Below, piece after piece: positions 1 through 63,457 of a stretch of 63,457 bases of DNA (the first letter of the stretch is position 1; each line of letters begins with the position of its first letter). The stretch covers positions 1 to 63,457 of the forward strand of contig JAJYAG010000017.1 of NCBI GenBank assembly GCA_021779665.1. Direction: 5' to 3'. This DNA is from Bacteroidota bacterium. Lineage in GTDB: Bacteria > Bacteroidota > Bacteroidia > Bacteroidales > JAAUTT01. The notes under the pieces are model-generated. The model did no database searches and had not been told where the DNA came from. It saw nothing but the letters and a program-made list of their open reading frames with translations. The position numbers and the translations under genes were made by a program.

Positions 1-1204
1 CTTTGCTCAAAGCCTTGATAGCATCATCAATCTGTTTATTTTCAACAAGAATTTCGGAATAAAACATCCAGGCATCTTCGTCGGCAGGATCAAGTTCGAT
101 AATGGCCTTGATGGTTTTGATTGCTTGCAGGATATCCTTTTGCTTGTAAAGGATGGTTGCCAGGGTATATAAATATTGGGTATTGTTTTTATCTATATGC
201 AAAGCTTTGTCGATGCATTTGATGGCACGGTCCAACTGGTTGTTATTGGTATAGGCATTAGCCAGGTTGAACCACGATTCTCCAGCCTCGGGTTTAATAT
301 CGATCGACTTATTGATATAGGTTATGGCCAGATCGTTCTGATTCAGCTTGATATAGCATTCGCCTATATAATTGTAAATTTCGTAGTTCTGAGGCTCGAG
401 CGTAAGAAAGTCCATATAAACTTTCAGGGAATCTTCGTACCGTTCTTCGTTAAAGAGCAGATTCCCCTTATTGTAGTAGGACGAAGAGAATGTTTCATTT
501 AACGCAATTGCATAGTCATATGCCTGCAACGCCTCTTCCGTTTTTCCCAAAAGGGTGTAAACAATTCCAAGGTTATACCATACGTTTTCCGAAAACGGAT
601 CTTCATCGAGATACCTGTTGTAATAAATGGCACTGTCGTTCAATAATCCGGCTCTTTCCGAAGAATAGGCAAGATCATAAAGAACACTGATATTTTCGGG
701 ATTGAGCTTATAGGCTTCTTTAAAATATTCCAGCGCAATCTCAAACTGACCGCGGTCTTCGAATGAAATACCAATATTGTAAAGCACTTCGTCTTTATTA
801 TCGGCACTGAGCCGGATGGCTTTATCAAAATTGTGACGGGCTTCCTGGGTTTTATCGAGCAAATTTAAAGCTGTTCCTTTCAGAATGTAGATTTCGTAAT
901 TGGAACCTTCCACTTTTTCGATGTATTCTAAAAGTGGAAGAGACTCTTCAATTTTACCGCTATATATCAGGTGATGAGCAAATTTAAGCTGTATCGATGT
1001 GGATTCGGGATAAATATTTAAGGCAAACTCGGCAGCTAAAGATGCTTGTGGGTAATTATTGAGATCGAAATAGTAGTTAATGATTTCTTCCAGTTCATGC
1101 GCGTCGAAGAAATATTGCACATTTTTTTTCTGCATTTCTTCGAAACGGCGTATCGATTCCAATAATTCATTTTCTTCGAATAACCAATCCTTTTCTTCGT
1201 TCAT
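1..1204 (-). CDS. TPR-repeat protein, 3' end outside the window
   Basis: The minus strand is open from an ATG at 1204 (MNEEKDWLFEENELLES) to the left edge, so the C-terminus is missing. I translated it by eye: it is made of repeated helix pairs of about 34 residues with the TPR signature spacing (for example 'VLYNIGISFEDRGQFEIALE' and 'VWYNLGIVYTLLGKTEEALQ'). There is no signal peptide, and the first 30 residues are acidic and helical, so a cytoplasmic scaffold is likely. TPR proteins of this layout are common in Bacteroidota near housekeeping genes; the partner cannot be deduced. It lies downstream of the toxin-antitoxin pair on the same strand, about 150 bp away. Confidence 0.85.
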   Translation of the reverse strand, partial: MNEEKDWLFEENELLESIRRFEEMQKKNVQYFFDAHELEEIINYYFDLNNYPQASLAAEFALNIYPESTSIQLKFAHHLIYSGKIEESLPLLEYIEKVEGSNYEIYILKGTALNLLDKTQEARHNFDKAIRLSADNKDEVLYNIGISFEDRGQFEIALEYFKEAYKLNPENISVLYDLAYSSERAGLLNDSAIYYNRYLDEDPFSENVWYNLGIVYTLLGKTEEALQAYDYAIALNETFSSSYYNKGNLLFNEERYEDSLKVYMDFLTLEPQNYEIYNYIGECYIKLNQNDLAITYINKSIDIKPEAGESWFNLANAYTNNNQLDRAIKCIDKALHIDKNNTQYLYTLATILYKQKDILQAIKTIKAIIELDPADEDAWMFYSEILVENKQIDDAIKALSK

Positions 1205-1352
1205 CTCCGGGCAGAAATTTATATCGTAAAAATACTAATTATTTAAAGCTGGCCAATTATTTTAAAATTGAATTACCAACATTTAGAGAAAGAAATTAAC
1301 TGTTATGATGAATGGGGTAAGGGAGATGATGAATGCAATTCTCAAGGGGAAA

Positions 1353-1652
1353 TCAGAGATTCATTTCTGTCGGATCCATCATATTTCCTCTGAAACTCAC
1401 AATTTCAACAAACTCTCCATTGAAACGGTAATATAATGATGTTTGTTTAGAAATGACACAACGCCGGATGTTTTTAAGTTTATCTGAAACAGGGAACAGG
1501 AACGGATTTATAGAAATTTGGCTTATAATCTCCTCAAAGTAAAGGTCTACTTTTAAAGCAACAGAGTGTCCAAATCTGGTTACTATATAATCAAGGATAT
1601 TTTCGTATTCAAAATAGGCTCGTGATGAATACCGGACAGGAAAAGAGGACAT
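1353..1652 (-). CDS. RelE/ParE-family toxin
   Basis: A 99-residue basic protein with the ParE/RelE fold pattern: an N-terminal strand (FPVRYSSRAYFEYENILDYI), two helices, then the C-terminal strands 'RRCVISKQTSLYYRFNGEFVEIVSFRGN', where the YYRF...VEIVSFRGN stretch is the family's usual end. It starts 1 bp after the stop of the upstream antitoxin-like gene, so the two are probably co-transcribed and translationally coupled. RelE members cleave mRNA on the ribosome and ParE members poison gyrase. The spacing and sequence look ParE-like, but the target cannot be told from sequence alone. Confidence 0.8.
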   Translation of the reverse strand: MSSFPVRYSSRAYFEYENILDYIVTRFGHSVALKVDLYFEEIISQISINPFLFPVSDKLKNIRRCVISKQTSLYYRFNGEFVEIVSFRGNMMDPTEMNL

Positions 1653-1653
1653 G

Positions 1654-1884
1654 TTAAAAATTAAATTTCTCTCTGATTTTGGACCTTACCTGATTATGGG
1701 TTAAAAAGATGTTGTTATCCAATTGTTTTATTCCTTCCTCTATTGCTTTTTTATCCTCTTCATTTAAGGAATCGTACCAATCAGTTTTTTCTTTCTGCAG
1801 ATTTTCCAGTTTATCCAATGTTTCTTCATCCTGAACTGCAGAAATCCAATTTATCAGATTAATTTTTCTGGCTTCTATATTCAT
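1654..1884 (-). CDS. Antitoxin of the ParE-type pair
   Basis: A 76-residue acidic helical protein immediately upstream of the toxin on the same strand. The middle segment 'KTDWYDSLNEEDKKAIEEGIKQLDN' followed by 'FLTHNQVRSKIREKF' is typical of short Bacteroidota antitoxins that end with a toxin-wrapping helix containing 'H..V...I...F'. No clear DNA-binding domain is visible, so any autoregulation would depend on the N-terminal 25 residues or on the complex. Order (antitoxin first) and 1-bp spacing support a type II module. I do not recognise the exact family. Confidence 0.7.
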   Translation of the reverse strand: MNIEARKINLINWISAVQDEETLDKLENLQKEKTDWYDSLNEEDKKAIEEGIKQLDNNIFLTHNQVRSKIREKFNF

Positions 1885-1894
1885 CTTTTTTCTA

Positions 1895-1902
1895 CAAAAT
1901 TA
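1895..1902 (-). promoter_or_regulatory. Possible -7 element for the toxin-antitoxin pair
   Basis: On the minus strand TAATTTTG matches the Bacteroidota -7 consensus TAnnTTTG and lies 10 bp before the antitoxin ATG, so the transcript would be nearly leaderless. No convincing -33 TTTG is seen at the right distance. Confidence 0.3.
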
Positions 1903-1948
1903 AAATCAAATTTCAACTGGACATGAAAAGAGCGCGTTTTTTATCCAA

Positions 1949-2821
1949 CTATTTTCCTCTTGCCGCTAGCAAAGTATTCTTCAGCAGGCTAACCCTGGTC
2001 ATGGGGCCTACTCCGCCGGGGACAGGAGTAATGTAGGAGCATTTGGGTGCCACTTCATCGAAACGGACATCGCCGGTTAATTTGAAGCCCGATTTGGTTT
2101 CGGAGCTTTTAACCCTTGTGGTACCTACGTCAATTACGACAGCGCCTTCTTTTACCATATCGGCGGTCACAAAGTTCGGACTTCCGATAGCGGCAATTAA
2201 AATGTCGGCTTTTAGCGTAAAATCCTTTATATTTTTGGTACGACTGTGGCAAACGGTAACGGTTGCATCGCCCTGAGGTCCTTTTTGTGATAAAAGAATA
2301 CTCATGGGTTTGCCAACGATGTTGCTTCGGCCTAATACAACACAATGCTTACCTGCGGTTTCAATTTTATATCTTTTCAGAAGTTCAACAATTCCAGCCG
2401 GAGTGGCCGATACAAAAGTAGGTAAGCCTATGGTCATTTTACCGACACTTGTAGGGTGAAAACCATCAACATCTTTATTAAAATCAATGGTTTCAATTAC
2501 TTTTTGTTCAGAAATGTGCTTGGGCAAAGGCAACTGAACAATGAGCCCGTCAATATCGGGATCGTTGTTTATGGCTATAACCTTGTCGATAAGCTCTTTC
2601 TCCGAAACCGAATCATCAAAACGGATTAAAGTAGATTTGAATCCTACCTGCTCACAATCTTTCACCTTATGTGCAACATAGGTTTCGCTTCCGCCGTCGT
2701 TTCCAACAAGTATGGCAGCAAGGTGCGGAATTTTCCCTCCTTTGGAGGCTATTTCTTTAACTTCTGCTGCAATTTCCTGCTTAATTTCTTCTGATATCTT
2801 TTTTCCGTCGATAAGGTTCAT
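1949..2821 (-). CDS. folD: FolD, methylenetetrahydrofolate dehydrogenase / methenyltetrahydrofolate cyclohydrolase
   Basis: A bifunctional cytosolic enzyme that interconverts 5,10-methylene-THF, methenyl-THF and 10-formyl-THF using NADP+. At 290 residues it has the usual length. The YxxxK active-site motif is at Tyr48-Lys52 (YVAHK), the dinucleotide-binding region contains '[11 protein letters not shown]', and the C-terminal substrate loop PVPGGVGPM is at about 266-274. It starts 9 bp after the ffh stop on the same strand, so ffh-folD are likely one transcript. Its product feeds purine and formyl-Met synthesis, which fits the housekeeping neighbours. Confidence 0.97.
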
Positions 2822-2830
2822 GGTAAGGGT

Positions 2831-4159
2831 TTAGTTTGGTCGGAGATTACTCATCATTCGGCTCAGGTTTTTACCATTTGCCATCATCTTCATCAGTTTG
2901 CGTGTTTCGTCGAATTGTTTGAGCAGGCGGTTTATTTCCTGAATATCGGATCCGCTGCCCATGGCGATTCTTTTACGACGACTTCCGTTCATCAGGGAAG
3001 GATTTTCTCTTTCGGCAGGAGTCATCGAGTGAATGATGGCCTCGATGCTTTTGAATGCATTGTCGTCGATATCCAGATTACGAATGGCTTTACCAACGCC
3101 GGGAATCATGCTTGCAAGATCCTTGAGGTTACCCATCTTCTTGATTTGCTGAATTTGCTGCAGGAAGTCGTTGAAATTAAACTGGTCCTTGGCAATTTTC
3201 TTCTGTAATTTGCGGGCTTCTTCAGCATCGAATTGTTCCTGGGCACGTTCAACGAGCGAAACAATGTCGCCCATACCCAGAATACGGTCGGCCATACGAC
3301 TGGGGTGGAATACATCGAGTGCTTCCATCTTTTCGCCAGAGCTGATGAACTTGATAGGTTTGTCGACAACAGCACGGATCGAAAGGGCAGCACCACCGCG
3401 GGTATCACCGTCGAGCTTGGTGAGTACAACACCGTCGAAGTTCAGCACGTCGTTAAATTCTTTGGCAGTATTTACGGCATCCTGACCGGTCATGGAGTCG
3501 ACCACGAACAAAATTTCCTGTGGTTTGATAGCATTGCGGATAGCAGCTATTTCGTCCATCATTTCCTGATCTACAGCCAAACGACCTGCGGTATCGACGA
3601 TTACTGTATTGAACCCTCTGCTTTTGGCTTCGCGAATGGCTGCTTCGGCAATTTTAACAGGGTTCTTGTTTTCATCTTCCGAATAAACAGGAACATCCAC
3701 CTGTTTGGCTAATATTTTTAACTGCTCAATAGCTGCGGGACGGTAAACGTCGCCGGCAACCAGCATTACAGAGCGTCCTTTTTTAGTTTTAAGATAATTG
3801 GCAAGTTTGCCGGTGAAAGTTGTTTTACCCGAACCTTGCAAGCCTGCAATCAGGATTACCGTTGGAGAACCTTTGAGGTTAATGTCCTCGGAATTACCAC
3901 CCATGAGGGTGCTTAATTCTTCATGAACAATTTTAACCATCATTTCGCCCGGTTTTACTGCTGTTAAAACGTTTTGTCCTAAGGCTTTCTGTTTAACAGT
4001 ATCGGTAAAGTTCTTGGCAATTTTATAGTTGACGTCAGCATCCAAAAGCGCTTTGCGGACTTCTTTCAGTGTGTCGGCTATGTTTAACTCGGTAATCCGC
4101 GCCTGTCCCTTGAAGGTTTTAAACGCTCTCTCCAGCTTATCGGATAAATTTTCAAACAT
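2831..4159 (-). CDS. ffh: Ffh, signal recognition particle GTPase (SRP54)
   Basis: The protein subunit of SRP: it binds signal peptides and 4.5S RNA and delivers ribosomes to FtsY at the membrane. At 442 residues it has the normal length. The N domain is followed by the G domain with P-loop GLQGSGKTT (106-114), DTAGR (189-193) and TKLD (247-250). The C-terminal M domain carries the RNA-binding segment 'SRRKRIAMGSGSDIQEIN' and a methionine-rich end (RKLMKMMANGKNLSRMM). It lies between argS (54 bp upstream) and folD (9 bp downstream), all minus strand. No 4.5S RNA gene is visible in the window. Confidence 0.98.
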   Translation of the reverse strand: MFENLSDKLERAFKTFKGQARITELNIADTLKEVRKALLDADVNYKIAKNFTDTVKQKALGQNVLTAVKPGEMMVKIVHEELSTLMGGNSEDINLKGSPTVILIAGLQGSGKTTFTGKLANYLKTKKGRSVMLVAGDVYRPAAIEQLKILAKQVDVPVYSEDENKNPVKIAEAAIREAKSRGFNTVIVDTAGRLAVDQEMMDEIAAIRNAIKPQEILFVVDSMTGQDAVNTAKEFNDVLNFDGVVLTKLDGDTRGGAALSIRAVVDKPIKFISSGEKMEALDVFHPSRMADRILGMGDIVSLVERAQEQFDAEEARKLQKKIAKDQFNFNDFLQQIQQIKKMGNLKDLASMIPGVGKAIRNLDIDDNAFKSIEAIIHSMTPAERENPSLMNGSRRKRIAMGSGSDIQEINRLLKQFDETRKLMKMMANGKNLSRMMSNLRPN

Positions 4160-4213
4160 TTCTTTTCAATTTTTGAGTGTGCAAAAATATTCAAATGCCG
4201 CTTATTATCAAAA

Positions 4214-6010
4214 TTACATTCTCTCAGGAACGTCGATTCCTAATAAATTCATCGATTTTTTAATAACTTTTCCGGTATGCTCCGAGAGGTGCAAGCGAAG
4301 ATTCCTTACCTCGGAGTTTTCTTCCTTCAAAATAGGGCAATCGTGATAAAATTGGTTGAATTCTTTCGAAAGATCGTACACATAATTTGCGATTACAGCA
4401 GGACTAAGGTTTTTACCGGCATCGGCTACAACAGCAGGGAACTTGTAAAGCATGCGTATCAGACTTTTCTCTTTATCAACAGATACGGCAGTTGATTCCT
4501 GAACATCGGACATTTTTATGTTTTGATCGGCTGCTTTTCTGAAAATAGATTGAATACGTGCATACGAATATTGTACAAAAGGTCCGGTATTTCCGTTGAA
4601 GTCGATGGATTCTTTAGGATCGAACAACATATTCTTTTTCGGATCTACTTTCAGGATAAAATATTTGAGAGCAGCCAAACCAATCATCCGCACAATTTCT
4701 TCAGTTTGCTCAGGTGAATATTCATCCAGTTTTCCAAGTTCTTTGGACATTTCGCGGGCGGTATTCACCATTTCGTCTACCAGGTCGTCGGCATCGACTA
4801 CAGTACCTTCGCGCGATTTCATTTTGCCGCTGGGGAGTTCCACCATCCCGTACGACATATGTTTTAAGTTTTTAGCCCAACTGAACCCAAGTTTATCCAT
4901 TACAAGCGAAAGGACCTGGAAATGGTAATTCTGTTCGTTTCCAACAACATAAATTAACTCCTGCATGTTGTATTCCTCGAATCGCTGAGCCGCAGTACCC
5001 AAATCCTGGGTCATATAAACGGAAGTGCCATCGGAGCGGAGCAGAAGTTTTTCGTCCAAACCATCTTTTGTAAGATCGATCCACACCGAACTATCGGGCC
5101 GCTGATAGAGAACCCCTTTTTCAAGACCTTTCTGAACAAGGGCTTTACCCAGCAGGTAGGTTTCCGATTCATAATAAATCCGGTCGAAATCCACACCCAT
5201 CTTTTTGTAAGTCTCGCTAAAGCCTTCGTAAACCCAGCCATTCATCATTTTCCAGAGCGAAGTAACCGACTCGTCGTGTGCTTCCCACTTCTGAAGCATT
5301 TCCTGGGCTTCGATTATTAAAGGTGCTTTTTTCTCAGCTTCTTCCTGCGAAATGCCCTGCTCTAATAGTGCCTTTATTTGCTTTTTATATTCCAGATCGA
5401 ACTTTACGTAAAAATCACCAACCAAATGGTCGCCTTTTTTTCCAGCTTTTTCGGGAGTTATGCCTTCGCCCCATTTTTTCCAGGCCAGCATCGATTTGCA
5501 GATATGAATTCCACGGTCGTTTACCAGATTCACCTTTATTACTTCATGCCCGTTGGCCTGAAGGATTTTTGAAAGAGAGTATCCCAGCAAATTATTACGA
5601 ACATGTCCCAGGTGCAATGGTTTGTTTGTGTTTGGGGAAGAATATTCAATCATCACTTTACTTCCAGAGCTGTTGGGGTCCTGGAGTCCAAAAGTTTCAT
5701 TTGCTGAAAGGTTTCTGATAAATTTCAACCAGTTGGTTTGTTTTACCGATAAATTTAGGAATCCTTTTATAACGTTGAATTTTTCTACAACCTCACAGTT
5801 TTGTACAAGATAGTTTCCAATTTCGTTTGCAGTTAATTCGGGATTTTTCTTTGAAATTTTTACAAACGGAAAAACAACCAGTGTAAAGTCTCCCTCAAAT
5901 TCCGTGCGGGTTTCCTGCAGCTGAACCACTTCAGGACTAACATCGGAATTATACAAAATTTTAATAGCCTCAATAGTCGAATTTAGTACAATACTCTCAA
6001 AATCTGCCAT
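4214..6010 (-). CDS. argS: Arginyl-tRNA synthetase (class I)
   Basis: Charges tRNA-Arg with arginine in the cytosol. The class I HIGH motif appears as HLGH in 'SSPNTNKPLHLGHVRNN' (about residues 133-136), and the KMSKS equivalent is 'GKMKSREG'. The C-terminal anticodon-binding domain ends in the usual '...PERM'. I start it at the ATG at 6010 (MADFESIVLNSTIEAIK), because Bacteroidota ArgS proteins begin about here; an in-frame ATG at 6043 would add 11 residues without homology. An intrinsic terminator-like hairpin lies in its upstream region, at 6087-6117 (see that entry). Confidence 0.96.
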   Translation of the reverse strand: MADFESIVLNSTIEAIKILYNSDVSPEVVQLQETRTEFEGDFTLVVFPFVKISKKNPELTANEIGNYLVQNCEVVEKFNVIKGFLNLSVKQTNWLKFIRNLSANETFGLQDPNSSGSKVMIEYSSPNTNKPLHLGHVRNNLLGYSLSKILQANGHEVIKVNLVNDRGIHICKSMLAWKKWGEGITPEKAGKKGDHLVGDFYVKFDLEYKKQIKALLEQGISQEEAEKKAPLIIEAQEMLQKWEAHDESVTSLWKMMNGWVYEGFSETYKKMGVDFDRIYYESETYLLGKALVQKGLEKGVLYQRPDSSVWIDLTKDGLDEKLLLRSDGTSVYMTQDLGTAAQRFEEYNMQELIYVVGNEQNYHFQVLSLVMDKLGFSWAKNLKHMSYGMVELPSGKMKSREGTVVDADDLVDEMVNTAREMSKELGKLDEYSPEQTEEIVRMIGLAALKYFILKVDPKKNMLFDPKESIDFNGNTGPFVQYSYARIQSIFRKAADQNIKMSDVQESTAVSVDKEKSLIRMLYKFPAVVADAGKNLSPAVIANYVYDLSKEFNQFYHDCPILKEENSEVRNLRLHLSEHTGKVIKKSMNLLGIDVPERM

Positions 6011-6086
6011 ATCAATAAAATTGTTGATAAAAAAAGAGTTCAAATATAATAAAGGTGTGAGAAAAAATCTTAAGTTTGGGGGCTAC

Positions 6087-6117
6087 AAAAAAAGAAAGTG
6101 CCATCGCACGATGACAC
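6087..6117 (-). terminator. Intrinsic terminator or attenuator in the argS upstream region
   Basis: Read on the minus strand: stem GTGTCATC, loop GTGC, stem GATGGCAC (one G-U pair), followed directly by TTTCTTTTTTT. In that direction the only upstream DNA is the low-complexity tract, so the hairpin would end either a short leader RNA upstream of argS or a small RNA. Confidence 0.6.
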
Positions 6118-6120
6118 TCC

Positions 6121-6206
6121 TAACACAGAACTAACTAACTACAAACTAACTACTACTACTAACTAACTACTACAACTACTAACTAGAACTAACTAAAACT
6201 ACTACT
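6121..6206. repeat. Low-complexity CTAACTA / CTACTA tract
   Basis: About 85 bp composed almost only of A, C and T on the plus strand (two or three G in all), built from overlapping CTAACTAACTAC and CTACTACTA units. On the minus strand it reads TAGTTAGTTAGT. It does not encode a plausible leader peptide in any frame I tried, because TAA/TAG stops recur. Confidence 0.75.
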
Positions 6207-6418
6207 ATGAGACTACTTTATGTTTTTATATAATATCCTTTTCTAACTTTAAACCCTATTTCCAAGGTTATATTTTTTTTGTAAACAATTTTCGTGCCAA
6301 AAAATGAACTTCGCAAAAAATATTTTACTTTTTTTATTTAGTTCTTTTTTCAAATAATACGCCTGAAACTATTGCAAAGTTACAATTTGATAGTTTCTTT
6401 AAAATATTTTCACAATCT

Positions 6419-7306
6419 ATGCTGTCTGTCTGTATTCCCGTATACAATTTAAAAGTTGCCGATCTGGTTGAAAAACTCGATGTTTTATTGAAAAAAGCCG
6501 GTATTGAGTACGAGATATTGGTTGTAGACGATGCTTCCGATCAATACTTTAAAGATAAAAATGAGAAAGTAGCCGGGTTAATTGGAGTCAGGTTTATTTC
6601 TTTAGAAAGAAATATTGGTCGGTCGGCTATACGTAATTATTTAAGTAAAACAGCTCGATTTGAAAATTTACTTTTTCTGGATTGTGACTCTATTATAGAG
6701 GGTGACGATTTCATCCACCATTATCTCCCTTATTTTAATAAAGAAGTGGTTGTTTATGGAGGAACAAAATATCAACAAATTAAACCAGAAAGAAAATATC
6801 GGTTGCATTGGAATTATGGCCGTAGGCGGGAAATTAAACCTGTTGCAATTCGTAACCAATTTCCATTCCATTATTTTAAAACAAATAACTTTTTAATTCA
6901 CAGGTCGGTTCTCGCAAAATATCCCTTTAATGAACTTTTAAAAGGTTATGGTCACGAAGATACATTGATGGGAGTGCAACTATCTCAAAATAATATTCCT
7001 GTTTTTCATATTGATAATCCGGTTTTGCATGCCGGATTGGAAACCAATTCGCAGTTTATCGAAAAAACTGAAGAAAGTATTAAGAACCTTTTATTTATCA
7101 AGGAAAACTTTTCAGGACCAGATTTAACAAATCATTTTAAACTGTTAAAAATTTTTTATAAAGTTGAAAATTTGAGAATTGCAGGACCAATAAAATTCAG
7201 TTTTTGGCTACTCAGGCCTTTTTTGTTATTCCTGATTATAAGATTTTTTTGGATGAAGGTCTTCGATTTTTATAAACTGGGATATTTGTGTAAGGTCTAT
7301 AAATAG
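6419..7306 (+). CDS. Family 2 glycosyltransferase
   Basis: A GT-A fold transferase of 295 residues. It starts with the typical 'MLSVCIPVYNLKVADL'. The nucleotide-sugar binding 'VVDDASD' lies near residue 38 and the DxD-type metal site 'LFLDCDSII' near residue 86. The C-terminal part has a hydrophobic stretch (IKFSFWLLRPFLLFLIIRFFW) that may anchor it to the inner membrane. It most likely adds a sugar to a surface polysaccharide or lipid, but donor and acceptor cannot be read from sequence. The gene is alone on the plus strand and ends at a bidirectional terminator. Confidence 0.9.
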   Translation: MLSVCIPVYNLKVADLVEKLDVLLKKAGIEYEILVVDDASDQYFKDKNEKVAGLIGVRFISLERNIGRSAIRNYLSKTARFENLLFLDCDSIIEGDDFIHHYLPYFNKEVVVYGGTKYQQIKPERKYRLHWNYGRRREIKPVAIRNQFPFHYFKTNNFLIHRSVLAKYPFNELLKGYGHEDTLMGVQLSQNNIPVFHIDNPVLHAGLETNSQFIEKTEESIKNLLFIKENFSGPDLTNHFKLLKIFYKVENLRIAGPIKFSFWLLRPFLLFLIIRFFWMKVFDFYKLGYLCKVYK

Positions 7307-7318
7307 TGTGGTTCAAAT

Positions 7319-7350
7319 AAAAAAGCACCACTTTTGAGTGATGCTTTTTA
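7319..7350. terminator. Bidirectional intrinsic terminator
   Basis: AAAAAGCA-c-CACT, loop TTTG, AGTG-a-TGCTTTTT: a 12-bp stem with one mismatch, A-rich on one side and T-rich on the other. It can stop both the glycosyltransferase (plus) and the convergent CoA-transferase (minus). Confidence 0.85.
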
Positions 7351-7373
7351 TGTTGATTCTAAAATCTTAAATT

Positions 7374-8867
7374 CTACATGTGTTCACACCAGTTTGTTTG
7401 ACGCATATCTCCTGATTTTGCAAACTGAACATGCATTCCAAAGCAAGCAGAAAGTGATTGCGGCGTATGCACTTTTTCTTCGAGTTTAACGTAATCCCAA
7501 AGAAGTTGTTTGTACTCAGGATGAACGCAATTTTCGATGATGGTTTGAGCACGTTGAATAGGCGATTTACCGCGTAAATCGGCAATACCCTGCTCGGTAA
7601 TAACTACTTTAACAGAATGCTCGCTATGATCAACATGGCTCACCATAGGAACAATAGCACTGATTTTACCACCTTTTGCAACCGAAGGACAGGTGAAAAT
7701 AGAGAAGAAACTGTTACGGGTGAAGTCGCCCGATCCTCCCAGGCCATTCATCATGTGTTTTCCCAATACGTGAGTGCTATTGACATTACCGAAAATATCA
7801 ACTTCGAGAGCTGTATTTATGGTAATTAATCCCAAACGACGCACAACTTCAGGATTGTTGGATAATTCCTGAGGACGGAGAATAAATTTATCCCTGAAGA
7901 AATCGAAATTAGCATATACTTCTTCCAGAACTGAAGGACTGATAGTGAGAGAACAACCACTGGCAAAAGTAACATTACCTTCTTTCATAAGTTGAATTAC
8001 CGAATCCTGAATAACTTCAGTATACATTTTGAAAGGAGGAATATCGGGGTTAGCACCTAATGAACCAAGCACTGCATTGGCAATATTACCCACACCCGAC
8101 TGGATTGGTAAAAAGTCCTTAGGAATTACACCGCATTTGATCTGGCTGGCGAGGAAGTTAGCTACATTTTCGCCAATTTTTGCAGTTACTGCATCCACAG
8201 CTGCAAAGCCACCCACTTCGTCGGGACGGTTGGTTTCAACAACACCGATAATTTTGGAAGGATCAACCTTGATATACTCGGTACCGCAACGGTCGTCGAC
8301 ATTGAAAATAGGAATTGCCTGACGGTGAGGAGGGTCCATTGGTTCGTAAAGGTCGTGAACACCCCTGAGAGCTTTTGGATGTTTGTGATTAAGTTCAATG
8401 ATAATTCTATCAGCTAAACGGGCTACAGTTGGGGAAATACCAACACCTGTAGTAGGAACTATTTCACCTTGTTCGGTTACATCGCAAGCCTCAATGATTG
8501 CTATATCGATTTTACCAAGGAAACCATACCTGAGCTCCTGGGCAATTTGCGAAAGATGCATATCGAAATAATTCGTATCACCGGCATTTAATAAAGCTTT
8601 TAAATCGCTGTTCGACTGATAGGGAGTACGGAAAGCAATTGCATTTGCTCTGGCAAGAGCTCCATCAAGAGAGTCACCGGTTGATGCTCCGGTGAACATA
8701 CCTATTTTAAAAGGATTTCCTTTAGCATGCTCAGCTTTGGCTCTTTCTCCAATAGCTGTTGGTACTGATTTGGGCGACCCTGCAGGTGTAAAACCACTAA
8801 ACCCCACATTATCTCCATTGTTTACAAAAGAAGCCGCTTCTTCGGCTGTCATAAAACGTAGCGCCAT
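7374..8867 (-). CDS. Acetyl-CoA hydrolase/transferase family, probable succinyl-CoA:acetate CoA-transferase
   Basis: A 497-residue enzyme of the Cat1/AarC family that moves CoA between succinate and acetate; in fermenting Bacteroidota it couples acetate release to succinyl-CoA formation. The catalytic glutamate expected in 'YTEVIQDS' is Glu284, and the CoA-binding loop 'GLGGSGDF' is at 375-382. Full length with no disruption. It is monocistronic on the minus strand, with about 280 bp of upstream DNA before the next gene and a strong terminator downstream. The family also contains butyrate- and propionate-type transferases, so the exact acyl preference is inferred. Confidence 0.9.
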   Translation of the reverse strand: MALRFMTAEEAASFVNNGDNVGFSGFTPAGSPKSVPTAIGERAKAEHAKGNPFKIGMFTGASTGDSLDGALARANAIAFRTPYQSNSDLKALLNAGDTNYFDMHLSQIAQELRYGFLGKIDIAIIEACDVTEQGEIVPTTGVGISPTVARLADRIIIELNHKHPKALRGVHDLYEPMDPPHRQAIPIFNVDDRCGTEYIKVDPSKIIGVVETNRPDEVGGFAAVDAVTAKIGENVANFLASQIKCGVIPKDFLPIQSGVGNIANAVLGSLGANPDIPPFKMYTEVIQDSVIQLMKEGNVTFASGCSLTISPSVLEEVYANFDFFRDKFILRPQELSNNPEVVRRLGLITINTALEVDIFGNVNSTHVLGKHMMNGLGGSGDFTRNSFFSIFTCPSVAKGGKISAIVPMVSHVDHSEHSVKVVITEQGIADLRGKSPIQRAQTIIENCVHPEYKQLLWDYVKLEEKVHTPQSLSACFGMHVQFAKSGDMRQTNWCEHM

Positions 8868-9146
8868 TTTAATATATTTAAAAATGTTGACCTAAGTGAA
8901 TTAATTAAATTTTAATATCAATTTTAAAGAAAACGCAAAATTAATCTTTTCTCCCTAAAAAGAGGTCCTAACGAAAAGCTTTTGTTATAAAAAAAACAGT
9001 AAACGTTTAGTAGTTGGAAATTAACTAATTGACAGTTGTTGGTTGTGTTTCAATGAAGACCTCTACCAATATTCAAGTACCTTTTGTTTATACAAAAGTG
9101 GAGGCTGGTTTTTATCAAATTGTTGGTTAATGGCCTATGAATGGGA

Positions 9147-10145
9147 TTATTGATAATACTTTTTGAGTTTTTGTTCAAAAAGCTTCTGATTTAAGAGATT
9201 GATACTCCTTATGGTGTTTCTAACCTGTTGCTCTTTATTGTATTTGGCCTCGGGCGATAATTCATCATAATTCCTGAAAACAATTTTTTCCATGCGGTAA
9301 CCTTTTTCATCAAGTTCCATCGCAACAGCTACCTCAATATCGTCGAAAACAATTATACTTGGTAACCGGTTGAACGAATACTGCAAAATAGCTTTCTGCA
9401 CCATGGTTTGTATATAACTTATCTGAGCTTTACCTAAATAATTAGCGCCCAGAAGAATTTTAACAAGATCAATTTTGGAGGTCGATTTATAATCACCTCT
9501 GGTTTTCATTTTGTCGTATTCTCTTTGCGATGTCTTCAGAAACAACTTTACCCAATCCTTTGGAATATGTTGTAAGTTGTTCAGCTGACCTTCTTTTTTC
9601 TTTAGTTTATATTCTTTATGGGCGTTCTTTTGTTCAAATGGAACATAATATTTCCAGTTTTTTGTCCTTAAATAAGTTTGGGTAACAGGGTTGGGTTTCC
9701 AGTCGGTTTTTGGCCTTACCATTAATGGAGCAGTAGGATCCAGATATTTTGTTTCGAGTGCATAAAGTGTACAATTAAGAAAGTGAATCCATCCGCCACC
9801 TATCGATGAGTGCAATGTGCTCCATAAAGATACCGGTCTGTCGGTTTGTGCGTTCTCTTCTTTTTGTTTATTGATGTTGATTTTATTCTGATTTAGCTGG
9901 TCAACAAACTCACTTGCAAGCATTACAGGGTAATATACAAAATCGCCCGAAAGACTGTCGGACGAGGTTTTTGTGTGAAATAAATCCTTTACATCCACTG
10001 AAACTGCAGAGTCATTACTAAGTGTAAGATGAATCTGAAAGTCAATTCCCCACCTCATGTCTTTAATAAAAGGATTTACAGCAACCTGAGCGTTAAGGTA
10101 AATTGTTGAAGAACAAATAAAAACAAGGAGTAAAAATTTTTTCAT
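9147..10145 (-). CDS. Secreted or periplasmic protein of unknown function
   Basis: 332 residues with a clear signal peptide (MKKFLLLVFICSSTIYLNAQ; cleavage expected after AQ). The mature part is basic and rich in Lys, Asn and Gln, has a conserved-looking centre 'SSIGGGWIHFLNCTLYALETKYLDPTAPLMVRP', and ends with a long amphipathic helix (QVRNTIRSINLLNQKLFEQKLKKYY). No catalytic motif is recognised. It is divergent from the oxidoreductase at 10300 and is flanked by AT-rich gaps, so it seems to be a single-gene unit. Confidence 0.7.
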   Translation of the reverse strand: MKKFLLLVFICSSTIYLNAQVAVNPFIKDMRWGIDFQIHLTLSNDSAVSVDVKDLFHTKTSSDSLSGDFVYYPVMLASEFVDQLNQNKININKQKEENAQTDRPVSLWSTLHSSIGGGWIHFLNCTLYALETKYLDPTAPLMVRPKTDWKPNPVTQTYLRTKNWKYYVPFEQKNAHKEYKLKKKEGQLNNLQHIPKDWVKLFLKTSQREYDKMKTRGDYKSTSKIDLVKILLGANYLGKAQISYIQTMVQKAILQYSFNRLPSIIVFDDIEVAVAMELDEKGYRMEKIVFRNYDELSPEAKYNKEQQVRNTIRSINLLNQKLFEQKLKKYYQ

Positions 10146-10233
10146 AACTTTTCTTTAAATACAATTACCGCATCGTGCGTTCTACATTTTGAGCTTTCAA
10201 CAAATTTAACGGTTGTTTGTATAGGTAAATAGC

Positions 10234-10252
10234 AAGTTGAAAACTTCAACTT
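10234..10252. promoter_or_regulatory. Perfect palindrome, candidate operator
   Basis: AAGTTGAA-AAC-TTCAACTT: 8-bp perfect arms with a 3-bp spacer, located 48 bp before the oxidoreductase ATG and about 90 bp before the divergent secreted-protein gene. The size and symmetry suit a dimeric regulator; no regulator gene is adjacent. Confidence 0.45.
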
Positions 10253-10299
10253 AAAGTTAATGATTGTCGATAAAAAACAATTCATAAAAGTAACCTAAA

Positions 10300-11247
10300 A
10301 TGAAAGCTGTAATTATTAATGAGTTTGGAGGAACCGATAAGTTGAAAATTGCTGATATCCCCAAGCCGGAACCCGGCGAAGGTGAAGTATTGGTCAGAAT
10401 TAAAGCTGCAGGCGTAAATCCGGTGGATTTTAAAATTCGTTCCGGCCTTTACAAAGGTCGTATGCCTATTGAGATGCCTGTAATTTTAGGGTGGGATGTT
10501 GCCGGAATTGTTGAAAAAAATGGATTCGGAGCCAGCCGCTTTGATCCGGGTGAAGAGGTTTTTGCTTATGCTCGCCGCACAATCATAAAAAATGGGACGT
10601 ATGCCGAGTATATTTGTCTTCCTGAGAGTTTTCTTGCCTACAAACCTAAATCGCTCTCTTTTGAAGAAGCCGCCGGAGTTCCTCTTGCAGGATTAACGGC
10701 TTTCCAGTCGTTGCTTCAAAAGGGCAAACTCATGAAAAATGAAAGGGTACTTATTTTAGGAGCCACCGGAGGAGTAGGATCTTATGCCATTCAGATCGCC
10801 AAGGCTGTTGGTGCTTCTGTAGTTGCTGTGGCAAGTAAAAAAAATATTGCCTATGCTGTTTCTCTTGGGGCTGATGACTTCATCGATTATTCCGAAGGAA
10901 AAATTAAAGAAGAAATTGAGCAAAGATTCCCTGACAAGTTCGACCTTGTGTTTGATTGTGTTGGCAAGGAGATGCTCGATGAGGCATACGAATTTGTAAC
11001 ACCCGGCGGTCGCCTGGTATCAATTCTTGGACAGGTGAATCAGGAAAAAGCTGAAAAATATAAAGTGTTATTCAGTTATCATTTTGTTGAACCTAATGTT
11101 AAGAATTTGAACCAGATTACATCCTGGATAGGAGAGGGTAAACTAAAAGTTCATATAGATCAGATCTTTCCATTGGAAGAAGCTGATAAAGCTCATGAAC
11201 AGATTGAAAGCGGACACACCAAAGGTAAGATTGTGCTGGCGGTATAA
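10300..11247 (+). CDS. Zinc-independent quinone-oxidoreductase-type dehydrogenase (MDR family)
   Basis: 315 residues of the medium-chain reductase superfamily, most like NADPH:quinone reductases and enoyl reductases. The N-terminal GroES-like domain includes 'KAAGVNPVDFKIRSG'. The Rossmann domain has the nucleotide loop GATGGVG at 154-160, and the C-terminal end is 'HTKGKIVLAV'. It lacks the Cys ligands of zinc alcohol dehydrogenases. It probably reduces a small quinone or unsaturated carbonyl with NADPH in the cytosol. Monocistronic, with a palindromic operator candidate just upstream. Confidence 0.88.
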   Translation: MKAVIINEFGGTDKLKIADIPKPEPGEGEVLVRIKAAGVNPVDFKIRSGLYKGRMPIEMPVILGWDVAGIVEKNGFGASRFDPGEEVFAYARRTIIKNGTYAEYICLPESFLAYKPKSLSFEEAAGVPLAGLTAFQSLLQKGKLMKNERVLILGATGGVGSYAIQIAKAVGASVVAVASKKNIAYAVSLGADDFIDYSEGKIKEEIEQRFPDKFDLVFDCVGKEMLDEAYEFVTPGGRLVSILGQVNQEKAEKYKVLFSYHFVEPNVKNLNQITSWIGEGKLKVHIDQIFPLEEADKAHEQIESGHTKGKIVLAV

Positions 11248-11325
11248 GTGTAAGTCAGCAGATACTCAAAATGTCTTTTGAAAGAATCTGGTTAAAAATC
11301 ATTACTTTTAATTCAATAAGAGTTA

Positions 11326-11333
11326 TAGTTTTG
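11326..11333 (+). promoter_or_regulatory. Possible -7 promoter element of the heptosyltransferase gene
   Basis: TAGTTTTG matches TAnnTTTG, 22 bp before the ATG at 11356. The upstream -33 element is poorly matched. Confidence 0.35.
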
Positions 11334-11355
11334 CGTTTTTTTCCTAAACATAGAA

Positions 11356-12339
11356 ATGGCTAAGTTCCTGATTATACAAACTGCATTTATTGGTGATGTT
11401 ATTCTCTCTACTCCCGTTATTGAAAAGTTAAAGAAGGAATTTCCATCCTGTCGTATCGATTTTTTATTGCGCAAAGGAAATGAAGGGCTATTTGAGAATC
11501 ATCCTTTTATTCATAAACTATATATATGGAATAAAAAGGAGAAGAAATATGCGGGAATGCTTTCAATTTTAAAGGAAATCAGGAAAGAAAAGTACGATTA
11601 CGCCATTAACCTGCAGCGGTTTATGGCAACAGGAGTTTTTACGGTGTTTTCGGGAGCCCGCACTAAAATAGGATTCAATAAAAATCCTCTTTCATTCTTC
11701 TTTACCAAAAGATATCAGCACATTATAGATCAGACCAAGGTCAATGTACACGAAATTGACCGTAATCTTTTATTGTTGTCGGATGTGGTGAAAAATCATG
11801 AACGGCAGATGCCCGGGTTATATCCTTCAAAGTCCGATTATGACCAGGTTCCGGCAGGAAACTATATCACCATTTCACCGACCTCGGTTTGGTTTACCAA
11901 ACAATATCCGGCAATTTACTGGATTGAAATGATCAAAAAGGTTCCAATAAATTACACTGTTTACCTTCTTGGAGGTAAAACCGATTTCGACAGCTGTGAA
12001 TTGATAAAAAACGAAAGTGGTTCGGAAAGAGTGGTGAATATGGCCGGGAAACTTTCATTCCTGCAATCGGCTGCCTACATGCAGTCAGCCCGGATGAATT
12101 ATGTGAACGATTCCGCACCTTTGCATATAGCATCATCCATGAAAGCTCCGGTTACAGCAGTATTTTGCTCCACATCCCCAAATTTCGGGTTTGGGCCGTT
12201 GGGCGAAAACTCCAGGGTAGTCGAAGTGATTCCCTCGCCACCATGTAAACCTTGCGGATTACATGGTTATAAAGCCTGTCCGCTGGGGCACTTTAAATGT
12301 GCTGATATTGAACCCTCAGCGATCTTGGGAGATATTTAA
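11356..12339 (+). CDS. Glycosyltransferase family 9, ADP-heptose:LPS heptosyltransferase-like
   Basis: 327 residues of the WaaC/WaaF family: 'KFLIIQTAFIGDVILSTPVIEKLKKEFP' at the N-terminus, where the 'IGDVILSTP' loop binds acceptor and phosphate; the second half contains 'ITISPTSVWFTKQYP' and the donor-binding 'NDSAPLHIASSMKAPVTAVFCST'. The end has a Cys-rich segment (PCKPCGLHGYKACPLGHFKC) common in this branch. It is expected to add a heptose to the lipid A core at the inner face of the inner membrane. Its stop overlaps the stop of the convergent dehydrogenase by 4 bp. Confidence 0.92.
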   Translation: MAKFLIIQTAFIGDVILSTPVIEKLKKEFPSCRIDFLLRKGNEGLFENHPFIHKLYIWNKKEKKYAGMLSILKEIRKEKYDYAINLQRFMATGVFTVFSGARTKIGFNKNPLSFFFTKRYQHIIDQTKVNVHEIDRNLLLLSDVVKNHERQMPGLYPSKSDYDQVPAGNYITISPTSVWFTKQYPAIYWIEMIKKVPINYTVYLLGGKTDFDSCELIKNESGSERVVNMAGKLSFLQSAAYMQSARMNYVNDSAPLHIASSMKAPVTAVFCSTSPNFGFGPLGENSRVVEVIPSPPCKPCGLHGYKACPLGHFKCADIEPSAILGDI

Positions 12340-13370
12340 ATCTCGATCATTGCCTTAAAAACACCATCTCTATAATTGGCAACCAGGTCGAAGGCCTCTT
12401 TTGTTTTTTCGAGGGGGAAACGATGGGTGACCCAATTCTGCATTTTTATTTTACCGGTACGGATATGATCCAGACACTCTTCCACAACGCCATTCTGTCT
12501 GCGTACATTCTGGATGCAGATTTCTTTATGCCGCATGTCGTCAACCGAAAAGCTATAGCGATTTACTTCCGGAATCCCAACTATCATTAGTTTTCCGCCA
12601 GGTTTAAGAAGATTAATTGCCTGATCAATCGCTTCCTGTTTACCACAACATTCAAAAACAACATCGAGCATTTCGGGCTGTAAATCTTTAACTTTTTCTT
12701 CAATATTTATTTTATCGGGATTACCTGTCCAGGATGCACCATTCGTTTTGGCAATCTCAAGCCGGTAGTCCAGCTTATCGGTTACAAAAATTTTACCCGG
12801 ATTTTTAGTCAGAGCAGATACCAACACACTCATTCCGATAGGACCGGATCCCAGAATACCAATATTTGTTCCGGGTTTCAATCCCGCAAGGGTAACACCA
12901 TAATAACCCACACAAAGTGGCTCGGAAAGTGATGCTTCATCCTGTGAAATCTCTGCCGCTAAGGGAAAGAGACTTTCCTGAGGCATTACAATATATTCGG
13001 AAAGACAGCCCTCTGCTTGTTTGGGGCATCCCAGAAATTTCAGTTTGCGGCATGTGTGCGGACGATTGCTTTTGCATTGATCACAAACGCCACATGGCAT
13101 CGCAGGATCTATGGCAACACGGTCGCCGGGTTTTACTTTTTTCACATGCGACCCAATCTTTTCAACAACACCCGCGCCTTCATGACCTACCGTAAAAGGG
13201 TATTCCACAATCTGTTTGCCAATCTTCCCGTTCGCATAGTAATGAACATCGGATCCACAAACGCCTACGTGCGTCATACGGATCAATACTTCATCGTCAT
13301 TGGTAATTACCGGATCGGGAGTATCAAACATGCTCATGGCATTAATCCCGGTGAGTCGCATTGCTTTCAT
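12336..13370 (-). CDS. Zinc-dependent alcohol/polyol dehydrogenase (sorbitol/threonine dehydrogenase type)
   Basis: 344 residues with all hallmarks of zinc MDR enzymes: catalytic zinc ligands Cys38 and the His63-Glu64 pair (TVGHEGAG), structural zinc Cys93, Cys96, Cys99 and Cys107 (MPCGVCDQCKSNRPHTC), and the NAD-binding 'GILGSGPIGMS'. The N-terminal 'HVGVCGSDVHYYANGKIG' is typical of L-iditol/xylitol dehydrogenases, so oxidation of a sugar alcohol to a ketose is likely, but threonine dehydrogenase cannot be excluded. It is convergent with the heptosyltransferase and divergent from the kdsD-like operon. Confidence 0.88.
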   Translation of the reverse strand: MKAMRLTGINAMSMFDTPDPVITNDDEVLIRMTHVGVCGSDVHYYANGKIGKQIVEYPFTVGHEGAGVVEKIGSHVKKVKPGDRVAIDPAMPCGVCDQCKSNRPHTCRKLKFLGCPKQAEGCLSEYIVMPQESLFPLAAEISQDEASLSEPLCVGYYGVTLAGLKPGTNIGILGSGPIGMSVLVSALTKNPGKIFVTDKLDYRLEIAKTNGASWTGNPDKINIEEKVKDLQPEMLDVVFECCGKQEAIDQAINLLKPGGKLMIVGIPEVNRYSFSVDDMRHKEICIQNVRRQNGVVEECLDHIRTGKIKMQNWVTHRFPLEKTKEAFDLVANYRDGVFKAMIEI

Positions 13371-13518
13371 TCTGATTTTTTTTGAAATACAAATTTAATA
13401 ATTTGATCGGGAATCAGGACTTTTGTTATAAGAAGATCCAATGATCTAATAGCTGTAATGGTCATCCTTTATGGTCACATTTGAGGAGGAGACTTATTTC
13501 ATTCATTCCTGTAACTTC

Positions 13519-13549
13519 TTTGTACTGTTTAAAAATGTGTATATTTTTG
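13519..13549 (+). promoter_or_regulatory. Promoter of the isomerase-kinase-hydrolase operon
   Basis: TTTG (13519-13522), 19-bp spacer, TATTTTTG (13542-13549): a full match to the Bacteroidota housekeeping promoter TTTG-N19-21-TAnnTTTG. Transcription should begin near 13556, about 45 bp before the first ATG. Confidence 0.65.
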
Positions 13550-13601
13550 AGCCGCAAAAGAGATTAGTTATAACACACAAGCATAATTTGAATTTAACAT
13601 T

Positions 13602-14207
13602 ATGAAGGAAGATATTTCATCTATTATTAAGTCGGAGGCCCAGGCTATTCTTAATATACCAATAAACGAGAGTTTTGAAAAAGCATTGGATATCATCTAC
13701 GATAAGGTGCATCAGCATAAGGGAAAAATTATTGCATCGGGAATGGGGAAGGCAGGGCAAATTGCCATTAACCTTGCCACAACATTCAGTTCAACAGGTA
13801 CTCCTGCAGTATTTCTGCATCCTGCTGATGCTCAGCATGGAGATCTTGGTGTGTTGCAGGAAAATGATGTGTTACTGTTTATCTCCAATTCAGGAAAAAC
13901 AAGAGAAATACTCGAATTGGTTGAGCTTTCGAAACGCCTTTATACCAATGTTCCCAAAATTGTAATTACCGGAAATGTTGAGAGCGAACTTGCTAAAATT
14001 GCTGATGTTTGCATTTCCACCGGTGGCCCGGCAGAAGTTTGTCCGCTTGGATTAACGCCCACTACCTCCACAACGGTTATGACCGTAATTGGTGATGCAT
14101 TGGTGGTTACCATGATGAAACGCATAAAGTTCACCAATTCCGATTATGCCAAAAGACATCATGGAGGCTATTTAGGAGAAAAGTCGCGGAATGCGGAAAA
14201 AGGATAA
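13602..14207 (+). CDS. kdsD: SIS-domain sugar isomerase, KdsD-like without CBS domains
   Basis: 201 residues with one SIS domain: 'IIASGMGKAGQIAINLATTFSSTGTP' (about 44-68), 'HPADAQHGDLG' (73-83), the phosphosugar-binding 'SNSG' (95-98), and 'EVCPLGLTPTTSTT'. These match arabinose-5-phosphate isomerase (KdsD/GutQ), which makes the precursor of KDO. Classical KdsD is about 330 residues with two C-terminal CBS domains, and here these are absent. A 6-phospho-3-hexuloisomerase is the main alternative. It is the first gene of an operon with a PfkB kinase (13 bp downstream) and a cysteine hydrolase. Confidence 0.82.
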   Translation: MKEDISSIIKSEAQAILNIPINESFEKALDIIYDKVHQHKGKIIASGMGKAGQIAINLATTFSSTGTPAVFLHPADAQHGDLGVLQENDVLLFISNSGKTREILELVELSKRLYTNVPKIVITGNVESELAKIADVCISTGGPAEVCPLGLTPTTSTTVMTVIGDALVVTMMKRIKFTNSDYAKRHHGGYLGEKSRNAEKG

Positions 14208-14220
14208 TAATCCTGAATTT

Positions 14221-15144
14221 ATGAGAAAGGTTTACACTATTGGCGAAACAGTGATGGATATTGTTTTCAGTAACAATGTTCCGGTTGCTGCCAAGCCTGG
14301 TGGTTCCATGCTGAATGTTGCGGTCTCGTTGGGAAGGTTAAAGATTCCTGTAAGTTTCGTAAGCGAATTTGGAAAGGATAAGGTTGGAGATATAATCAAC
14401 GACTTTCTGATTCATAATGGTATTGATACACAATATATAAACCGATATACCGATGGGAAGTCAGCCGTTGCTCTGGCTTTTCTCGACGAAAATCAAAAGG
14501 CTGATTACAGTTTTTATAAGTTTTATCCCGCCGAAAGATTAAAAATAGGTATTCCTGCAATCTCATCAGGCGATATCGTGATGTTTGGTTCCTATTTTGG
14601 AATAGCGCCCGAAATAAGACCAACTCTTATGAAGATTCTTTTTGAAGCAAAAGCACAGGGTGCAGTCATTATTTACGATCCGAATTTCAGAAAAGCACAT
14701 TTACATCAGCTAAAAGAGCTTTTGCCCTTTATCAGGGAGAATTTTCAGCTCGCCGACATAATCAAAGGGTCGGACGAAGATTTTGAAAACATTTTCGGGG
14801 TATCGTCAGCTCAGGATGCATTTAGTTCTCTCAACGACACTACTAAAATCCTTATTTACTCCAGAGGGAAAGATGGTGTTGATTTTTGCAGTTATCAATA
14901 TCAGTTCCATACTGAGGCCCGGAATATTGAACCATTAAGCACTATTGGAGCTGGCGATAACTTTAATGCTGGTTTGGCTTATGGTTTAATTAAGAATGAT
15001 ATATTTCGGAGAGATCTGGAAAGCCCGGCAATTGAAGTGTGGAAAAAAAATATTCAAATCGGCGTCGATTTTGCCTCCGAAGTATGTTTAAGTTATGATA
15101 ATTATCTTTCGGAAAATTTTGTAACAGATTATTTAAAAAATTGA
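14221..15144 (+). CDS. PfkB-family carbohydrate kinase
   Basis: A ribokinase-superfamily enzyme of 307 residues from the ATG at 14221 (MRKVYTIGETVMDIVF). An upstream in-frame ATG at 14191 would overlap the isomerase and lies before the conserved start. The N-terminal glycine motif 'KPGGSMLNVAVSLGRL' and the C-terminal catalytic GAGD (about 243-246, in 'TIGAGDNFNAG') are intact. It phosphorylates a sugar or a nucleoside-like compound with ATP. Its place directly after a KdsD-like isomerase suggests that the two act on the same sugar, but the substrate is unknown. Confidence 0.88.
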   Translation: MRKVYTIGETVMDIVFSNNVPVAAKPGGSMLNVAVSLGRLKIPVSFVSEFGKDKVGDIINDFLIHNGIDTQYINRYTDGKSAVALAFLDENQKADYSFYKFYPAERLKIGIPAISSGDIVMFGSYFGIAPEIRPTLMKILFEAKAQGAVIIYDPNFRKAHLHQLKELLPFIRENFQLADIIKGSDEDFENIFGVSSAQDAFSSLNDTTKILIYSRGKDGVDFCSYQYQFHTEARNIEPLSTIGAGDNFNAGLAYGLIKNDIFRRDLESPAIEVWKKNIQIGVDFASEVCLSYDNYLSENFVTDYLKN

Positions 15145-15148
15145 AATC

Positions 15149-15691
15149 ATGAGAATACAGGCAGACGATACTTTCGGTGTAATTATCGATGTTCAGGAAA
15201 AGTTATTTCCTCACATGCACGAAAGGGAAACTTTACTGAAGCGCATTTCGATCCTGATCCAGGGTTTGCAGTTCCTTGATATTCCTCTGATAGTTACTGA
15301 GCAGTATACACGGGGACTTGGTTACACTATTGATCCGGTAAAAAATCTTTTTCACGGTTTCAACTCGATTGAAAAAATTTCCTTTAGTTGTTTGGATGAA
15401 CCCTTATTTAACGACCAGATGAAATGGTTGCGAAAAAGGTTTGTGGTGGTTGCCGGTATTGAAACACACGTTTGTGTTCTTCAAACTATGGAGGACCTTC
15501 TGGAGCAAGGTAACATTCCTGTTGTTGTTGAAGATTGTGTCTCGTCCAGGAACCTGAATGATAAGGAAATTGCTATAGCCCGCATGCGTCAGGAAGGAGC
15601 TGTTATAACCACCAGTGAATCGTTATTATTTGAATTATGCCGCCATGCCGGAAATGAAAGATTTAAGGCAATTTCGGGTTTAGTAAAATAA
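15149..15691 (+). CDS. Isochorismatase-family cysteine hydrolase
   Basis: 180 residues with the family triad Asp14 (VIIDVQEKLF), Lys76 (NSIEKISFSC) and Cys109 (AGIETHVCVLQT). The family includes nicotinamidases and ureidoacrylate or other amidases. The sequence is closest in feel to the short YcaC-like bacterial hydrolases, whose substrates are mostly unknown. It starts 4 bp after the kinase stop and ends the operon. Confidence 0.87.
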   Translation: MRIQADDTFGVIIDVQEKLFPHMHERETLLKRISILIQGLQFLDIPLIVTEQYTRGLGYTIDPVKNLFHGFNSIEKISFSCLDEPLFNDQMKWLRKRFVVVAGIETHVCVLQTMEDLLEQGNIPVVVEDCVSSRNLNDKEIAIARMRQEGAVITTSESLLFELCRHAGNERFKAISGLVK

Positions 15692-15704
15692 AAGCTCCTA
15701 TTTT

Positions 15705-15734
15705 ATTGTGTAATAAAAAAAATTTTTACTTTTA
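15705..15734 (+). promoter_or_regulatory. Probable promoter of lipoprotein gene A
   Basis: TTG (15706-15708), 18-bp spacer, TACTTTTA (15727-15734), close to TAnnTTTG. The paralogous gene at 19545 has a promoter of the same shape. Confidence 0.4.
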
Positions 15735-15764
15735 GGACGTTATTTTACTAAACACAAATACCTT

Positions 15765-16610
15765 ATGGCAAAGAATAATTTTTTGTCGACTCTGCTATGC
15801 GGATTACTTGTTATAACTGCATGTAAATCGACCCAACAACCTAACGGAACTGACAGTGAAACCCAATCCGATTCTATAGCTTTAATGGATTCAGCAGTCA
15901 TTGAGGATGGAGGCATTCGCATTTTTTATAACATGTATCTTTCTGTTGAAATGAATACATTGTTTAAAACCATAAATGCAACTTTCGACAAGAATTTATT
16001 AAATCCTTACGAAAAGGCAAGTGAATATGAAATTAGCGGCGAAAAGGCTGTTAATTTAGGTGTATATGCCGTCGATCTGAGTTATTCACGCGCATTCGAA
16101 CAGATAGAGTTTGCAGGAAATTACCTGAAAGCAATGCATAAGCTTGCCACTGAGTTAGGGATTCCCAGTGATAAATTCTCCCTGTCAGTCAAGAGAATTG
16201 AACAAAATGTTTCCAATAAGGATTCTCTTGTAAAAATTGCGAATGAACTCTATACCGCGGCTGAAACATATTTAAAAGACAGCGACCGCGCCAGTTCTGC
16301 AGCTCTTGTTGTTCTCGGCGGCTGGACCGAAGCGCTATACATTGCTACCAGCATGGTTAATAAGAAACAGAACGACATTGAGCTTCTGGAGCGAATTGCT
16401 GATCAGAAGAGTTCACTCAAAAATCTGATTGAGTTACTGAGTAAATATAAAGGAGATAAAAATGTAGATCCTTACCTGGAAAATCTGAATAAACTTTCGG
16501 TGTCGTATAACTCATTTGTAGTTGACGAAAAAAATATGGATGTTACTTATAAGCAATTGGCCGAAGTAAGTTCGATGGTTCAAATGCTCCGTAAAGATTT
16601 GGTTGACTAA
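15765..16610 (+). CDS. Lipoprotein, paralogue A of a two-member family
   Basis: 281 residues with a type II signal peptide (lipobox ITAC, Cys20), so it is lipid-anchored. The rest is helical. It aligns end to end with the lipoprotein at 19545: shared landmarks are 'TFDKNLLNP', 'NLGVYAVDLSY', 'GGWTEALYIAT' and 'RIADQKSSL'. The invariant 'NLGxYxxDLSYxxxFxQ' and 'GGWxExLYIAT' stretches suggest a defined fold with a conserved surface. I do not recognise a function. It lies upstream of corA, and a strong terminator separates them. Confidence 0.8.
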   Translation: MAKNNFLSTLLCGLLVITACKSTQQPNGTDSETQSDSIALMDSAVIEDGGIRIFYNMYLSVEMNTLFKTINATFDKNLLNPYEKASEYEISGEKAVNLGVYAVDLSYSRAFEQIEFAGNYLKAMHKLATELGIPSDKFSLSVKRIEQNVSNKDSLVKIANELYTAAETYLKDSDRASSAALVVLGGWTEALYIATSMVNKKQNDIELLERIADQKSSLKNLIELLSKYKGDKNVDPYLENLNKLSVSYNSFVVDEKNMDVTYKQLAEVSSMVQMLRKDLVD

Positions 16611-16628
16611 ATTTTACCTGAATATAGG

Positions 16629-16662
16629 AGAGGCAATCAGTTTTGGTTGCCTCTTTTTTTTT
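16629..16662 (+). terminator. Intrinsic terminator after lipoprotein A
   Basis: AGAGGCAA (16629-16636), 10-base loop, TTGCCTCT (16647-16654), then a run of T. Confidence 0.9.
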
Positions 16663-16691
16663 AATATGGAATCAACTAATCGAAATGTGAT

Positions 16692-16699
16692 TATATTTG
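16692..16699 (+). promoter_or_regulatory. Probable -7 element of the corA leader
   Basis: TATATTTG is a full match to TAnnTTTG and lies about 285 bp before the corA ATG. It predicts a start near 16706 and therefore a leader RNA of about 275 nt. Confidence 0.5.
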
Positions 16700-16705
16700 C
16701 AGCGA

Positions 16706-16982
16706 AAACCAATTTTAATTTCATATGGACGAAGGCCCTGCGAATTGTAAAAACATAAACAAAAACTAAACCGGCGATCCATATTATTATTGAGCCTCCG
16801 GGATAAAAAACGGATGCTCATGAGAAGTCAGATCTTATTTTCAAATCAGTTAATCATTCTACGCCGAAGAGTATTGTTATACTGCAACCGGGATAAATAC
16901 CGAAGTTGATGCAGGAATTGTTACAAACAATTCCGCCCTGTCGTTCCCACAATTTTAGCATCAACTTTTAATTTTATCTATC
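16706..16982 (+). promoter_or_regulatory. Structured 5' leader of corA with mutually exclusive stems (riboswitch-like)
   Basis: This 277-bp gap is not empty. Hairpin A (16791-16820) is TGAGC-c-TCCG / CGGA-t-GCTCA with loop GGATAAAAAA. Hairpin B (16882-16914) is CTGC-AAC-CGG / CCG-aa-GTT-gat-GCAG with loop GATAAATA. Both loops carry the same GGATAAA-like core. A third structure C pairs AAGTTGATGC (16903-16912) perfectly with GCATCAACTT (16958-16967); it encloses a perfect 9-bp hairpin (16914-16934) and is followed by TTTTAATTTTAT. B and C share bases, so only one can form. C can act as a terminator or hide the start region. No known riboswitch consensus (M-box included) fits. Confidence 0.55.
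16725..16769 (+). CDS. Possible 14-residue leader peptide upstream of corA
   Basis: The ORF MDEGPANCKNINKN starts about 20 nt after the predicted transcription start and ends before hairpin A. Acidic residues next to proline at the very N-terminus (D-E-G-P) recall the enterobacterial mgtL-type leader, where such codons destabilise the ribosome when Mg2+ is low. That parallel is inference; the ORF is short enough to occur by chance. Confidence 0.25.
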   Translation: MDEGPANCKNINKN

Positions 16983-17912
16983 ATGATTACAATCTGGAAA
17001 CAAGATAACGGGCTGGTTCAGGTTAGCCGCTTTGAAAGAAATACATGGATCAATGTTATTAGTCCTTCGCAGGAAGAAATAGAAAAACTTATTAATTACT
17101 ACAGAGTTCCCTCAGAATTTATTACTGACATTCTCGATATTGACGAAAGATCGCGCAGCGAGGTTGAAGGCCGCTGGTTAATGATTATTCTTCGTATTCC
17201 TGTTCATAGCCAAACAAACGGTTTACCTTTTTATACAGTGCCACTTGGTGTTTTAATATCTCATAATCTCATTATCACTATTTGTAATAACGACAACGAA
17301 ATTGTCAGGGAGTTGCTGTTCAACCCCAAATACCGCAACCTTAAGCTCACCGATAAGGCAAATTTTGTGCTTCAGCTGTTTTTCTGTTCAGCAACTTCAT
17401 TTCTTAGGTATTTAAAGGATATTAACCGCATGACCAATCAGGTTGAGCAGGATCTTTTAAAATCTTCCCGAAATAAGGAATTGCATAATCTTCTCAAAAT
17501 GGAGAAATGTCTTGTTTATTTTGTGACATCTCTCAAATCAAATGAGTTGTTGCTTTATAAACTTCAGCGGTCGAAACTGGTGAATCTGGAGGAAATTGAC
17601 GAAGATCTTCTGGAAGACGTTATTACCGAAAATAAACAGGCTATTGAAATGTCGAACATTTATAGCGACATTCAGAGCGGTATGATGGATGCATTTGCTT
17701 CGGTAGTTTCAAACAACCTCAACGTTGTGATGAAACAACTTACGTCCATTACCATTATCTTAATGATCCCCACATTAGTTGCAAGCATATACGGGATGAA
17801 TGTTCCCAACTTTATGGAAGACAACCCTTATGCATTTGTCATTATTCTTTGTATGACCGTTGCCTTTACAACTCTTGGAGTACTAATATTCAGAAAGAGA
17901 AATTTCTTTTAA
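16983..17912 (+). CDS. corA: CorA-family divalent cation transporter
   Basis: 309 residues. The large N-terminal cytoplasmic domain is followed by two C-terminal membrane helices, the first ending in the signature YGMN (270-273, 'SIYGMNVPNF') that forms the selectivity filter. The end is basic (FRKRNFF), as usual. CorA forms a pentameric inner-membrane channel for Mg2+ (or Co2+/Ni2+ or Zn2+ in some branches). The gene is preceded by a long structured leader, which suggests RNA-level control. Its stop codon overlaps the convergent rmuC stop. Confidence 0.93.
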   Translation: MITIWKQDNGLVQVSRFERNTWINVISPSQEEIEKLINYYRVPSEFITDILDIDERSRSEVEGRWLMIILRIPVHSQTNGLPFYTVPLGVLISHNLIITICNNDNEIVRELLFNPKYRNLKLTDKANFVLQLFFCSATSFLRYLKDINRMTNQVEQDLLKSSRNKELHNLLKMEKCLVYFVTSLKSNELLLYKLQRSKLVNLEEIDEDLLEDVITENKQAIEMSNIYSDIQSGMMDAFASVVSNNLNVVMKQLTSITIILMIPTLVASIYGMNVPNFMEDNPYAFVIILCMTVAFTTLGVLIFRKRNFF

Positions 17913-19360
17913 GAAGTTTCTCTTTCTGAATTTTCAGTTTCATCTGAGTTTTCATTGTTATCTGATAACAGAGCCATGGATTCGGCAACCGGGAGTGAAG
18001 TGATATTTTTTAGTTTATTCTGAATCTGCCGGCTTCGGGTGCCAACAAGATTGTCAATGTCTTCACTGGCTCTGTTTAGTTTTTCCTGGGCTTTTTTCAG
18101 AACGTCGTTAAACTTACCGAATTCCGTTTTTACGGCACTCAAAATTTTCCATACTTCACCCGATCGTTTTTCAATAGCCAGAGTCTTAAAACCCATCTGA
18201 AGACTGTGAAGAATAGCAGCTAAAGTTGTTGGACCGGTTATAATGATTTTGAAATCACGCTGCAAAATTTCCAACAGATCGGTTCTTCTTACAACTTCAG
18301 CATACAAACCTTCAATGGGTAAAAACATGATCCCAAAATCGGTTGTATGAGGTGGTTCAATGTATTTATCGCGGATGTCGCGGGCAACCTTTTTAATGGT
18401 ATTTTCAAGTGATCGGATTGCGGTCTGGATACAGGCACTGTCGGCTGTATCGTATGCCTCGAGAAGGCTGTAATAGTTTTCCAACGGAAATTTGGAATCG
18501 ATTGGCAATAATACTTCTTTTCCCGAATCATCTTTTCCCGGAAGTTTTATGGCAAATTCTACATTCTCTCTACAATCAGGCCGTGTAATAACGTTTGTAA
18601 CAAATTGATCTCTGGTCAGAATTTGCTCCAGGATATTTCCAAGCTGAACTTCACCAAAAATTCCTCTGGTTTTTACATTCGACAGCACTTTTTTAAGGTC
18701 ACCAACGCCATTGGCAAGTACCTGCATTTCGCCCAACCCTTTATGCACTAACTCCAAACGTTCGCTAACCAGCTTAAACGATTCGCTCAAGCGTTTCTCA
18801 AGTGTCGACTGCAATTTCTCATCAACAGTATTTCTCATTTCCTCCAGCTTTTTAGAGTTCTCCTCCAGTAAAGTTTTCAGCTGAGTATTCAAAGTGTCTC
18901 TGAGTTTCTCCAGGTTAGAATTGTTACTGTCCAGTTTCTGCCGCAGCATTTCATTAATATCACGGAGGTTCAGACGAAGTGAGTCCTCAAACGATTTGAG
19001 GGATCCGTTTAGTTGCTCGCGGTTTTTGTTGTTCGAGTCGGTGGTTATCAGCTGGAAGTTCTTCAGCTGCAGCGCGAAAGCTTCAAGATGTATACGCTGC
19101 TGTTCTCCAATGCTGGTTATGCTGCGGTTGATAATTTCGCTAAAGGTCTTAAAATGAACCTGAAGCTCATTGCGAAGATCTTTATTTTGTCCTGCAAGTT
19201 CCTCCCGGTAAATATGAAACTCATTTCTGATATTTTTTTCCAGCTTTTCGCGCTCAAGCGTTAGCAGCTGCTGTTGCTGATTTCTCGAGTTTACAAAAAA
19301 AATAACAAGGAAGACCTGACTGACCAAAATTAGACCGGAAGCAACCAGAAGGTAAATCAT
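17909..19360 (-). CDS. rmuC: RmuC family DNA recombination protein
   Basis: 483 residues: one N-terminal membrane helix (MIYLLVASGLILVSQVFLVIFFV), a long coiled coil (about 25-210, with many QL/LE/NL heptads), then the conserved RmuC nuclease-like core 'GVGDLKKVLSNVKTRGIFGEVQLGNILEQIL', 'PIDSKFPLENY' and 'GIMFLPIEGLYAEVVRR'. RmuC limits inversions at short inverted repeats in E. coli and has a PD-(D/E)XK-related fold. Convergent with corA, with a 4-bp overlap. Confidence 0.95.
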   Translation of the reverse strand: MIYLLVASGLILVSQVFLVIFFVNSRNQQQQLLTLEREKLEKNIRNEFHIYREELAGQNKDLRNELQVHFKTFSEIINRSITSIGEQQRIHLEAFALQLKNFQLITTDSNNKNREQLNGSLKSFEDSLRLNLRDINEMLRQKLDSNNSNLEKLRDTLNTQLKTLLEENSKKLEEMRNTVDEKLQSTLEKRLSESFKLVSERLELVHKGLGEMQVLANGVGDLKKVLSNVKTRGIFGEVQLGNILEQILTRDQFVTNVITRPDCRENVEFAIKLPGKDDSGKEVLLPIDSKFPLENYYSLLEAYDTADSACIQTAIRSLENTIKKVARDIRDKYIEPPHTTDFGIMFLPIEGLYAEVVRRTDLLEILQRDFKIIITGPTTLAAILHSLQMGFKTLAIEKRSGEVWKILSAVKTEFGKFNDVLKKAQEKLNRASEDIDNLVGTRSRQIQNKLKNITSLPVAESMALLSDNNENSDETENSERETS

Positions 19361-19462
19361 AAACAGAAAACTTTAAAATTTCTGATAAAGATAGATCAAA
19401 CCATTTTCATTTGTGTTGTTTTCGCTTTTTATGCAAGGGAGAGGGAAGCAAATGTTTCGGAT

Positions 19463-19492
19463 TTTGTATTTTAAAAAAATGTATTAACTTTA
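19463..19492 (+). promoter_or_regulatory. Promoter of lipoprotein gene B
   Basis: TTTG (19463-19466), 18-bp spacer, TAACTTTA (19485-19492). The predicted start near 19499 leaves a leader of about 45 nt. Confidence 0.5.
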
Positions 19493-19544
19493 CTCGAACA
19501 TATTAATAACAAAGCCCAACTATATTACCAAAACACAAAAGGTT

Positions 19545-20462
19545 ATGTTTAGAAAAAAGTACCTTTCACAAGTTTCTTCTTTGTTTATAATTTCCTGTTT
19601 TGTCGTAGCAACCTCCTGTAAATCGGGTGGGGGTGATAACTCAAATAATCTGGCAATTGATTCATCTGATCTTGAACAGGATATTTTTGAAGACATCAGT
19701 ACAGCCAAACAAATTTTCTATTCACTTCCATCTCCGTTGGAATCGGCAATGCTGATCAAATCGTCAGGAGCAACCTTTGACGAAAAGCTTTTGAACCCTA
19801 CAAATAATACCACCAAATATACCACCAACAAGAGTATGGCATTAAACCTGGGCGCTTATACCACCGACCTGAGTTATGCCAGTTTGTTCGACCAGGCCCA
19901 GATCACCATTTCCTATATGGATGCTTCCAAAAAAATGGCCGACGGTTTGGGAATACTCGATGCAATTGATAAGACAACCATTGACCGTTTGGAAGAAAAT
20001 ATTAACAACCGCGATGTGATATTGGATATTATTTCTGAAACTTTCATGTCGTCAACCTCGTTCTTAAAGGAAAATGAACGTCAGTCACTTTCATCTATAG
20101 TTATGGTAGGAGGATGGATTGAAGGTCTTTATATCGCAACTCAGCTTGTTGGAGATAAATTTTCGGCCGACTCAAAAATTGTTGAACGCATTGTTGATCA
20201 AAAACTTTCGCTGGATATGGTAATGAAACTTCTCGAAAGCAACAAGACCAACGAAGATGTAGCTGCAATTATCACTGAAATGCAGGATCTTAAAACCACT
20301 TACGACAAGATCATTATCAAATCGTCGAAGATTGAACCAGTTCTCGATGAAAATACCAAGGTAACTACCCTTAAATCAGAATCTTCCTCCAACATTAATG
20401 AAAGTATTTTTGTGGAATTGCGTAATAAAGTAAAAAATATAAGAACTAATTATACGCTCTAA
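19545..20462 (+). CDS. Lipoprotein, paralogue B of a two-member family
   Basis: 305 residues; type II signal peptide with lipobox ATSC (Cys25). It is homologous over its length to the lipoprotein at 15765 ('ATFDEKLLNP', 'NLGAYTTDLSYASLFDQ', 'GGWIEGLYIAT', 'RIVDQKLSLD'). It differs by a longer C-terminal tail with a Thr/Ser-rich segment (TKVTTLKSESSSN). The function is unknown. A small secreted protein gene follows 12 bp later and is probably in the same transcript, ending at a strong terminator. Confidence 0.8.
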   Translation: MFRKKYLSQVSSLFIISCFVVATSCKSGGGDNSNNLAIDSSDLEQDIFEDISTAKQIFYSLPSPLESAMLIKSSGATFDEKLLNPTNNTTKYTTNKSMALNLGAYTTDLSYASLFDQAQITISYMDASKKMADGLGILDAIDKTTIDRLEENINNRDVILDIISETFMSSTSFLKENERQSLSSIVMVGGWIEGLYIATQLVGDKFSADSKIVERIVDQKLSLDMVMKLLESNKTNEDVAAIITEMQDLKTTYDKIIIKSSKIEPVLDENTKVTTLKSESSSNINESIFVELRNKVKNIRTNYTL

Positions 20463-20474
20463 TAATTTGTAGTC

Positions 20475-20915
20475 ATGAAGAAAATCTTACCGGTTGTAGT
20501 TTTTTTGTTTTTAATAACCGTAAACTTTTCGGCAAACGGCCAATGTAAAAGCTTTGCCAAAAAAATCTGTAAACTCGAGCTCATTCCCTATATTCACGAT
20601 GGTAATTATCATGCTGCCGTTTTAACCGAAGGCGAGGAAGCTGAATTATATAAGACCTTTTACGAAGGCCAGGAATACAGAATAGCCGTTTGTGGAAGTG
20701 AAGTATTTGCCAATGTAGAATTCAAAGTTATTGATGCAAATAAGAAGGTTCTTTATAATAACAGGGATCACGGGATGTCGAAAATCTGGGACTTTAAACT
20801 CGAGTCGAGTCAACAGTTGAAGATTGTTGTGAAAGTTCCTGTAAGCTCTGCTACCAAGCCTGAAACCGAAATTGTAAGCGGTTGTGTGGCCATTATGTTT
20901 GGTTTCAAAGGATAG
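20475..20915 (+). CDS. Small secreted protein of unknown function
   Basis: 146 residues with a signal peptide (MKKILPVVVFLFLITVNFSANGQ). The mature protein has a Cys pair near its start (CKSFAKKICKLELIPYIHDG) and a beta-rich pattern ending in 'ETEIVSGCVAIMFGFKG'. The layout 'YIHDGNYHAAVLTEGEEAELYKTFYEGQEYRIAVCG' resembles a small beta-sandwich. I do not recognise the family. It is the last gene of the lipoprotein B unit and may act in the periplasm with it. Confidence 0.7.
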   Translation: MKKILPVVVFLFLITVNFSANGQCKSFAKKICKLELIPYIHDGNYHAAVLTEGEEAELYKTFYEGQEYRIAVCGSEVFANVEFKVIDANKKVLYNNRDHGMSKIWDFKLESSQQLKIVVKVPVSSATKPETEIVSGCVAIMFGFKG

Positions 20916-20936
20916 TGATAAATGATATTTTTAGAG

Positions 20937-20962
20937 AAGGGGCTGAATGCCCCTTTTTTTGT
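20937..20962 (+). terminator. Intrinsic terminator
   Basis: AAGGGGC (20937-20943), loop TGAAT, GCCCCTT (20949-20955), then TTTTT. It ends the lipoprotein B unit. Confidence 0.9.
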
Positions 20963-20966
20963 GTTT

Positions 20967-21875
20967 CTAATCTTCGGTATCCGGTTCAAAAAATACCCAC
21001 TGAATTGCAGGATTTGTCTTCTTTAATTCAGCTTCGCATGTATTAATATTTTCCAAAAGCTGCTTTACAGTTTCTGTCTTTTTCATTTCTACTTTAACGG
21101 CAACCATTACCTGAGCACCAAGTTGAAGAGTTATCAGATTGAGGACTTTGCCAACTTCGGGTCGATTTTCAAGAAAGTTAATTATCTGGTCGCGCGTTTC
21201 CTGATCCGAGCTCTGACCAATGAGCAGTGTTTTGATTTTTATTGCCAGGAAAAAGGAGATAATGATTAACAGAACTCCAATTCCAATACTTCCGATAGCA
21301 TCGAACACCGGGTTTCCTGTAACCATGGAAAGTATTATTGCAGCAAGAGCAAAAGTTAAACCTAGCAGAGCCGCAATATCCTCACCCAAAACAACGATTA
21401 ACTCGCTTTGCCGGCTGTTTTTGACCCATTTCCACAAACTTTCGTTATGGCGTAGTTTATTAATCTGGGTGATACAACCATACAACGAAGCAGACTCAAG
21501 AACTATACTTACCGAGAGCACAATAATGGCAATAAATGGACTTTTTAATCCTTCATGCGAATTTAATTTGTGAATACCTTCGTAAACCGAAAAAAGACCT
21601 CCCATGCTAAACAGGATAAGGGCCACCATGAAGGACCAGAAATAAATTTCTTTTCCGTAACCAAGAGGGTGTACCGGATCAGGCTTCTTTTTTGAAGTTT
21701 TCAAACCTAAAAACAAAAGGCCCTGATTGCCACAATCGGCAAACGAATGGATTGATTCAGCAAGCATCGCACCCGAGCCCGTAATTACTGCTGCAACTGT
21801 TTTGGTTATTGCTATGCCAAGATTTGCCAGTAAGGCAAAAAGTATCGATTTAACTGAAGCTTCCTGATGCGACAT
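20967..21875 (-). CDS. Cation diffusion facilitator (CDF) family transporter
   Basis: 302 residues with about six membrane helices and a C-terminal cytoplasmic domain. The metal site of helix 2 is 'AESIHSFADCGNQG' (HxxxD) and that of helix 5 is 'VVLGEDIAALLG' (ExxD-like order), so Zn2+ or a similar metal is exported in exchange for H+. The segment after helix 3 is extended, as in the eukaryote-like (ZnT9-type) branch, and the end 'INTCEAELKKTNPAIQWVFFEPD' is typical of that branch. A single gene, convergent with the lipoprotein unit. Confidence 0.9.
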   Translation of the reverse strand: MSHQEASVKSILFALLANLGIAITKTVAAVITGSGAMLAESIHSFADCGNQGLLFLGLKTSKKKPDPVHPLGYGKEIYFWSFMVALILFSMGGLFSVYEGIHKLNSHEGLKSPFIAIIVLSVSIVLESASLYGCITQINKLRHNESLWKWVKNSRQSELIVVLGEDIAALLGLTFALAAIILSMVTGNPVFDAIGSIGIGVLLIIISFFLAIKIKTLLIGQSSDQETRDQIINFLENRPEVGKVLNLITLQLGAQVMVAVKVEMKKTETVKQLLENINTCEAELKKTNPAIQWVFFEPDTED

Positions 21876-21996
21876 TCTTATGATGTTTATGGTCTTTGAT
21901 TAATAAGGATTTTAAACTGCAAAAGTAATTAATAATACTTATAATCTTTTATTGGATTGTCGCACTTTATGACTTACAGCTTTCCGTAATTAACAG

Positions 21997-22066
21997 AAAA
22001 AGCCAGGAGAGACACAGACTTAACCCTAACCAGTAAATTTTTGCTGATCTCTCCAAAGCTTTTTAT
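21997..22066 (-). terminator. Probable terminator of the efflux operon
   Basis: Inverted repeat GGAGAGA (22006-22012) / TCTCTCC (22048-22054) with flanking GC pairs and a long loop; on the minus strand it is followed by GGCTTTTTC. It overlaps the stop codon of the PG0541-like gene. Confidence 0.45.
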
Positions 22067-22356
22067 ATACTTTCTTCTACATTCCAGACGAATGCCCGTA
22101 AACCCTGATCTTCAACCTTGTTGTTCAGATTTGTTAATTTTTCGAGTAAGCGGGTTACTTTTTCATCGGGTATAATAGTAATCAAAGCATTGTTTAATGA
22201 AGGCCAGGTGTGGGTACCCAGATGTGGTTCTCCACTATTTGTTCCCCTTCCTTTTACTTCGGTCCATTGGGTGTAGCCACGGATGGCAAGACTGTCGAGA
22301 ATGTCTTCCACCTCCTCGGTTAATGCCTGATTATGTGATATAAATACTGATTTCAT
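22063..22356 (-). CDS. PG0541-like small protein associated with an RND pump
   Basis: 97 residues from the ATG at 22356 (MKSVFISHNQALTEEVEDILDSL). An upstream in-frame ATG at 22389 adds a non-conserved 11 residues. It has a P-II/ferredoxin-like pattern: 'RGYTQWTEVKGRGTNSGEPHLGTHTWPSLNNALITIIPDEKV', with conserved GRGxxxGxPxLGxHxWP. A protein of this type sits in the same place in the Porphyromonas gingivalis xepCAB efflux locus (PG0538-PG0541). Being P-II-like, it could sense a ligand or control the pump; this is inference. It is the last gene of the operon. Confidence 0.75.
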   Translation of the reverse strand: MKSVFISHNQALTEEVEDILDSLAIRGYTQWTEVKGRGTNSGEPHLGTHTWPSLNNALITIIPDEKVTRLLEKLTNLNNKVEDQGLRAFVWNVEESI

Positions 22357-22437
22357 AATATTCAATTTTAAAATAGAATGAATCTGCATGTCGATTCATT
22401 CTTATGTTTTTTACGGACATGCCCGGAGGTATATAAT

Positions 22438-25400
22438 TTAGTTTTGTGTTCCCTGAACTAATTCTTTCCGGTCCTTTTTCATCCTACCGATGCCAAACAT
22501 GGTGTAAATAGCAGGAATCAACACCAGTGTTACTAAAGTTGAGAACGTTAAACCACTGAAAATGGCAATTGCCATCGGTTTCCACATTTCAGCACCTTCA
22601 CCGGGATTGAAAATCATAGGAATCATAGCGAGAATAACAGTCAGTGACGTCATTAACACAGGTCTTAACCTTGAACGGCCAGCCTTAACAACAGCTTGTT
22701 TCAATGAATAGCCACGGTCGCGGAGAAGGTTGGTAAAGTCGACCAGAAGAATACCGTTTTTAACTACAATACCGATGAGCATTACCACCCCGATAAGCGA
22801 AATAACGTTGATGGTGGATTTAAAAATGAACAATCCCAGAAACACGCCGGTTAAGGCAAACGGGATGGAGAACATAATGATGAATGGCTCACTTAAAGAT
22901 TCGAACTGCGCAGCCATTACAATGTAAACCAGTAAAACCGAAAGCAGAAGCAGCAAAATAAGATTACTGAACGATTCCTGCATATCTTCGGCACTTCCGC
23001 CATATTCGATGGTAACGCCGTCGGGTATTTTCATGGTTGCAATTTTCTTCTCAATTTCAGCCTTTACTGTTCCAAGGTCGGAGCCAGATATTGCGGCCGA
23101 TACGGTGAGGTAACGTTCCTTGTTCTCGCGCTCAATGTTTGGCTGGGCATACAGCTGTTTAAGGGTCGCTATTTCATGCAGCTTGATTAATTTTCCCTGC
23201 GGAGTTGGAATACTTATGTTAAGAATGTCTTCAGTCGATTTACGGTAGTTTTCGTCAAAACGAACAATAACATCAAATTCGTCGCCGCCTTCTTTGTATT
23301 TGGTTGCTGTTAAACCTGTTATTCTGTTGCGGATGGATGTTGCAACAGTAGCTGTATTCAGGCCGAAATAAGTCATTTTTTCGTTATCGAGCACAAGAGA
23401 CAGTTCAGCCTTTTCTTTATCGCGGCTAACAATGATGTCTTTTGTACCCGGAATTTTTTTCATCTCTTCCGAAATTTGCTCGGCCATTAAGTTGGTGGCA
23501 TCAAAATCATGCCCGAAAATCATGACCTGCAGGTTACTACCACCTCCGGAGCCCATTATGCTTGAGCTTCGGGTACTTCCCGGGTCAACAAAATAAGTTT
23601 CTACTTCAGCATATTTTTCAATATCCTTTCTCATGTTTTCGGAAACTTCGAAAATATCGCGTTTGCGATCTTTTCTATCCTTCATTTTGAAAGTGTAGCT
23701 GATAATATAGTTTCCGGTCTCTGAAAAGATGGAAGCCATGCTGTTTTCGTCGCCCGAGCCCGCGCTGGCCGAAACTATTTCAATTTCGGGATACTGCATA
23801 AAAGTTGAATCGAGTTTGCGTGCAAGATTGGTGGTTTCGTCGAGCTTGATTCCCTGAACAAGCTTTACCGTAGCCGAGATTCGTCCATTGTCGGAAGCGG
23901 GCATGAATTCTGTTCCAATAAATTTTGTAAGCAAAAGAGACGAAATGAAGACCAATGTTGAAACCCCTATAATTGTCCACCGATGACCGACAGCCCAGAC
24001 AAGTATCTTTTCATAAAAGTTGTCGAGCTTGTTAAACATGTTTTGCGAACCCCAGAATAGTTTTCCTGACAATGATTTTTTGTCGGGAAGTTTGGTATTC
24101 AGAAGTTTAGCCGATAACATCGGGGTCAACGTCAAAGCAACAATAACTGAGGTTGTAATGGAGATGGTTACAATAAATCCAAGAGGTTTGAAAAGTATAC
24201 CTGTAACGCCTCCAAGCATTGTTAAAGGAAGGAATACAACGATAATGGTCAGGGTTGAGGCAATAACCGCTAGACTTACCTCATTCGTTCCGTAAATAGC
24301 TGCTTCACGCGAAAAACCGCCGTGTTCAAGTTTTTTTGTAATATTTTCAAGAACCACAATGGAGTCGTCGACCACCAAACCAATTGCGATTGAAATAGAC
24401 GATAGTGTGATGATATTGATAGTTCCGCCCGAGAGATGCATGTAGATGAAACCTGCAATCAGCGAGACCGGAATTGACAAGGCCACAATGAACGTAGCCC
24501 TCCAGCGGCCAAGAAATAGCAAAACCACAAGCACAACAAAAACAAGTGCGTAAATAACGGTTTCTTTAAGGTTATTTATAGAATTAATCGTGTAAACAGA
24601 AGAATCGTAAAGAGCTTCAATTTTTACATCGGGAGGAAGGTTCTTTTTGATTTCCTCCACTTTATTTTTGACATTTGCAGCAACCTCCACGGTGTTAGCG
24701 TCCGATTGTTTCTGAACCATAATCCGCACACTCTTTTTGCCATTGGCGCGGACATCCGATTTTATTTTTTTGAGGCTATCGCGAACCGTGGCAACGTCTT
24801 TCAGGTAAACGGTTTTGCCATCGCGGTTACTGATAACCAGATTTTTAATAATATCGCTGTTTTCGAATTCTCCCTGTAAACGAAGTGGAAAGTCGGATTT
24901 TCCCATCTCAATACTTCCTGAAGGTAAATTCAGGTTGTTGGCACTTAATACTCCGCCAATCTGTTCAACTGAAAGGTTGTAAGCATCGAGTTTACGAGGG
25001 TCAACATCCACCATCACCGCACGGGTTGGAGCTCCGCTCTGGTAAACGCTTCCTACTCCGTCGATTCTGTTTATGGGCTGGATAACTTTGTTATCGAGAA
25101 TTTCTTCTATTGCTGCATAGCTTTCTTCGGAAGTGACTGAAAACATCAACACCGGAATCATGCTGGTGCTGATCTTTAATATGGTAGGACTCTCAACTTC
25201 CTCGGGTAAATTCCTTTCAGATAATCCAACGGCATTTCGAACTTCATTCACAGCTTCATCCAGATTCGCACCCCATTCATATTCAAGTGTGATCACCGAT
25301 ATGTTTTCTTTCGATTTGGAGCTCATTTTTTTCAGATTGGTAAGCGATCCAAATCCGTCTTCGAGCTTGCGGGTAATGTTTTGTTCCACATCGGATGCAC

Positions 25401-25563
25401 TGGCGCCCTGATAATAGGTAAACACTGTAATCATAGGCGGTTCCATTTTAGGGAAATAGTCCACCGGCAATTGAAAGTACGAATACAACCCGAAAACCAT
25501 GATACCCACAAAGATCATGATCGTGGTAACGGGCTTCTTTACGGCACTGCTATATATACTCAT
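22438..25563 (-). CDS. RND efflux permease (AcrB/MexB-type)
   Basis: 1041 residues, the normal length. It has the expected two halves: TM1 (PVTTIMIFVGIMVFGLYSYF), a large periplasmic loop, a TM2-6 block with the proton-relay pair Asp399-Asp400 in 'IGLVVDDSIVVLENI', a second loop, and TM8-12 ('MAAQFESLSEPFIIMFSIP', 'GIVVKNGILLVDF'). It is a trimeric proton-driven exporter in the inner membrane, working with the membrane fusion and TolC-like proteins encoded just upstream. The substrate is not predictable. Confidence 0.95.
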   Translation of the reverse strand: MSIYSSAVKKPVTTIMIFVGIMVFGLYSYFQLPVDYFPKMEPPMITVFTYYQGASASDVEQNITRKLEDGFGSLTNLKKMSSKSKENISVITLEYEWGANLDEAVNEVRNAVGLSERNLPEEVESPTILKISTSMIPVLMFSVTSEESYAAIEEILDNKVIQPINRIDGVGSVYQSGAPTRAVMVDVDPRKLDAYNLSVEQIGGVLSANNLNLPSGSIEMGKSDFPLRLQGEFENSDIIKNLVISNRDGKTVYLKDVATVRDSLKKIKSDVRANGKKSVRIMVQKQSDANTVEVAANVKNKVEEIKKNLPPDVKIEALYDSSVYTINSINNLKETVIYALVFVVLVVLLFLGRWRATFIVALSIPVSLIAGFIYMHLSGGTINIITLSSISIAIGLVVDDSIVVLENITKKLEHGGFSREAAIYGTNEVSLAVIASTLTIIVVFLPLTMLGGVTGILFKPLGFIVTISITTSVIVALTLTPMLSAKLLNTKLPDKKSLSGKLFWGSQNMFNKLDNFYEKILVWAVGHRWTIIGVSTLVFISSLLLTKFIGTEFMPASDNGRISATVKLVQGIKLDETTNLARKLDSTFMQYPEIEIVSASAGSGDENSMASIFSETGNYIISYTFKMKDRKDRKRDIFEVSENMRKDIEKYAEVETYFVDPGSTRSSSIMGSGGGSNLQVMIFGHDFDATNLMAEQISEEMKKIPGTKDIIVSRDKEKAELSLVLDNEKMTYFGLNTATVATSIRNRITGLTATKYKEGGDEFDVIVRFDENYRKSTEDILNISIPTPQGKLIKLHEIATLKQLYAQPNIERENKERYLTVSAAISGSDLGTVKAEIEKKIATMKIPDGVTIEYGGSAEDMQESFSNLILLLLLSVLLVYIVMAAQFESLSEPFIIMFSIPFALTGVFLGLFIFKSTINVISLIGVVMLIGIVVKNGILLVDFTNLLRDRGYSLKQAVVKAGRSRLRPVLMTSLTVILAMIPMIFNPGEGAEMWKPMAIAIFSGLTFSTLVTLVLIPAIYTMFGIGRMKKDRKELVQGTQN

Positions 25564-25596
25564 TTTGATATCTTTTTATGTTTGGTAGATCTTGTG

Positions 25597-26646
25597 TTAA
25601 TTGACGATTTTTATTGCTGCCTGGTCTTCAAGTTTATTCTGACCTACAATTATCAGCTCCTCGCCAGCTTTGATGCCATCGAGAATCTCTGTTTTATCAT
25701 CAATAATACGTCCGGTTTTTACCTGTTTTTTAATGGCTTTATTGTTTTGATTCACAAAAGTGTACATATTATTTGTGCCTGTTTGTTTAATGATGGCAAT
25801 GGAAGGTACAAGCACTGCAGCGCCTTGCCCAAAGTTGAGGCGGAGTTTGGCAAACATTCCCGGACGAAGTTTCAGATCTCCGTTCTGAACTTTAATTTCC
25901 ACTATAAAAGTCTTGGTTGCGTTATCGATGGTGGGATAAATCCTGTATACTTCTCCTTTAAAGACTTTGCCCGGATATAACTCCGATACAACATCAGCTT
26001 TCATTCCAATTTTAACCGATGGAAAATAGCTGGAAGATACACTCACTTGTGCTGTAAGATTGTTAATCTGGATGAGCGAAACAACTGCAGGTTTGCCAAC
26101 GGAAGCAACCGGCGATCCTGTGTACATTTCGCCATCTTCGAAGTATTTTCCTGAAATTATTCCGCTGAACGGAGCTTTAAGCTGGGTATTTTCCAGAAGA
26201 AACTCGTAATTGCTTCTGGCTATATCGTACCGGGCTTTAAGTTGATCATACTGCTGGTCGGCAATGCTCTTGGTTTTCTTCAAAGTATCGAGGCGTTTAA
26301 AATCGGCTTCCAGGTTAATCATGTTAATTTTGGCCTGCTGAAGCTGGGTACGGTCCATCTGAACCAGCACCTGACCCTGATTTACCTTATCGCTGATTTC
26401 AACATTTATTTTTTCAATACGTCCCGGAGAGGCCGGAGCCATGTGTACTTCTTCAAATGCCGAAAGGGTAGAGGTGTAATCTATTTCGCGCGATATATTT
26501 TCTTCTCCGGCAATCATTGTTTTCACCGTTATCAGTTTAACACTGTCGGCTCCTCCGGCAGTATCGGTTGTCTTTTTTGAAGTACAGGCTGAATTAGCCA
26601 TTAAGAAGGCAATGAATGAAAATGATATGAATTTTAAAGTTTTCAT
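25597..26646 (-). CDS. RND pump membrane fusion protein (HlyD/AcrA-type lipoprotein)
   Basis: 349 residues. The N-terminus 'MKTLKFISFSFIAFLMANSACTSKK' has a lipobox-like NSAC, so it is probably lipid-anchored in the inner membrane. It has the lipoyl-like halves 'PASPGRIEKINVEISDKVNQGQVLVQMD' and 'KAPFSGIISGKYFEDGEMYTGS' around a helical hairpin, and a C-terminal beta-barrel 'LRPGMFAKLRLNFG'. It bridges the RND permease and the outer membrane channel. The genes are 25 to 33 bp apart. Confidence 0.93.
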   Translation of the reverse strand: MKTLKFISFSFIAFLMANSACTSKKTTDTAGGADSVKLITVKTMIAGEENISREIDYTSTLSAFEEVHMAPASPGRIEKINVEISDKVNQGQVLVQMDRTQLQQAKINMINLEADFKRLDTLKKTKSIADQQYDQLKARYDIARSNYEFLLENTQLKAPFSGIISGKYFEDGEMYTGSPVASVGKPAVVSLIQINNLTAQVSVSSSYFPSVKIGMKADVVSELYPGKVFKGEVYRIYPTIDNATKTFIVEIKVQNGDLKLRPGMFAKLRLNFGQGAAVLVPSIAIIKQTGTNNMYTFVNQNNKAIKKQVKTGRIIDDKTEILDGIKAGEELIIVGQNKLEDQAAIKIVN

Positions 26647-26671
26647 TTATGTTCGGTTTTATTGTTTTCGA

Positions 26672-27973
26672 TTATATGTTTCCGTTTAATTTTCTTAAAG
26701 CAATTTCAGCATCGAGCAGCTGAAAAAGGATGTTTGTAAAATTGGATTCGGCTGAGAGATAATTATTGTTTGCCGATGTGAGCTCCAGGCTTGACACAAC
26801 TCCCTGTTCGTATTTGAGCGACATCTTTTTATAAATTTCTTTTGCCACTTCAACATTCATTTTTTGGTTATTGTATTGTTCCAGAAGGTTGTTCAGATTG
26901 AATCGAAGTTGCTTTTCCTGGATCTCAAGCTGTTGTGATAATAAATCCTTTGAAGTTTCCGTCATAAGCAGGTTAATTTTCGACTGTGAAACCTTGGCTC
27001 TTCTTATGCCACTTGAGAATACCGGAATTTTAAGGTTTAGTCCTACCACATTTTTGGGTGTCATGTCGAATTTTGGCTTCAGAAGTTTTTCGGTGTAGGA
27101 GTAAAATCCAACCACACTGGGCAGGTAACTTGCGCGCTCCAAAGCAATTTGTTTTTTGGAGGTCTGTTCCTGTAAAGTCATGAGCTTGTAATCGAAATTG
27201 TTATCAGGATTAAAGCTGCCCGACAAGGTGCCGGCAAATTTGTCCTGTTTCGAAACCTCATCCAACGAAGTACTTAAGCTGATTTTGGAATTTGCATCCA
27301 GTCCCAGTTGAAGCCTAAGCATGTTATAAGCCATTTCCAGCTGACGCTCCGCTGCTTTTTGTGCATTTTCGATCGATATCACCATCACCGATAATTTATC
27401 GGCATCAGTTTGTTCAATCATGCCTGCTTTAGCCAGATTGTTTGTTTTTTCAAAAATCAGCTGAGTATTCATTTTGTTGGCTTCCATTATTTTAACAGTT
27501 CTTTCGCTTACCAGCACAAGAAAGTAGGCACGTGTGACCTGTTCCTTAACCTCCAGCTCTGTTTTTTGGTACGATAGCTCCGAGGATTGATTTACGAGTT
27601 TCGCAATTTGCAGTCCTACAATGTAATTTCCGCTAAATACAAGCTGGTTGGCCGTAAAGGTGAAATTGCTTGTGGGATTAAACTTAATTACTGCCGGTGG
27701 TGCCGATTCGCTCAGATGTATTTCGGCTTCAGCTCCTAGATAGTTGTTGTAACTAACGCCGGCTTCAGCCTGAGGCAGACCAGCTGCGGCGGTTTCGCGA
27801 ACCTTTTCGTGCGACTTCACGCTGTTGTACCTGGCGTTTATTAAGGTTTTGTTTTTTAAAGACGCATAATGAATTGCGCTGTCTAACGATAAATTTATTG
27901 TATCCTGCCCGTAAACGCAGAGGTTGCTTATCAAAAATGCTATAAAAGCAACCGTTCTGAAAATCATTTTCAT
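26672..27973 (-). CDS. TolC-family outer membrane efflux protein
   Basis: 433 residues with a signal peptide (MKMIFRTVAFIAFLISNLCVYGQ) and two outer-membrane efflux repeats. The first includes 'LSLDSAIHYASLKNKTLINARYNSV' and the second 'YKLMTLQEQTSKKQIALERASYLPSVVGFYSYTE'. It ends in 'LNGNI'. It forms the outer membrane exit duct. The start codon overlaps the stop of the upstream tetR (ATGA), so regulator and pump are translationally coupled. Confidence 0.93.
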   Translation of the reverse strand: MKMIFRTVAFIAFLISNLCVYGQDTINLSLDSAIHYASLKNKTLINARYNSVKSHEKVRETAAAGLPQAEAGVSYNNYLGAEAEIHLSESAPPAVIKFNPTSNFTFTANQLVFSGNYIVGLQIAKLVNQSSELSYQKTELEVKEQVTRAYFLVLVSERTVKIMEANKMNTQLIFEKTNNLAKAGMIEQTDADKLSVMVISIENAQKAAERQLEMAYNMLRLQLGLDANSKISLSTSLDEVSKQDKFAGTLSGSFNPDNNFDYKLMTLQEQTSKKQIALERASYLPSVVGFYSYTEKLLKPKFDMTPKNVVGLNLKIPVFSSGIRRAKVSQSKINLLMTETSKDLLSQQLEIQEKQLRFNLNNLLEQYNNQKMNVEVAKEIYKKMSLKYEQGVVSSLELTSANNNYLSAESNFTNILFQLLDAEIALRKLNGNI

Positions 27974-28578
27974 TTTTTTAGATCATTTAATTTAAGTTCA
28001 AGTTTTTTATGGCCTTCAATGGTTGTAATGCCAATTAGTCCCATGATGATGAATTCGAAGAAAACCGGGTCGTTTGTTCTTTTGCCCGGTAAAAGTGAGC
28101 CATCAATTATGGCTGTAAAGCGGTTCTGGTAGAAAGTGAATACATTTTCCTCATCAATTTCGTTCCTGAAAAAACCTTCCTCTTTTCCTTGCCGGATGAT
28201 GCTGGTGACCATTTCATGCAATTCATTATTTTCAAAACTGGTGAAGAGCTGAAAGATATCAGGATGATATTTTTTAATGTCGTAGATAAAGCGTGGATTA
28301 CAGGTATTGAATTGTGAAATCAGTTTTGTGTAGATGCTGAAAAGCTTACTGAGGCTGTCTGTTTTATCATTTACAATTTCGCTGATAAAGTTTTTGCTCA
28401 TTGCTATTAAGCTGTTTGCAGCAACTTTTATCGCTTCATCCTTATTTTCAAAATGCTGGTAAAATGTTTTCTTCGAAATCCCTAAATGGTTAGAAATATC
28501 ATCAAGCGAAACACTTTTGATTCCGTATCTGAAAAATAAATCCAGGCTACCCCTTGCAATGTCGTCTCTTATTTCCAT
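27970..28578 (-). CDS. TetR-family regulator, proximal to the pump
   Basis: 202 residues. The N-terminal HTH is 'DIARGSLDLFFRYGIKSVSLDDISNHLGISKKTFYQHFENKDEAIK' and the C-terminal ligand domain is 'ISQFNTCNPRFIYDIKKYHPDIFQLF'. It is homologous over its whole length to the second TetR just upstream ('FYDIKKYYPNL'). It overlaps the TolC gene by 4 bp. It probably represses the pump operon and is released by a pump substrate; a shared operator-like motif lies immediately before its start codon. Confidence 0.92.
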   Translation of the reverse strand: MEIRDDIARGSLDLFFRYGIKSVSLDDISNHLGISKKTFYQHFENKDEAIKVAANSLIAMSKNFISEIVNDKTDSLSKLFSIYTKLISQFNTCNPRFIYDIKKYHPDIFQLFTSFENNELHEMVTSIIRQGKEEGFFRNEIDEENVFTFYQNRFTAIIDGSLLPGKRTNDPVFFEFIIMGLIGITTIEGHKKLELKLNDLKK

Positions 28579-28584
28579 ACTAAG

Positions 28585-28610
28585 AAAACTTTAATGTTTT
28601 TTTTAGTTTT
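28585..28610 (-). promoter_or_regulatory. Operator-like motif AAAACT-N14-AGTTTT before the proximal tetR
   Basis: An inverted repeat of 6-bp arms, 14 bp apart, 6 bp upstream of the ATG. The same arms with the same spacing occur before the second tetR (29256-29281). Confidence 0.5.
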
Positions 28611-28627
28611 CGTCACGACAAAAAAAT

Positions 28628-29227
28628 TTAGGAGTTATACTTTTCGAGAAGTGAAAATCCTTTTTCTGTGGCAATTCCCCTCATAAAATTGATCACGATG
28701 TTCTCGAAGATTTCGATTTTCGAATATTTCTCCTCAGGGAAAACTTCCTGGTTATTCATAATTTTGAATTGTTCAAAAAGCAGGATCGCCACAATTTCCA
28801 CATTGATTTCCGGCCGGAATACGTTTTCTTTTATTCCCCTGTTGAGCAGCTCCATAAATTGAATCCTGTTCTCGTTGTTATTGTTTTCTACGGTGTGCTT
28901 GTTCAGATTAGGGTAATACTTCTTAATATCGTAGAAGAAAACAGGATTTATTGTTTTCATGATATTTACGTTGTGCTTAACAATTTTCAAAAGCGCCTCG
29001 ATTACATTCTCAGAGGTTTTTAGGATCTCTTCTGTCGAAGCTTTTTGTGTTGCAATGGCTGTTTCGAAGCAATTCTTTAAAAGCTCATCCTTATCTTTGA
29101 ATTTTTCGTAAATGGTTCTTTTGGAAATTCCTAATTCCTCGGCTATGGAATCCATTGTTATACTTCTGATTCCGTATCTGGTAAACATTTTTAAGGCACC
29201 GGTGATTATTTTTTCCTTAATTTCCAT
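28628..29227 (-). CDS. TetR-family regulator, distal to the pump
   Basis: 199 residues with an HTH 'GALKMFTRYGIRSITMDSIAEELGISKRTIYEKFKDKDELLK' and a ligand domain 'NIMKTINPVFFYDIKKYYPNLNKH'. It is a paralogue of the regulator that follows it 49 bp downstream on the same strand. Tandem TetR genes ahead of an RND operon suggest either a recent duplication giving two inducer specificities or heterodimer formation. It has its own operator-like motif upstream. Confidence 0.92.
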   Translation of the reverse strand: MEIKEKIITGALKMFTRYGIRSITMDSIAEELGISKRTIYEKFKDKDELLKNCFETAIATQKASTEEILKTSENVIEALLKIVKHNVNIMKTINPVFFYDIKKYYPNLNKHTVENNNNENRIQFMELLNRGIKENVFRPEINVEIVAILLFEQFKIMNNQEVFPEEKYSKIEIFENIVINFMRGIATEKGFSLLEKYNS

Positions 29228-29255
29228 TTCTCAAAATTTGAGGTCAAAAGTAAAG

Positions 29256-29281
29256 AAAACTTTTGAAACTAAAATAGTTTT
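29256..29281 (-). promoter_or_regulatory. Operator-like motif AAAACT-N14-AGTTTT before the distal tetR
   Basis: The same 6-bp arms and 14-bp spacing as at 28585-28610; a further TTAGTTTT follows immediately, so a third half-site may exist. It lies 29-54 bp upstream of the ATG. Confidence 0.5.
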
Positions 29282-29430
29282 TTAGTTTTATTTTTTGAAA
29301 TTAATTAATTCTATGAGATTCTTAGGTTTGTCAATTGAATTCAAAATTTTATAATTTTTTGTACCGGAATTAAGAAAATGTTAGTACTTTAAAGCCTAAT
29401 AAATCACACTCCTAACGATTTCATAATACT

Positions 29431-29838
29431 ATGGGAATGTTTAAGAAGAAAAATGAGGCGGAGATCAGTGGAAAGAAATCGATTATGATTGTCGATGATA
29501 GTAAATCGGAGAGTTTATTGATTGGAGCTCTGTTTGAGAATGAATATGAGATCGTTTACATGGAGGATGGACAAAAAGCTCTGAATCATATCTTCGAGGG
29601 TCATAAACCCGACTTGATTTTGCTGGATATGGAAATGCCTCATATGAACGGAAGGGTATTTTTAAGAAGGTTAAAGCATCAGATTGCTTTTAAAGATATC
29701 CCGGTAATATTTATTTCGTCAGTTAACAGCAACTTAATTATAAACACCATGATCAAGCAGGGCATTGTGGATTACCTGGTGAAACCATTTAATTCACAGG
29801 AATTAGTCAGTAAGGTTAAGGGTGTATTTCAAAGTTGA
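29431..29838 (+). CDS. Single-domain response regulator (receiver only)
   Basis: 135 residues with the full receiver active site: Asp22-Asp23 (IVDDS), the phosphorylation site Asp66 (ILLDMEMP), the conserved Ser in 'FISSVNS' and Lys118 in 'LVKPF'. There is no output domain, so it works by protein-protein contact, like CheY or DivK. No histidine kinase is adjacent. The N-terminal 15 residues are basic and charged (MFKKKNEAEISGKK). Confidence 0.92.
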   Translation: MGMFKKKNEAEISGKKSIMIVDDSKSESLLIGALFENEYEIVYMEDGQKALNHIFEGHKPDLILLDMEMPHMNGRVFLRRLKHQIAFKDIPVIFISSVNSNLIINTMIKQGIVDYLVKPFNSQELVSKVKGVFQS

Positions 29839-29864
29839 TTCGAAAGACCTATAAATTAAGGTGC

Positions 29865-31067
29865 TTACTTTCCGCAGAATTTATTCAGATATCCCACAGC
29901 TTCCCTGTTACCAAGATTAGCAGCTTTTTGCCAGTAATAACATGCAGCCTGATTGTCCTGAAGTTTATATTTAGCTATCCCTTTACCAAGATTCGCTTCA
30001 GCATCGTCGGGTGTCAAATCGAGCACCATTCCAAAGTCTTCGTCGGCATTCTGCAATTTTTGCGTCTTCAGGCTCAGTTTTCCCCTCAATAAATAGTATT
30101 CTTTTTTTGTTTTGTCTTTGTCTATCAAAGTGTTCAGTCCGGCAATTGCATTCATATAATTTCCTTTGTCGGCTTCAATTTGCACCTGAGTTAGCTGTAC
30201 TTCAGGATTATCCGGGAGGCAGAAATTTATAAATTTCAAATCTTTATTGACATCAGCTTCATTCTTGAGCGTTTTATTAAGATCAATGCGGTTAATGTAA
30301 TATTTTACATTGAAAGGATTACGCTGAATAGCCTCGTTAATGGAAGCAAGCGCTTCCTTGGGTTTATTGTTTTTCTGAAGAATCTGTGATTTTTGATAAT
30401 GATATTTGTCCTCGGTCGACTTCCGGTTAATAGCCTGACTGATTGAATTCTCAGCAGCATCGTACATTTTTTTGTCAAAGAAGAACTTCGACTGGATATA
30501 AAGAAGTTCTGGGTTGTTTGGGAACTTTTTCATAGCTTCGTCCAAACCCCCGGAAAGATATTGACTGTCTCCGTTCTCGGATGCTGAAGTTGACTGATTC
30601 ACTTTTAATTCAGCCTCTGAATAATCAATGTTTTGCCACATATTTTCCCAGGAAGTGTTTCCTTTAAATTTCTTAAAAGCTTCGTCGTTAACTATTTTGC
30701 TTATGGGTAGCTTATTCTTCTGATTAAAATAAGCATTCAAATGCTCCATAGCATTGGCCATATTTCCTTCCATTCCGGCACACCTGGCCAGGCTTAACCG
30801 GTATAACCCCGGATACTCTTTCTCCAGGGCGGAATAAAGCAATTCTGCCTGCTTAAAATCTTTAAGCCCAAACTGAATATCAGCCATGATTCTGGCATAT
30901 TGTCTGTTATCTTTCGATGCAGATTGATTAATTGCTTCTAATGCATCGTCAAACTTATTGCTGTTTGCGAGAATTCCAGCTTTTAGAAGGAAGTCATCGG
31001 CAGTTTGGGCTCTTACTGTCAGCCCAACGCCTGCTATAACTATAAGCAGAAATATATAAGTCTTCAT
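29865..31067 (-). CDS. Secreted or periplasmic TPR protein
   Basis: 400 residues with a signal peptide (MKTYIFLLIVIAGVGLTVRAQ) and TPR-type repeats throughout ('FDDALEAINQSASKDNRQYARIMADIQFGLKDFKQAELLYSALEKEYPG', 'KKEYYLLRGKLSLKTQKLQNADEDFGMVLDLTPDDAEANLGKGIAKYKL'). It ends with a Sel1-like repeat (ACYYWQKAANLGNREAVGYLNKFCGK). It lies 37 bp downstream of the large T9SS-exported protein and is probably in the same operon, so it could take part in assembly or function of that protein. Confidence 0.88.
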   Translation of the reverse strand: MKTYIFLLIVIAGVGLTVRAQTADDFLLKAGILANSNKFDDALEAINQSASKDNRQYARIMADIQFGLKDFKQAELLYSALEKEYPGLYRLSLARCAGMEGNMANAMEHLNAYFNQKNKLPISKIVNDEAFKKFKGNTSWENMWQNIDYSEAELKVNQSTSASENGDSQYLSGGLDEAMKKFPNNPELLYIQSKFFFDKKMYDAAENSISQAINRKSTEDKYHYQKSQILQKNNKPKEALASINEAIQRNPFNVKYYINRIDLNKTLKNEADVNKDLKFINFCLPDNPEVQLTQVQIEADKGNYMNAIAGLNTLIDKDKTKKEYYLLRGKLSLKTQKLQNADEDFGMVLDLTPDDAEANLGKGIAKYKLQDNQAACYYWQKAANLGNREAVGYLNKFCGK

Positions 31068-31104
31068 TGTTATTGTGTTAATTTAATTAAAGGAGGATTT
31101 CAGT

Positions 31105-33714
31105 TTATTCAACCGGAGGTTTCGCCCCTTCACCATAAAATACATTTATAAAGCCGGTAATCGTGCGGGCTTCAATGCCAGTGAGCCGCGGTTCAAATAC
31201 ATCGCATATATAATAATAAACCCCTGTAGGCACAAACTTCTTTGTATCAATATCTCTTCCATCCCAGTTGATGCTCGGATTTTCGGTTTTGAAAACAAGT
31301 TTACCCCAGCGGTTGAATATCTTCATGTTTACTTTATTAACATAATTATTAGGGTTGTATGCTTTGAAAATTTCGTTGTAATTATCTCCGTTTGGCGAGA
31401 AAACATTCGGGAGATCGTAACCGGCACAACTGTCTATACAAACAATTACCGAGGGCTGGCTTTCGTTTCCAAAACTGTCAATGGCGGTAACCTGGTAACA
31501 TGCAGCCAGAGATTCGGGCGAAATATGCCTGAAGGTTGTCTGGTTGGCATTGTTTATTTCGGCAATTACCTGCAGGTCGGAGTTAATCTGATTTTTGTAA
31601 TATAGTTTGTATGAAACCACATCGTTGGCGCAGGTAAGATTTGGATTACTCCAGCTTACAACATTCAGGGAGCTGTCGCATCTTGAAGAAACTGTCAGAA
31701 CAGGTGCACACGGAGGAGTTGTATCGATAGGTGTTGTGCATGCTATATGTGACCAGTTTACATTATTATAACGAACACCATTCAAAACTCTGAATCCAAA
31801 GCTTTTTACCCTATAGCAAACCTCCTGGTTATTCGCCAGATTTTTATCTATATATACTTCGCTATTTGTAAATCCGATGGAATCAAATGCCTGGGTAACC
31901 TTATTTTTGCGGTAAATTATGTATTGATCGTTGAGCCATGGAACATTGCGTGCAAACCGTATCTGCACCTGATTGTCCTCGGGCAGTAAATTGGGGTAAG
32001 TTGTGGAAGCAACTTCAGCATCACCAATTTTAAAACGGTTGCCGGGAGCATTGTTATAAAGCTCTACCTTGTAAACATAAGGATAGACAGTGGTATTTAC
32101 TCCTTTATCGACATAGAAAGTGTCGAGCAGGTCCGCTGTTTGATAAGATGTTAGTTGCGTGAAATTATTACCCGTGAGCTGTGTGGACCGGTAAAGAATG
32201 TATTCATAGGGTCCGAGAGCAGGTATGGTGTCCAGTTTAACAGGTTTGGCCCATGATACATAAACTTCTCCGTTAACCTGATCGATAACTGATACACTGG
32301 CATTCAAAAGTGAAGGATTGCCGGGAATTAATGTTGTGCAGGCCTCAACCGAAGGATAACTTAAAGCACCATCGGGAAACCATGCAACAATGCGGTAGCA
32401 ATAATTAATCCCGAGACTTAGTCCGACGCCCTTATTATTATCGATAAAAGAGGTGTCGTTAATATTTTTAGTGGTGGCAATCAATTCATAACCGCTGTTC
32501 GGAATTAAACCGCCCGCACAACTATCGGTAACATTGGATAGCGAGGAAGTGCTTCTGTAAATCATGTAACCTGAAGCATTGGAACAAATAGTTTTCGACC
32601 ATTTTAAGGCAATGGCGTTATTGCTTGGCACAGCCCTGAGTTCCTTAGGACCCGGAGCCATAATGCGGATATTGAAATTATCAATATCCACCAGTTTTAG
32701 TTTGGCAAAATTATCTTCCGCTTTCAGAACCACAGAGTAAGGTTGCTTTCTTACGTGACTGCAATCGGTGAGCCAGCGAAAAACTGAAGTGGCGACACCT
32801 CTGTCGGAAATAATGGGAGTAAAAGTTGCTGGCGAGTTTTTCACAACAAACGGTCCGCCGGTTGCAGTATGAGTAACTTTGTCATTATCAACGTCGATAC
32901 TTGTAAGGGTAAGTCGTATGGAATCACCGGCCATCACACATAAATCTTTAAGAGGCGGGTTCTCAGGCGGGTTATTGGTTGACTTATGAACTTCAACCTG
33001 CATGTCGCGGATAATATTATTAATTTTCACGCCATTACGCCACTCTTCAACATTCATGGCAATGTTAAAAATACCGCTGTCCATAGGGGCATCCCAGATC
33101 AAATCGCCTGTAATAGAATCAACATAAAGCTTTTTAGAAGCTCTTGGGAAGGTGTAATTTTCGATAGGTTTCCCGTTTTCTTTGGTACAAACCGTAAGTT
33201 TATAGGAAATGCTGTCACCATCGATATCGAAAGCTGCAGGGTTGTGAATAAAAGTGCGCCCGATAGCTGCTTTATCAATAGGGTAATTTAACAGTACCGG
33301 TGTGTTGTTGACTCCCAGAACAGGATTAATAACCATGGTAGTCTTTACCGAAAAGATCACATTCACAGAATTGGGGATATTAACAACTCCAAAATTACGG
33401 TTAGGGTCCTGCATTACAATTTCGTAAGTACCGGGTCCGGGGAATTTATGCCTTATGATATAAGTGTTTTTTCTGTAAAAGTCGGGTAATTCAATTTTAC
33501 TGGCACGTTGAGCAACCGAGGCAGTATTATCGCCCCATTGAATCTCGAGCTGATCGCGATCGGCAGCACTCAAAGTGTAGGTGAAAGTGGTGATTGTAAA
33601 TTCGAATTCGTATTGTGAAATCTGGCGGTAGGTAATTTCGCCCGCCCGATTATGTGTAGCTCTTAATTGTAAAGCTATACCCATTAATAGAATTGCAAGT
33701 ATTGCCCTTTTCAT
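31105..33714 (-). CDS. Large T9SS-exported protein with gliding-motility-type C-terminal domain
   Basis: 869 residues with a signal peptide (MKRAILAILLMGIALQLRATHNRAGEITY). The N-terminal half has PKD/cadherin-like strands. Several fibronectin-III-like modules follow ('AIALKWSKTICSNASGYMIYRSTSS', 'VYVSWAKPVKLDTIPALGPYEYILYRSTQ'). The C-terminus is the type B T9SS sorting domain: 'PNVFSPNGDNYNEIFKAYN', 'MKIFNRWGKLVFKTENPSINWDGRD', 'VPTGVYYYICDV'. It should be exported through the type IX system and kept on or near the cell surface as a structural or adhesive protein. A TPR gene follows. Confidence 0.93.
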   Translation of the reverse strand: MKRAILAILLMGIALQLRATHNRAGEITYRQISQYEFEFTITTFTYTLSAADRDQLEIQWGDNTASVAQRASKIELPDFYRKNTYIIRHKFPGPGTYEIVMQDPNRNFGVVNIPNSVNVIFSVKTTMVINPVLGVNNTPVLLNYPIDKAAIGRTFIHNPAAFDIDGDSISYKLTVCTKENGKPIENYTFPRASKKLYVDSITGDLIWDAPMDSGIFNIAMNVEEWRNGVKINNIIRDMQVEVHKSTNNPPENPPLKDLCVMAGDSIRLTLTSIDVDNDKVTHTATGGPFVVKNSPATFTPIISDRGVATSVFRWLTDCSHVRKQPYSVVLKAEDNFAKLKLVDIDNFNIRIMAPGPKELRAVPSNNAIALKWSKTICSNASGYMIYRSTSSLSNVTDSCAGGLIPNSGYELIATTKNINDTSFIDNNKGVGLSLGINYCYRIVAWFPDGALSYPSVEACTTLIPGNPSLLNASVSVIDQVNGEVYVSWAKPVKLDTIPALGPYEYILYRSTQLTGNNFTQLTSYQTADLLDTFYVDKGVNTTVYPYVYKVELYNNAPGNRFKIGDAEVASTTYPNLLPEDNQVQIRFARNVPWLNDQYIIYRKNKVTQAFDSIGFTNSEVYIDKNLANNQEVCYRVKSFGFRVLNGVRYNNVNWSHIACTTPIDTTPPCAPVLTVSSRCDSSLNVVSWSNPNLTCANDVVSYKLYYKNQINSDLQVIAEINNANQTTFRHISPESLAACYQVTAIDSFGNESQPSVIVCIDSCAGYDLPNVFSPNGDNYNEIFKAYNPNNYVNKVNMKIFNRWGKLVFKTENPSINWDGRDIDTKKFVPTGVYYYICDVFEPRLTGIEARTITGFINVFYGEGAKPPVE

Positions 33715-33908
33715 TTGTTTATTTTATTTTTTTAAGATCACATGGAATCCCGATAGATACCGGGACCATTTTAATTATTGCTGCTGTTGTAAATTTGTCA
33801 CCAGGGTGTTTCATAATTCAGTTTTATACTAGACGAAAGTTTTCGCAAATGGTTGACTGAAAAATTCCGATTCTTATCATAATTAAGATTCTGATTCAAT
33901 TATAACCC

Positions 33909-34403
33909 CTATAGCTTTATACTTATTTTGTAATTACTGAAATTCAAATTGTACCCTTTCTCCTTGCCATCTATACTGGTGATAAGCAGATTAGTCTGGT
34001 TTTCAAATGTATCCAGTAAAATGGCGTTTTCAATCTGCAACGATTTTACTTTTCCCTTTATGGGAGCATTAAAGAAAAGCATAATTCCGTCATCAGTCAT
34101 TTCATAATTTTGTAAAACAAGCGGAATTACGGTTTTGTTATTAGCTTTCAGCGAAAAGATCTTAGTAAAATAGGTGTCAATATGCTTTCTCCATTCGGGA
34201 TGAATACTGTCGGTTCCCAAATTTAAAGTTAAATTGTAGTTATGAATAAAAGCAAGTTCAAAATCATCGCGGAAAACCTTCACCGACATGGTTGCAACTT
34301 TATCCTTCGAAACATATTCAAAGTTAGTTACAGCAACATGTACAGGGTGCATATATGCTAAAAAAGCAAGCTTTAAAAACAAGTATAGTTTTAGAGTGAA
34401 CAC
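33909..34403 (-). CDS. DUF6702-like secreted protein
   Basis: 164 residues from a GTG codon. A hydrophobic N-terminus (FTLKLYLFLKLAFLAYMHPVHVAV) leads into the pattern 'HPVHVAVTNFEY...MSVKVFRDDFELAF' and a C-terminal 'NAILLDTFENQTNLLITSIDGKEKGYNLNFSNYKISI'. This layout matches the family known as DUF6702 in Bacteroidota, of unknown function. It is divergent from xerD. The internal ATG at 34352 would remove the signal peptide. Confidence 0.72.
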   Translation of the reverse strand: MFTLKLYLFLKLAFLAYMHPVHVAVTNFEYVSKDKVATMSVKVFRDDFELAFIHNYNLTLNLGTDSIHPEWRKHIDTYFTKIFSLKANNKTVIPLVLQNYEMTDDGIMLFFNAPIKGKVKSLQIENAILLDTFENQTNLLITSIDGKEKGYNLNFSNYKISIKL

Positions 34404-34413
34404 CTTATTTAGT

Positions 34414-34444
34414 TTTGTTACAAATTTATAATTATTTTACTTTG
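34414..34444 (+). promoter_or_regulatory. Probable xerD promoter
   Basis: TTTG (34414-34417), 20-bp spacer, TACTTTG (34438-34444; one base short of TAnnTTTG). Confidence 0.4.
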
Positions 34445-34575
34445 CTTTTCGGGCTTTTACACGTAATTTGGGTATTGTGTGCAAAATAACCATGAACAGA
34501 GGAACAGGTTATTTATTTTTAATTAATTGTACAGACAACCAGTACTTTTCCCTAATAATCTTTAATTCTTACAAA

Positions 34576-35478
34576 GTGGAATGGAAAAATGAGGTAAAAG
34601 AGTTTTTAATATTTCTGAAACTTGAAAAAGCAGTTTCACCCAATACGATTTCGGCTTATGCAGCTGATCTGGAGAAGCTGTTAAGATATTTCGATGAAAA
34701 ACAGATTTTAGTTTCGCCAAAAGATGTTGATCTGAAAATACTCGAGGACTTTCTGCTCCACATTTCCACTGAAAATTTGAGTGCCCGGACTCAGGCCCGT
34801 TTAATTTCGGGCATACGTGCATTCTTTCGGTTTTTACTTATCGAAGATAAAATAGAAACAGATCCTACTGAATTGCTTGAATTTCCAAAGATTGGCCGCA
34901 AACTACCCGATGTCCTCACTATATTCGAAATTGATGCCATGGAGGCGGCCATTGATCTGAGTAAACCTGAGGGGCACCGCAACAAGGCTATGATTGAAAC
35001 CATGTATAGCTGTGGTTTGCGTGTTTCGGAACTGGTAAATCTTAAGTTTTCCGACACCTTTTTCGACGAATTGTTTATAAGAGTAATTGGCAAGGGGAAT
35101 AAAGAAAGACTGGTGCCTATAAGTCCCAAAGCCATTCGCGAAATAAAGTATTATCAGGAAAACTGCCGCAATCATTTGCCAATAAAAAGGATGCACGAAG
35201 ACTTTATATTCCTTAACCGGAACGGTCGGCCTTTAACCCGTGTAATGGTTTTTACAATAATAAAACAACTGGCACAGCTTGCGGGAATTCATAAAACCGT
35301 GAGTCCGCATACTTTAAGGCATTCTTTCGCAACTCATCTGATCGAAGGAGGGGCCGATCTGAGAGCTGTGCAGGAGATGCTGGGGCACGAATCCATTCTG
35401 ACCACCGAAATTTATACCCATATCGACAGGGAATATCTCAGAGAAGCTATTATACAATTTCATCCAAGAGGTAAATAG
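34576..35478 (+). CDS. xerD: XerD-type tyrosine recombinase
   Basis: A site-specific recombinase that resolves chromosome dimers at dif. I choose the GTG at 34576 (VEWKNEVKEFLIFLKLEKAVSPNT), giving 300 residues. With this start the catalytic residues fall at Arg149, Lys173, His245, Arg248, His271 and Tyr280, exactly one more than in E. coli XerD (148, 172, 244, 247, 270, 279). An ATG at 34492 would add 28 residues unlike any XerD N-terminus. No conjugation or phage genes are near, so a housekeeping role is likely. Confidence 0.92.
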   Translation: MEWKNEVKEFLIFLKLEKAVSPNTISAYAADLEKLLRYFDEKQILVSPKDVDLKILEDFLLHISTENLSARTQARLISGIRAFFRFLLIEDKIETDPTELLEFPKIGRKLPDVLTIFEIDAMEAAIDLSKPEGHRNKAMIETMYSCGLRVSELVNLKFSDTFFDELFIRVIGKGNKERLVPISPKAIREIKYYQENCRNHLPIKRMHEDFIFLNRNGRPLTRVMVFTIIKQLAQLAGIHKTVSPHTLRHSFATHLIEGGADLRAVQEMLGHESILTTEIYTHIDREYLREAIIQFHPRGK

Positions 35479-35595
35479 ACTTTTAAAACTATTTTTTAAT
35501 TAAATTGTATTTATAACCATTTGAAAATTAGTCTAAATTAATCCTGTGGGGGTGAATTATGATATATAATAGGTTAAACCAATGAAAAAAATCAG

Positions 35596-35603
35596 TAATT
35601 TTG
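35596..35603 (+). promoter_or_regulatory. -7 element of ppdK
   Basis: TAATTTTG matches TAnnTTTG, 65 bp before the ATG; the -33 box is weak. A palindromic GGTTAAACC lies just upstream. Confidence 0.4.
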
Positions 35604-35667
35604 TTACTTAATTTTTTTTAAGGAATCCATATTATATTGAAATACAAACAATTAAAAGAGAAGCAAA

Positions 35668-38394
35668 ATGTCTAAAGTTAAAAGAGTTTACTTTTTTGGT
35701 GCAAAAAACGCCGATGGGAAAGCAGACATGAAAAATTTGCTGGGTGGTAAAGGAGCCAACCTTGCAGAAATGTGTTTACTGGGTTTACCTGTTCCCGCTG
35801 GTTTTACAGTTACAACTGATGTATGTACTGAATATTATGCCAACAACTGCGAACTTCCCAAGGAATTGTACGACGAAGTTTGGGAAAACATGGCTAAGGT
35901 AGAGAAGGTAATGGGTATGAAATATGGCGATCCTGAAAATGCCTTATTAGTATCATGCCGTTCAGGCGCCCGTGCTTCAATGCCTGGTATGATGGATACC
36001 GTTTTGAACGTAGGTCTTTGTACTGCTACCATTCCCGGTTTTATCAAAAAAACCAATAACCCACGCTTTGTATGGGATTCATATCGTCGTTTGATTATGA
36101 TGTATGCCGACGTGGTAATGGAAAAAGCCGAAGGTATCGAACCCAAAGACGGAAAAGGTATTCGTAAGGTTTTAGACGAAATGCTGGACGAATTCAAACA
36201 TAAAAAAGGATACAAATCGGACACCGACATTACAGCCGACGAATTAAAATTTTTAGCTGAAGAGTTTAAAAAAACTGTTAAAGCAGTTCTTGGAACAGAA
36301 TTCCCGGACGATGCTAAGGAACAGGTTATTGGCGGTATCAAAGCCGTATTCAAGAGCTGGAATGGTAAAAAAGCTATTTCGTACCGTCGTATCGAAGGTA
36401 TTCCTGATGATTGGGGTACTGCCGTTAACGTACAGGCAATGGTATTCGGTAATATGGGCGATACATCTGCAACCGGTGTTGCATTTACCCGTAACCCTGC
36501 TACCGGCGAAAACAGATTCTATGGTGAGTGGTTGGTGAACGCACAAGGTGAAGACGTTGTTGCCGGTATCCGTACCCCAAGTCCATTGAACGATGATACT
36601 AAAAATGATCAGAATAAACACCTTCACAGCATGCAGGAAGGTTATCCTGAACTTTACAAGGAACTGGACAATATCCGTTTGAACCTTGAAAAAGCATACA
36701 AGGACATGCTTGATATCGAATTCACCATTCAGGAAGGTAAATTATACATGTTACAGTGCCGTGCTGGTAAACGTACCGGTACCGCTGCATTGAACATGGC
36801 TATGGACATGCTTGCTGAAGGTCTGATCGACGAAAAGAAAGCAGTTACCCGCGTTGAGCCTGCTCAGTTGGATGAGTTACTTCACCCGATCTGCGACCCT
36901 GCTGAAGAAAAGAAAGTTTCGGTACTTGTAAAGGGTTTACCTGCAGGCCCTGGTGCTGCTGTTGGTAAAATCGTATTTACCGCCGAAGACGCAGTTGCCT
37001 GGAACCGTCGTGGCGAAAAAGTTATTCTTCTTCGCGAAGAAACAAACCCTGAAGATGTTGAAGGTATGCGTGCTGCCGAAGGTATTCTTACCGCCCGTGG
37101 TGGTATGACTTCTCACGCTGCTCTTGTAGCCCGTGGTTGGGGTAAATGCTGTATCGTAGGTGCTGGTGGCTTACATGTGAATGTAGCCGGTAAAACTGCT
37201 AAAGTTGCTGGTACTGACATTGTATTAAAAGAAGGCGATCTTGTAACCATGAACGGTACCAAAGGTAATGTTTACCAGGGTGCTCTCAAATTAATGGATG
37301 CTTCTGAAAACCCACGTTTCCAGACCTTCATGAAAATGGTTGACAAATTCCGCACCATGGGTGTTCGCACAAACGCTGATACTCCTGCTGATGCTAAAAT
37401 TGCCCGTGATTACGGTGCTGAAGGTATTGGTCTTTTCCGTACTGAGCATATGTTCTATGGCGAAGGTTCCGATCAGCCTTTATTCTTACTTCGTAAGATG
37501 ATCTTAAGTAACGGTGTTGAAGAGCGTAAGGCTGCTTTGAACGAACTGTTCGCTTATGTTAAGAAAGACATCAAGGCTACCGTACTTGCTATGGATGGTC
37601 TTCCTGTTACTTTCCGTCTGCTCGACCCACCACTTCACGAATTCGTTCCACAGAGCGCTGAAAAGCAGGCTGAATTAGCCAAATCTCTTGGCATTTCAGT
37701 TGAAGCTATCGCAAAACGTGGTGAAGCTTTACATGAAAGCAACCCGATGATGGGTCACCGTGGTGTTCGTTTAGGTGTTACTTATCCTGAAGTTTCCGAA
37801 ATGCAGATCCGTGCTATCTTCGAAGCTTCTGCCGAATTAAGCAAGGAAGGTAAAGATCCTCATGTAGAAATCATGGTTCCTGTAACTTGTGATGTATCAG
37901 AACTTGATTTCACCAAGAAAATTGTTGACCGTGTTTATGCAGAAACCTGCGCTAAATTAGGTGTAAGCAAAATCGGTTACAAATATGGTACTATGATTGA
38001 AATTCCACGTGCAGCTTTACTTGCCGACAAAATGGCTAAATCTGCCGAATTCTTCTCATTCGGTACCAACGACTTAACCCAGATGACTTTCGGTTTCAGC
38101 CGCGACGATATCGGTGGTTTCTTACACGAATACCTCGACAACAAAATGTTAGCTGCCGATCCATTCCAGACTATCGATCAGGATGGTGTTGGTCAGTTAA
38201 TCGAGTATTCAGTAGAACGTGGCCGTAAAACCCGTCCTGACCTGAAAATCGGTATCTGCGGTGAGCAAGGTGGAGATCCTGCTTCTGTTGAATTCTGCTT
38301 CAAGAATGGTTTAAATTATGTTAGCTGCTCACCTTTCCGTGTTCCTATTGCACGGTTAGCTGCTGCTCAGGCTGCCATTAAAGCCGGAAAGTAA
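35668..38394 (+). CDS. ppdK: Pyruvate, phosphate dikinase
   Basis: Catalyses the reversible reaction pyruvate + ATP + Pi to PEP + AMP + PPi. At 908 residues it has the usual length. The N-terminal ATP-grasp domain starts 'FFGAKNADGKADMKNLLGGKGANLAEM'. The swivelling phosphohistidine is His483 in 'GGMTSHAALVARGWGKCC', and the C-terminal PEP/pyruvate barrel has the catalytic Cys864 in 'IGICGEQGGDP'. Codon use is visibly more biased than in neighbours (mostly CGT for Arg, many GGT for Gly), which points to very high expression. In anaerobic Bacteroidota it serves PPi-linked glycolysis or gluconeogenesis. A strong terminator follows. Confidence 0.98.
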   Translation: MSKVKRVYFFGAKNADGKADMKNLLGGKGANLAEMCLLGLPVPAGFTVTTDVCTEYYANNCELPKELYDEVWENMAKVEKVMGMKYGDPENALLVSCRSGARASMPGMMDTVLNVGLCTATIPGFIKKTNNPRFVWDSYRRLIMMYADVVMEKAEGIEPKDGKGIRKVLDEMLDEFKHKKGYKSDTDITADELKFLAEEFKKTVKAVLGTEFPDDAKEQVIGGIKAVFKSWNGKKAISYRRIEGIPDDWGTAVNVQAMVFGNMGDTSATGVAFTRNPATGENRFYGEWLVNAQGEDVVAGIRTPSPLNDDTKNDQNKHLHSMQEGYPELYKELDNIRLNLEKAYKDMLDIEFTIQEGKLYMLQCRAGKRTGTAALNMAMDMLAEGLIDEKKAVTRVEPAQLDELLHPICDPAEEKKVSVLVKGLPAGPGAAVGKIVFTAEDAVAWNRRGEKVILLREETNPEDVEGMRAAEGILTARGGMTSHAALVARGWGKCCIVGAGGLHVNVAGKTAKVAGTDIVLKEGDLVTMNGTKGNVYQGALKLMDASENPRFQTFMKMVDKFRTMGVRTNADTPADAKIARDYGAEGIGLFRTEHMFYGEGSDQPLFLLRKMILSNGVEERKAALNELFAYVKKDIKATVLAMDGLPVTFRLLDPPLHEFVPQSAEKQAELAKSLGISVEAIAKRGEALHESNPMMGHRGVRLGVTYPEVSEMQIRAIFEASAELSKEGKDPHVEIMVPVTCDVSELDFTKKIVDRVYAETCAKLGVSKIGYKYGTMIEIPRAALLADKMAKSAEFFSFGTNDLTQMTFGFSRDDIGGFLHEYLDNKMLAADPFQTIDQDGVGQLIEYSVERGRKTRPDLKIGICGEQGGDPASVEFCFKNGLNYVSCSPFRVPIARLAAAQAAIKAGK

Positions 38395-38437
38395 TTTTTA
38401 AGCTATAGGCTGTAGCTTTTTAGGCTACGGTTACAAT

Positions 38438-38468
38438 AAAAAAAAGCGGCGATGAGTCGCTTTTTTTT
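38438..38468 (+). terminator. Intrinsic terminator of ppdK
   Basis: AAAAAAAAGCGGC, loop GATGA, GTCGCTTTTTTTT. A second small hairpin (GTAGC / GCTAC) lies just before it. Confidence 0.9.
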
Positions 38469-38500
38469 ATTTAGTCATAAGTCAACAGTTGTTTCTTTTA

Positions 38501-38528
38501 ACCCGTTACCCGTTACCCGCAACCCGAA
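38501..38528. repeat. Four tandem 7-bp units
   Basis: ACCCGTT, ACCCGTT, ACCCGCA, ACCCGAA, ending exactly at the stop codon of the MFS gene. No function is apparent. Confidence 0.7.
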
Positions 38529-39911
38529 CTACTTTCTCACTTGTGTTCCGTGCCAGGAGGTATAAACGGCAACGCAGCATAAAACGGCCATTACAATAAA
38601 AGTTGTGTGTAATGCCGACATAAACTGCGGTAATACATCCGGGGTTATTTTCACTTTGCCGACAACAATCGAAATAATCATCATATAAATACCCATGGAG
38701 ATCGATTGTCCGGCGAGCCGCATGGTATTGGTGGTGGCAGATGCCATTCCCAAATGCTTTTTTTCAATCGATCCCATGATAACATTAACATTGGGTGATG
38801 AAAACATTCCGAAACCAATGCCTAAGATGATTGAAATGGCAATTATGAGGTATAAAGGTGTTATCGGGTTCAGAAATAGCATAAGTAAAAGTCCTGCCAC
38901 TATGATTGCCATTCCACCGGTAGCAAGATTGCGTGCATCGGTCCTATCGGACCACCAGCCTGCCAGAAGCGACATAAAAGCCATTACAATTGGCTGAATA
39001 ATTAAGACCATTCCAGCTTCTTTTGAGGAAAAGCCTTTTATATATTGTAAATAGAGACTCAGGATGAATGTTATTGCGTAGGTTGCCGCATAATTAATGA
39101 GAGAGGCTGAACTTGCAAAGCCAAAAACTTTGTTTTCCCAGAATAATCGAACATACATTACGGGAAAAGCTAGCTTTTTTTCGTACCAAACAAAAACTAT
39201 TAACAATGCCAAGCCTACAATCATCAGAACTACACTGGAAAGTGCCGGTAAATTTGAAAAACCGTACATCAGAGAACTTAGCCCTAAACCATAAAGAACG
39301 GTTCCGGTCCAGTCGAACGATTTCTGGTCAGGTTCTTTCCATTCTTCCTTAATAAACAGAGCTATTCCTGCAAGAACAAGCAGACCAACTGCAGATGTAA
39401 TATAAAAAATACTTCGCCAGCCAAAGTAATGTGTTAAAAGACCTCCAAAAAAGGGACCTGAAGAAAGAGAAATATAAACTACAGCTGTATTGATACCCAA
39501 TGCTTTTCCACGTTCGTTGGCCGGGAAAACTGAAGTGAGGATTGCCATATTTGTGGCGAACATCATGGATGCTCCAATGCCTTGAAATAAGCGACCAATA
39601 ATAAGCATCAAGCCGGAAATTGAAGCACCACAAAAAACTGTAGAAACCATGAAGATAATAATGCCGGCAATGAAAATTTTTTTACGGCCAATTCGATCGG
39701 CTAGTTTACTAAAAGGAATAGGAAGAATAGCAGAGGTAAGCAGGAAAATAGAAATTACCCAGCTTAAAGAGATGGCGTTTAGCGAAAACTCTCTGGCAAT
39801 AATTGGAACGGCTAGATTTAACGCCGATCCCATAAATGGAATCAGTGTGGTTGCCAGGCAAATGATAAAAAGAATGGTGTTGCGGTAAGCTTTTGACTCG
39901 GGTGAATTCAT
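38529..39911 (-). CDS. MFS drug-type transporter (DHA2-like)
   Basis: 460 residues, almost all hydrophobic, with roughly 14 membrane segments. The family motif A appears as 'GKLADRIGRKKIF' (written SKLADRIGRKK here), motif C-like 'GISLSSGPFFGGLLTHYFGWRSIFYI' is present, and the repeat in the second half is 'LLAGWWSDRTDARN'. It is a proton-coupled exporter of small hydrophobic compounds; the substrate is unknown. The small DUF2158 gene ends 4 bp upstream, so the two form an operon. Confidence 0.9.
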   Translation of the reverse strand: MNSPESKAYRNTILFIICLATTLIPFMGSALNLAVPIIAREFSLNAISLSWVISIFLLTSAILPIPFSKLADRIGRKKIFIAGIIIFMVSTVFCGASISGLMLIIGRLFQGIGASMMFATNMAILTSVFPANERGKALGINTAVVYISLSSGPFFGGLLTHYFGWRSIFYITSAVGLLVLAGIALFIKEEWKEPDQKSFDWTGTVLYGLGLSSLMYGFSNLPALSSVVLMIVGLALLIVFVWYEKKLAFPVMYVRLFWENKVFGFASSASLINYAATYAITFILSLYLQYIKGFSSKEAGMVLIIQPIVMAFMSLLAGWWSDRTDARNLATGGMAIIVAGLLLMLFLNPITPLYLIIAISIILGIGFGMFSSPNVNVIMGSIEKKHLGMASATTNTMRLAGQSISMGIYMMIISIVVGKVKITPDVLPQFMSALHTTFIVMAVLCCVAVYTSWHGTQVRK

Positions 39912-39915
39912 GAGT

Positions 39916-40146
39916 TTAGGCCTGAACAGTACTTTTTAGGCTATCCTGTTTGAATGTTCCCGACTCCAGTTTGTTTTCGTTGAACCACTGGCAAACCACG
40001 TCACCTTCCGAAAATCCCTGGGTTTTCAGAAATTCATCGGCAGCTTTGATCATAAAATTCGAATCGCCCCATCCAATGATCCTTTGTACCGTCATTTGAG
40101 GACCGCCTGATTTCAGTTGAACAATATCTCCTATGTTAAATCGCAT
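39916..40146 (-). CDS. DUF2158 (YodC-like) small protein
   Basis: 76 residues. The first half 'MRFNIGDIVQLKSGGPQMTVQRIIG' and the end 'VVCQWFNENKLESGTFKQDSL' match the YodC/DUF2158 pattern (GDxVxLKSGGPxMTV...CxWF...F), an SH3-like barrel of unknown role. Between them is an insert of about 25 residues (WGDSNFMIKAADEFLKTQGFSEGD). It precedes the MFS gene by 4 bp. Confidence 0.85.
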   Translation of the reverse strand: MRFNIGDIVQLKSGGPQMTVQRIIGWGDSNFMIKAADEFLKTQGFSEGDVVCQWFNENKLESGTFKQDSLKSTVQA

Positions 40147-40220
40147 ATGCTTAAATTTTTAAGTAAAGATAAAAAATCATAAGCAGACTTGCTGTCCTTT
40201 TATATCTCTTCAGAAAAAAA

Positions 40221-41486
40221 CTAAAGTAAAATGTAAGCCACAGCGCCGGCAAAATATCCCAGCAATGCTAAAAATGAAATATGCTTGAGATACCAGATAA
40301 AGTTTATTTTTTCCATTCCCATTGCTGCCACACCTGCAGCAGAGCCAATAATAAGGGCACTGCCTCCGGTACCGGTGCAATAAGCCATAAAAATCCAGAG
40401 AGAGTGATCAGTAGGGTAGGTGCTCAGGTCAAACATTCCCTGGGCTGCTGCTACCAGAGGAACATTGTCGATGATTGCTGAAAATAAACCAATAGTTATG
40501 TTCAGGAGGTAATCGCCAGGTAAGGCCTTCTGTATGACATTAGCCAGATTAACAAGTATTCCTGTTGTTTGAAGGGCCGAAATGCTCAGCAATATTCCTG
40601 CAAAGAACAGAATACTGGGTAAGTCGATTCTTCTAATTGCATAAGCAACTGTATATTTATTTCTGATTTCCTCCTGTTTGTTTCGGTGCAGAATTTCTAT
40701 GGTAATCCAGAAAATTCCAAGACCTAATAAAATTCCCATGAAAGGAGGCAGGTGAGAAATTGTTTTAAAAACCGGAACCATCATTAGTAAGCCGACACCA
40801 AGAAAAAACACGATATTTCGTTCTATTTTACTTGAACCTTCTTCAGTTTTATTTTTCACAAACTGTGGCTTAGTTGAAATTTTACTCAGGCGGAAGGAAG
40901 AATAAATTAGAGGAACAAGCAAACAGACAAAACTCGGAATAATTAAATCGGTAATGACTTTCAATGCCGAAATCTGGTTGCCAATCCACAACATTGTGGT
41001 TGTAACATCACCAATAGGCGACCATGCTCCACCGGCGTTGGCGGCTATAATAACAAGCCCCGTAAAATAAAGTCTTAATTTTTTGTCTTCTACAAGTTTT
41101 CGGAGAAGAGTCACCATAACGATGGTGGTGGTAAGATTATCCAGAATTGCAGATAGGAAAAAGGTAAGAATACTGGTTATCCATAATAGTTTTACGGTAT
41201 GTCTGGTTTTGATCCGATTTATGATAATATCAAAGCCTTCGTGGGTATCTATTAATTCAACGATAGCCATGGCACCCATCAGGAATAGCAATATTTCAGA
41301 AATTTCTCCCAAATGCGAAATCAAATGTTCATTGGTCAGATGAAGGTCGGTTGAAAACTTTGCAAGTATTGTCCAGGTGATAACACCTCCAATTAAAGCG
41401 GGTCCTGATTTATTGATTTTCAGGGGATGTTCAAAAATGATAAGGATATAAGCGATTGCGAATGCTAAAACGACAAGAATTTCCAT
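40221..41486 (-). CDS. nhaD: NhaD-type sodium:proton antiporter
   Basis: 421 residues, about 12 membrane helices, ion-transporter superfamily. Conserved charged pieces are 'AILDNLTTTIVMVTLLRKL' and 'AIIDNVPLVAAAQGMFDL' (two inverted half-repeats, each with an Asp-Asn pair), and 'NAGGAWSPIGDVTTTMLWIG'. It exchanges Na+ for H+ across the inner membrane, which fits an organism with Na+-based bioenergetics. A single gene, divergent from the SanA-like gene. Confidence 0.93.
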   Translation of the reverse strand: MEILVVLAFAIAYILIIFEHPLKINKSGPALIGGVITWTILAKFSTDLHLTNEHLISHLGEISEILLFLMGAMAIVELIDTHEGFDIIINRIKTRHTVKLLWITSILTFFLSAILDNLTTTIVMVTLLRKLVEDKKLRLYFTGLVIIAANAGGAWSPIGDVTTTMLWIGNQISALKVITDLIIPSFVCLLVPLIYSSFRLSKISTKPQFVKNKTEEGSSKIERNIVFFLGVGLLMMVPVFKTISHLPPFMGILLGLGIFWITIEILHRNKQEEIRNKYTVAYAIRRIDLPSILFFAGILLSISALQTTGILVNLANVIQKALPGDYLLNITIGLFSAIIDNVPLVAAAQGMFDLSTYPTDHSLWIFMAYCTGTGGSALIIGSAAGVAAMGMEKINFIWYLKHISFLALLGYFAGAVAYILL

Positions 41487-41536
41487 AGTTACATGTTTTG
41501 AAAAACCAGAAGAATTTGCAAATTTAGATTAATATT

Positions 41537-42217
41537 ATGGATTTTATCCAGAAAAAGGTTATGCTTAGATTTGTAAAGATATCGTTAATTCTTGCTCTGC
41601 TAACAATTATTGTGGTATCCGGGATAAACATTTATATAAACCGGATGTCAAAAAAGCTTCTATTTGTAGAAATAACAAAGCTTCCTTCCACCTATACAGC
41701 TCTGGTTTTGGGCGCTCATGTCTCCAAGGACGGAGTGCCATCCAATTTTTTGCAGGACAGGCTTGACATGGCTTTGCGGCTTTACAGGCAAAAGAAGGTG
41801 AAACGATTGTTGCTATCGGGCGATCACGGCACCATTGGTTATGATGAGGTAAACAATATGCGGAACTATTTGCTAGAAAGGGGAGTCGACACCCGGGATA
41901 TTTTTCTGGATCATGCGGGATTTGATACTTACAATTCCATTGTGAGGGCAAAAGATATTTTTGGAGTGACCGAAATGATTATTGTTTCGCAGGAGTTTCA
42001 CTTGAGGAGAGCACTTTTCATTGCTAAAAAGAAAGGTGTAAAAGCTTATGGAATAGTGGCAGATCAATCAAACTACGGATCGCTCAGGTATTTGAAAAAT
42101 CGTGAGAAGTTGGCCTGGGTAAAGGCTTTTTTTGAAGTATTAATCAACAAAAACCCAAAATTCCGGGGAGAAAAGATACCGATTACGGGTGATAGCCGGA
42201 AAAGCTATGATCAGTAA
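41537..42217 (+). CDS. SanA/YdcF-like (DUF218) membrane protein
   Basis: 226 residues with one N-terminal membrane helix (LRFVKISLILALLTIIVVSGINIYI) and a DUF218 domain: 'TALVLGAHVSKDGVPSNFLQDRLDMALRLY', 'RLLLSGDHGT', 'DHAGFDTYNSIVRAKDIFGV' and 'SQEFHLRRALFIAKKKGV'. SanA affects the envelope barrier (vancomycin exclusion) in E. coli; the reaction is not known. It stands alone, upstream of the hdr operon. Confidence 0.88.
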   Translation: MDFIQKKVMLRFVKISLILALLTIIVVSGINIYINRMSKKLLFVEITKLPSTYTALVLGAHVSKDGVPSNFLQDRLDMALRLYRQKKVKRLLLSGDHGTIGYDEVNNMRNYLLERGVDTRDIFLDHAGFDTYNSIVRAKDIFGVTEMIIVSQEFHLRRALFIAKKKGVKAYGIVADQSNYGSLRYLKNREKLAWVKAFFEVLINKNPKFRGEKIPITGDSRKSYDQ

Positions 42218-42365
42218 AACTGGTTGCAGAATGACTAATTCGCCCTATTCTTATTTAAACTTATTTCAAATTACCTGTTTCCTCAGGAAAGTTTGTTGAC
42301 TTTATTCAATTAAAAATCAAACGCATTTTCATTTTAAAACCACACTTTGTACAATCGTTTGTGCA

Positions 42366-42383
42366 TTGTTATTTTGTTCACAA
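42366..42383. promoter_or_regulatory. Candidate Rex (NADH/NAD+ sensor) operator
   Basis: TTGTTATTTTGTTCACAA: 18 bp, half-sites TTGTTAT and TTCACAA separated by 4 bp, against the Rex consensus TTGTGAA-N4-TTCACAA (the right half-site is perfect). It ends 22 bp before the -7 element of the operon, where a repressor would block the -33 region. Confidence 0.6.
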
Positions 42384-42405
42384 TTAGGAAGTAACAAAAA
42401 TTAAA

Positions 42406-42413
42406 TATTTTTG
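42406..42413 (+). promoter_or_regulatory. -7 element of the hdr-flx operon
   Basis: TATTTTTG matches TAnnTTTG; the predicted start is near 42420. Confidence 0.5.
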
Positions 42414-42581
42414 GCACCGCAAACTGATACTTTATATCCGTTATAAGTATTATTAACCTAAACGCCTGGAAATGATAATGGATTATATGACAATTGGCAT
42501 TTTTTTTATTTGTAATATATCAGATATTTCCTGACGGAAGTTTTTAACGCTAACTGAAACCCGAACTACAAAGTACCTATT

Positions 42582-43133
42582 ATGAGCCATCACTCTGAAA
42601 CTTCGAACAGCTTTACTAAAAAGCTTGCTGCCTCTACGGGTGTTGAAATCAACCGCTGTTATCAGTGCGGCAAGTGTTCGGCAGGCTGCCCTATGTCAGT
42701 CGAAATGGATATGCCGCCGAGCCTGGTGATCCGGCACCTCCAAACCAATGACGAAAAGCTTGTGCAGAAAGCCGTTCAGTCTCATGCCATCTGGCTTTGC
42801 TTAAGCTGCGAAACCTGCCTGTGCCGCTGTCCCATGGAAATTGAAACGGCAAAGGTTATGGACTATCTCCGTGAAGAAGCCCTCAGAACAAATCAGGTAA
42901 ACCCCAAAGCACGGAAAATTGTAGCTTTTCATAAGTCATTTTTGTCATCGGTTAAGAATAACGGTCGTTTGTTCGAAATAGGCCTTGTTCTCAAATACAA
43001 GCTTGCATCGGGCGATCTGCTGAAAGATATGGTGCTTGCCCCGTCGATGTTTCTGAAAGGCAAACTGCACCTCTGGCCCGAACGCGTTAAAACTAAAATT
43101 AAGCTGCATAAAGGCAGCAACACTGTTCACTAA
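42582..43133 (+). CDS. hdrC: HdrC-like iron-sulfur subunit of heterodisulfide reductase
   Basis: 183 residues with two [4Fe-4S] motifs: 'CYQCGKCSAGCPMS' (near residues 23-36) and 'CLSCETCLCRCPME' (near 73-86). The HdrC subunit passes electrons between HdrA and the HdrB active site. The first gene of a seven-gene operon; hdrB follows after 11 bp. In methanogens HdrBC reduces the CoM-S-S-CoB disulfide. Here no coenzyme M genes are present, so the physiological disulfide is unknown. Confidence 0.93.
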   Translation: MSHHSETSNSFTKKLAASTGVEINRCYQCGKCSAGCPMSVEMDMPPSLVIRHLQTNDEKLVQKAVQSHAIWLCLSCETCLCRCPMEIETAKVMDYLREEALRTNQVNPKARKIVAFHKSFLSSVKNNGRLFEIGLVLKYKLASGDLLKDMVLAPSMFLKGKLHLWPERVKTKIKLHKGSNTVH

Positions 43134-43144
43134 TTTTGTCATCA

Positions 43145-43999
43145 ATGAGTAAAAATATGTCGGTAGCTGTTTATCCCGGATGTTCGCTTAACGGCTCCTC
43201 CCGGGAATATATGGAATCGCTGAGGGCTGTACTCAACGCGCTTGAAATTCCGGTGAATGAAGTCGACGACTGGAATTGCTGCGGAGCTTCTGCGGCCCAC
43301 AATATCGACCAGGATATGGCTGTTGCTTTGCCCTCGCGTATTCTGGCCCAGACTGCCAAAGACGGTTACAGCAATCTGCTCGTTCCGTGTGCAGCCTGCT
43401 ACAATCGCCTGAAGCATGTTCAACAGGAAATCAAAACTTCTCCCGAAATCAGGCAAAAAGCTTCTGTACTGTTAAATCAGGAAATCAACACCCCGGATAC
43501 CATCGTGAACATCCTGGAATATCTCCAATCGACAGTGATGCCGCGTTTGGAAGGCAAAACACTTAAGCCGGTAAGCAAAAAAGTAGCGTGTTATTATGGC
43601 TGCCTGTTGGTTCGTCCTAAAGGTATCTCGGATGAAAAACAGATTGAAGATCCGCAGGGCATGGACCAGATCATGGCCTCATTGGGTGCTGAACCGGTGA
43701 GCTGGGCTTTTAAAACTGAATGCTGCGGCGCCGGATTTTCAGTTTCCAACACCACAACAGTAGCGCGACTCTCTTCTGAAATATTAATTGATGCTGCCGA
43801 CCGTGGCGCTGAGGCCATCATAGTGGCTTGTCCCATGTGCCATTCCAACCTCGACATGCGTCGCCGGGAAATTGAAAAATACAGCGGCAGGAAATTCGAC
43901 ATCCCTGTACTCTATATCACCCAGGCCATAGGTCTTGCTTTAGGGATACCTGCAAAAAAGCTTGGGTTACAACGACATTTTGTTCCAGTTAAAATATAG
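43145..43999 (+). CDS. hdrB: HdrB-like catalytic subunit with two CCG domains
   Basis: 284 residues from the ATG at 43145 (MSKNMSVAVYPGCSLNGSS). Two CCG domains, each CX(n)CCGX(n)CxxC: first 'YPGCSLNGSS...NCCGASAAH...PCAACYNRLK', second 'ACYYGCLLVRPK...ECCGAGFSV...CPMCHSNLD'. In HdrB these bind the two noncubane [4Fe-4S] clusters that break the disulfide bond, and both sets of Cys are complete here, so catalysis should be possible. The hdrA start follows by 4 bp. Confidence 0.93.
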   Translation: MSKNMSVAVYPGCSLNGSSREYMESLRAVLNALEIPVNEVDDWNCCGASAAHNIDQDMAVALPSRILAQTAKDGYSNLLVPCAACYNRLKHVQQEIKTSPEIRQKASVLLNQEINTPDTIVNILEYLQSTVMPRLEGKTLKPVSKKVACYYGCLLVRPKGISDEKQIEDPQGMDQIMASLGAEPVSWAFKTECCGAGFSVSNTTTVARLSSEILIDAADRGAEAIIVACPMCHSNLDMRRREIEKYSGRKFDIPVLYITQAIGLALGIPAKKLGLQRHFVPVKI

Positions 44000-44003
44000 G
44001 ATA

Positions 44004-46007
44004 ATGGCAAGAATAGGAGTTTTTATTTGTCATTGCGGCGAAAACATCGGTGGCACCGTCGATTGCAACAAAGTTGCCAAATCGGCCGAATCGTTCGATG
44101 GTGTTGTCTTCAGTACCGATTATAAATATATGTGTTCCGATCCGGGACAAACGCTGATTAAACAGGCCATTGCCGAGCACAAACTAACGGGTGTGGTTGT
44201 TGGCGCCTGCTCACCGCGCATGCATGAGCCCACATTCCGTAAAACCTGCTCCGAGGCCGGCGTAAACGGTTATATGTGCGAAATGGCGAACCTGCGCGAA
44301 CATTGCTCGTGGGTGCACGAAAAAGGAGAGGCCACCACAAACAAAGCCACCGATCTGGTGCGCATGCTTGTGGGAAAGGTAAAAAACAACAAACCCTTGT
44401 CGCCCATCAAAGTGCCGGTAAGTAAAACGGCACTTGTGATTGGCGGCGGTATTGCGGGCATCCAGACCAGTCTCGATATTGCCAATGCCGGCCATAAAGT
44501 GGTTCTGATTGAGAAGCAGCCGTCTATTGGCGGACACATGTCGCAGCTTTCGGAAACTTTCCCAACGCTCGACTGCTCCCAGTGTATCCTCACGCCACGC
44601 ATGGTGGAAGTGGCGCAGCATCCTAACATCGAACTTATTACTTATGCCGAGCTCGAGAGTCTGGATGGTTTCATAGGCAATTTCAAAGCACGCATCCGCA
44701 AAAAAGCCAAGAGCATCGACGAGAAACTCTGCACCGGCTGCGGAATGTGCACCACCAAATGTCCTACCAAAAAGATACCGGGCGAGTTCAACGAAAAACT
44801 GGGTAACCGCACAGCTATCTATGTGCCGTTCCCGCAGGCGGTTCCTAATAAGCCGGTAATCGATAAGAATAATTGTACATACTATCAGAAAGGCAAATGC
44901 CGTATCTGCGAAAAATTCTGTCCAACCCAAGCGATCCGTTTTGATCAGCCCGATGAAATTGTTGAACGATCCATTGGAGCTGTGGTTGTTGCAACAGGTT
45001 TTGAGGTTAAAGGTACCGATTTCTTCCCGGAATACGGGTATGGTAAGTACGCCGATGTGATTACAGGACTTCAGTTTGAAAGGCTGGCTTCGGCATCCGG
45101 ACCCACTTTGGGAGAAATTAGACGTCCCTCGGATGGGAAAATACCCGAAAAAATTGTATTCCTGGCTTGTGCCGGTTCACGCGATCCTGCCAAAGGCATA
45201 AAATACTGCTCCAAAATTTGCTGCATGTACACGGCCAAACACGCCATGCTTTACAAGCACAAAGTGCATCATGGCGATGCTTATGTGTTTTATATGGATA
45301 TCCGTGCTGCCGGAAAAATGTACGATGAATTTACCCGTCGCGCCATCGAAGAGGATGAGGTAAAATATATCCGCGGTCGTGTTTCGCGCATCTATGAGAA
45401 AAACGGAAAACTGATCGTGAAAGGTGCCGATACGCTGCTTGGCGCCATGCCTGTGGAAGTTGAAGCCGATATGGTGGTGCTTGCCACGGCAAGTGTAGCT
45501 CACAACGATGCTGCCGATCTGGCCCAGAAGCTGCATGTATCGTACGACGAAAACAATTTCTTTGTGGAAGCTCATCCGAAGCTCAAGCCTGTGGAGACAA
45601 ACACTGCCGGTATTTTCCTTGCAGGCGCTTGTCAGTCGCCCCGCGATATTCCCGAAACCGTTGCCATGGCTTCAGGAGCTGCCAGTAAAATCCTGGGCTT
45701 GTTCTCGCAAAACGAACTCACCCGCGAACCGGTGGTGGCAGTGGTGAACCGTGCTGCTCCTCCTTTATTCTCGACCTGTGCGGGTTGCTTTATGTGCCAG
45801 TCAGTTTGTCCGTACCAGGCCATTGAAAAGGAAGAGATTAAGAACCGTGCCGGCGAAACCATTAAGACTGTTGCAAAGGTGAATCCGGGTTTATGCCAGG
45901 GGTGCGGAACCTGCGTGGCTTTCTGTCGCTCAAAGTCGATCGATATCCAGGGTTTCTCGAACGAACAAATGGTAGAAGAAGTTTTTGCATTGCTCAATAA
46001 CGATTAA
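44004..46007 (+). CDS. hdrA: HdrA-like flavoprotein, electron-bifurcating centre
   Basis: 667 residues from the ATG at 44004 (MARIGVFICHCGENIGGTVD). The order is: the N-terminal HdrA segment with 'CHCGENI'; the FAD domain 'ALVIGGGIAGIQTSLDIANAGHKVVLIEKQPSIGGHMSQLSETFPTLDCSQC'; a ferredoxin insert ('CTGCGMCTTKCPTKK' and 'CRICEKFCPTQAIRF'); and a C-terminal ferredoxin pair ('CAGCFMCQSVCPYQAIE' and 'CQGCGTCVAFCRSKSIDI'). HdrA carries the FAD that splits electrons from one donor between ferredoxin and the disulfide. The neighbouring flxD gene is only 1 bp away. Confidence 0.94.
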   Translation: MARIGVFICHCGENIGGTVDCNKVAKSAESFDGVVFSTDYKYMCSDPGQTLIKQAIAEHKLTGVVVGACSPRMHEPTFRKTCSEAGVNGYMCEMANLREHCSWVHEKGEATTNKATDLVRMLVGKVKNNKPLSPIKVPVSKTALVIGGGIAGIQTSLDIANAGHKVVLIEKQPSIGGHMSQLSETFPTLDCSQCILTPRMVEVAQHPNIELITYAELESLDGFIGNFKARIRKKAKSIDEKLCTGCGMCTTKCPTKKIPGEFNEKLGNRTAIYVPFPQAVPNKPVIDKNNCTYYQKGKCRICEKFCPTQAIRFDQPDEIVERSIGAVVVATGFEVKGTDFFPEYGYGKYADVITGLQFERLASASGPTLGEIRRPSDGKIPEKIVFLACAGSRDPAKGIKYCSKICCMYTAKHAMLYKHKVHHGDAYVFYMDIRAAGKMYDEFTRRAIEEDEVKYIRGRVSRIYEKNGKLIVKGADTLLGAMPVEVEADMVVLATASVAHNDAADLAQKLHVSYDENNFFVEAHPKLKPVETNTAGIFLAGACQSPRDIPETVAMASGAASKILGLFSQNELTREPVVAVVNRAAPPLFSTCAGCFMCQSVCPYQAIEKEEIKNRAGETIKTVAKVNPGLCQGCGTCVAFCRSKSIDIQGFSNEQMVEEVFALLNND

Positions 46008-46008
46008 A

Positions 46009-46440
46009 ATGGAAAACAATATCAAAGTAGTTGCCTTTGTCTGCAACTGGTGTACTTATGCCGGGGCCGATTTAACAGGTACAAGCCGCATAAAATACTC
46101 ATCGGATGTGAAGATTGTGCGTTTCCCCTGCACCGGGCGTATCGATTTTATGCTGCTGATGAAGGCTTTTGCTGAGGGTGCCGATGGCATCATTGTTTCG
46201 GGGTGTCACCCGAACGATTGTCATTACACCTCAGGTAATTTTCATGCACGCCGCCGCTGGATTGTATTCAAGAGTGTGCTCGAGACTTTTGGCATCGATA
46301 CGCGTCGTATTCAGTTTTCGTGGGTTTCGGCAGCCGAAGGAGCCAAGTGGGCTGAAATTGTAAATACAACCGTGGAAAGGATTAAGGAATTGGGACCTTA
46401 TACGGAGTACAGGGAGCTGGCCGGGGTGGAAGCCCCCTGA
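46009..46440 (+). CDS. flxD: FlxD/MvhD-like iron-sulfur electron-transfer subunit
   Basis: 143 residues from the ATG at 46009 (MENNIKVVAFVCNWCTYAGADL). MvhD family signatures 'CNWCTYAGAD', 'PCTGRID' and 'SGCHPNDCHY' are all present; they bind a [2Fe-2S] cluster that links HdrA to its electron donor module. In methanogens the donor is a hydrogenase; here it is the Flx NADH module that follows. The last residues (GVEAP) and the stop codon lie inside a palindromic repeat, so the C-terminal tail may have been changed by its insertion. Confidence 0.92.
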   Translation: MENNIKVVAFVCNWCTYAGADLTGTSRIKYSSDVKIVRFPCTGRIDFMLLMKAFAEGADGIIVSGCHPNDCHYTSGNFHARRRWIVFKSVLETFGIDTRRIQFSWVSAAEGAKWAEIVNTTVERIKELGPYTEYRELAGVEAP

Positions 46441-46492
46441 ATCCCCCAGAAGGGGGACGTGGCTTGCGCGCGTTTGTAACGCGTGTTACAAA
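46430..46492. repeat. Palindromic repeat elements between flxD and flxC
   Basis: A REP-like hairpin, AAGCC-N-TCCCCC-AGAA-GGGGGA-N-GGCTT (46430-46465), runs into a perfect inverted repeat, TTTGTAAC-GCGT-GTTACAAA (46473-46492). The flxD stop codon (46438-46440) is inside the first element. Confidence 0.75.
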
Positions 46493-46511
46493 TGAATTTA
46501 AATATTTCAAG

Positions 46512-47312
46512 ATGAAAAGATTACACCAAATAGTTTCAGAGTTGCTTGCTTCGGGGAAAGCAAAACTTGTGATCGGTTACGAAAAGGGTACCGGCGAAAA
46601 GCGTCGTCCGGCCTTTATCAGTGATGCCAATGAAGTTGAACGGCTTGTTTTCGATAGTCAATGCAGTCATAATTTGTCAGTATATCTTACCAAACCTGAA
46701 TACAAGCATGTAACTGAAATAGCTGTGTTTGCAACACCTCAGACAATGCGGGCTGTTGTAAGGTTAGCAGGCGAAAATCAGTTTCAGGATAAGAAGCTGA
46801 GTTTTATTGTTATGGACCAGGATCAAAATGCATTGTTGATCGAAGGTGCTGAAGTGCTTGCCAACCATCTTGGAAAGGAAAAGATAGCCTTGTCATCAGC
46901 ACAGGAGGAATTGTTGGCAAAATTTGAGGCCATGAGTCGCGAAGAGCGGTTTGCTTATTGGAAAGAACAGCTTTCCAATTGTGTGAAGTGCTATGCCTGC
47001 CGTGCTGCCTGTCCTATGTGTTATTGCACCCGCTGCACGGTTGAAGTGAATCAGCCGCAGTGGATCTCCGTTCCTTCTTCACTTCAGGGTAACTTTGAAT
47101 ACCATATCATGCGAGCCATGCACATGGCCGGCCGGTGTGTTGATTGTGGCTCGTGCGAAGCTGCCTGTCCGCTCGGATTGCCATTAAACATTATTACCCG
47201 CCGCATGATTAAGGACATAGAAGCCAGCCTGGGACCGGATATCGTTTCCATGGATACCAAAAGCGTGTTAAATACCTTTCAGCCAAACGACAAAGAGAAT
47301 TTTATAAGATAA
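46512..47312 (+). CDS. flxC: FlxC-like 4Fe-4S protein
   Basis: 266 residues from the ATG at 46512 (MKRLHQIVSELLASGKAKLVIGYEKG). The N-terminal half resembles the F420-reducing hydrogenase beta/CoA-type fold without Cys. The C-terminal half has two iron-sulfur motifs: 'CVKCYACRAACPMCYCTRC' and 'CVDCGSCEAACPLGLPL'. In the FlxABCD-HdrABC complexes described in Desulfovibrio this subunit relays electrons between FlxB and FlxD. A spacing of 71 bp after flxD is unusually large for this operon because repeats sit there. Confidence 0.85.
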   Translation: MKRLHQIVSELLASGKAKLVIGYEKGTGEKRRPAFISDANEVERLVFDSQCSHNLSVYLTKPEYKHVTEIAVFATPQTMRAVVRLAGENQFQDKKLSFIVMDQDQNALLIEGAEVLANHLGKEKIALSSAQEELLAKFEAMSREERFAYWKEQLSNCVKCYACRAACPMCYCTRCTVEVNQPQWISVPSSLQGNFEYHIMRAMHMAGRCVDCGSCEAACPLGLPLNIITRRMIKDIEASLGPDIVSMDTKSVLNTFQPNDKENFIR

Positions 47313-47313
47313 T

Positions 47314-48345
47314 ATGCAAACCGAAAACTACACCATCACGGATAGCAATCTTCAGCAGCTCTTGCAGGCGTTGCTTTCATCGGGGCAAAAAGTTGTTGCG
47401 CCGGTTCGTGCAAACAATAAGGTTCTTTTTAAAGAAATCAAATCGGCCTCCGAAGTCTGCTCCGACCATGTTCAAACTACATTATCGGCCAAGCATCTTG
47501 CCTTTCCGCGCACCGAAGTGCTGCTTCAGTATAAAAAAACAGGTAAAGAAGTAACCATCAACGATTTTCCTTTTGATGCCGTGCCACAAACCTTTTTATG
47601 GGGTTCGCGGCCTTGCGATGCTGGAGGATTTGCTCCACTCGACGGCATTTTCAACTGGGACTCGAAAGATGCCATTTATAACAAGCGCAGGGAGCAGCTT
47701 ACCATCATCAGTTTTTCGTGTACACGTCACGACGACGCTTGTTTTTGTACCTCGATGGGTGGCGGTCCCGGCAACACTGCTGGTAGTGATATGCTCATAA
47801 CTCCGGCAGGAAACGGAACAAATATTGCCGAGATTATAACCGATAAAGGAAAAGCGCTCTTTGAAAATTATACTTCATTATTTGAAGAAGCGATGGGCGC
47901 GGACAAGGAACAATATCTTACAAAAATTGACAAGGTATTTGACACTGCCGAAATAAAAGCCAAAGTTGAAGCCTTTTTTGAGAGTAAGGTCTGGAAGGAA
48001 CAATCAGCCCGCTGCATGGGTTGCGGTGCCTGCGCGTACGTTTGTCCGGCCTGTGCCTGCTTCGATATTCAGGACGACAAACACGGAAGCAAAGGTAGCC
48101 GTTTACGCTGCTGGGACTCATGCGGATTTCAGTTGTTTACGTTGCATACTTCTGGGCACAATCCAAGGGAAACACAAGCCCGCAGATGGCGTCAGCGGGT
48201 GATGCACAAATTCTCATACATGCCCGACAGAATCAATGTTGTGGGATGCTCGGGATGCGGCCGCTGTTCCAGAGCTTGTCCAGCCGATATGAACCTGGCA
48301 GAGCATCTGGAGGTAATTATGAAGATGGAAGCTGAGAAAATATAA
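47314..48345 (+). CDS. flxB: FlxB-like 4Fe-4S protein (sulfite reductase subunit A family)
   Basis: 343 residues, similar to AsrA-type proteins. The N-terminal domain of about 200 residues has 'CTRHDDACFCTSMGGGPG', which could bind a further cluster. Two C-terminal motifs are 'CMGCGACAYVCPACACFDI' and 'CSGCGRCSRACPADMNL'. It should carry electrons from the FAD protein FlxA to FlxC. It starts 1 bp after the flxC stop. Confidence 0.87.
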   Translation: MQTENYTITDSNLQQLLQALLSSGQKVVAPVRANNKVLFKEIKSASEVCSDHVQTTLSAKHLAFPRTEVLLQYKKTGKEVTINDFPFDAVPQTFLWGSRPCDAGGFAPLDGIFNWDSKDAIYNKRREQLTIISFSCTRHDDACFCTSMGGGPGNTAGSDMLITPAGNGTNIAEIITDKGKALFENYTSLFEEAMGADKEQYLTKIDKVFDTAEIKAKVEAFFESKVWKEQSARCMGCGACAYVCPACACFDIQDDKHGSKGSRLRCWDSCGFQLFTLHTSGHNPRETQARRWRQRVMHKFSYMPDRINVVGCSGCGRCSRACPADMNLAEHLEVIMKMEAEKI

Positions 48346-48370
48346 TATGATCAAATAAATTTTAGAAAAC

Positions 48371-49210
48371 ATGTGCAACAGCAATATATATATGCCTTAT
48401 CCCATGCGCGTCGAAAAAGTTACAAACGAAGCGCCGGGTGTAAAGACTTTCAGGTTGAATTTTATCAATGCTGAAGATGCTCAGCAATTCACCTTCAAAG
48501 CCGGACAGTTTGGCGAATATTCGGTTTTCGGAACAGGAGAATCCACGTTTTGCATTGCTTCTTCTCCAACCAGGGAGGGCTATATTGAGTGTACCTTCCG
48601 TCAGTCGGGAAAAGTGACAAGTGCTTTGACAAACTGCGAAGAAGGAGATACAATTGGTTTCCGTGGGCCATATGGCAATATTTTTCCGTTGGATGAATGG
48701 AAAGGCAAAAACCTGCTTTTTATCGCCGGAGGTATTGCTTTGCCGCCCATGCGCTGCGTGATCTGGAATGCACTGGACCGCAGGAGCGACTTTAAAGATG
48801 TTACCATCATTTACGGAGCCCGCTCAGTCAACGACTTGGTTTACAAACACGAACTCGAGGAATGGAAAAACCGCGACGATGTGAAACTTGTGGTTACTGT
48901 TGATCCGGGGGGCGAAACACCCGACTGGAAAGGCGAAGTGGGTTTTGTGCCCTCGGTTGTCGAAAAAACAGCACCTGTGGCCGCAAATACCATTGCCATT
49001 GTTTGCGGACCTCCCGTGATGATTAAATACACTTTCCCCGTTCTTGAAAAGCTTGGCTTTACCGACGATACAATTTACACCACCCTCGAAAACCGTATGA
49101 AGTGTGGCTTTGGCAAATGCGGTCGTTGCAATGTCGGCAAGGTTTATGTCTGCAAGGATGGTCCGGTGTTTACCTACAAGCAGTTGAAGGAATTGCCTGA
49201 CGAGTATTAA
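48371..49210 (+). CDS. flxA: FlxA-like NAD(P)H:acceptor flavoprotein
   Basis: 279 residues of the ferredoxin-NADP reductase superfamily, closest to AsrB and PyrK-type subunits. The FAD domain is 'KAGQFGEYSVFGTGESTFCIASSPTREGYIECTFRQSGKVTSAL', the NAD-binding part 'LLFIAGGIALPPMRCVIWNAL', and the C-terminal [2Fe-2S] motif 'CGFGKCGRCNVGKVYVCKDGP'. It takes hydride from NADH and feeds the Hdr module. The last gene of the operon; it ends 9 bp before the convergent GH20 gene. Confidence 0.9.
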   Translation: MCNSNIYMPYPMRVEKVTNEAPGVKTFRLNFINAEDAQQFTFKAGQFGEYSVFGTGESTFCIASSPTREGYIECTFRQSGKVTSALTNCEEGDTIGFRGPYGNIFPLDEWKGKNLLFIAGGIALPPMRCVIWNALDRRSDFKDVTIIYGARSVNDLVYKHELEEWKNRDDVKLVVTVDPGGETPDWKGEVGFVPSVVEKTAPVAANTIAIVCGPPVMIKYTFPVLEKLGFTDDTIYTTLENRMKCGFGKCGRCNVGKVYVCKDGPVFTYKQLKELPDEY

Positions 49211-49219
49211 GCTGTGATT

Positions 49220-50779
49220 TTAATTGGCCGGTTCCCCATGCACGCCGGCATCGAACGGATTGAAATAATATAGCTTTTCAGCTTCGTAAAGGATTGTATG
49301 CAATTTTAACCTTTCCATAAACCTGTCGAAGTTTCTGCCTTCTTCGGGTGTCCAGGCCGATTCGGCAAGGGCTGCGATGCGCGGGAAAAGCATAAAGTCA
49401 AGCCGGTCGTTAGTTTGAATGGTTTCTGTCCAGATGTTCCCCTGTACTCCCAGAATGGAAGAACGGCTTTTAGCATCGGGTTGCAGCTCCTTCAGGCTGA
49501 AGTTGTAAATGCTTTGCAGGTCACTGAACTTGCCTCCCCATTTTCGACCAACTTTGTGATCTTCTTTTTGTACAAAGTCGAAATAATACGGAATGCGAGG
49601 ACAAACAACCGTTTTGTAACCTTTCTGCAGACTGAGTTTTAGCTGTTCGGGCTTGTCGTGCCGCCACCAGAAAATAATGGTCTTATCCAAAGGCAGGTTT
49701 GCCGTAACCATCTCGTCCCACACAAGTATTTTTGCATTCATGGCAGCAAGCGAGTCGGCCATTCTTTCAATAAAATAGGTCTCGACGCCTTTGATATCGT
49801 TCATGTTTTTTTTCTGCATCAGTTCAAGAACCGCCGGATCAGTTTTCCATTTGTCAATTCCAAAACTAACCTCGTCTCCTCCGAGGTGCAGCATCCTGTC
49901 GGGGAACAGCACATTGATCTCTTTTAAAATGTTGGTAAGGTATTGATAGGTAGTTTCCTTTGTAGGATGAAAAGTGAAGTCGGGATGTTTTTCCGACCCT
50001 CCGCCCGAGAACTCGGGATATGCTCTGTTGGCGGCGCTTGCATGTCCGGGCATATCTATTTCGGGGATCACCTCAATTTTACGGTCGTGCGCGTATTGCA
50101 CAATCTCATTAATATCCTGCTGGGTATAGTAGCGGGCTTCAGCATTTTTATCGGAGAAGTTCCCTATGCCGCCAATATTGGTCAGGTTAGGATATTGTTT
50201 TATCTCAATTCGCCAACCCGGCTCATCGGTCAGATGCCAGTGGAACTTATTGAGTTTGTAATATGCCATCCAGTCCAGAATGGATTTTACTTTTTCAACA
50301 CCAAAAAAGTGTCGCGACTCGTCGCGCATAATTCCGCGCCAGGGCATCGAAGGTGAATCTTTAATGGTAGCACAGGGAATTTGTTGCAACGACGATGCAT
50401 TATTGACAAGTTGCAGGAAACTGATAATTCCGTAGAAAATACCAGTATCGGTTCCGGATGTAATAATTACTTTGTTTTTAAGAATTTGAAGTTCATAAAG
50501 GAAATTTTTGGATGCTTTATTGCTCAAAATAATGACGGCTTCTTTTTCGGAGGCCGCAAAAGTGGTGGTAAGGTGCTTATACCGCAACAGTTCTGTCTGC
50601 AGAAAATGCATCTCGCGCTTAAAAGCTGCAGGAGCGGAGACTTTGCAACCTGATGCAATACTAAAATATCCGGTATTTTGAACGAAAACCAGAGGTGCCG
50701 GGATAACAGTGTTGTTTTGACCTGCTAAAATCCCTGAAATTAGCAGAAACAAGCATAAAGTCAGGATGTGTTTTTTCAT
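49220..50779 (-). CDS. Beta-N-acetylhexosaminidase (GH20)
   Basis: 519 residues with a signal peptide (MKKHILTLCLFLLISGILAGQ), so periplasmic or surface. An N-terminal GH20b domain is followed by a TIM barrel from 'MPWRGIMRDESRHFFG'. The catalytic Asp302-Glu303 pair lies in 'LHLGGDEVSFGIDKW'. 'HWHLTDEPGWRIEIKQYP' is also diagnostic. It removes terminal GlcNAc/GalNAc from glycans or chitin fragments. No SusC/D pair is nearby, so it is not part of a classical polysaccharide-utilisation locus. Confidence 0.95.
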   Translation of the reverse strand: MKKHILTLCLFLLISGILAGQNNTVIPAPLVFVQNTGYFSIASGCKVSAPAAFKREMHFLQTELLRYKHLTTTFAASEKEAVIILSNKASKNFLYELQILKNKVIITSGTDTGIFYGIISFLQLVNNASSLQQIPCATIKDSPSMPWRGIMRDESRHFFGVEKVKSILDWMAYYKLNKFHWHLTDEPGWRIEIKQYPNLTNIGGIGNFSDKNAEARYYTQQDINEIVQYAHDRKIEVIPEIDMPGHASAANRAYPEFSGGGSEKHPDFTFHPTKETTYQYLTNILKEINVLFPDRMLHLGGDEVSFGIDKWKTDPAVLELMQKKNMNDIKGVETYFIERMADSLAAMNAKILVWDEMVTANLPLDKTIIFWWRHDKPEQLKLSLQKGYKTVVCPRIPYYFDFVQKEDHKVGRKWGGKFSDLQSIYNFSLKELQPDAKSRSSILGVQGNIWTETIQTNDRLDFMLFPRIAALAESAWTPEEGRNFDRFMERLKLHTILYEAEKLYYFNPFDAGVHGEPAN

Positions 50780-50840
50780 ATTCAGGCAGTTAGTTATGAA
50801 GTTAAGAGGACAAAAATACCAATAATTGCTTCCTTATCTT

Positions 50841-52598
50841 TCAATAATACTGATTTGCCGCCGAAAGACTGCTTTCATCTGTATTTGAAGCCGATTTCCC
50901 GGAGAATTTCCATACCTGGGCCGAGCATGGTGGTAAATTTAACTCCAGCCTTGCGTTAGGGAAATAAGTAGTTTCACTGCTCAGCAATTCTGTTCCTGCA
51001 ATGGATTTTCCGCTTCCGAGGTAAGTGGAAAGATCAATATTTATATGTTGCGACGAAAGTATATCGAAGTTGCAAACTATAAGAATTCCGCTGGATTCAC
51101 TCCCGGTATCGTGCCTGTAGGCAGCAATAATTGCATGATGACCGAAATCCACAAACTGGCAGTTTCCGCCTTGCCGCAGGGTGGGGTATTCAGTAAGGAT
51201 GGTATTGACTTTTTTTATGAAGTTCCCAAACCGGGCTTCTGCAGGAAATTTCATGCGGGAACTTTTGCCAATAAACTCAATTTTCTTTTCAACCCCATAT
51301 TCCACACCCTGTACTATTCCTGTTGCTCCGGTTCCCATTAAGGCGGCAGCAACATAACGCGGAATGGTGGCATCGGCACTGCTGAACTCCTGAGCCGGAG
51401 ATCCTGAGTCGTGCGATGTAACTGGCATAAAGTAGCGCAGATGACTTGCAAGCCGGTGGAGATTTTTTAAATATTCGCGGAGTTTAGGTACGAACTTATA
51501 ATCCCAGGGTGTGGCCAGGTTAAGGTTCAGACGCCAGTCCTTGCTGGTTTTAATCATGGTGTTTTCATCAGCAAAATACTCGGCCAGAATCCCTGTTTCA
51601 GGGTATTCTGCATGAAGTGTATCGGTTAAGGATTTAATAAATTCAGGGTTGCTGCTGTGCAGGTTGTCGAAACGGACAAAGCCTCCGGTGATATCGGCAA
51701 AACGAGCCCAGAAGAGTGTATAACTGGTCATGTAATCCCAAATCTCTTCACGGATAGCCTCCGAAGGATGATTGTAATTGATCAGGATCAGGTCGTCCCA
51801 GAAGCACCAGCCATGGTCGGCCAGATAGCGGGCCCTTTGAAATCCGTCAGGACTGTTTGGGTCGGGAATAATCCAGTCGGGAGCCTGTCTGGCGATATTG
51901 CTATGCACCCCAACATGGTTCAGAACGAGGTCGAAACACAGCCTGATACCTGATGCTCGTGCAGCCTCAACAAATGCTTCAAGCTGCGAAATGCCATTTA
52001 AGGGTGAATGTGGATCAACATACCTTGGATCTACTGAAAACAGATCTCTGGCCGAATATGGGCTTTCCGAAGTATCGAGTGTTGTTAAGGGTAGCAGGTG
52101 TATGGCGTTGAAGCCCATGGACCGGATGCGCTCCAGGTCTGCTGTCCAGTCGGTAATAGTTCCTGAAACATTCGGGATCAGGGTATACAGCCGCAACCCA
52201 TCCACCTGAGGCGGATCTACAAGAATCCAGGCGTCTTCAACATTGTCGCGCGACCAGGAGCTTCCTTCATCAAACGAATATTCTGTTCTGAATTTATGCA
52301 ATCCCGTTTGTACGGGACGTATCTGACATATCAATCTGCGCGAATCGACCCAGGAAAATGGAATTGAACTCCATGTTTTTCCGTCGGCGGAGTTCATGGT
52401 AGTAACCAGGTTTGCCTGCATGTTTGTCCTGAAAGGAGCATCCATGTCGATGGTAATTGAAACAGTAAAAAGCTGTCCCTGTATGGCGCGTGAATAATTT
52501 TGCTGTCCCACAGGGTAGGAGCGGTGCACCTTGCCTGCGATAGGCTGAACGCGTGGACGATGAGGAATAACCGGGACACGGTTGTGAAATATCGGCAT
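50841..52598 (-). CDS. GH13 alpha-amylase-superfamily enzyme with debranching/GlgE-like region II
   Basis: 585 residues from the ATG at 52598 (MPIFHNRVPVIPHRPRV). A longer in-frame ATG at 52655 lies inside the upstream small ORF. An N-terminal beta domain of about 130 residues precedes the barrel 'GTITDWTADLERIRSMGFNAIHLLPLTTL'. The four conserved GH13 regions are visible: DLVLNHVGV, FVRFDNLHSS (nucleophile Asp), GILAEYF (acid Glu) and VTSHDSGS. Region II with 'RFDNLHSS' resembles glycogen-debranching and GlgE-type enzymes more than true amylases. No signal peptide is evident, so a cytosolic role in glycogen metabolism is plausible. Confidence 0.85.
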   Translation of the reverse strand: MPIFHNRVPVIPHRPRVQPIAGKVHRSYPVGQQNYSRAIQGQLFTVSITIDMDAPFRTNMQANLVTTMNSADGKTWSSIPFSWVDSRRLICQIRPVQTGLHKFRTEYSFDEGSSWSRDNVEDAWILVDPPQVDGLRLYTLIPNVSGTITDWTADLERIRSMGFNAIHLLPLTTLDTSESPYSARDLFSVDPRYVDPHSPLNGISQLEAFVEAARASGIRLCFDLVLNHVGVHSNIARQAPDWIIPDPNSPDGFQRARYLADHGWCFWDDLILINYNHPSEAIREEIWDYMTSYTLFWARFADITGGFVRFDNLHSSNPEFIKSLTDTLHAEYPETGILAEYFADENTMIKTSKDWRLNLNLATPWDYKFVPKLREYLKNLHRLASHLRYFMPVTSHDSGSPAQEFSSADATIPRYVAAALMGTGATGIVQGVEYGVEKKIEFIGKSSRMKFPAEARFGNFIKKVNTILTEYPTLRQGGNCQFVDFGHHAIIAAYRHDTGSESSGILIVCNFDILSSQHINIDLSTYLGSGKSIAGTELLSSETTYFPNARLELNLPPCSAQVWKFSGKSASNTDESSLSAANQYY

Positions 52599-52602
52599 AA
52601 AC

Positions 52603-52860
52603 TCAGTTAAGCTGTTGATAATAAAAATAAGCAGAATGGTGGTGTGGCTTTTCAAACTCCCGGGCTGAATATAACTTCAACTCCGGGAAGTATTGCCGGG
52701 AAGAATATTGTGCAATCAAAAAATTTGAAAATAACGTTTTGGATAAATTCAGAACATTTTCAGGGTTTTTACCTTCCGGATTAAATCCTGTATTCTCAAT
52801 ATCCTCCGCAATCACAATAAAAACATTATCCGCGGTAATTCTATCCCCACACACCTGCAT
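52603..52860 (-). CDS. Possible small protein upstream of the GH13 gene
   Basis: 85 residues (MQVCGDRITADNVFIVIAED... to ...HHSAYFYYQQLN), ending 4 bp before the GH13 ATG. Codon use looks like real coding sequence, and the close spacing suggests coupling. No domain is recognised: there is a hydrophobic strand (NVFIVIAEDI) and an aromatic C-terminus. It may be spurious. Confidence 0.4.
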   Translation of the reverse strand: MQVCGDRITADNVFIVIAEDIENTGFNPEGKNPENVLNLSKTLFSNFLIAQYSSRQYFPELKLYSAREFEKPHHHSAYFYYQQLN

Positions 52861-52949
52861 TCCGGATCATTAATAATAAAGCACAATGTATCAAAAAAAT
52901 CAAAACAAACGGTACCAATGTTAAATTTTTAACTGAGTGCAGCTTAACT

Positions 52950-53726
52950 TCACGCAGCAGTTTTTTCGTTATCTTCTCCTGCAGCATTTACATTGGGATG
53001 TTCATCCCCAAGATACCGGTCGATATAATTATGCGCCAGATATATTACAGGAGTAAGAGCGATGGCCAGAATTATCTTATAAAAATACTGTACAACTCCC
53101 ACACTCAAAACCTGAGTCATACTCCAGTTTCCAAAAACGTAGAAGGCAATGAAAAGCACAATAAAACTATCGATAAGTTGAGAAACAATTGTAGATCCTG
53201 TAGCTCTCAGCCAGAGTTTTTTGTGACCCGTAATAACCCGTAATGAATGAAAAGTATATGCATCAACCATTTGACTTATAAGAAAGGCTGTAACCGATCC
53301 AACAATAATACCGCCGCTTTGCCTGAAAATAGACTGGTAAGCAAAATCGATATCGAATGGCTGACCATGACCATCTTTGTTGTTCAGTTGCAGCCAGAAG
53401 TCGGATCCTGGCAAGGAAGTGCCGATATAAATAAAAACAAAGCCGAATAAAATAATCCCGGCTGTTAAAAAACTGACCCTTTTAACGCCCGATCTTCCGA
53501 AATATTCGTTAACCAAATCGGAGATTACGAAAACAAAGGGCCAGATGAGGATACCAACACTCATGCTGAAGTCGAATGTTAGCCCTGAAACAGCGAATGA
53601 ATTAAGGCCGAGAAGTTTGCCCAGAGAGAAAATTTTCATCCCCAGCATTTCTGCAAACACAGCAGTGCCAATGATACATCCTGAAAGTATCCAGAAGAGA
53701 TTACTGAGCTTTGAAGGTTTGTGCAT
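52950..53726 (-). CDS. yhhQ: Queuosine precursor transporter (YhhQ/VUT family)
   Basis: 258 residues, about seven membrane helices, of the vitamin-uptake-transporter-like family. Family landmarks are 'FDFSMSVGILIWPFVFVISDLVNEYFGRSGVKRVSF' and 'GSVTAFLISQMVDAYTFHSLR'. A charged loop with 'SDFWLQLNNKDGHGQPFDIDFAYQSIF' follows TM4. It imports 7-cyano- or 7-aminomethyl-7-deazaguanine for tRNA queuosine synthesis. No other queuosine gene is near. It has its own promoter and a leader able to form hairpins. Confidence 0.9.
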   Translation of the reverse strand: MHKPSKLSNLFWILSGCIIGTAVFAEMLGMKIFSLGKLLGLNSFAVSGLTFDFSMSVGILIWPFVFVISDLVNEYFGRSGVKRVSFLTAGIILFGFVFIYIGTSLPGSDFWLQLNNKDGHGQPFDIDFAYQSIFRQSGGIIVGSVTAFLISQMVDAYTFHSLRVITGHKKLWLRATGSTIVSQLIDSFIVLFIAFYVFGNWSMTQVLSVGVVQYFYKIILAIALTPVIYLAHNYIDRYLGDEHPNVNAAGEDNEKTAA

Positions 53727-53823
53727 TGAAATTGAATTTGATATATAACTTTTTTCAGCGGTTATTGTTCAGCAGCCCGGCTCAGGCTTGCCGGTATGCA
53801 TGTATATACCTCAGACAAAGGTA
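53727..53823 (-). promoter_or_regulatory. Promoter and structured leader of yhhQ
   Basis: On the minus strand TACCTTTG (53816-53823) matches TAnnTTTG; transcription should start near 53809, giving a leader of about 83 nt. The leader can form GGTAT/ATACC and CCGGC/GCCGG hairpins in series. The sequence does not match preQ1-I or preQ1-II riboswitch consensus patterns that I know. Confidence 0.4.
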
Positions 53824-53849
53824 GAACATTTGTAGACACACACTCGTTA

Positions 53850-55697
53850 TCAGACTTTAAATCGTATTCCCAAAATCAGGACATCGTCAACCTGCATTTC
53901 CTCCTGTTTCCAGTTTTTAAAATAGTTTTCCAGATATTCACATTGCTGTGCAGGAGTCTGCTGGTGTATGGATGAAAACAGAACTTTCATATTCTTTTTC
54001 ATCAACTTGCGTTTCTTGTCTCCTCCAAACTGATCTTCGTATCCGTCGGAGAAAATGTATATCATATCATCAGTGTCTACATCCAGAATATTGTTTGTGT
54101 ATTGGGGACTATGCTCGTAAACATCGCCAATGCCTTTCTTAACAGGTGCATATTCTGTCACTTTACCCGATTTATTTTTTACAATCCATAAGGGGCGGTT
54201 GGCTCCGGCATATATTACTTCGCCGGTGTTATAGTTAAATTCGCATAAAGCTATATCCATTCCGTCTGATAACGACCCTTCAGCTCCGGGTTGACGCAGT
54301 GTCTTTTTTAATTCTTCATCAAGATGATGCAGGATTTCAGCCGGATGGAGCTCCCCGATATGCGATGCCTGAGTAAAGATATCATTCAGTTTTTCCACCC
54401 CTATCATGCTCATAAATCCGCCGGGAACTCCATGACCAGTGCAGTCGGCAGCGGCAATATAGATTCTGTTGCCGGGAGCATTTGCCATCCAGTAAAAGTC
54501 ACCACTCACAATATCCTTGGGTTTGTATAAAACAAACGACTCAGGAAAAGCTTCTGTTATTTCTTCAATTGTTGGGAGGATAGCCTGCTGGATCTTCAGG
54601 GCATATTCGATACTTTTTGTGATATCGCTGTTCTTTTGTTCTATAATGGCACTTTTTTCCTCTATCTCTTCAAACTGGGCCGAAATTTCTTCCTTTTGTT
54701 GAAAAAGTTCTTTGTTCAACTGTTCGAGCTGGTGCAGATGCGAAGCAATTCTATCGCGCTGGTTTTCAATTTCTTCCTTTTGTTCCTGAATTTCGGCATT
54801 TTGAAGAGCTAGTTTTGTATTGGCTTTTTTCTTGGAAGCATAAAGATTAAAGAGCATAAAGGCTATTAGCAGGATAAAACACAGAACGGCGATCAGAAAG
54901 TTTCTCTCCATTTTTTTCTTAGAGATTTCGAGTTCCTTGGTTTTTATTTCAAGTTTTTGCCTGATAGCCAATTCATTTAGTTCTCCGATTCTGGCATGCT
55001 GAATTTCATTATTTTGCTCAAGTTCTCCAATCTTTTTATCCTGTTGTTTTTTCTCTGTTTCAAAATCGGACTTTATTTCCGAGATCTCTTCCGTTTTCTT
55101 TACCTGAAAAACCGAATCTCTTATGTGGATGTACGATTTAAAATATCCCATGGCCTCCTTGTAGTTTGCCATATCGTAACTCGTACTGAAAAGGGCCTCG
55201 TAGTTCGTGAGTATAAGTGGTTTTAACGATAGCTTTCCGGCAGATTTCAGACTCTTTTCATATAGCCCGGCGGCTCTTCTCAATTTATCCTGGTTTTTAT
55301 AAAGGGACGCTACCTTGTAGTATAATTTTGCCAGATGTTCCGTGAGAGGCATTTTTTCTCTCAGTTCAATTTCTGCTTCGTAATATTTCAGGGCATTTTT
55401 CTGGTCATTTTGTTTTGAATATAACTCGCCCAGCAGGTTTGAAGCATTTGCCTGAATAATTGGGTCTTTGATTTTTTGGGCAGTTATGAATGCCTGGTTG
55501 GCATAATTCAATGCTTTTGCCGGATTTGACTTTTGGTACAATGCGGCTATCTGAAGGCTTAAAGCAGGTTTCTCTTTTGAAGAAGCCGATTTAAGCTGCT
55601 CTTCGAGTTTTTTAATCTTAACTTCAGTTTGAGCCGACAGGTCGCCTAACGGCAGAAGAAAGAGTGATAATAGAACTATTAAATAACGTACCTTCAC
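53850..55697 (-). CDS. TPR and coiled-coil PP2C (SpoIIE-type) serine phosphatase
   Basis: 615 residues from the GTG at 55697, which gives a clean signal peptide (KVRYLIVLLSLFLLPLGDLSAQ); the upstream TTG would add three residues. TPR repeats occupy the first 220 residues or so, then comes a membrane helix (FLIAVLCFILLIAFMLFNLY), then a coiled coil (QNAEIQEQKEEIENQRDRIASHLHQL), then a SpoIIE/PP2C domain: 'FVLYKPKDIVSGDFYWMAN', 'AAADCTGHGVPGGFMSMIGVEKLN' and 'IYIFSDGYEDQFGG'. The metal-binding Asp residues are present. It senses outside the membrane and dephosphorylates a cytosolic partner, as in Bacteroidota partner-switching systems. Confidence 0.9.
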   Translation of the reverse strand: MKVRYLIVLLSLFLLPLGDLSAQTEVKIKKLEEQLKSASSKEKPALSLQIAALYQKSNPAKALNYANQAFITAQKIKDPIIQANASNLLGELYSKQNDQKNALKYYEAEIELREKMPLTEHLAKLYYKVASLYKNQDKLRRAAGLYEKSLKSAGKLSLKPLILTNYEALFSTSYDMANYKEAMGYFKSYIHIRDSVFQVKKTEEISEIKSDFETEKKQQDKKIGELEQNNEIQHARIGELNELAIRQKLEIKTKELEISKKKMERNFLIAVLCFILLIAFMLFNLYASKKKANTKLALQNAEIQEQKEEIENQRDRIASHLHQLEQLNKELFQQKEEISAQFEEIEEKSAIIEQKNSDITKSIEYALKIQQAILPTIEEITEAFPESFVLYKPKDIVSGDFYWMANAPGNRIYIAAADCTGHGVPGGFMSMIGVEKLNDIFTQASHIGELHPAEILHHLDEELKKTLRQPGAEGSLSDGMDIALCEFNYNTGEVIYAGANRPLWIVKNKSGKVTEYAPVKKGIGDVYEHSPQYTNNILDVDTDDMIYIFSDGYEDQFGGDKKRKLMKKNMKVLFSSIHQQTPAQQCEYLENYFKNWKQEEMQVDDVLILGIRFKV

Positions 55698-56143
55698 AGT
55701 ACCCAATAATTTGAAAATTGTTATGTAGGCTTTTACTGTTTATTTTTTAAAAGGTTGTATTATATTGCTATGGACTGTATTAATTACTGTATTGGCCATC
55801 GAGGCTCTGTTGTATATTATTGTTGATATTAATAGAATCACAATTGCGGCGATGTTAAGCATAAAGCCCTTTTTAACATGTTTTCACGCCGCCAGAAATA
55901 ATTCTATTTGTTTAACCCAGGGTGCCGCTTCGCATTGCCCTGGGCTGTATTATCCAAGGCCTTCAGCCTTAAAAAACATAAAATCAAATCTACATTTCTG
56001 TGCAACATAGCCTCCATCGACCTATAGCCAAATCGCTATCGACTATTAAATTCTTCCCACCCATTGCTCTTGAAAGCAGGAATTTGTAATTTGTGAAAAA
56101 TTTATCAGAAGCATTCTGACCAGGGAACTTTTAATAACTATCT
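55698..56143. other. Gene-free stretch with REP-like hairpins
   Basis: About 446 bp between divergent genes. No credible ORF: the longest open frame (55765-56010) crosses the palindromic repeats and has no recognisable protein content. Repeats are at 55916-55970. Confidence 0.6.
55916..55970. repeat. REP-like hairpin pair
   Basis: CCCAGGG, 15-base loop, CCCTGGG (55916-55944), then AAGGC-CTTCA-GCCTT (55956-55970). The arrangement resembles short palindromic elements frequent in Bacteroidota intergenic DNA. Confidence 0.7.
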
Positions 56144-58561
56144 ATGAAATTCAAAAATTTACTTCTGCTGCTCGCTTTCGCTTGTTCAGCCTCTTATGCC
56201 CAAACAGTTGTAAAGGAGCTCAATTCGTGGCGCTTTTTAAAAAGTGACGATGTTGCTGCTTCTCGCCCCGACTTTGACGATTCTAAATGGGAAATGGTAA
56301 AAGTTCCTCATGATTGGGCTATTTACGGTCCATTTGATAAGGAAGTGGATAAACAGGTGGTTAAAATAGTTCAGAATAATGAACAGGTTGCCTCTGAGAA
56401 AACAGGAAGAACCGGCGCCTTACCGTTTATTGGAGTTGGATGGTACCGCACTAAACTGAATATTCCTGAATTCACAACTGGCAAACAGGTGCAGTTAGCA
56501 TTTGATGGTGCCATGAGTAATGCAGAGGTATATGTGAACGGTCAGAAAGCTGGCAAATGGCCTTATGGCTACAGCTACTTTTATTTTGATATAACAAAAT
56601 ACTTACAGGCCGGCAAGGAAAATGTTCTTGCTGTTCGCCTCGAGAATTTTCCTTTTTCGTCGCGCTGGTATCCGGGAGCCGGATTGTACCGCAAAGTAAG
56701 GGTGTTCATTAAGGAACCCGAAAACTTTAAGCATTGGGGACATTTTATCACCACTCCCTTTATATCGGGCGATGTTGCCAGGGTAAATATCCGGTCGCAG
56801 GTGCAGGGCGAAAAGCTTTCCATAAAAACAGTGATCCGCGATGCTCAGGGAAAGATAGTTGCTGAAGGCGCTGCCTCTGAAAGGTTTGGTGATGAGATTG
56901 AGCAAAGTCTGGCTGTCCGTAATCCATCCCTATGGAGTCCTGAAAATCCTTATTTATATTCTGCGGAATTGAAACTCTACCAGGGCGATATTCTTAAGGA
57001 TACAGAAACTGTGCGTTTTGGTATTCGCCAAATCCGCTATAGTGCAGAGAAGGGATTTGAACTGAATGGTAAAGTCATAAAGTTTAAAGGAGTTTGTCTG
57101 CATCACGACCAGGGCCCTATCGGAACAGCCATCAATAAATCGGCTCTTAAACGCCAGCTTGCCATTTTAAAAGATATGGGCTGCAATGCCATACGGTCGT
57201 CACACAATATGCCTTCTTTTGAACAACTTGAGTTATGCGACGAGATGGGTTTTCTTTTCCTTGCCGAAAGCTTCGACGAATGGAAAAAGCCGAAAGTAAA
57301 GAATGGGTATAACCTATATTTCGATGAGTGGGCTGAAAAGGATGTTGTAAACCTTGTGAGGGCTACTCGCAATCATCCTTGTATTGTGATGTGGAGTGCC
57401 GGTAACGAAGTGCCCGACCAATGGGGCAGCGAAGGGGTGAAACGGCTGAAGTGGTTACAGGATATCTTTCATCGCGAGGATCCCACACGACCGGTAACCG
57501 TGGGTATGGATCAGGTAAAGTCGGTAATGGAAAGTGGGTTCGGAGCTATATTGGATATTCCGGGGCTTAACTACAGGGATCATCTTTACGAAGAAGCGTT
57601 TACACGTTTCCCCCAGGGAATTATCCTGGGTTCCGAAACGGCATCTACCATAAGCTCGAGAGGAGTTTACAAGTTTCCGGTAGTGAACGAGGCTGACAAA
57701 AGATACGACGACCGCCAGTGTTCTTCTTACGATTTGGAGTATTGCAGCTGGTCCAACATTCCCGATGATGATTTTATGCTTCAGGACGATAAACCCTGGG
57801 TGATTGGTGAATTTGTGTGGACAGGCTTCGATTACCTGGGAGAACCTACGCCTTACGACAACTACTGGCCTTCACGAAGTTCCTACTTTGGCATTTGCGA
57901 TCTGGCGGGTTTGCCAAAGGACAGGTATTATCTCTACCGCAGTCGCTGGAACACCAGTGATGCTACACTTCATGTTCTACCGCACTGGAACTGGGAAGGC
58001 CGCGAAGGTCAAACCACACCTGTTTTTGTATATACCAGCTACAACAGTGCGGAACTGTTTATTAATGGTAAAAGCCAGGGCATTCAAAAGAAAAGTAACC
58101 AAAGCAAGCTAAACCGTTACCGGCTGATGTGGATGGATGTAAAATATGAACCAGGTACCCTGAAGGTTGTTGCCTACGACGATGCCGGAAAAGCTGTTGC
58201 CGAGAAAATTGTTGTCACTGCCGGGAAACCGCACCATATAAAGCTGGAGGCTGACAGGAAAACAATCACTGCCAACGGGGAAGACCTTTGCTATGTTACA
58301 GCCATTATAGTCGATAAACAAGGAAATCCCTGTCCAGTGGCTTCAAACAGGCTCAATTTCAGTGTAAAAGGGAATGGTAATTACAGGGCAGTTTGCAATG
58401 GCGATGCTACTTCGCTCGAAATATTTCACCAGCCCACCATGAAGGCGTTTAGTGGTAAGCTGGTTGTATTGGTTCAGTCGACTACCCAAAAAGGTAAAAT
58501 TGAATTAACAGTTTCAGGTGAAGGATTGAAAAAGGAAAGCTTAATCGTTAACGTTGAATAG
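56144..58561 (+). CDS. Beta-galactosidase/beta-glycosidase of GH2
   Basis: 805 residues with a signal peptide (MKFKNLLLLLAFACSASYAQ). The sugar-binding domain starts 'NSWRFLKSDDVAASRPDFDDSKWEMVKVPHDWAIYGPF', then comes an Ig-like domain, a TIM barrel with acid/base Glu in 'MWSAGNEVPDQWG' and nucleophile Glu in 'GIILGSETASTIS', and two C-terminal beta domains ('VFVYTSYNSAELFINGKSQG' and 'ITANGEDLCYVTAIIVDKQGNPCP'). The size and tail match secreted Bacteroidota GH2 beta-galactosidases. A single gene; no SusCD pair nearby. Confidence 0.95.
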   Translation: MKFKNLLLLLAFACSASYAQTVVKELNSWRFLKSDDVAASRPDFDDSKWEMVKVPHDWAIYGPFDKEVDKQVVKIVQNNEQVASEKTGRTGALPFIGVGWYRTKLNIPEFTTGKQVQLAFDGAMSNAEVYVNGQKAGKWPYGYSYFYFDITKYLQAGKENVLAVRLENFPFSSRWYPGAGLYRKVRVFIKEPENFKHWGHFITTPFISGDVARVNIRSQVQGEKLSIKTVIRDAQGKIVAEGAASERFGDEIEQSLAVRNPSLWSPENPYLYSAELKLYQGDILKDTETVRFGIRQIRYSAEKGFELNGKVIKFKGVCLHHDQGPIGTAINKSALKRQLAILKDMGCNAIRSSHNMPSFEQLELCDEMGFLFLAESFDEWKKPKVKNGYNLYFDEWAEKDVVNLVRATRNHPCIVMWSAGNEVPDQWGSEGVKRLKWLQDIFHREDPTRPVTVGMDQVKSVMESGFGAILDIPGLNYRDHLYEEAFTRFPQGIILGSETASTISSRGVYKFPVVNEADKRYDDRQCSSYDLEYCSWSNIPDDDFMLQDDKPWVIGEFVWTGFDYLGEPTPYDNYWPSRSSYFGICDLAGLPKDRYYLYRSRWNTSDATLHVLPHWNWEGREGQTTPVFVYTSYNSAELFINGKSQGIQKKSNQSKLNRYRLMWMDVKYEPGTLKVVAYDDAGKAVAEKIVVTAGKPHHIKLEADRKTITANGEDLCYVTAIIVDKQGNPCPVASNRLNFSVKGNGNYRAVCNGDATSLEIFHQPTMKAFSGKLVVLVQSTTQKGKIELTVSGEGLKKESLIVNVE

Positions 58562-58659
58562 CCACGGGTATTTTATTTGATAATGAAGAGAATAGCTTTC
58601 ATTTGACGCAACTATTTCCCTGAATTACCATCTTTATAGAAGTTATAAATAATGGTAGA

Positions 58660-59490
58660 ATGAAAAGGTATTTGTTTGCTTTACTGTTTGGATTATTATG
58701 CCTTGGATGCAATCAGGAGGATGATCAAATCGCTTCTGGTGCCAGGGTAGAAGGACTGTCCTTGTACTGGGATCATGAAGTTTTTGGAAAAGAGGGAAGA
58801 AGGCTGAGATTTGAGTTTTATGAAACCAAGGCATACGAAAATACTTTTGATTTAATTTTTGATTATACCATAAAAGGGAACGAAATAGTAATAGTTCTTA
58901 AAAACAAAATAAACAAAGGAGAATGTCCAAAGTATCCGGGTTGGAGTGACTCATGTACACCAAAAGGAGGAATGTTTATTCCGGAGAAATTGTTAACAGA
59001 AGATCACTATACATTAACAATTAAAACTTTAGATTTTGAGATTAAATCAGCGCTTTTAGCGGATGAATATAAATATAGCCTCAATATTCCTGCGAATGAT
59101 AAATTCACTTGTTCCATACAAAATGTGTATCCAATTCCAACGGATTTGCTGATGGGATCTTTGGTATTCAGTGGAAAGGAGAATACTGTGGATGCACTTT
59201 TATATATGGAAAAATTGAAAAAGATGGGATTAAAACCAGCTACTGTCCCTGATTTTCCTTACCGTCACCTGGATGTAAGTGAAAACGGCAAACCAATTGA
59301 AACACACTGGGAACCTGATAATCACAGTTTGCCATTTCTTTATACAATGAATGTTGGCTTTCGGGAAATATTTGAAATGTCGCGAGAACACTTTAGAAAA
59401 TCCAACCTGAATATCTATTTATACAGCAGTAATGGAGATGAGGCAAGGTTAAGTGAATCCGACGGCGAGATGGTTATATATGCTAAATAA
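58660..59490 (+). CDS. Lipoprotein of unknown function
   Basis: 276 residues with a lipobox (LCLGC, Cys18). The mature part is beta-rich: 'VEGLSLYWDHEVFGKEGRRLRFEFYET', 'CPKYPGWSDSCTPKGGMFIPEKLL'. It contains a Cys pair that could form a disulfide. The pattern of a short beta domain followed by a helical segment (LLYMEKLKKMGLKPATVPDFPY) is not one I recognise. It follows the GH2 gene by 98 bp on the same strand. Confidence 0.72.
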   Translation: MKRYLFALLFGLLCLGCNQEDDQIASGARVEGLSLYWDHEVFGKEGRRLRFEFYETKAYENTFDLIFDYTIKGNEIVIVLKNKINKGECPKYPGWSDSCTPKGGMFIPEKLLTEDHYTLTIKTLDFEIKSALLADEYKYSLNIPANDKFTCSIQNVYPIPTDLLMGSLVFSGKENTVDALLYMEKLKKMGLKPATVPDFPYRHLDVSENGKPIETHWEPDNHSLPFLYTMNVGFREIFEMSREHFRKSNLNIYLYSSNGDEARLSESDGEMVIYAK

Positions 59491-59516
59491 TACGTCCGGA
59501 GATCGTTTTAAAACTA

Positions 59517-61484
59517 CTAAAATATTGATCCATAAACCTTTTCAGAGGTATTCTTTAAATAATCGGTCATCTGCTGTTTGAATTGCATGGCGTTTATTGT
59601 CGTACTTTTCATTGCTGCATTTTCTTTTATTTCAGAAGGTTTGCCGCTGATTTGATGTAACACCTCAATTAACCTGTCGATATCATTTTTGTCGTTTTGC
59701 AAGCCGAGACTTACGCGTGTTACGCCTGGTGGCGTGATCCCTGGGAAGAGTCTGAAAATATGATGCTGAAGACCTTCCAGAAACGGACTTATGTGAAGCA
59801 ATTGTTTTACAATGATATGAGCGCAATGACATCCGTAACGCACCCCTATACCGCCCTGTTCTGCAAGTTTCTGCGCCAGCTTGTTTGCCATGTACCCCTT
59901 CAGGTTAAAAACAACTACGCCTCCTTTTTTTAAAAAAACCGGAGAATTTTCATCTGTAATCCCATATAATTCTAAACCCCGGACTTGTTTCAGACCTCTC
60001 AGCAATTGCCGGGTAAGATGCTGTTCTTCCTCCCGGATGATATCCATGCCCACCCTTTGCAATAGTACCAAGGCCTTGCCCAGTGCTGCAATGCCACCAA
60101 TGTTTTCTTCGCCCGACGACCGGATAAGCTTCATTTCTTCACCAGAAAAGGAAAGTAAACCCTTGAGATAGATCAGAACGCCTGTACCAAAAGGCGCATA
60201 CATTTTATGAGCAGAAAAAACGAAATAGTCAATATTACATATCTCCATAGCTACTTTTCTGTGAGCTACCAGCTGAGCCGCATCTACCAGCAACCGGGCT
60301 CCATATCGATGTGCTGTTTCGCCAACTTTTTCAAGGTCGTTGTAAACGCCCAGTACGTTTGAAGCCCCGCTGACGGCTACCAGGATGATGCGCTTTTTAC
60401 CATAAATCTTTTTTTGGTTGTATTCAATCAATAAAGTTTCCAGTGACTCTAAATCCATAAATCCTTCTGCATCCACAGGCAATCGCATGAGCGATATTCC
60501 CGGAATTGTGCGCCATGGGAGTTCGTTCGAATTATGCTCCAGCAAGGTGTTCAAAACAACCGGTTCCACTTCCTGATGGTCTTCGTTGGTCAGGCTTTCA
60601 GTCACCAGGTTAATGGCTTCTGTGGTGTTGGAGGTAAATACAGTATCGTAAATTTCGGGAGATGCCCCAAGGAAGTCGGAACACAATGATTTTACCTGTT
60701 GAATGATATTCCTTTTTACCGGTTCGGGTTGAAGCCATGCTTTTGAAACGGCATCCCATACAGTTGAAAAGGTTGGAGTACTTGCCCCGTTATCCAGGTT
60801 AACGAATTTCAGCATTCCCTCCGTTGTGGGTACCTGTAGTCCATCTCCGATAAGGGTTTTCTTTAATTCAAGCAACAGCTCTTTGCCGGATAGGTTTTCA
60901 AGTTCATCCCGGAAAAGTATTTCATGAGCCGAAAGAGCTTCACCGAAAGGCAGTTCAAAAGTTTTTGCACCTGTTTGCTTTAGCATTAAAAGCGCTTTGG
61001 CAAAGGCAATAATATTTACAATGGCAGGAGTGCCAGCTTCGAATTTATCTGGCATTTTACCCCATATTATCCATTCGCGCGAAATAAGTTTTGCTGTCCC
61101 GCCTCCTGTTTGGAATGGAATGCCGTCGGGCACTGCTTTGCGCCTGACAGCTACCGCAGTCACTCCCAGTGGCAAACCAATATCGTCCGACGAAATGCTA
61201 AAGTAAGCGGCGGCATGGAGCAAAGTTTTTAACTTTTGGGCCCTTCGTGTGGTACAAAAAATAGCAACATAGTTGTTTTTGTCCAGTCCAAGGTAGTCAA
61301 GCACAATGCTCCTTGCCTGTTCGAACAGGTGCGTAGTCACCATGGAGTGGTGCCCGCTTCCGCGATGTACGTTCGAGTAGGTTTTAAGGACTTCATAAAT
61401 ACTGCGCTTGAGTTCGGCGAAAGCCTGGCTGGCTTTTTCCCGGACTTCTTTTTCTTCGTATGGTAAGGTGGCGGTTGCAATCAT
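59517..61484 (-). CDS. Cysteine-desulfurase-like class V aminotransferase with degenerate N-terminal aminotransferase segment
   Basis: 655 residues, far longer than SufS/IscS (about 400). The C-terminal 430 residues form a complete class V enzyme: 'FVNLDNGASTPTFSTVWDAV', PLP Lys427 in 'FSAHKMYAPFG', Asp401, and a SufS-like 'RYGCHCAH' active-site segment. The first 200 residues resemble pieces of the same family ('YSNVHRGSGHHSM', then 'GGGT' at 127-130 and 'FEAGTP' at 148-153) without a PLP lysine. It overlaps the XRE regulator stop by 4 bp. Substrate uncertain; a PLP enzyme is certain. Confidence 0.85.
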   Translation of the reverse strand: MIATATLPYEEKEVREKASQAFAELKRSIYEVLKTYSNVHRGSGHHSMVTTHLFEQARSIVLDYLGLDKNNYVAIFCTTRRAQKLKTLLHAAAYFSISSDDIGLPLGVTAVAVRRKAVPDGIPFQTGGGTAKLISREWIIWGKMPDKFEAGTPAIVNIIAFAKALLMLKQTGAKTFELPFGEALSAHEILFRDELENLSGKELLLELKKTLIGDGLQVPTTEGMLKFVNLDNGASTPTFSTVWDAVSKAWLQPEPVKRNIIQQVKSLCSDFLGASPEIYDTVFTSNTTEAINLVTESLTNEDHQEVEPVVLNTLLEHNSNELPWRTIPGISLMRLPVDAEGFMDLESLETLLIEYNQKKIYGKKRIILVAVSGASNVLGVYNDLEKVGETAHRYGARLLVDAAQLVAHRKVAMEICNIDYFVFSAHKMYAPFGTGVLIYLKGLLSFSGEEMKLIRSSGEENIGGIAALGKALVLLQRVGMDIIREEEQHLTRQLLRGLKQVRGLELYGITDENSPVFLKKGGVVVFNLKGYMANKLAQKLAEQGGIGVRYGCHCAHIIVKQLLHISPFLEGLQHHIFRLFPGITPPGVTRVSLGLQNDKNDIDRLIEVLHQISGKPSEIKENAAMKSTTINAMQFKQQMTDYLKNTSEKVYGSIF

Positions 61485-61720
61485 GGTGTTTTTTTGTTTT
61501 GTTCATTCTGAAAATCAAAGGAGAATACTGATTCGAGCGGAGTTTGAAAGATGTGGGCAATACGAAAGGCCAATTCAAGCGAAGGAAAGTATTTGCCGTT
61601 TTCGATGGCAACAATCGTCTGTCGTGTTACACCTGTTTTGTCGGCCAGTTCCTGCTGTGTCATTTCATTGGCATGAAAACGCAGTTTCCTGATATTGTTA
61701 GAGATTACAATTTTGTCCAT
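61481..61720 (-). CDS. XRE-family HTH regulator
   Basis: 79 residues: a single HTH 'NNIRKLRFHANEMTQQELADKTGVTRQTIVAIENGKYFPSLELAFRIAHIF', followed by 'QTPLESVFSFDF'. This short form commonly pairs with a small membrane protein and represses its own operon. It lies 1 bp downstream of the membrane protein gene and overlaps the aminotransferase gene. A palindromic site before the operon is its likely target. Confidence 0.93.
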   Translation of the reverse strand: MDKIVISNNIRKLRFHANEMTQQELADKTGVTRQTIVAIENGKYFPSLELAFRIAHIFQTPLESVFSFDFQNEQNKKTP

Positions 61721-61721
61721 A

Positions 61722-62168
61722 TCAGAATCCTTTCCTGTAGTAATAAAGTTTTACAATCTCCGAAACAATGCCCGATATAAATCCTGAGGCTATCAGGGTA
61801 ATGAACATGACATATGGCTGCATGTTAAGCACCAGAGTTACCATCGATAACAGAAATCCTGCAGTAAAAATCCAGTGGGAGATGCGGATGGATTTCAGTT
61901 CTATCAGTTTGTCGCGTTCGTCGGTTTTTGTGGGCAGATCTTCATTGGTTACAATTTTGGTAATAATAGCAAACACAATGTGAATAATAATCTGCGAAAC
62001 AATGGTTACCGGTATCAGAATCAGAAAGGCCTTTCCCCAGAATTGAAAATTGTTTACAATGGTGAAATCGGGTTCGATATATTTTTGATACACATAAAAG
62101 GCATAACCCCCAAAAATCAATATCAGAGTGATTATTGTCACCAGAATCTGTTTTTCCTTGTTGTCCAT
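61722..62168 (-). CDS. Small membrane protein, partner of the XRE regulator
   Basis: 148 residues with four membrane helices: 'ILVTIITLILIFGGYAFYVY', 'AFLILIPVTIVSQIIIHIVFAII', 'ISHWIFTAGFLLSMVTLVLNM' and 'YVMFITLIASGFISGIVSEIVKL'. A charged loop 'TKIVTNEDLPTKTDERDKLIELKS' separates helices 2 and 3; this DERDKLIELKS loop is characteristic of membrane proteins found with short XRE regulators. The function is unknown. The first gene of the operon; its promoter carries an inverted repeat. Confidence 0.8.
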   Translation of the reverse strand: MDNKEKQILVTIITLILIFGGYAFYVYQKYIEPDFTIVNNFQFWGKAFLILIPVTIVSQIIIHIVFAIITKIVTNEDLPTKTDERDKLIELKSIRISHWIFTAGFLLSMVTLVLNMQPYVMFITLIASGFISGIVSEIVKLYYYRKGF

Positions 62169-62200
62169 AGTTTGATATTTTATGTATAATATTTACGACA

Positions 62201-62208
62201 CAAAGATA
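62201..62208 (-). promoter_or_regulatory. -7 element of the membrane protein/XRE/aminotransferase operon
   Basis: On the minus strand TATCTTTG matches TAnnTTTG; the -33 region would fall on the palindrome at 62216-62230. Confidence 0.5.
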
Positions 62209-62215
62209 AAAATTA

Positions 62216-62243
62216 TTTACATAATGTAAAAAATATTTTACAT
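62216..62243. promoter_or_regulatory. Palindromic operator for the XRE regulator
   Basis: TTTACATAATGTAAA (62216-62230) is a perfect palindrome (7-bp arms, 1-bp centre), and a further TTTACAT half-site lies at 62237-62243. It covers the -33 region of the operon promoter. Confidence 0.6.
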
Positions 62244-62546
62244 TTATTATTCAAAAAACTTTCAGCACGAGTTTCGAGGTAAATTCCTTTTACCAGTCAA
62301 AGCTATCGGATACTTCACTTCGTTATCAATAACAGAATTTGGAGAGAGAAGCTGTAAAAGAGAACTTACTTTTGCGGCGATGGCAAAAGAATAGCATTAC
62401 TTAATAGTTGACGCGCCGTTAATGTATCTGGGTGCTTTTTCAATCCCGGGGTGCAGCAAAGCGGAGCCCCGGGTTACAATCCCGATAGCATCGGGAGGCC
62501 GCACTTAACGGCCTCTTAAAACCAAGATAGACGTGTCATCTCCACA
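62244..62546. other. Gene-free stretch before the XRE operon
   Basis: About 300 bp with no ORF of interest. It holds a cluster of three hairpins at 62445-62515; the rest is unremarkable. Confidence 0.55.
62445..62515. repeat. Cluster of three palindromic hairpins
   Basis: CCCGGGG...CCCCGGG (62445-62473), TCCCGAT-AGC-ATCGGGA (62480-62496) and GAGGCCG-CACTTAA-CGGCCTC (62495-62515). Probably a REP-like element; it lies 3' of the Ig-repeat gene and may also act as a terminator. Confidence 0.7.
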
Positions 62547-63236
62547 TTAACGGATCTCTGCTTTTTTTGTAATCACAGTATCCTTCAAAGTAAGTTTTAT
62601 TGTATAAAATCCTTTGACTAACGCAGAAACATCGATGATATCCACGGTTGTTTCCTGTTTTTTGGTAATTACAACCTGGCCGGAGGTGCTTATCATTTGA
62701 ATTAAAGCAACCTTATCAGCCGGTATTTTAATTGATATTTGATTATTGGCCGGAATAGGATATACCATCACATCATCAGCATTCAGATCGATTACCGCAG
62801 TTGTTTGGTTAACTGTTAAGGTCTGGATAACATCCTGTGCAGCTGCATAGTTGCTGTTTCCTGGTTGTGAGGCGGTAATATTGGTTGTTCCTGCGCCCAC
62901 AATGTGTATCATCCCTCCAACAATAGTTGCAACGTTGGCGTTTGAGCTCGTATAGGTCACCGCTAAACCTGAAGATGCTGTTGCTCCCGGATTGAAGTCA
63001 GCAGTGCCTGTCGTTATAGCCGGTATGGCGGTGAAAGTGATAGTCTGATTTGCTTTGTTAACCGTAAGTGTCTGTTCCACCGGTGTCGCAGCTTTGTAAC
63101 TGCTGTTTCCGGGTTGTGAGGCCGTGATGGTGGTAGTTCCTGCACCTACAATATGTATTTGTCCTCCTGTAATGGTTGCCACTCCTGTATTGGAACTGGA
63201 GTAAGTCACAGGTAAGCCGGAAGTGGCAGTAGCATC
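62547..63236 (-). pseudogene. Ig-like repeats with T9SS (Por-type) sorting tail, 5' end lost
   Basis: An open frame with two tandem Ig-like units of about 83 residues ('TYSSSNTGVATITGGQIHIVGAGTTTITASQPGN' and the near-identical 'TYTSSNANVATIVGGMIHIVGAGTTNITASQPGN') and a C-terminal Por secretion tail (VMVYPIPANNQISIKIPADK... ending VITKKAEIR). It should be the end of a large exported protein. At about 63236 its similarity stops and GH28 sequence begins in another frame. The apparent start at 63209 is a GTG inside a repeat and is not real. Confidence 0.75.
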
Positions 63237-63457
63237 ACATTTTGTGTAGGCATAGCTCTTTTACGTCCTTCTTCATCACGACCACTTTTCATACACAGCG
63301 CATCATCGCCCACATCGAATACAGAATTTTCAATCAGTACATTTTTGCAACTCTCCACGTCGATGCCATCTCCATTTTGCGCATACCATGGATTTTTTAC
63401 TGAAATATTTCTTACCGTCAGGTCTTCACACATCAGAGGATGCAGGCACCATGCGGC
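63206..63457 (-). pseudogene. GH28 polygalacturonase-like fragment, joined out of frame to the Ig repeats
   Basis: The frame is open to the right window edge (AAWCLHPLMCEDLTVRN), then 'NPWYAQNGDGIDVESCKNVLIENSVFDVGDDALCMKSGRDEEGRKRAMPTQNV', which is unmistakably pectin-lyase-fold GH28 sequence, including the catalytic 'NGDGID' and 'DVGDDAL' Asp residues. After PTQNV (position 63236) the similarity ends and the frame meets a stop at 63206-63208. About half of the GH28 domain is missing. It is either a deletion fusion or an assembly join. Confidence 0.75.

Follow-up and report, generated by a model that had tools for sequence, protein, structure and literature searches.

Directly upstream of corA in this Bacteroidota genome lies a 5′ leader that probably carries a Mg2+-responsive leader-peptide attenuator resembling mgtQ and mgtL of Salmonella. 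The window we analysed is the whole stretch of 63,457 nt (Bacteroidota bacterium GCA_021779665.1, contig JAJYAG010000017.1, positions 1–63,457, forward strand), and its relevant features are collected in Table 1. This reading draws on four properties of the sequences: a conserved ORF, synonymous codon exchange within it, complementarity between RNA arms that exceeds chance across the set of related leaders, and the occurrence of such leaders before several families of Mg2+ transporter.

The original prediction for this region was a riboswitch-like corA leader built on two GGATAAA-loop hairpins and mutually exclusive stems. The cis-regulatory leader with mutually exclusive stems stands, but an aptamer made of the two loops does not, and neither the promoter box (16692–16699) nor the leader ORF (16725–16769) was part of that prediction. 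Because the loops are not conserved while the peptide ORF is, with synonymous variation, a ribosome on the leader ORF is a likelier sensor than a metal-binding RNA fold.

Table 1. Positions of the leader features and corA in the window.
Feature	Position	Strand	Remark
Promoter box (TAnnTTTG), TATATTTG	16692–16699	+	Leader ORF ATG 33 nt after the start of the box
Leader ORF, MDEGPANCKNINKN-stop	16725–16769	+	258 nt upstream of the corA ATG
Local stem, leader start CATATGGACG (16722–16731) with CGATCCATAT (16775–16784) just past the leader stop	16722–16784	+	Predicted in the minimum-energy fold
Hairpin A, GAGCCTCCGGGATAAAAAACGGATGCTC, GGATAAA loop	16792–16819	+	Present in the sequence; not conserved in relatives
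Hairpin B, CTGCAACCGGGATAAATACCGAAGTTGATGCAG, arms CTGCAAC / GTTGATGCAG	16882–16914	+	Candidate counterpart of arms 2 and 3
Stem C, 5′ arm, AAGTTGATGC	16903–16912	+	Wholly within hairpin B
Stem C, 3′ arm, GCATCAACTT	16958–16967	+	16–25 nt before the corA ATG; candidate arm 4; no Shine-Dalgarno sequence
corA, Mg2+/Co2+ transporter gene, 309 aa	16983–17912	+	PF01544, 8e-50

The window CorA also matches TIGR00383 (9e-35), with a score of 120.6 bits that is below the cut-off of 200.75. Two lipoprotein-like genes (15765–16610 and 19545–20462), alike by eye and without a Pfam match, flank the corA/rmuC pair.

The leader ORF and its occurrence

We took corA homologues from whole genomes (72 of 99 relatives match; 30 loci taken) and from named genome contigs (at least 80 loci), and examined 102 corA upstream regions, recognising leaders by their peptide motif. 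A strict leader starts M[DE]..P or MDD[YH].. with an ATG; the spurious TTG ORF of L003 was removed before leaders were counted, and L094 has no upstream DNA. Among the matches listed, a leader ORF (MDEGP... or MDDYH...) is found in 64 of the 102 regions, comprising 59 strict leaders with ATG, one strict leader with TTG (L065) and four looser ones (L019, L021, L052, L073). Named loci from Bacteroidota, Chlorobiota, Ignavibacteria and allied MAGs have it in 44 of 46 cases among the matches listed (L052–L093, L095, L098, L099, L101; absent at L055 and L092), and whole-genome loci in 18 of 23 (L001, L003–L024; absent at L003, L007, L010, L017, L023), these being groups that overlap (e.g., L010/L092, L011/L093) and include MAGs whose names are possibly wrong. 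Among the matches listed for the remaining 33 loci, two near-identical Bacillota MAG loci (L128 and L129) have a leader, and archaea, other Bacillota, spirochaetes and the rest of that group have none. In 51 of the 59 strict corA leaders among the matches listed, the ATG is preceded at 27–40 nt (median 34) by a TAnnTTTG box, which we take to be the Bacteroidota-type −7 promoter consensus.

What is conserved is a peptide-coding ORF with synonymous codon exchange, which would be translated. Across the 41 class-A leaders, Pro5 is encoded by CCG in 22, CCT in 15, CCC in 2 and CCA in 2; codon 3 is acidic (Glu or Asp, four codons used) in 34, and codon 4 specifies Gly, again through four codons, in 30. 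Pro5 belongs to the search motif, but an earlier, laxer set had Pro in 37 of 39 leaders and Ser in 2, and with leaders at 44 of 46 named loci the ascertainment loss is therefore small. In 50 of 53 leaders the codon for Asp2 is GAC. The RNA is therefore under constraint as well, which may reflect pairing of arms 1 and 2 (described below). Class B (MDDYH-like) comprises 18 leaders, 17 of which have no Pro5. Near the end of the ORF, 23 of 42 class-A leaders have the word TTAAC; its reading frame is not always the same, so conservation seems to act on the RNA.

A DNA search of the 99 relatives with the window leader found no second full copy, and the best match outside the window's own genome (E 6e-5) is a short repeat. 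A covariance search, which had been proposed as a check, did recover the element: a model (R1) built from relatives, with the window excluded, has its sole reported match in the window's own genome at 16694–16822 (E 0.003). Among 395 genomes of the phylum, R1 matches six including the window's own, under strict filters that do not measure prevalence; G482 has two matching corA leaders, G491 a PRC-type gene and G197 an ATPase gene. No leader gene is seen at the match in G168 (L173), and the one in G370 (L172) is the start of gldE itself. A strict phylum-wide pattern gave three matches in two genomes, all in coding sequence and none outside it. The element looks uncommon across the phylum. At L172, GldE (which matches TIGR03520 below cut-off) starts MDDDPYPS, resembling the leader peptide, and similar sensing might act on GldE's own N-terminus.

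Alternative stems in the relatives and in the window

Canonical leaders have, downstream of the ORF, CTGTAAGG, then CCTTACAG and finally TGTAAGGAG, which is the Shine-Dalgarno sequence. Arm 1 consists of leader codons 2–6, arm 2 lies at or just past the leader stop, and after it come arm 3 and arm 4, the latter formed by the Shine-Dalgarno sequence of the transporter gene. Pairing of arms 1 with 2 and 3 with 4 (1:2 + 3:4) would conceal the start site, and pairing of 2 with 3 (2:3) would expose it. In an alignment of 26 leaders, the 2:3 stem is 95.7% paired, and 4 of its 8 base pairs show substitutions on both sides; for the 3:4 stem the figures are 93.4% and 5 of 10. Slid versions, and almost all shuffles, score lower than either stem. 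The arm sequences differ among lineages while complementarity is retained, and conservation in the alignment is concentrated mainly in the peptide codons, the arms and the start codon.

The arm and accessibility tests began with 60 leaders with GAA or GAC at codon 2 (L013, L015, L128 and L129 left out). Removing near-duplicates at 85% left 54, from which we dropped L021 for the summed arms (53) or both L019 and L021 for the swap tests (52). When a leader's own Shine-Dalgarno region is ranked against swapped ones for pairing with its own upstream arm, the median rank is 0.14 (below 0.1 in 23 of 52); for codons 2–6 with their own arm 2 it is 0.24 (below 0.1 in 14 of 52). Against shuffles, 1:2 pairing reaches P ≤ 0.05 in 15 of 52 leaders and the summed arms in just 16 of 53, so most single leaders are non-significant, and since related sequences are not independent, all of these P-values, and those that follow, are optimistic and indicative only.

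Accessibility of the Shine-Dalgarno sequence is 0.16 in native leaders vs 0.38 in shuffled ones (63 leaders, a set limited to lengths up to 160 nt and adequate Shine-Dalgarno matches, hence without the window). With a modelled ribosome at codon 5 it becomes 0.25, and with one at the stop 0.13. The early-minus-stop difference lies above shuffles (P 1.5e-7), the early-minus-free difference at P 0.016 only, and in just 12 of 69 leaders (the 52 plus 17 further ones) does a codon-5 ribosome raise accessibility by more than 0.2. Among ribosome-free folds of 15 leaders, at least five have 1:2 + 3:4 (L063, L068, L180, L185, L188) and others, such as L088 and L214, have no 1:2. Taken as a set, the canonical leaders of the relatives have the alternative stems 1:2 + 3:4 and 2:3, and their arm 4 lies at the start site.

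From the peptide and the arms we infer translation of the leader, its dependence on Mg2+, the direction of the switch and the use of stem C in the window. Transcription from the promoter at 16692 would give an mRNA that begins with an ORF for a short, acidic peptide containing Pro (M-D-E-G-P...). On a leader without a ribosome, 1:2 + 3:4 would form and the start site would be concealed; a ribosome at the leader stop would cover arm 2, leaving 3:4 to conceal the start site again. A ribosome stalled or lost at the acidic and Pro codons would let arm 2 pair with arm 3, so that the start site is exposed and the importer made. Low Mg2+ would favour this 2:3 outcome because acidic/Pro N-termini destabilise ribosomes under Mg2+ shortage, the precedent being MgtL, whose EPDP motif is described in PMC11282234 as causing ribosome drop-off at low Mg2+.

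The window copy retains the promoter box and an intact peptide start; it has no Shine-Dalgarno sequence, and 112 nt separate the leader stop from hairpin B. Both predicted hairpins are present in its sequence, and stem C, a perfect 10-bp pairing, does share bases with hairpin B, its 5′ arm lying entirely inside it. The two compete and are mutually exclusive. The predicted T-rich run is there as a T-rich stretch reaching to the corA ATG at 16983, but it is interrupted. An intrinsic terminator at stem C was rejected by eye on account of its 45-nt interior and the interrupted T run. Thermodynamic folding, another suggested check, gave z −2.55 against shuffles for the 291-nt region (2 of 200 shuffles equally good), and since the opposite strand is nearly equal (z −2.12; 5 of 200 equally good), energy by itself tells little about strand. 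The duplex containing stem C is stronger than all 200 dinucleotide shuffles.

The B/C alternative of the window could stand for arms 2, 3 and 4. Its 1:2 pairing has P 0.49 against shuffles and its 3:4 swap rank is 0.19, and its accessibility is 0.00 in all three modelled states, so the modelled ribosomes change nothing. It is possible, though on the whole unlikely, that decay, or rearrangement through an insertion, has left the window element with its promoter and peptide but a dead switch, stems A–C being by-products. The long spacer, the lack of a Shine-Dalgarno sequence and the lack of a modelled ribosome effect all suit such decay, as does the stretch 16873–16898, which matches, in 25 of 26 bases, a terminus of an element that is dispersed in G051 and has inverted ends (L162–L167), so the spacer may hold a mobile-element relic. 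However, stem C is far stronger than shuffles, the peptide start is intact, and in the homologue L005 corA is likewise preceded by a long leader that includes an arm pair.

Genes that follow the leaders

Two patterns that fix GAC at codon 2 were used for searches. The gene-blind pattern, ATGGACGANGGNCCNTAYCA, gave nine matches in nine of 393 genomes of the order, six before corA (assigned by sequence) and three before mgtE (L180, L181 and L185, assigned by Pfam). The same-genus pattern, ATGGACGANGGNCC, gave five matches in five genomes of the window's genus, all of them leaders (the window, L210, L211, L213 and the porin locus L037); G003, whose corA leader reads MDDYHSSC, had no match to it. 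The porin gene at L037, in a genome of the window's genus (G004), is of the OprB family (PF04966, 3e-32), follows the leader MDEGPATRLLTVSMER and is a candidate outer-membrane Mg2+ channel.

PRC/CBS/MgtE_N genes, taken regardless of leader, carry one in all six cases (L210–L215, although Pfam reports no PRC domain for L215). An Nramp gene lies 3′ in five of the six (L210–L214), and at L215 no Nramp ORF was found within the remaining 1488 bases; L171, an R1 match, is also PRC-type. Full-length MgtE loci have a leader in 1 of 24 cases (L188); for L207, the window's own MgtE, there is none. For P-type ATPases there were 30 loci, 19 of them over the Mg-ATPase cut-off and one (L223) with no usable frame; of the 29 examined, one has a leader, the weak case L218 (a 41-aa ORF 424 nt upstream). 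A strict leader precedes 74 of the 786 genes that have 300 nt of upstream sequence (61 corA, 7 PRC-type, 4 mgtE, 1 porin and 1 chance-looking gene at L060), a count that tests specificity and not prevalence because most loci were taken via Mg2+ genes or leader patterns.

A broader proposal, which we consider evenly poised, is that the MDEGP and MDDYH peptides form one Mg2+-sensor family of Bacteroidota and their allies, its gauge being the stability of the translating ribosome. The family would have been recruited before unrelated importers (CorA, MgtE, PRC/CBS/MgtE_N with Nramp, perhaps MgtA) and an OprB-type porin, together making up a Mg2+ regulon, and would mark unassigned genes as Mg2+ uptake genes. 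If so, Mg2+ sensing via ribosome stability either has more than one origin or has become widespread, and the leader is a sequence tag that would point to genes for Mg2+ uptake, those for Nramp-type transporters and an OprB-type porin among them.

The genes that follow also bear on the cue. The same architecture would suit any cause of ribosome stalling or loss, such as charged tRNA, polyamines, EF-P or general ribosome stress, and PMC8092293 describes mgtM and mgtP, leader ORFs of mgtCBRU, as responding to ATP and charged tRNA-Pro. However, an attenuator for a cue other than Mg2+ seems unlikely here, as Mg2+ transporter genes from several unrelated families follow such leaders and the peptides have no run of one amino acid's codons. 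It is quite improbable that the leader ORF mainly raises or couples transporter translation by reinitiation, with no switch: leader ORFs can increase downstream translation, as PMC4833913 describes, and canonical leaders do stop close to the transporter start, but the arms are complementary to the Shine-Dalgarno sequence, its accessibility is much lower in native than in shuffled leaders (0.16 vs 0.38), and conservation lies at the first codons, not at the leader stop.

Known systems and other short ORFs

The shared GGATAAA loop core, which the original prediction took to be meaningful, occurs in 2 of the 59 strict corA leaders (L001, which is the window, and L072) among the matches listed. 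In the window, CCGGGATAAA has four exact copies, of which the two outside hairpins A and B (41619 and 43170) are within ORFs, and 16 copies at up to one mismatch vs 4.6 expected; CCGGGATAAANNNNCG, also at up to one mismatch, has 50 matches in the window's own genome vs 11 for the reversed pattern. In relatives the loops are not conserved but the alternative stems are, complementarity of the corresponding arms being kept. The region was also predicted to fall outside the M-box and other known classes, and indeed neither the window nor 19 loci have any Rfam 15 match at gathering score; a lax Rfam search of 16580–17010 gave only matches below gathering scores. A metal-binding riboswitch, whose RNA would bind Mg2+, Ni2+ or Co2+ via the GGATAAA loops and so switch stems B and C, is very improbable: mutually exclusive stems do precede a metal transporter gene, but the loops are in two of 59 leaders among the matches listed, the arms differ between lineages yet stay complementary, the conserved blocks are mainly peptide codons, arms and start codon, and Rfam has no match.

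M-box and NiCo riboswitches are metal-responsive leaders of metal transporter genes, and they are aptamer RNAs, unlike the leader described here, which reaches the threshold of no Rfam family in the window or the 19 loci. A Mycobacterium paper reportedly deals with an M-box/uORF. The closest parallel for a leader-peptide attenuator is mgtQ of Salmonella, where, according to the account in PMC8092293, the ribosome-binding site of mgtB is concealed by 1:2 + 3:4 and released by 2:3, with Asp2 and Glu5 both required. As described there, mgtQ is an 8-aa ORF with Asp2, Pro4 and Glu5, and it shares with our leaders the stem alternatives and the control of Mg2+ transporter translation. However, mgtQ lies between operon genes (PMC8092293), whereas the element here is a 5′ leader that has a promoter box of its own, occurs in Bacteroidota and allied groups, encodes a different peptide and precedes several transporter families.

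The mgtL leader of mgtA in E. coli and Salmonella is likewise described as encoding an acidic-Pro peptide (EPDP), with read-through lowering and drop-off at low Mg2+ raising Mg2+ transporter expression (PMC11282234, PMC11552253). Its output in those accounts is Rho-dependent termination, whereas here the arms would act on the Shine-Dalgarno sequence. For corL, before corA in the same species, PMC11552253 describes a leader ORF and two alternative structures that control corA, but with few acidic or Pro residues and an action through Rho. The corA motif of Gammaproteobacteria is also a conserved structured RNA directly upstream of corA; in the account given in PMC6429828 all 325 representatives are gammaproteobacterial or metagenomic, and the motif is presented as a riboswitch candidate with no leader peptide mentioned. 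The leader-peptide control of Mg2+ transporters described in PMC8092293, PMC11282234 and PMC11552253 is enterobacterial, and our search of open-licence PMC papers found no description of a leader like the present one. What appears to be new here is a Bacteroidota counterpart, akin to mgtQ and mgtL in its proposed function and its layout.

Two other kinds of short ORF were seen upstream of corA. In Geobacillus/Anoxybacillus (L118, L121, L124) there is a short ORF with EPEPEY, which is acidic and Pro-containing and unlike MDEGP. The distant CorA paralogues L002 and L025–L031 have no strict leader. In this distant second CorA subfamily, a start codon immediately adjoining a stop (AUG, then UAA or UAG, in the context GRATGTAR) often occurs shortly after a promoter-like box. 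The start-stop word is present in all seven of L025–L031 by eye and in 4 of 20 further upstream regions (L252, L256, L262, L264), and it is possibly an element controlling second-subfamily corA.
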